A program made the position numbers and the translations under genes. A stretch of DNA of 17,384 nt from positions 1 to 17,384 of the forward strand of contig JAJQIQ010000048.1 of NCBI GenBank assembly GCA_021199135.1. The letters run 5' to 3'. The notes below the pieces were generated by a model. The model searched no databases. It worked only from the letters and a program-made list of their open reading frames with translations, and was not told where the DNA came from. This DNA comes from Clostridiales bacterium. Lineage in GTDB: Bacteria > Bacillota > Clostridia > Lachnospirales > Lachnospiraceae. Of this stretch, positions 1 to 17,384 are shown in pieces; position 1 is the first letter of the stretch, and every line of letters starts with the position of its first letter.

Positions 1-127
1 CGTTGATCTGCGCGAGCACCTCCTCGCAGGGGACGTCCTCGTCCACCATCCGGTCGATTGCCTGCACCTGCCCTATTATCTTTTTCAGCCTGCGGTGCAA
101 ATTGTCAGTGTCCATGCACTGTCTCAT
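1..127 (-). CDS. CsoR/RcnR/FrmR-family transcriptional repressor, N-terminal part (cut by window edge)
   Basis: The first 42 residues are visible; the rest lies left of the window. The segment RRLKKIIGQVQAIDRMV, followed by a Cys in VPCEEVLAQI, is the first helix and first ligand Cys typical of this all-helical DUF156 repressor family. Members sense Cu(I), Ni/Co, formaldehyde or sulfane sulfur. The residues that separate these subtypes (later His and Cys) are outside the window, so the effector cannot be named. I chose the ATG at 127-125 because AGGAGG at 141-135 is about 8 nt upstream of it; the in-frame ATG at 133 sits too close to that site. The promoter and palindrome just upstream suggest autoregulation. 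In other Firmicutes such genes often precede copper export or thiol genes, which cannot be checked here. Confidence 0.85.
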   Translation of the reverse strand, partial: MRQCMDTDNLHRRLKKIIGQVQAIDRMVDEDVPCEEVLAQIN

Positions 128-140
128 CTTCATTCCTCCT

Positions 141-156
141 ATACCATAAGGGGTAT
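141..156. promoter_or_regulatory. Putative CsoR-family operator
   Basis: An inverted repeat with 5-bp arms ATACC and GGTAT and a 6-bp centre containing a G/C run (ATACC-ATAAGG-GGTAT). It lies between the -10 box and the ribosome binding site of the repressor gene, over the expected transcription start. The AT-flanked G/C-tract shape resembles operators known for CsoR-family repressors. This is inferred from position and pattern only. Confidence 0.6.
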
Positions 157-162
157 TGGTAC

Positions 163-191
163 ACTATAAGGTAAAAAATAGGATTTGTCAA
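163..191 (-). promoter_or_regulatory. Sigma-A type promoter of the CsoR-family gene
   Basis: On the minus strand TTGACA (191-186) is followed after 17 bp by TATAGT (168-163). This matches the vegetative consensus at all six -35 positions and five of six -10 positions with ideal spacing. The start would fall near 156, inside the palindrome at 141-156. The -35 box abuts the U-run of the groEL terminator. Confidence 0.8.
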
Positions 192-231
192 GAAAAAAGA
201 AAAATCCCGGCACCCTTCTCGGGGTGCCGGG
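190..231 (-). terminator. Intrinsic terminator of groES-groEL
   Basis: A 10-bp perfect GC-rich stem (CCCGGCACCC at 206-215 with GGGTGCCGGG at 222-231) and a 6-nt loop. On the minus strand it is followed by a T-rich run (205-190, ATTTTTCTTTTTTCTT). It lies about 60 bp past the groEL stop. Confidence 0.93.
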
Positions 232-241
232 TTTAATACAT

Positions 242-1934
<1,693 letters not shown>

Positions 1935-1960
1935 TTAATATTCTACCTTGTCACTGATTC

Positions 1961-2245
1961 TTACTCCACTACCGCGAGTATGTCGTTCTGCTTTACGATC
2001 ATGTACTCCTCGCCGTCGAGCTTGACCGTCGTCCCCGCGTACTTGGAGAAGATGACCTTCTGCCCGACCTTGACCTGCATCGTGACTTCCTTCCCGTCGA
2101 CCATGCCGCCCGGGCCTACTGCGATGACCTCGGCCTCCTGCGGCTTCTCCTGAGACGTCCCGGTCAGGATGATGCCGGATTTGGTGGTCTCCTCCGCCTC
2201 CAGCTGCTTTAAGACTACCCTGTCTGACAATGGCACTAATTTCAT
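1961..2245 (-). CDS. groES: Co-chaperonin GroES (Hsp10)
   Basis: The 94-residue lid of the GroEL chamber, of normal length. It starts MKLVPLSDRVVLK and has the flexible mobile loop that contacts GroEL (about residues 17-32, TTKSGIILTG), then the GPGG segment (44-47) and the C-terminal strand ending DILAVVE. The start at 2245 is preferred because AGGAGG (2260-2255) is 9 nt upstream; the ATG at 2251 is only 3 nt from it, and the frame's further extension to 2281 would run through the CIRCE element. First gene of the groES-groEL operon. Confidence 0.98.
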   Translation of the reverse strand: MKLVPLSDRVVLKQLEAEETTKSGIILTGTSQEKPQEAEVIAVGPGGMVDGKEVTMQVKVGQKVIFSKYAGTTVKLDGEEYMIVKQNDILAVVE

Positions 2246-2270
2246 ATCCATAAGCCTCCTTTTTATTTTA

Positions 2271-2297
2271 CTAGCACTCATCTTGTTTGAGTGCTAA
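2271..2297. promoter_or_regulatory. CIRCE element (HrcA operator) of groES-groEL
   Basis: On the minus strand the site reads TTAGCACTC, 9 nt, GAGTGCTAG. The CIRCE consensus is TTAGCACTC-N9-GAGTGCTAA, so only the last base differs. It lies in the groES leader between the -10 box and the ribosome binding site, the usual place for HrcA repression. hrcA itself is not in the window. Confidence 0.97.
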
Positions 2298-2304
2298 CTA
2301 TCGC

Positions 2305-2350
2305 TTTAAATAAAATATCACGGTTGCATGGGCTTGTCAACCGTGATATT
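2305..2350 (-). terminator. Probable terminator of prfA, overlapping the groES promoter
   Basis: A 13-bp perfect inverted repeat (AATATCACGGTTG at 2314-2326, CAACCGTGATATT at 2338-2350) with an 11-nt loop. On the minus strand it is followed by TTATTTAAAG. It lies 43 bp past the prfA stop. The stem is moderately AT-rich and the T-run short, so termination may be partial. The same bases carry the groES -35 and -10, so the palindrome could alternatively be a protein-binding site. Confidence 0.65.
2312..2340 (-). promoter_or_regulatory. groES-groEL promoter
   Basis: On the minus strand TTGACA (2340-2335) is followed by a 17-bp spacer and TATTTT (2317-2312). The predicted start is about 8 bp before CIRCE. 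The elements lie inside the inverted repeat that ends the prfA transcript. Confidence 0.75.
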
Positions 2351-2392
2351 CAAAGTTTATCGAATTTTTATTTTTATGCGCCTTTTCTTTTA

Positions 2393-3466
2393 TTACCCCT
2401 CTCCCATCTTCGCGAGCTTCGCCGCCTGGTCCGCGGCGATGCAGCTGTCGATGATCTCTTGGATGTCGCCGTCCATGATCTTGTCGAGCTTGTAGAGAGT
2501 GAGGTTTATGCGGTGGTCGGTGACGCGACCCTGCGGGAAATTGTAGGTGCGTATCTTCTCGGCCCGGTCGCCGGTCCCGATCTGGCTGCGCCGCTCCGCG
2601 GCCTCCGCGTCCTGTTTTTTTTGCATCTCCATGTCGTAGAGCTTCGCACGGAGCAGGGCGAAAGCCTTCTCCTTGTTCTGCAGCTGCGACTTCTCGGTCT
2701 GGCTGTAGATGACGATCCCGGTCGGGTAGTGAGTGAGGCGCACCGCCGAGTCGGTCGTGTTGACGCACTGGCCGCCGTTGCCGGACGCGCGCATGACGTC
2801 TATCCTTATGTCCTTGTCGTCGATGTGGATGTCGACGTCCTCGGCCTCCGGCATGACAGCGACCGAGCAGGTGGACGTCTGTATCCGCCCCTGCGACTCG
2901 GTCTCCGGCACACGCTGGACGCGGTGCACGCCGGACTCGTACTTTAATACGGAGTAAGCCCCGTCCCCGGTCACCATGAAATTGACCGACTTCATCCCGC
3001 CTATGCCGGTCTCGTCCGCCTCGAGCGTCTCGACCTTCCAGCGGCGGCTCTCCGCGTAGTGGACGTACATCCGATAGATCTCCGCCGCAAAGAGCGCGGC
3101 CTCCTCGCCGCCCGCCCCCGCGCGGATCTCGACGATCACGTTCTTGTCGTCGTTCGGGTCCTTCGGCAGGAGCAAAATCTTCAGCTTCTTCTCCAGCTCC
3201 TCGACCTTCGCCTTTGAGGAATTGAGTTCCTCCTTCGCAAGCTCCCTCATCTCGTCGTCGGTCTCCTCGTCGAGCATCGCAAGCGCGTCCTCGACGTCCT
3301 GCTTGGCCTTGCAGTACTGCTTGTACGCCTCGACGAGCGGCGTAAGGTCGCTCTGCTCTTTCATAAGTTTCTTAAATCGCTCCGGATCGTTTGCCACGTC
3401 CGGCTCGCTCAGCATCCCCATGAGCTCCTCGTAGTGCCGGAGCAAATCATCCAATCTGTCAAACAT
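2393..3466 (-). CDS. prfA: Peptide chain release factor 1 (RF1)
   Basis: Class I release factor that reads UAA and UAG and triggers peptidyl-tRNA hydrolysis on the ribosome. It has 357 residues, normal length. The anticodon-like PxT motif appears as PET (187-189), in [15 protein letters not shown], which marks RF1 rather than RF2 (SPF). The catalytic GGQ is at 231-233, in [17 protein letters not shown]; the following residue is Cys instead of the His seen in E. coli. The acidic GAGGEEA segment is at 117-123. An AGAAGG ribosome binding site precedes the ATG. It is 53 bp downstream of prmC, whose product methylates the Gln of this GGQ, so enzyme and substrate are probably co-transcribed. Confidence 0.98.
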
Positions 3467-3519
3467 GTCGTTTACCTTCTATCTTAAAAATAAAATCATA
3501 ATTTAATTTTTACCAAACC

Positions 3520-4365
3520 TCACAAAACCTCGGGGTTCCACCGCCCGCTTGCCACCCGGTTGTTCCCCGCGAGGTCCTTTTTTATTTTCACGTCCGAGAA
3601 CCCGGACTTCTCCATGATGAGGGGCACGTCGCTGCCCTGGTCATATCCTATCTCGAAAAAAAGCATCCCGTCCGGCTTTAAAAACTCCGGGGCGGCCTCA
3701 GTGATTTTCCTGTAAAAATACAGCCCGTCCTCGTGCCCGTCGAGCGCCTCCCCCGGCTCGAACTGCGACACCTCCGGCATGAGGTGTGCAATCTCGTCCG
3801 TCCTTATGTACGGCGGGTTGCAGATTATCATGTCAAAGTCACGCTCCTGCACGTCTGCAAAGAGGTCGCTGTGCTCAAATATCGCCGTGACGCCGTTTCG
3901 CTTTGCGTTGTCCTTCGCTACGCCGAGCGCCTGCTTCGAGTTGTCGTAGCCGAAGCCCGTCACGTTGCTCGAGAGTTTCAGTACGCTTATGAGGATGCAT
4001 CCCGAGCCCGTGCACATGTCCATGACCTTCATCCCGGGCGCGATGCACCTGAGCGCGGCCTCGACCAGAGATTCCGTGTCCTGCCGCGGGATGAGCACGC
4101 TCGAGTTCACGGAAAAGGTGAGCCCCATGAAATCCTGCTCGCCCGTGATGTACTGCAGCGGGATGTGCTCCGCGCGCTTCTTTAGGAGGGAACTGTACTC
4201 CTGCGTCTGCTCGGCGGACATCTCCGTGTCCATGTGCGAAAAATAGTATGTCCTGTCGATCTTGCACGCCATCGCAAGGAGGAGCCACGCGTCGTTCTTC
4301 GCGTCGGCAATCCCCACGCCCTCGAGCGCTTGCCCGCCCAGGCTCATCGCCTCCCGGTACGTCAT
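3520..4365 (-). CDS. prmC: Release factor glutamine N5-methyltransferase PrmC
   Basis: SAM-dependent enzyme that methylates the glutamine of the GGQ motif in RF1 and RF2. 281 residues. The N-terminal helical substrate-binding domain ends near PLQYITGEQDF (69-79). The Rossmann methyltransferase domain shows DMCTGSGC (116-123) as the SAM-binding loop and the catalytic NPPY at 183-186. The start at 4365 follows the strong site AGGAGGAGG and overlaps the upstream DUF1385 stop as ATGA, a mark of translational coupling. The open frame continues upstream to 4746, but that part is antisense-like sequence inside the DUF1385 gene. Confidence 0.97.
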   Translation of the reverse strand: MTYREAMSLGGQALEGVGIADAKNDAWLLLAMACKIDRTYYFSHMDTEMSAEQTQEYSSLLKKRAEHIPLQYITGEQDFMGLTFSVNSSVLIPRQDTESLVEAALRCIAPGMKVMDMCTGSGCILISVLKLSSNVTGFGYDNSKQALGVAKDNAKRNGVTAIFEHSDLFADVQERDFDMIICNPPYIRTDEIAHLMPEVSQFEPGEALDGHEDGLYFYRKITEAAPEFLKPDGMLFFEIGYDQGSDVPLIMEKSGFSDVKIKKDLAGNNRVASGRWNPEVL

Positions 4366-5312
4366 AGTTCCTCCTCCTGCCACTTTCTCCAGTCGAAGAC
4401 TGCCTCGACCGACGCGATCCCGACCTCTATCATGCCATCGTCGGGCTCGCGCGTCGTGAGCCCCTGCATCCACAGCCCGGGCTTGCTCAAAATGTTTACG
4501 AGCCAGTTGTCGTAGCGTCCCGCCAGCCTTATGAACTCGTAAGCCACCCCGGCGATTATCGGTATCAGGACAAGCCGCAGGAGGATCCGCAAAATCCGCG
4601 AGTCCACCTGGATGAACAGAAAGAACACGATGCTGAGGAGCACGACGATGAGCAGAAAGCTCGTCCCGCAGCGCTTGTGCTGCCTTGAGCTTATCCGCAC
4701 GTTGTCGACGGTAAGCTCCAGGCCGTGCTCGATGCAGTTTATGCACTTGTGCTCCGCCCCGTGATACATGTACACGCGCCTTATGTCCGGCATGAGCGAG
4801 ATCAGCGCGATGTACGCGACAAAGATGGCGAGGCGGATGAGGCCCTCGATGAGCGCGACGAGGATCTGCGATGGCACGAAGCGTTCCATGAAGCTCGATA
4901 GCACGTAAGGGATCGCGAAGAAGATCACGAGCGCGGCGACGAGCGATACGACGACCGTGCCGCCCATCATCGCGTTCTCCTGCTTTTTCTCCCGCTCCTC
5001 CTGCTTTTTCCTCTCGTCCTCGGACAGGCTCTCCATTTTCCGCTCCCGCTCCTTTGTCTCCTCCTCGTCCTCAAAGAACGACGCCGAGAACATGAGCGTG
5101 CTCATCCCTAGGTACAGCGACTCTATGAAATTTACGATGCCGCGCACAATCGGTATCTTGGAAAACTTTTCGAGCTTCGATGAGGCCTTGTAGTCCGTCA
5201 CCTGCACCTCTATCTCATTGTCCGGCTTTCGGACGGCCACGGCGTAACGGTCCTTGTTCTTCATCATCACGCCCTCCATGACCGCCTGCCCGCCGATCCC
5301 GGAATATTTCAT
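4362..5312 (-). CDS. DUF1385 family membrane protein (YqhQ-like)
   Basis: 316 residues, starting MKYSGIGGQAVMEGVMMKN, the hallmark of DUF1385, and carrying the conserved core YHGAEHKCINCIEHG (183-197) and SRQHKRCGTSF (209-219). About four membrane segments are visible (118-140, 153-174, 216-236, 243-263). A very charged Glu/Lys/Arg segment (81-113) precedes the first and is probably a cytosolic helix. The conserved His and Cys residues of the AEHK and HKRCGTSF motifs could bind a metal, but the biochemical role is unknown to me. The gene is found beside rpmE, prmC and prfA in many Clostridia. Here it has a GAGGAG ribosome binding site and overlaps prmC by 4 bp. An intrinsic terminator ends just before its ribosome binding site. 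Confidence 0.93.
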   Translation of the reverse strand: MKYSGIGGQAVMEGVMMKNKDRYAVAVRKPDNEIEVQVTDYKASSKLEKFSKIPIVRGIVNFIESLYLGMSTLMFSASFFEDEEETKERERKMESLSEDERKKQEEREKKQENAMMGGTVVVSLVAALVIFFAIPYVLSSFMERFVPSQILVALIEGLIRLAIFVAYIALISLMPDIRRVYMYHGAEHKCINCIEHGLELTVDNVRISSRQHKRCGTSFLLIVVLLSIVFFLFIQVDSRILRILLRLVLIPIIAGVAYEFIRLAGRYDNWLVNILSKPGLWMQGLTTREPDDGMIEVGIASVEAVFDWRKWQEEEL

Positions 5313-5326
5313 GGTTTGATCTCCTC

Positions 5327-5363
5327 AAAAAGAAAAACGAGGACAAATAACAACTTGTCCCCG
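5327..5363 (-). terminator. Intrinsic terminator between rpmE and the DUF1385 gene
   Basis: On the minus strand CGGGGACAA (5363-5355), an 8-nt loop, and TTGTCCTCG (5346-5338) form a 9-bp stem with one G-U pair. TTTTTCTTTTT (5337-5327) follows directly, then the GAGGAG ribosome binding site and ATG of the DUF1385 gene. It can end the rpmE transcript or act as a read-through or attenuation point for DUF1385-prmC-prfA. Confidence 0.88.
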
Positions 5364-5375
5364 CTTGCATCGCAA
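5347..5375 (-). promoter_or_regulatory. Weak candidate promoter for DUF1385-prmC-prfA
   Basis: On the minus strand TTGCGA (5375-5370), 17 bp, TGTTAT (5352-5347). Each box matches the consensus at four of six positions. The -10 falls in the loop of the terminator hairpin, so transcripts from here would skip that terminator. The case rests mainly on spacing and on the need for a start downstream of the hairpin stem. Confidence 0.3.
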
Positions 5376-5423
5376 AAAGGCCAAGGCATAAGCCCGAGCC
5401 TCATCTGCGAAACATATTTTACG

Positions 5424-5624
5424 CTACTGCATCCCGTACTTCTTGTTGAACTGCTCGATGCGCCCGCGAGCGCGCGCCGCCTTCTGCTGGCCGGTGTAGA
5501 ACGGATGGCACTTGGAGCAGATCTCGACGTGGATCTCCGGCTTCGTGGAACCCGTCACGAAAGTGTTGCCGCAGTTGCACGTGACCGTCGCTTGGTAGTA
5601 TTCCGGATGTATGTCCTTCTTCAT
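5424..5624 (-). CDS. rpmE: Ribosomal protein bL31, zinc-binding type
   Basis: A 66-residue large-subunit protein at the bridge between ribosomal subunits. It starts [10 protein letters not shown] and keeps four cysteines, CNC at 16 and 18 and CSKC at 36 and 39, which form the zinc site of the C+ form of L31. The end KARG-type basic helix and FNKKYG are typical. I chose the ATG at 5624 after AAGAGGTG; the frame reaches further upstream to 5690 but that stretch lacks L31 similarity. It has its own promoter at 5693-5721 in the gap after rho and is followed by a terminator. Confidence 0.97.
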
Positions 5625-5674
5625 TATTTTCACCTCTTTTGATTCTATGTTTAATATATCATTCTTACGATCGT

Positions 5675-5698
5675 TATGATAACAGCTCAATTATCATA
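5675..5698. promoter_or_regulatory. Palindromic operator candidate over the rpmE -10 box
   Basis: A perfect 8-bp inverted repeat TATGATAA-N8-TTATCATA (5675-5682 and 5691-5698). One arm contains the rpmE -10 hexamer TATGAT, so the site spans the -10 to about +12. That is the position for a repressor that blocks polymerase. The AT-rich GATAA/TTATC arms recall Fur-superfamily sites in general form but do not match a named consensus exactly. Confidence 0.5.
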
Positions 5699-5721
5699 CC
5701 ACAGTTCGGCATGTATTGCAA
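5693..5721 (-). promoter_or_regulatory. rpmE promoter
   Basis: On the minus strand TTGCAA (5721-5716), 17 bp, TATGAT (5698-5693). The start would be near 5686, giving a leader of about 60 nt before rpmE. The promoter lies between the rho stop and rpmE. Confidence 0.7.
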
Positions 5722-5730
5722 GGAAAATTT

Positions 5731-7437
5731 TTATACGATCCTGTTTTTCCGGACGAGGTGGATGAACTCGGCGTTGCTCTTCGTGTGCGCGAACATGTTT
5801 AAAATGTTCTCGACCGCCTCGTCCGAGCGCATTCCATTCAGGGCGCGGCGCATATTGTCAACGCCCTCCTTCTCCTCCGGGTCAAGCAGCAGGTCGTCGC
5901 GGCGCGTCCCGGAGCGGGCGATGTCCACCGCCGGGAAAATGCGCTTCTCGGAAAGCTTCCGGTCGAGGATCAGCTCCATGTTGCCAGTGCCCTTGAACTC
6001 CTCGTAGACCACGTCGTCCATCTTGCTGCCGGTCTCGACCAGGGCCGTCGCCAGGATCGTGAGGCTCCCGCCCTCTCGCATGTTTCTTGCGGCTCCGAAG
6101 AACCTCTTCGGCATGTGGAGCGCCGCCGGGTCGAGTCCGCCGGAGAGCGTGCGCCCGCTCGGCTGGACCGTGAGGTTGTACGCCCTGGCTAGGCGCGTGA
6201 TGCTGTCGAGCAGGATCATCACGTCCTTGCCGTGCTCGACAAGGCGCCTGGCGCGCTCGATGACCATCTCGGAGACGCGCTTGTGGTGCTCCGCCGTCTC
6301 GTCGAAGGTGGAGTAGATGACCTCGACGTTGTCCCCGACGATGGCCTCCTTTATGTCCGTGACCTCCTCGGGGCGCTCGTCGATGAGCAGGATGATGAGG
6401 TGGATCTCCGGGTTGTTTTGCGTGACGGACTTGGCGATCTCCTTGATGAGCGTCGTCTTGCCGGCCTTCGGCTGAGAGACGATCATCCCGCGCTGCCCCT
6501 TGCCGATTGGGGAGATGATGTCCATGACGCGCATCGCGACCGACCCGCCCGGGCGCTCCATGCGGAGCCTCTCGTCCGGGAATATCGGCGTCAGGTCCTC
6601 GAAGTTCGGGCGCCTCTGCGCCTCGGAGGGATGGTAGCCGTTCACGGAAGTCACGTACAGAAGCGCCGCGAACTTCTCCCTCTCGGTCTTTATCTTCGTG
6701 TTCCCGGTGATGATGTCTCCGGATTTTAGGTTGAACCGGCGGATCTGCGACGGCGCGACATAGACGTCGTGCTCGCCCGGGAGGTAGTTCTCACAGCGGA
6801 TGAAGCCGAAGCCGTCCGACATGACCTCGAGGATGCCGCTTGCGCTCATGCCGCTGTCGAGGTCCGCAATCTCCTCCTTGACAGCCGCGGAGTCGTACTC
6901 CTCGTGGTTTTCGTATGTGCCGTCGGAGGTGATTTTCTTCGCCCTGGGCTTGGGTGCCTCGTACTCCTCGCGGGGCTGCGCCTGGCTCTCGGTGGCTGCC
7001 GCAGGCTCTATGTCCACGTTTTCCTTCTCCGGGCGGTAGGACGGGCGCGCGTAGTCCGCGTGCGGCCTCTGGTACGGCTCACGGTCCTGCCTCTGGTACG
7101 GCTCGCGGTCAGGGCGCTGATATTTCTCGCGGTATGAGTCGCCGCGCTCCTGCCTCGCTCCGTACGACGGCCTGCCGGGGCGGCCTCCGTACTGCCTGTC
7201 GGACGACGGGCGGGTCGTGGAGTAGACCGTGTGGGGCTTTTGCTGCGGCTGCTCCTGCGCCCCAGCCTCGGCCTCCTTGGCCTGCTCAGCCGCCTTCTTC
7301 TCCTCGTCCTTCTTGTCCTGCTCGAGCATACGCTCGATGAGGTCGGCCTTCTTTAGGGTGGAGATGCCTTTCATCCCCCTCGCCTTCGCGAGGTCCTTAA
7401 GCACTGCCAAAGATAAGCTCTCGTATTTTTCTCTCAT
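5731..7437 (-). CDS. rho: Transcription termination factor Rho
   Basis: Hexameric RNA helicase/ATPase that ends transcription at unstructured C-rich RNA; 568 residues, longer than the roughly 420 of E. coli Rho. Order: N-terminal SAP-like Rho_N helix bundle (1-40); a long charged and Arg/Tyr/Gln/Pro-rich disordered insert (about 41-195) with repeats of DREPYQR; the cold-shock RNA-binding domain (about 200-265, GFGFI at 209-213); and the RecA-like motor. The motor shows Walker A QPKAGKTT (322-329), Walker B VMILLDS (406-412), Q-loop LSGGLDP (431-437) and R-loop KGTGNMEL (482-489). The start at 7437 follows AAGGAG by about 9 nt; the in-frame ATG at 7488 lacks a site and precedes the family start [10 protein letters not shown]. 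rpmE follows with its own promoter. Confidence 0.98.
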
Positions 7438-7498
7438 ATATAAAAACTCCTTGTCTTTTTTAGCTAGCTCATTAAAACATGAAATCAAACTGGGGATA

Positions 7499-7549
7499 GT
7501 CGGCTGAATCTGCCGGCACCTGTGACTCCTACATTACATTTCAGGTGCC
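7499..7549 (-). promoter_or_regulatory. Overlapping inverted repeats in the rho leader
   Basis: Besides the repeat at 7534-7573 there are two more helices. GGCACCTG (7515-7522) pairs with CAGGTGCC (7542-7549), 8 bp perfect. GTCGGC (7499-7504) pairs with GCCGGC (7512-7517), 6 bp with one G-U. The first shares bases with the repeat hairpin and with the second, so the leader could switch between two folds. No T-run follows any of them. Confidence 0.45.
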
Positions 7550-7573
7550 AACCAACTGTCGTCTGAAATGTAA
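7534..7573. repeat. Palindromic repeat copy 1 (TTACATTTCAG family)
   Basis: Perfect 11-bp arms TTACATTTCAG (7534-7544) and CTGAAATGTAA (7563-7573) with an 18-nt centre, in the 295-bp gap between the divergent rho and malic enzyme genes. The same arms and similar flanks (a GGCACC about 20 bp before) recur at 8922-8963. The rest of this gap holds the overlapping helices at 7499-7549 and AT-rich promoter-like sequence. Confidence 0.75.
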
Positions 7574-7590
7574 CTCCGCCTTTCTTATTC

Positions 7591-7596
7591 ATTATA
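7591..7596 (-). promoter_or_regulatory. Possible rho -10 box
   Basis: TATAAT on the minus strand, with no good -35 at 17 bp; TTGACC (7613-7608) is only 11 bp upstream. If used, the rho leader would be about 145 nt and would include the palindromic repeat and the overlapping helices. Confidence 0.3.
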
Positions 7597-7679
7597 CACA
7601 AACTTTTGGTCAATGCAAGGGGTTTATGCAAATTTTCAAAAAATATTTTTGAACATCGTTTCTCTTGAATTGTTTCGCC

Positions 7680-7685
7680 TATAAT
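7680..7685 (+). promoter_or_regulatory. Possible malic enzyme -10 box
   Basis: A perfect TATAAT 48 bp before the malic enzyme start, in AT-rich sequence. No convincing -35 is present at 16-18 bp, so activation by another factor or chance are both possible. Confidence 0.4.
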
Positions 7686-7732
7686 GCTATGCTTATCAGA
7701 TGAAGAAAAAAGTGAACGAAAGGGGTGCCAGC

Positions 7733-8890
7733 ATGGACATCAAGGAGAAGGCACTGCAGTGCCACAGACAGTGGAACGGAAAGCTTGAGACGGTCGCCAA
7801 GTCAAAGGTCAGCTCGCGCGAGGACCTCTCGATCGCCTACACGCCGGGCGTCGCGGAGCCCTGCCGAAAAATCGCAGAGGACAAATCACTCGCCTACACA
7901 TACACATGGAAGTCAAACACGATCGCCGTCGTCTCCGACGGGAGCGCGGTGCTGGGGCTGGGCAACATAGGCCCGTACGCGGCGATGCCGGTCATGGAGG
8001 GCAAGTGCGTGCTCTTCAAGGAGTTCGGCGGCGTGAACGCGGTCCCGATCTGCCTGGACACGCAGGATGTCGAGGAAATCATATCGGCAGTCAAGAACAT
8101 CGCCCCGGGCTTCGGCGGGATAAACCTCGAGGACATCTCCGCCCCGCGCTGCTTCGAAATTGAATCCAGGTTAAAGGAAATGCTCGACATCCCTGTCTTC
8201 CACGACGACCAGCACGGCACGGCCATCGTCGTCCTCGCCGGGATCATAAACTCCCTCCGGCTCACCGGGAAGAAGAAGGAGGAATGCCGCGTCGTCGTAA
8301 ACGGGGCGGGCTCGGCCGGGGTCGCGATAACGAAGCTCCTGCTCCGCTACGGCTTTGCGAATCTGACGATGTGCGACGTGAACGGCATCATAAAACGCGG
8401 CAAGCCGGGGCTCAACTGGATGCAGGAGGAGATGGCAAAAGTCACTAACCTCGAGGACAGGAGCGGGGACCTCGCCGACGCGCTCGCCGGGGCGGACATC
8501 TTCGTCGGGGTCTCCGCGCCGGGGATAGTGACGGCGGAGATGGTGTCCTCGATGAACAGGGACGCGATCATCTTTGCGATGGCAAACCCGGACCCGGAGA
8601 TTTTGCCGGACGTGGCAAAGGCGGCAGGCGCGCGGGTCGTCGGCACGGGCCGCAGCGACTTCCCGAACCAGGTGAACAACGTGATCGCGTTCCCGGGGAT
8701 ATTCAAGGGCGCGCTCGAAGGGCGCGCCCGGCAGATCACGGAGGAGATGAAGCTCGCTGCGGCGGAGGCCCTGGCCTCGCTCGTTAGTGACGACGAGCTC
8801 CGTGACGACTTCATAATGCCGGAGGCATTTGACCCACGCGTCGCCGCCGCCGTCTCCGAGGCAGTGAAGAGTCATATTTCAGATGACTGA
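7733..8890 (+). CDS. Malic enzyme (oxidative decarboxylation of malate to pyruvate)
   Basis: 385 residues, the short bacterial malic enzyme form without a phosphotransacetylase domain. It converts L-malate to pyruvate and CO2 while reducing NAD(P)+. Marks: SIAYTPGVAEPC (33-44, with the catalytic Tyr), VMEGKCVLFKEFGG (87-100, with the catalytic Lys), FHDDQHGTA (156-164, metal and substrate site), the dinucleotide fold GAGSAG (191-196), and FAMANPDPEI (281-290). NAD versus NADP preference is not decided. The start at 7733 follows AAGGGG; the ATG at 7700 has no site. It faces away from rho, and its last codons and TGA lie inside a palindromic repeat (8871-8898), giving the C-terminus KSHISDD. 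It feeds the pyruvate pool used by PFOR, encoded elsewhere in the window. Confidence 0.96.
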   Translation: MDIKEKALQCHRQWNGKLETVAKSKVSSREDLSIAYTPGVAEPCRKIAEDKSLAYTYTWKSNTIAVVSDGSAVLGLGNIGPYAAMPVMEGKCVLFKEFGGVNAVPICLDTQDVEEIISAVKNIAPGFGGINLEDISAPRCFEIESRLKEMLDIPVFHDDQHGTAIVVLAGIINSLRLTGKKKEECRVVVNGAGSAGVAITKLLLRYGFANLTMCDVNGIIKRGKPGLNWMQEEMAKVTNLEDRSGDLADALAGADIFVGVSAPGIVTAEMVSSMNRDAIIFAMANPDPEILPDVAKAAGARVVGTGRSDFPNQVNNVIAFPGIFKGALEGRARQITEEMKLAAAEALASLVSDDELRDDFIMPEAFDPRVAAAVSEAVKSHISDD

Positions 8891-8898
8891 AATGTGAC
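8871..8898. repeat. Palindromic repeat copy 2, overlapping the malic enzyme stop
   Basis: Arms GTCATATTTCAG (8871-8882) and CTGAAATGTGAC (8887-8898), 11 of 12 paired, with a 4-nt ATGA loop. The left arm encodes the C-terminal residues of malic enzyme and its TGA is at 8888-8890. The arms match those of the copies at 7534 and 8922. Confidence 0.75.
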
Positions 8899-8921
8899 AG
8901 CGGCACCGCCTCGGAAAACCT

Positions 8922-8963
8922 GTTACATTTCAGACGTCAGCCAGCTGACGACTGAAATGTGAC
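8922..8963. repeat. Palindromic repeat copy 3, long hairpin
   Basis: GTTACATTTCAG (8922-8933) with CTGAAATGTGAC (8952-8963), and inside it CGTCAGC (8935-8941) with GCTGACG (8944-8950). Together they form a nearly continuous 20-bp stem closed by two bases, with an A-A mismatch and one G-T type pair. It has no T-run, so it is REP-like and not an intrinsic terminator. Confidence 0.8.
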
Positions 8964-9006
8964 GCAGCACCCGCATTTAAGTCGCCTGTGGCGAGGCGGG
9001 TGCTGC
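8964..9006. repeat. GC-rich hairpin in the malic enzyme-DUF4364 gap
   Basis: An 11-bp perfect stem, GCAGCACCCGC (8964-8974) with GCGGGTGCTGC (8996-9006). An inner TCGCC-tgt-GGCGA stem lies within. It abuts repeat copy 3. No T-run follows on either strand. Confidence 0.6.
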
Positions 9007-9029
9007 TCTGGCTGAATTTACATGTTCTT

Positions 9030-9060
9030 CCCGCACCAGCAGCAGGGTGCTTGGTGCGGG
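9030..9060. repeat. Second GC-rich hairpin in the same gap
   Basis: A 9-bp perfect stem, CCCGCACCA (9030-9038) with TGGTGCGGG (9052-9060), and a 13-nt loop. It ends 34 bp before the ribosome binding site of the DUF4364 gene and has no T-run. Confidence 0.55.
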
Positions 9061-9105
9061 GTCGAAAAGCAACTATGAACTCCACAATACCTTCAGGTGG
9101 CACAG

Positions 9106-9621
9106 ATGGCAGAACCGTTTACCATATACAAGCTCACAATCCTATATATGCTGAGCCACTCCGGCGAGCCGCTCACGAACATGCAGATCGCTCTCTTCTT
9201 CCTCAACCGGGAGTACACGGGCTATTTCCGCGTGCAGGAGGCCCTCTCCGACCTCCAGGGCTCGGGCTTTATCGCGGCCGAGAGCACGCACCAGAGCACC
9301 CGCTACCGCATCACGGACAGCGGCAAGGAGACCCTCTCCCTGCTCTCCGAGAAGATGAGCGACGGGATCGAGCGCGACGTGGCGGACTACCTTGCGGAGA
9401 TGGGCGCATCCTTCCGCGAGGAGAACGCCTTTGCCGCCGACTACCGCAAGCTCCCCGAAAAGGGCTACGACGTCCATATGCAGCTGACACTTGGCGACCG
9501 TCCCATCGTCGACCTCACGCTCTTCGCCCGCACGAAGGAGCAGGCCGAGGCGATGTGCTGCAACTGGAGGCAGCGCTGCGGCGATGTCTACGCAAAATTA
9601 ATGGACACGCTCCTCGGCTGA
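9106..9621 (+). CDS. DUF4364 family protein, winged-helix type
   Basis: 171 residues. The N-terminal half looks like a winged-helix DNA-binding fold: helices in PFTIYKLTILYML (4-16) and LTNMQIALFFL (23-33), a recognition-like helix in YFRVQEALSDLQGSGFI (40-56), and a wing strand RYRITDSGKETLSLL (66-80). This pattern matches the DUF4364 family of Clostridia, whose function is unknown to me; regulation is an inference from the fold. The C-terminal half (about 100-171) has no motif I recognise. ATG at 9106 is chosen because AGGTGG ends 5 nt before it; a GTG at 9097 is inside that site. The 215-bp gap after malic enzyme is full of hairpins. Its terminator overlaps the gene's end. Confidence 0.85.
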   Translation: MAEPFTIYKLTILYMLSHSGEPLTNMQIALFFLNREYTGYFRVQEALSDLQGSGFIAAESTHQSTRYRITDSGKETLSLLSEKMSDGIERDVADYLAEMGASFREENAFAADYRKLPEKGYDVHMQLTLGDRPIVDLTLFARTKEQAEAMCCNWRQRCGDVYAKLMDTLLG

Positions 9622-9658
9622 TGCCGCTACGGGTGTGTCCATTTTATTAAATCTTGAT
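9601..9658 (+). terminator. Terminator of the DUF4364 gene, possibly bidirectional
   Basis: ATGGACAC (9601-9608) pairs with GTGTCCAT (9635-9642), with an inner CGGC-TGAT-GCCG, and TTTTATTAAATC follows. The left arm lies within the last codons. Reverse-strand T-richness (ATTAATTTT) beyond the left arm could also help end murE, which converges here. Confidence 0.7.
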
Positions 9659-11131
9659 TTATTTTCTGAGCTCAGGATTTTCATTGAGAATATCCGCGAT
9701 AAGCTCCCTCTCGTCCATGTGGTGTTTTACGCCTTTTATCTCCTGGTAGTCCTCATGACCCTTCCCGGCAAGGACGATGATGTCGCCGTCCTGAGCGTTC
9801 TTTAGGCAAAAGCGTATCGCCTCCTTGCGGTCCGGGATCGTGACATACTCCCCGTCAGCTTTCTTCACGCCTATTAAGATGTCGTTTATTATGTCCATCG
9901 GCTCCTCGTCGCGCGGGTTGTCGGAGGTCACGACCGTGAGGTCGGCAAGGCGCGACGAGACCTCTCCCATCTCGTAGCGGCGCGACTTCGCGCGGTTGCC
10001 CCCGCAGCCGAAGAGGCAGACGAGACGCCCTGGCTCATAGACTCGCAGGGTCGCAAGGATGCTCTCGAGCGACATCGCGTTGTGCGCGTAGTCGATCATC
10101 AGCGTGTAGCGGTTGCAAATAGGAACAATCTCGATCCTGCCCTTCACCCTCACAGACAAAAGCGCGGTCTTCATAGCCTCCTCGCTGACCCCGAACTGAT
10201 GGCAGACCGATATCGCGGCGAGCGAGTTGTACACCGAGAAATCCCCCGGGACCCCGACCTGCACATAAAAATTTTCCCTGCCGCAGACATGATACCCGAC
10301 TCCCAGCGCGCCGTGCTCCTTTAAGAGCGTCACGTCCTTCGCGTAGAAATCGCAGCCTTCCCCGTAGCCGAAGGTCTGCACATCGCAGGTGTGTCCCTCG
10401 AGGATTTCTTTGAAGTGCTCGCTGTCGGCATTGAATATGCCCGTCCTGCACTGCCGAAACAGCAGGCTCTTGCAGTGGAGGTAGTCGGCAAAGTCTTTGT
10501 GCTCATTCTTGCCTATATGGTCCGGCTCGAGGTTCGTAAATACCCCGACATCGAAGACGAAGCCGCTGACGCGGTGAAGCATCAGCGCCTGCGAGGAAAC
10601 CTCCATCACGACCGCTTCCATCCCAGCGTCGGCCATCTGCCCAAACAGCTCCTGCACGTGGTAGGACTCGGGCGTCGTGTTCTCCGCTGGAATATGCTCG
10701 TCACCCACTATGGACTCTATCGTCCCGATAAGCCCGGTCTTTATCCCGGCCTCCTCGAGGATGGCGCGGACCATGTAGGCCGTGGTCGTCTTGCCCTTCG
10801 TGCCGGTGATCCCGATGGTCTTAAGTTTTTTTGCGGGATGGCCGAAGTACGCCGCCGAGAGCTCCGCGAGCGCGAGCCGGGCATCGATGACCTTTATGTA
10901 TGTGACGTCCGGCAGCATCTCCACGTCGTGCTCGATCACGATTGCCCTCGCGCCCTGCCTCACCACGTCCGGGATGAAGTCGTGCGCATCCCTGACCGTC
11001 CCGGCGATGCAGACGAAGAGGGACCCCGCCTGCGCCTTCCTCGAGTCGTAGACGAGCGTCTCTATCTCCATCTCGAGATTCCCGGCAACCACCTCATATT
11101 CCATCCCGTCGAGCAAATCCGCAAGCCTCAT
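9659..11131 (-). CDS. murE: UDP-MurNAc-tripeptide synthetase MurE (meso-DAP adding)
   Basis: Cytoplasmic ATP-dependent ligase that adds the third residue of the peptidoglycan stem peptide; 490 residues. The ATP loop is GITGTKGKTTT (107-117). NTTPESYHVQ (151-160) and the HCKSLLF lysine (221), the likely carbamylated residue, follow. DNPR at 404-407 is the signature for meso-diaminopimelate over lysine, and dapF upstream supports this. Some segments differ from E. coli-type MurE: DYAHNAMSLE (347-356) where DYAHTPDSLE-like is usual, and GCGGNRAKSRRYEM (375-388). A GGGGAGGGG ribosome binding site precedes the ATG. The 96-bp gap after dapF contains a hairpin. Confidence 0.95.
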   Translation of the reverse strand: MRLADLLDGMEYEVVAGNLEMEIETLVYDSRKAQAGSLFVCIAGTVRDAHDFIPDVVRQGARAIVIEHDVEMLPDVTYIKVIDARLALAELSAAYFGHPAKKLKTIGITGTKGKTTTAYMVRAILEEAGIKTGLIGTIESIVGDEHIPAENTTPESYHVQELFGQMADAGMEAVVMEVSSQALMLHRVSGFVFDVGVFTNLEPDHIGKNEHKDFADYLHCKSLLFRQCRTGIFNADSEHFKEILEGHTCDVQTFGYGEGCDFYAKDVTLLKEHGALGVGYHVCGRENFYVQVGVPGDFSVYNSLAAISVCHQFGVSEEAMKTALLSVRVKGRIEIVPICNRYTLMIDYAHNAMSLESILATLRVYEPGRLVCLFGCGGNRAKSRRYEMGEVSSRLADLTVVTSDNPRDEEPMDIINDILIGVKKADGEYVTIPDRKEAIRFCLKNAQDGDIIVLAGKGHEDYQEIKGVKHHMDERELIADILNENPELRK

Positions 11132-11155
11132 CGCAACCCCTCCCCTTTCAACACG

Positions 11156-11187
11156 GGCGCAGCCCTGGATACCTCCGAGGCTGCGCC
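11156..11187. repeat. Hairpin between dapF and murE
   Basis: A 9-bp perfect inverted repeat, GGCGCAGCC (11156-11164) with GGCTGCGCC (11179-11187). On the minus strand, which is the direction of the operon, no T-run follows, so it should not terminate; it may pause transcription or set mRNA stability ahead of murE. On the plus strand GCCATTTTATTTAAT follows, but no plus-strand gene ends here. Confidence 0.5.
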
Positions 11188-11227
11188 GCCATTTTATTTA
11201 ATCGAGATTTAATTTTCTCCAAAATCC

Positions 11228-12061
11228 TTATAATTTCCACTCTCCCGTGAATACCTCCGTTGCCGGTCCCGTCATGAATAGATGGTTGCTCTCCGGCTCG
11301 TAGGCGATCGTGAGGTTCCCGCCGCGCAGGTGCACGAGCACCTGGTTCTCGGTCTTGCCGTTCAAGATGCAGGCCATCACCGCCGCACAGGCACCGGTAC
11401 CGCAGGCCCAGGTCTCTCCCGCGCCGCGCTCCCACACGCGCATCGAAATCTCTGACTTCGAGTGCAGCTGCACGAACTCGGTGTTCGTCCGCTTCGGGAA
11501 ACGCACATGGTGCTCAAACAGCGGGCCGATGTCGGAGAGTTCAAGCCCGTCGACGTCCTCGACGAAAACGACGGCGTGGGGGTTGCCGACGGAGACGCAG
11601 GTCATGTGCCACTCCCTCTCATCGACCGCGATCGGCTCGTCCACGACGCGCTCGCCCTCGGCCTTCACCGGAATCTCCTCCGCGGCGATTATCGGCTCCC
11701 CCATGTCCACCTTGACCGAGGTCACCTTGCCGTCCTCAAGGAAGAGCTGAAGCGGCTTTATCCCCGCCCCGGTCTCGACTGTGATCTGGGTCTTGTCCGT
11801 CATTCCCCGCTCATAGACGTACTTCGCGACACAGCGGATCCCATTGCCGCACATCTCGGCCTCGGAGCCGTCCGCATTGTATATCCTCATCCGAAAGTCC
11901 GCTTTATCCGACGGCCCTATCGTTATGAGCCCGTCCGAGCCCACTCCGAAGTGCCTGTCGCTCACTGCGACGGAAAGCGCAGACGCATCGCTGACATTCT
12001 CCTCGAAGAGGTTCACGTATACATAGTCGTTTCCACAGCCGTGCATTTTCGTAAATTTCAT
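11228..12061 (-). CDS. dapF: Diaminopimelate epimerase DapF
   Basis: Converts LL-diaminopimelate to the meso form, for lysine synthesis and the peptidoglycan cross-link, without a cofactor. 277 residues, normal length. The family start MKFTKMHGCGNDYV is followed by the two active-site cysteines: C71 in EMCGNGIRC (69-77) and C220 in GETWACGTGACA (215-226), where Trp replaces the more common Leu or Gln. GSDGLI (41-46) and GNPHAV (159-164) are also present. It starts 12 bp after the upstream gene with a GAGGGG ribosome binding site, and murE follows, so DAP synthesis and use appear to be one transcription unit. Confidence 0.98.
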   Translation of the reverse strand: MKFTKMHGCGNDYVYVNLFEENVSDASALSVAVSDRHFGVGSDGLITIGPSDKADFRMRIYNADGSEAEMCGNGIRCVAKYVYERGMTDKTQITVETGAGIKPLQLFLEDGKVTSVKVDMGEPIIAAEEIPVKAEGERVVDEPIAVDEREWHMTCVSVGNPHAVVFVEDVDGLELSDIGPLFEHHVRFPKRTNTEFVQLHSKSEISMRVWERGAGETWACGTGACAAVMACILNGKTENQVLVHLRGGNLTIAYEPESNHLFMTGPATEVFTGEWKL

Positions 12062-12073
12062 TTTGATTTCCCC

Positions 12074-13798
12074 TCAGCCCATTATCCACATCCAGAGGAT
12101 GGCCAACGCCGCTATGATGCCTATCAGGTCGAGCGCCGCCACGATCACCGCCGCCATCGCAAAAGTCTTCGCCTGGCTTGCGTGTTTTCCGGCCTCGGTC
12201 ACCATGTTCAGCTGAGCCTCAAGGCTGCTCAGCAGGTTCTGTATGTTGCGGTAGCACATGACGGTCTCGGTGTGCACCTTCTCGGAGAGCTCGCCCTTTG
12301 CCATCACCAGCTGTTCCTGGATCTGCACCAGGCTCTCCTTCATCTCCTTGGCCTTCTCGTCGGTGAGCTTGCCGTTCTCGCCGATTTCGCCGCGAACCGC
12401 GGACTCGATCTCGTCCATCTTCGCGCCGACTCTCTCGATCATGGCGTCAATCTGCCTGTTGTCGCCGAGCGTCCTCTTGATCTCGGACTCGATGTCGTCC
12501 ATCTTGACGCCGACTTTCTCGATCATGACGTCCAGCTGCCGCTCGACGCCCGCGCTGATCTTGTCCGCCTGCTCCTGCTTTTCGCGGAGCTCGTCGTCCA
12601 GCGCGCTGACCTGCTCCTGTCTCGTGCGGAGCGTATCGTCGAGGACATTGACCTGTTCCTGGCGCTCGTCGACCATGGACTGCATCTCCTGCGCCTTGGT
12701 CTCACGCGTGTCGAGCATCCTCTGAAGCTGCATCGCGCGCGCCCTGAATTCATCTATCTGCCTTATGAGGGCATCGTCCTCATCCAATGCCTGGCTCAAA
12801 CTGTCGTCGCTGTCATAGCTGCTGTCATAGTTGCTGCCGTAGCCGCCGCTGTAGCTGCTGCCGGCATAGCTCTCCTCCTGCTGCATGCCGTAGCTGCCGC
12901 CATAGCCGCCGTAGTTCTCTTCCGGCTCCGTGCCGTAGTTTTCCTCCTCCTGCTGCATGCCATAGTCGCTGCCATAGGCGCCGTAACTCTCCTCCTGCTG
13001 CATGACAAGGCTGTCTCCTAGCGGCGCTTGCTCCGCACTGTAGGATTCCTGTGCGGTGGGCTCTGCATATGGCTCCATGACCGGTTCTGTGTACGTCTCC
13101 TGCGCAATGGGTTCTTCATAAGCCCCTGCGCCGTACGGCTCCCCATAGGCTTCCGTGCCGTATGTCTCCTGCGGCACATCATTCATGACGAGGGGCTCTA
13201 TCGTCGGCTCCTGGGCGGGTTCTGCGCCATACATTTCTGTGACGGGCTGCTCCGTGATGGGCTCAGTCCCGTATGTCTCCTGCGCCGCGACCGGCTCAGT
13301 CCCGTACATTCCCGTGACGGGCTGCTCCGCAACGGGCTCCGCGCTGTAGGTCTCCTGCGCCGCGATCGGCTCAGTCCCGTACATTCCCGTGACGGGCTGT
13401 TCCGTGATGGGCTCAGTCCCGTATGTCTCCGGTGCCTGAATGTTCATGACGAGCGGTTCTATGGTGGGTTCGGGCTCGGGCAAAATCTCCGCATCCGTAC
13501 GTCTCCACGGCGGCACGACATCCCCCTCCTGCTGCGCCGTGGTGGCCTCCGCAACGGGTTCCGCGCTTTGCGACGTCTGCGCCGTGGCGGCCTCCGCGGA
13601 CTGATCGCCGCTGTGCATCGCCTGCGCCGCAGCGACCTCCTCAGGGGTCCACGTGCTGTACGACGCCTGCTCTGGGGCAGCTTTCGGAATATTCGTTGTC
13701 TGCTTTACGTCGGAAGCCCTCTTCTCCTCAAGCCTCCGCTTTTCGTATTCATCGTCGTATTCCTTCGTCTGCCTCATGAAAATATCTTCATAATCCAT
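12074..13798 (-). CDS. Uncharacterised tail-anchored protein with repeats, prion-like stretch and coiled coil
   Basis: I do not recognise a named family. 574 residues from the ATG at 13798, which follows AAAGGAAAA; the frame opens further to 13861 without a better site. Order: charged start MDYEDIFMRQTKEYDDEY; Ala/Gln/Glu-rich disordered region (30-110); three tandem 25-residue units of the form YGTEPITEQPVTGMYGTEP (126-199), bracketed by two copies of PTIEPLVMN (111-119, 198-206); a Tyr/Gly/Gln/Ser/Glu-rich stretch with three MQQEE (266-330); a long heptad-type coiled coil (340-530) with a 28-residue internal repeat (IEKVGVKMDDIESE and IERVGAKMDEIESA); and one hydrophobic C-terminal segment (546-573). 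No signal peptide, so the bulk should face the cytosol from a C-terminal membrane anchor. Own promoter; dapF follows at 12 bp. Confidence 0.85.
   Translation of the reverse strand: MDYEDIFMRQTKEYDDEYEKRRLEEKRASDVKQTTNIPKAAPEQASYSTWTPEEVAAAQAMHSGDQSAEAATAQTSQSAEPVAEATTAQQEGDVVPPWRRTDAEILPEPEPTIEPLVMNIQAPETYGTEPITEQPVTGMYGTEPIAAQETYSAEPVAEQPVTGMYGTEPVAAQETYGTEPITEQPVTEMYGAEPAQEPTIEPLVMNDVPQETYGTEAYGEPYGAGAYEEPIAQETYTEPVMEPYAEPTAQESYSAEQAPLGDSLVMQQEESYGAYGSDYGMQQEEENYGTEPEENYGGYGGSYGMQQEESYAGSSYSGGYGSNYDSSYDSDDSLSQALDEDDALIRQIDEFRARAMQLQRMLDTRETKAQEMQSMVDERQEQVNVLDDTLRTRQEQVSALDDELREKQEQADKISAGVERQLDVMIEKVGVKMDDIESEIKRTLGDNRQIDAMIERVGAKMDEIESAVRGEIGENGKLTDEKAKEMKESLVQIQEQLVMAKGELSEKVHTETVMCYRNIQNLLSSLEAQLNMVTEAGKHASQAKTFAMAAVIVAALDLIGIIAALAILWMWIMG
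12809..13003 (-). repeat. Low-complexity coding segment (Tyr/Gly/Gln/Ser-rich)
   Basis: Codes residues 266-330 of the 574-residue protein. MQQEE occurs at 266, 281 and 305, interleaved with YGAYGSDYG-like and SSYSGGYGSNY-like runs. Tyrosine spaced by Gly and Ser, with Gln, is the composition of prion-like or phase-separating segments. Confidence 0.8.
13202..13423 (-). repeat. Tandem 75-bp coding repeat (three units)
   Basis: GACGGGCTG recurs at 13241, 13316 and 13391 on the plus strand, exactly 75 bp apart. Each unit codes about 25 residues, [YGTEP or YSAEP][ITEQP or VAEQP]VTGMYGTEP..AQET. The third unit is 24 residues and diverged. The period is a multiple of three, so changes in copy number keep the frame. 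Confidence 0.9.
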
Positions 13799-13876
13799 CT
13801 CAAAAGTTTTCCTTTCTCTTCCCCACCATCGATTTTCATGCCGCGCATTTGTTCCATGCACAATTTGTCATATATC

Positions 13877-13905
13877 ATTGTAACATTTTGTCGATTGGTA
13901 TACAA
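13877..13905 (-). promoter_or_regulatory. Promoter of the 574-residue protein-dapF-murE unit
   Basis: On the minus strand TTGTAT (13905-13900), 17 bp, TACAAT (13882-13877), with a TG one base before the -10 (extended -10). The leader to the ATG is about 70 nt. It lies directly after the nifJ terminator. Confidence 0.75.
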
Positions 13906-13940
13906 GTGGTTGAATGAAAAAATTTAATGCGAATTTCAAG

Positions 13941-13973
13941 AAAAAAGGAGCCGTGGGTCTTGCCCACAGCTCC
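13941..13973 (-). terminator. Intrinsic terminator of nifJ
   Basis: On the minus strand GGAGCTGTGGG (13973-13963), a 5-nt loop, and CCCACGGCTCC (13957-13947) form an 11-bp stem with one G-U pair. TTTTTT (13946-13941) follows. It lies 25 bp past the nifJ stop. Confidence 0.95.
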
Positions 13974-13997
13974 CTTGAAAATTTATTTTGCCCTGTT

Positions 13998-16900
13998 TTA
14001 TTTTGCTGCGTAGAGGGTAACCAGCTTCTTGAGGTGCTCGTAGCGGTCTTTCGCGTTCTGCTCGGACTTCGCGAACAGCTCCGCGGCCCTCGACGGGTTG
14101 AACTTTGCCAGTGAGGCGTAGCGGTTCTCGCCCTTTAAGAACTCTTGGTAGTCGCCGGTCGGCTCCTTGGAATCGAGCGTGAAGCCGTCCTTGCCCTCCG
14201 CGACAGCGGTCGGGTTGTAGCGGAAGTTGAACCAGTATCCCGCATCGACGGCGAGCTTCTCCTCGGTCTGGGCCTTGCTCATGCCCTTCTTGATGCCGTG
14301 GTTGATGCACGGTGCGTAGGCGATGATGAGCGACGGTCCCGGATAAGCCTCGGCCTCCGCGAGAGCCTTCACGCACTGGTTCATGTCCGCGCCCATCGCG
14401 ATGTGAGCGACGTATACGTAGCCGTAGCTCATCGCGATGCCGGCGAGATCCTTCTTCTTGGTCTCCTTGCCGCCCGCGGCGAACTCTGCGATCGCGCCCA
14501 TCGGGGTGGCCTTGGATGACTGTCCGCCAGTATTTGAGTACACCTCGGTGTCGAATACCATGACGTTGATGTCACGGCCTGACGCGAGCACGTGGTCGAC
14601 GCCGCCGAAGCCGATGTCGTATGCCCAGCCGTCGCCGCCGAATACCCACTGAGACTTCTTCGCGAGGTAATCCTTCTCCTTGAGGATCGCCTTTGAAGCG
14701 TCACAGCCGCAGGACTCGAGGGTCTTCACGAGCTCGTCGGTCGCCGGACCGTTCTCGATGCCTGATGCGAAGGTCTCGTTCCATTTATTAATTGCTGATT
14801 TAACTTCTGCCTTGTCCGTGGCGGCCGCGAGCTCGTCGAGCTCCCTCTTGAGGCGGTCGCGGATCGCGCGCTGTGCGAGGAGCATGCCGTATCCGAACTC
14901 AGCCGCGTCCTCGAACAGGGAGTTTGACCAAGCCGGCCCGTGGCCCTGCTTGTTCATCGTGTACGGGGTGGACGGCGATGAGTTTGCCCAGATTGATGAG
15001 CAGCCCGTCGCGTTCGCGATGTACATCCTGTCGCCAAACAGCTGGGTGATCAGCTTTGCGTATGGGGTCTCGCCGCATCCACCGCACGCGCCTGAGAACT
15101 CAAGCAGCGGCTGGCGGAACTGTGAACCCTTCACGGATACAAGCTTGAACTTGTCGATGACGTCCTCCTTGTCCGGAAGCGTCACGGCGTAGTCGAAGTA
15201 TTTCTGCTCGTTTTGGTTCGCCTCGAAGCTCTGCATCGTGATCGCCTGCACCTTGTCCGGGCAGACGTTTACGCATGAGCCGCAGCCCGTGCAGTCGTAT
15301 GCGGATACGACTACGGAGAACTTGTAGCCGTCCATCTGGTTGAGGTCCTTCATCTGCATGCCTTCCGGGGCAGCTGAGGCCTCAGCGGAGGTCATCGCAA
15401 CCGGGCGGATCGCGGCGTGCGGGCAGACATATGAGCACTGGTTGCACTCGATGCACTTGGTCGCATCCCATACCGGGACATCGGTCGCGACGCCGCGCTT
15501 CTCGTATGCTGCGGTGCCTGACGGGGTCCAGCCCGTAGCGTAACGCTGGGTGATGGAGGTCGGGATCGTGTTGCCCTGCTGAGCGTTCACCTTTGACTGT
15601 ACGTCCTTTACGAAGCTTACGATGTCGGCGTTGTCGCCCTTGACCTCGCTGCTGTAGTCGTCGTCGCCGCAGTTCTTCCAGCTCTCCGGCACGTCAACCT
15701 TGACGTATGCGGTAGCGCCGGCGTCGATCGCGTCGTGGTTCATCTTTACGACGTCGTCGCCCTTCTTGGCGTAGGAAGCGGTCGCCGCGTCCTTCATGAG
15801 CTTTATGACTTCCTCCTCCGGGATCAGCTTCGTCAGGGAGAAGAATGCGGACTGAAGCACCGTGTTGATGCGGTTGCCGAGGCCGATCTCCTTGCCGATC
15901 TTGACGCCGTCGATGATGTAGAAGTTGATGTTGTTCTCAGCGATGTAGCGTTTCACCTGGCCCGGGAGCTTCTCGTCGAGCTCGTCGGCGGTCCACTGGG
16001 TGTTGAAGAGGAACGTGCCGCCCGGGACGAGGTCCTGGACCATGTTGTACTTATAGATGTATGCCGTGCAGTGGCAGGCAACGAAGTCCGCCTGTGAGAT
16101 CAGGTAGGTCGAGCGGATCGGGGTGTGGCCGAAGCGCAGGTGCGAGATCGTGACGCCGCCGGACTTCTTTGAGTCATAGTCGAAGTATGCCTGGGCGTAC
16201 ATGTCGGTGTTGTCGCCGATGATCTTGATTGAGTTCTTGTTCGCGCCGACCGTGCCATCCGCGCCGAGCCCCCAGAACTTGCAGTTCGTGGTGCCCTCCG
16301 GCGTCGTGACCGGGTTCTCCTTGACGTCGAGCGAGAGGTTCGTCACGTCGTCGGTGATGCCGATCGTAAAGCGCGGCTTCTCGGTGTTGTTGAACACCGC
16401 GATGATCTGGCCCGGGGTCGTGTCCTTCGAGCCGAGGCCGTAGCGGCCGCTCGTGATCGTCACCTGGTCGAACTTGGAGCCCTTGAGCGCAGCGACGACG
16501 TCGAGGTAGAGCGGCTCGCCCAAAGAGCCCGGCTCCTTCGTGCGGTCGAGGACCGCGATCCTCTTTACGGTGTCCGGGATGACTGAAATGAGGGCTTCCT
16601 TTACGAACGGGCGGTACAGGCGAACCTTCACGACGCCGACCTTCTCGCCGCGCGCCATGAGGAAGTCAACCGTCTCGTCGATCGTCTCGCACACGGAGCC
16701 CATCGCGATGATGATGTGGTCCGCATCCTTGGCGCCGTAGTAGTTGAACAGCTTGTAGTCCGTGCCGATCTTCTCGTTCACCTTGTCCATGTACATCTGG
16801 ACGATGCCCGGGAGCTCGTCGTATGCCGTGTTGCAGGCCTCCCTTGACTGGAAGAAGATGTCCGGGTTCTGCGCTGAGCCCATCGATACCGGATGGTTCG

Positions 16901-17384
16901 GGTTCAGTGAGTTCTTGCGGAACGCGTCGACCGCGTCCATGTCGACCATGTCCTTGAGATCCTCATAATCCCAGGTCTCGATCTTCTGGATCTCATGCGA
17001 GGTGCGGAAGCCGTCGAAGAAATTGATGAAAGGAACACGTCCCTTGATTGCTGAGCAGTGTGCAACCGGAGTGAGGTCCATGACCTCCTGCACGGATGAC
17101 TCGCACAGCATCGCCGCGCCGGTCTGGCGGCAGGCGTAAACATCTGAATGGTCGCCGAAAATGTTCAGCGCGTGGGTAGCCACGCAGCGCGCGGAAACAT
17201 TGAACACGCCCGGGAGTCTCTCACCTGCAACCTTGTACAGGTTCGGAATCATGAGCAGCAAGCCCTGCGACGCGGTGTATGTCGTGGTCAGCGCGCCTGC
17301 CGCGAGGGAGCCGTGCACCGTGCCGGCCGCGCCCGCCTCGGACTGCATCTCGGTCACCTGCACCGTCTGGCCGAAGATGTTCTT
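13998..17384 (-). CDS. nifJ: Pyruvate:ferredoxin (flavodoxin) oxidoreductase, 5' end beyond window
   Basis: Homodimeric-type enzyme that splits pyruvate with CoA to acetyl-CoA and CO2 and reduces ferredoxin, central to anaerobic energy metabolism. 1128 residues are visible; by comparison with the usual length (about 1170-1190) some 50 N-terminal residues lie right of the window. The visible part begins KNIFGQTVQVTEMQSEAGAAG in domain I. Two ferredoxin-like 4Fe-4S motifs are present, CIECNQCSYVCP (near 15455) and CTGCGSCVNVCP (near 15293). CGGCGETPY and NATGCSSIW supply the third cluster and the thiamine site. GGDGWAYDIG and the motif NTGGQSSKATP bind thiamine diphosphate. All domains are intact. 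A strong terminator follows; the promoter is outside. Confidence 0.98.
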   Translation of the reverse strand, partial: KNIFGQTVQVTEMQSEAGAAGTVHGSLAAGALTTTYTASQGLLLMIPNLYKVAGERLPGVFNVSARCVATHALNIFGDHSDVYACRQTGAAMLCESSVQEVMDLTPVAHCSAIKGRVPFINFFDGFRTSHEIQKIETWDYEDLKDMVDMDAVDAFRKNSLNPNHPVSMGSAQNPDIFFQSREACNTAYDELPGIVQMYMDKVNEKIGTDYKLFNYYGAKDADHIIIAMGSVCETIDETVDFLMARGEKVGVVKVRLYRPFVKEALISVIPDTVKRIAVLDRTKEPGSLGEPLYLDVVAALKGSKFDQVTITSGRYGLGSKDTTPGQIIAVFNNTEKPRFTIGITDDVTNLSLDVKENPVTTPEGTTNCKFWGLGADGTVGANKNSIKIIGDNTDMYAQAYFDYDSKKSGGVTISHLRFGHTPIRSTYLISQADFVACHCTAYIYKYNMVQDLVPGGTFLFNTQWTADELDEKLPGQVKRYIAENNINFYIIDGVKIGKEIGLGNRINTVLQSAFFSLTKLIPEEEVIKLMKDAATASYAKKGDDVVKMNHDAIDAGATAYVKVDVPESWKNCGDDDYSSEVKGDNADIVSFVKDVQSKVNAQQGNTIPTSITQRYATGWTPSGTAAYEKRGVATDVPVWDATKCIECNQCSYVCPHAAIRPVAMTSAEASAAPEGMQMKDLNQMDGYKFSVVVSAYDCTGCGSCVNVCPDKVQAITMQSFEANQNEQKYFDYAVTLPDKEDVIDKFKLVSVKGSQFRQPLLEFSGACGGCGETPYAKLITQLFGDRMYIANATGCSSIWANSSPSTPYTMNKQGHGPAWSNSLFEDAAEFGYGMLLAQRAIRDRLKRELDELAAATDKAEVKSAINKWNETFASGIENGPATDELVKTLESCGCDASKAILKEKDYLAKKSQWVFGGDGWAYDIGFGGVDHVLASGRDINVMVFDTEVYSNTGGQSSKATPMGAIAEFAAGGKETKKKDLAGIAMSYGYVYVAHIAMGADMNQCVKALAEAEAYPGPSLIIAYAPCINHGIKKGMSKAQTEEKLAVDAGYWFNFRYNPTAVAEGKDGFTLDSKEPTGDYQEFLKGENRYASLAKFNPSRAAELFAKSEQNAKDRYEHLKKLVTLYAAK

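Follow-up and report, generated by a model that had tools for sequence, protein, structure and literature searches.

The described bacterial proteins closest in layout to the one considered here, which is encoded in a stretch of 17,384 nucleotides of Clostridiales DNA analysed as a whole (hereafter the window), are the DUF883 members ElaB and YqjD of E. coli, likewise made of a cytoplasmic part and a single C-terminal anchor, with no signal sequence. The anchor of ElaB and YqjD is described as glycine-rich and as followed by a positive patch ending in di-arginine (PMC5525287). By comparison, the family of the window protein has a longer core and an invariant motif of its own, is seen in Lachnospiraceae only, and carries no positive patch after the anchor; beyond the best anchor window, 73 of 96 tails have no net charge, 14 carry +1, one carries +2 and eight are negative. 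The DUF883 profile matched none of the eight family proteins scanned and is absent among the best 25 of the 36 families listed for the cores. A stress-related tail anchor of the YqjD/ElaB kind, which would dock, for instance, ribosomes or another cytoplasmic complex at the membrane, would agree with the shared layout (a helical cytoplasmic part with a C-terminal anchor and little tail behind it) and with the alarmone synthetase gene adjoining the family members called type B below. Nevertheless, in view of the missing DUF883 match in these scans and of the missing positive patch, such a role appears very improbable.

The Firmicutes septation regulator EzrA is also a long membrane-tethered coiled coil, but its membrane segment is N-terminal, whereas the only membrane segment of the window protein is C-terminal; the EzrA profile did not match the window protein at E 1 or better, and its score for a relative (L037) was 15.3 bits, the cut-off being 39.6. 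SMC/Rad50-type coiled coils resemble the window protein in heptad composition and through a weak NCBIfam match, SMC scoring 23.6 bits against a cut-off of 729.4 over the coiled-coil part only, with no match to the ATPase head. Besides, the apolipoprotein A1/A4/E repeats (PF01442) match 9 of 32 cores (best E 5.4e-11) and, among solved structures, 49 sequences were retrieved at E up to 1, apolipoproteins leading (best E 7.3e-6). The window family is, however, tail-anchored and bacterial, one relative reaches 17.9 bits where the curated cut-off is 90, and the likeness was put down to amphipathic repeats or helices. An anti-phage system was also discarded, the matches of the window protein and two relatives being weak (best E 9.1e-6, L037).

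No curated family in Pfam or NCBIfam is matched by the window protein above its cut-off, enzyme families included, in line with the original prediction that it holds no enzyme motif; the curated cut-offs shown for its relatives were not reached either. In the open-licence literature, no description of this tail-anchored family was found, the papers retrieved concerning other proteins. The proposal that the gene encodes an undescribed component is thereby borne out for the curated databases and this literature. Taken together, the anchor, the helical core, the motif, the linker and the two gene neighbourhoods presented below give good support to an undescribed family in Lachnospiraceae whose members are rod-like helical proteins, anchored by the C-terminal tail and mostly encoded in single copy.

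Architecture of the protein

The gene lies on the minus strand, with its ATG at 13798 and its stop at 12074-12076, a plus-strand reading of 12074-13798 having been dropped because of an internal stop. The 574-residue open reading frame contains all four unlike parts predicted earlier, namely repeats, a Tyr/Gly/Gln/Ser-rich segment, a heptad stretch and a C-terminal hydrophobic segment:

12074..13798, minus strand: gene of the tail-anchored coiled-coil protein, 574 aa (open reading frame and family members)
Residues 1-270 of the window protein: acidic linker bearing the repeats
13532..13640, minus strand: 45-nt tandem repeat, 2.4 copies, in the N-terminal linker (Tandem Repeats Finder)
13230..13430, minus strand: 75-nt (25-residue) tandem repeat, 2.7 copies, 84% match, in the linker (Tandem Repeats Finder)
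12788..12988, minus strand: Tyr/Gly/Gln/Ser-rich low-complexity segment, residues 271-337 (composition; no conservation in relatives)
12164..12787, minus strand: conserved helical core, residues 338-545, with QIDEFR at 347-352 (search of relatives and alignment)
12239..12289, minus strand: signature LSEKVHTETVMCYRNIQ, residues 504-520, containing HxExVxxYRNxQ (tail alignments)
12083..12163, minus strand: C-terminal membrane segment, about residues 546-572 (hydropathy)

No RNA element reached its gathering score in the window.

Across residues 338-540, hydrophobic residues recur with a period of 3.56, which none of 500 shuffles reached. When 60 relatives were searched, the core was found in 35 of the 36 same-genus genomes, window included, and the remaining 24 gave one borderline match (G039, E 9e-4). 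The invariant residues of 32 aligned cores, again including that of the window, are located in the QIDEFR stretch and in H.E.V...RN; the QIDEFR-type core start, a feature of the type A members defined below, is present in the window, and its I, R, A and L columns are invariant over the 32 rows. At window residues 509-520 stands HxExVxxYRNxQ, whose His precedes the membrane segment by 29-52 residues and whose residues are invariant although the tails share just 19-42% identity with that of the window. The tail profile A5 matches the window at E 6.8e-23, a match that is partly by construction since the window is a row of A5.

Regarding the anchor, the best 19-residue Kyte-Doolittle window scores 2.79 at residues 550-568 and none starting before residue 521 exceeds 1.0, hence a single C-terminal segment. 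Among 96 tails, a median of six residues lies beyond the best 19-residue window, and 80 tails have a positive net charge ahead of the membrane segment, as against 13 with zero and three with a negative charge. Since a positively charged flank marks the cytoplasmic side according to the positive-inside rule, the N-terminus is predicted to reside in the cytoplasm, and both hydropathy and charge bias fit the tail-anchored class, with putative C-terminal insertion. An N-terminal amphipathic membrane helix was considered and dropped, the hydrophobic moment being within the 5% shuffle level in 10 of 11 members.

As for the shape of the family, a 155-residue type B protein was modelled as one helix spanning residues 2-151 (pLDDT 86.5), and open reading frames range from 97 to 706 aa with a median of 287, the shortest of which may be broken. 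A structural coiled coil serving cell shape or division, EzrA- or crescentin-like, to which the neighbouring genes would be incidental, could account for this long rod as well as for the very variable length, the mostly single copy and the wide spread. The absence of any curated match above cut-off, the low EzrA score, an anchor at the other end than in EzrA and patchy detection nonetheless make this quite unlikely.

The part preceding the core is of another nature. While 14 to 311 residues stand ahead of the core motif in 32 relatives, 346 do so in the window. Residues 271-330 of the window protein consist of Y/G/Q/N/S to 72%, a share equalled by none of 228 fetched family sequences, near-duplicates included (median 30%, highest 63%); none of them equals its 20% Tyr either, the next among the top ten listed being L273 with 18%. 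This 443-aa type A member has its own Tyr/Gly/Arg/Asp-rich linker, and L159 (2481-3764) has one with tandem repeats whose unit is unlike that of the window. As the linkers of L273 and L159 differ in kind, the linker seems free to expand, which counts against a conserved condensate function. Judged by composition and length, the repeats and the Tyr-rich stretch of the window are a hypervariable linker, and the earlier idea of a condensate-forming protein is not supported, for it was drawn from this repeat-bearing, Tyr-rich part that relatives do not conserve. The low-complexity part is extreme in composition within the family, yet unconserved, and a role in phase separation is conjecture.

Elsewhere in the window, Tyr, Gln, Arg and Pro abound in an N-terminal insert of Rho (5731-7488, minus strand), at about residues 76-170, whose best 60-residue window has 43% Y/G/Q/N/S. 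Low-complexity inserts of this sort are tied to phase separation in other gut bacteria.

Two alternative gene neighbourhoods

The surroundings of the window gene comprise the following features:

13944..13976, minus strand: intrinsic-terminator-like hairpin, 14 pairs and a T run, behind the upstream pyruvate:ferredoxin oxidoreductase gene
12062..12073, minus strand: 12-nt junction to dapF, the place of the CBS-pyrophosphatase gene in most relatives (locus comparison)
11228..12061, minus strand: dapF (profile match)
9659..11131, minus strand: murE (profile match)

With 12 nt between the genes and no terminator-like site at 12062-12073, the predicted co-transcription with dapF and murE is plausible in the window genome. 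Over the whole region, terminator-like sites are no commoner than in shuffles (3 vs 3.6), and the scan gave no promoter-like site on the minus strand.

In the loci designated type A, the usual next gene is a different one. In a named set of 80 loci kept of 157 matched (mostly MAGs, with some near-duplicates, and some loci being the same contigs as G-labelled genomes), 71 of the 79 with downstream sequence have a CBS-pyrophosphatase gene as the following one on the same strand. This pyrophosphatase is of family II, with DHH, DHHA2, CBS and DRTGG domains in all four scanned, and in a second set the gap to its matched part is 18-195 nt in 27 loci. Eight loci are exceptions (L095, L105, L108, L133, L136, L142, L143 and L159): in L095, L105 and L108, dapF comes next, with murE behind it in the latter two (the stretch of L095 ends there), in L142 the pyrophosphatase is 3.3 kb away, and in L143 just about 490 nt of contig are left downstream. 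More widely, dapF (with murE) is found downstream within 6.5 kb in 32 of 57 type A loci with enough sequence, and 34 of 53 have the pyruvate:ferredoxin oxidoreductase gene upstream. The window is similar to L095, L105 and L108; the pyrophosphatase is not its direct downstream neighbour, dapF following after 12 nt, and its assignment to type A is made from the tail, the core and the upstream gene. The dapF/murE link is lineage-specific. With dapF kept in 32 of the 57 loci and the pyrophosphatase next in 71 of the 79, the conserved link with dapF and murE that the original prediction presupposed holds only by half.

At one locus (L040, genome G033), the tail-anchored gene consists of two pieces and has stops close to its 3' end, and the pyrophosphatase behind it is split over two open reading frames; L125 (Roseburia inulinivorans DSM 16841) is apparently the same contig. 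These split genes reflect either draft-sequence errors or decay.

The second context, type B, was met among weak core matches. The core profile matches 26 of 295 genomes of the order, clear type A members among them, three borderline matches outside the family (E 1e-4 to 5e-4) being taken as chance coiled coils; elsewhere in Lachnospiraceae, the weak matches L075-L079 and L081 carry the tail motif. Such motif-bearing loci have, with variation, a RelA_SpoT-only synthetase gene upstream and flavin reductase, M23/LysM/G5 peptidase and murA genes downstream. More precisely, 29 of 35 type B loci have the small alarmone synthetase no more than 2.5 kb upstream, 34 of 36 have the M23 peptidase downstream and all six with room have murA downstream, while the pyrophosphatase occurs in 0 of 40. 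In type A loci of the same set, the pyrophosphatase is next in 27 of 29 and the synthetase is upstream in 0 of 25. In type A (18 of 26) and type B (27 of 40) alike, a flavin-reductase-like gene of ~190 residues occurs downstream, and it may mark an ancestral locus. The type B gap from synthetase to gene, taken to the matched part, is between 200 and 600 nt in 25 of 31 cases, so that the two are not tightly operonic. Furthermore, type A genomes hold a close synthetase homologue elsewhere (63-69% identity, five of five), which is not beside the tail-anchored or an M23 gene within the flanks examined (in G000 the contig ends there); the synthetase can therefore do without a tail-anchored neighbour. 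One type B synthetase (L178, 4261-4938, plus strand) matches the PADLOC candidate defence model PDC-S33 (E 5.5e-25), probably only via the common RelA_SpoT domain.

Compared by hhalign, the tails of types A and B match with a probability of 98.8, an E of 1.3e-16 and a score of 85.5, against a best score of 16.9 in 30 column shuffles and of 33.3 in 30 shuffles keeping the membrane part; on this profile evidence, the tails are homologous. Seventy-two of 76 loci examined have a recognised tail: 30 are type A and 41 type B, one stays unclassified and no locus is mixed. Because marker genes define the types, some of the purity seen within each follows from the definition, which does not apply to the absence of mixtures. 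The contexts cluster on a tree of 86 tails and 92 columns, in which 37 of 82 inner forks are weak, with 3 changes needed vs 28.5 when shuffled. Each of 25 genomes chosen as positives has one copy (in one case in two broken pieces), and the survey detected two separate copies in four genomes, G358, G361, G474 and G654. Both copies are B in G361 and A in G654, while G358 apparently has one of each, its B tail being identical to that of G639, a genome of another genus, which makes MAG contamination likely. The two types resemble a single gene found at either of two locations, as a rule not at both.

In this context, the original prediction of a membrane scaffold for peptidoglycan-precursor synthesis or growth, recruiting enzymes of the DapF, MurE or MurA type, draws on the 12 nt to dapF and then murE in the window, on dapF being next in L095, L105 and L108, and on the type B position ahead of the M23/LysM/G5 peptidase and murA. 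Yet dapF lies within 6.5 kb in just 32 of 57 type A loci and the nearest conserved partner is the pyrophosphatase, so such a scaffold is unlikely. A peptidoglycan connection may persist in type B through the M23 (34/36) and murA (6/6) genes; the dapF/murE link itself is local.

Spread and the pyrophosphatase in the window's lineage

Of 397 sampled Lachnospiraceae genomes, 115 give a match to the tail profile, including three with internal stops and a few weak matches, and ~110 were kept; by genus, 95 of 334 are positive uncorrected and ~90 after correction. No tail match was obtained in 231 of 319 good-quality Lachnospiraceae genomes, but the survey scored at most 13 candidates per genome, so that positive genomes may have been missed, and the occurrence is either patchy or under-detected. 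In a class-wide sample, 8 of 291 genomes match and seven of them are Lachnospiraceae, the eighth (E 6.5e-4, four stops) being taken as chance. The labels of the named type A loci are Agathobacter, Roseburia, Blautia, Lachnospiraceae or Eubacterium, except for some MAGs, two of which bear the label Clostridiales, one Muribaculaceae and one bacterium. A single-sequence protein search returned just three relatives; alignment searches returned 550 and 1367, each among 8000 scored candidates.

Within the window's genus, the DHHA2 domain was found in 31 of 36 genomes. It was found neither in G000, G006 and G024, the three with the gene directly ahead of dapF, nor in G020, whose pyrophosphatase gene runs off the contig (L141), nor in G021, where the tail-anchored gene was also not found; the window's own genome, in which DHHA2 was not found, is 74% complete. 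In the window's lineage, the missing pyrophosphatase gene leaves the tail-anchored gene adjoining dapF. No replacement candidate emerged: the family I pyrophosphatase (PF00719) was found in none of the six genomes searched, including G000, G006 and G024, and the membrane pyrophosphatase (PF03030) gave no full match in 24 same-genus genomes (G000 and G006 included, G024 outside the set), with one 33-position fragment in G021. Although G000, G006 and G024 are 71-75% complete, so that loss is not proven, the lineage of the window, L095, L105 and L108 seems from these profile searches to have lost the family II pyrophosphatase.

Possible roles of the family

Small alarmone synthetases make (p)ppGpp. 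For its part, the CBS-pyrophosphatase is described as allosterically controlled by AMP, ADP, ATP and diadenosine-polyphosphate alarmones (PMC11172384). Through this nucleotide and alarmone control, the two alternative neighbours look alike in theme, the "pyrophosphate/alarmone" heading being our own grouping and the link purely thematic.

As read from the gene neighbourhood, the function that we tentatively prefer is that of an oligomeric adaptor tethered to the membrane, with a possible tie to wall growth and to pyrophosphate/alarmone enzymes; any one named partner is less probable than the adaptor as a whole. The protein, with its N-terminus in the cytoplasm, would oligomerise as a membrane-standing coiled coil whose HxExVxxYRNxQ collar is a putative protein-binding site, and would retain at the membrane, close to wall synthesis, the CBS-pyrophosphatase (type A), the small alarmone synthetase (type B) or a common partner. 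In the window lineage, the pyrophosphatase gene would have gone from the operon and the protein been kept, now encoded directly ahead of dapF-murE. Of the earlier suggestion of a membrane-tethered scaffold near wall synthesis, the tail anchor and the coiled coil are supported, unlike the condensate basis and the conserved dapF/murE link.

Nevertheless, genes can stay neighbours without their products being physical partners, 8 of the 79 named loci and the window keep the tail-anchored gene with no pyrophosphatase beside it, the type B gaps are long, a synthetase homologue sits elsewhere in type A genomes, and the survey is patchy. The persistence and the long gaps would suit a generic membrane spacer, its neighbours being kept by slow gene-order decay with no functional tie to the pyrophosphatase or the synthetase. 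The motif, invariant despite 19-42% tail identity, and the close spacing to the pyrophosphatase argue against such a spacer, to which we give little credence. A more specific version of the adaptor, and a rather improbable one, is a membrane-standing platform placing the lineage's pyrophosphate/alarmone enzyme by wall synthesis, with the collar as the common docking site and the linker setting the reach.

For the Lachnospiraceae, which are major gut bacteria, these data reveal a mostly single-copy membrane protein in ~90 of 334 sampled genera for which no family entry or role was found. Its motif, its two alternative neighbourhoods and the lineages without one neighbour make its function directly testable and, if the platform reading were true, the protein would couple energy and starvation status to envelope growth.
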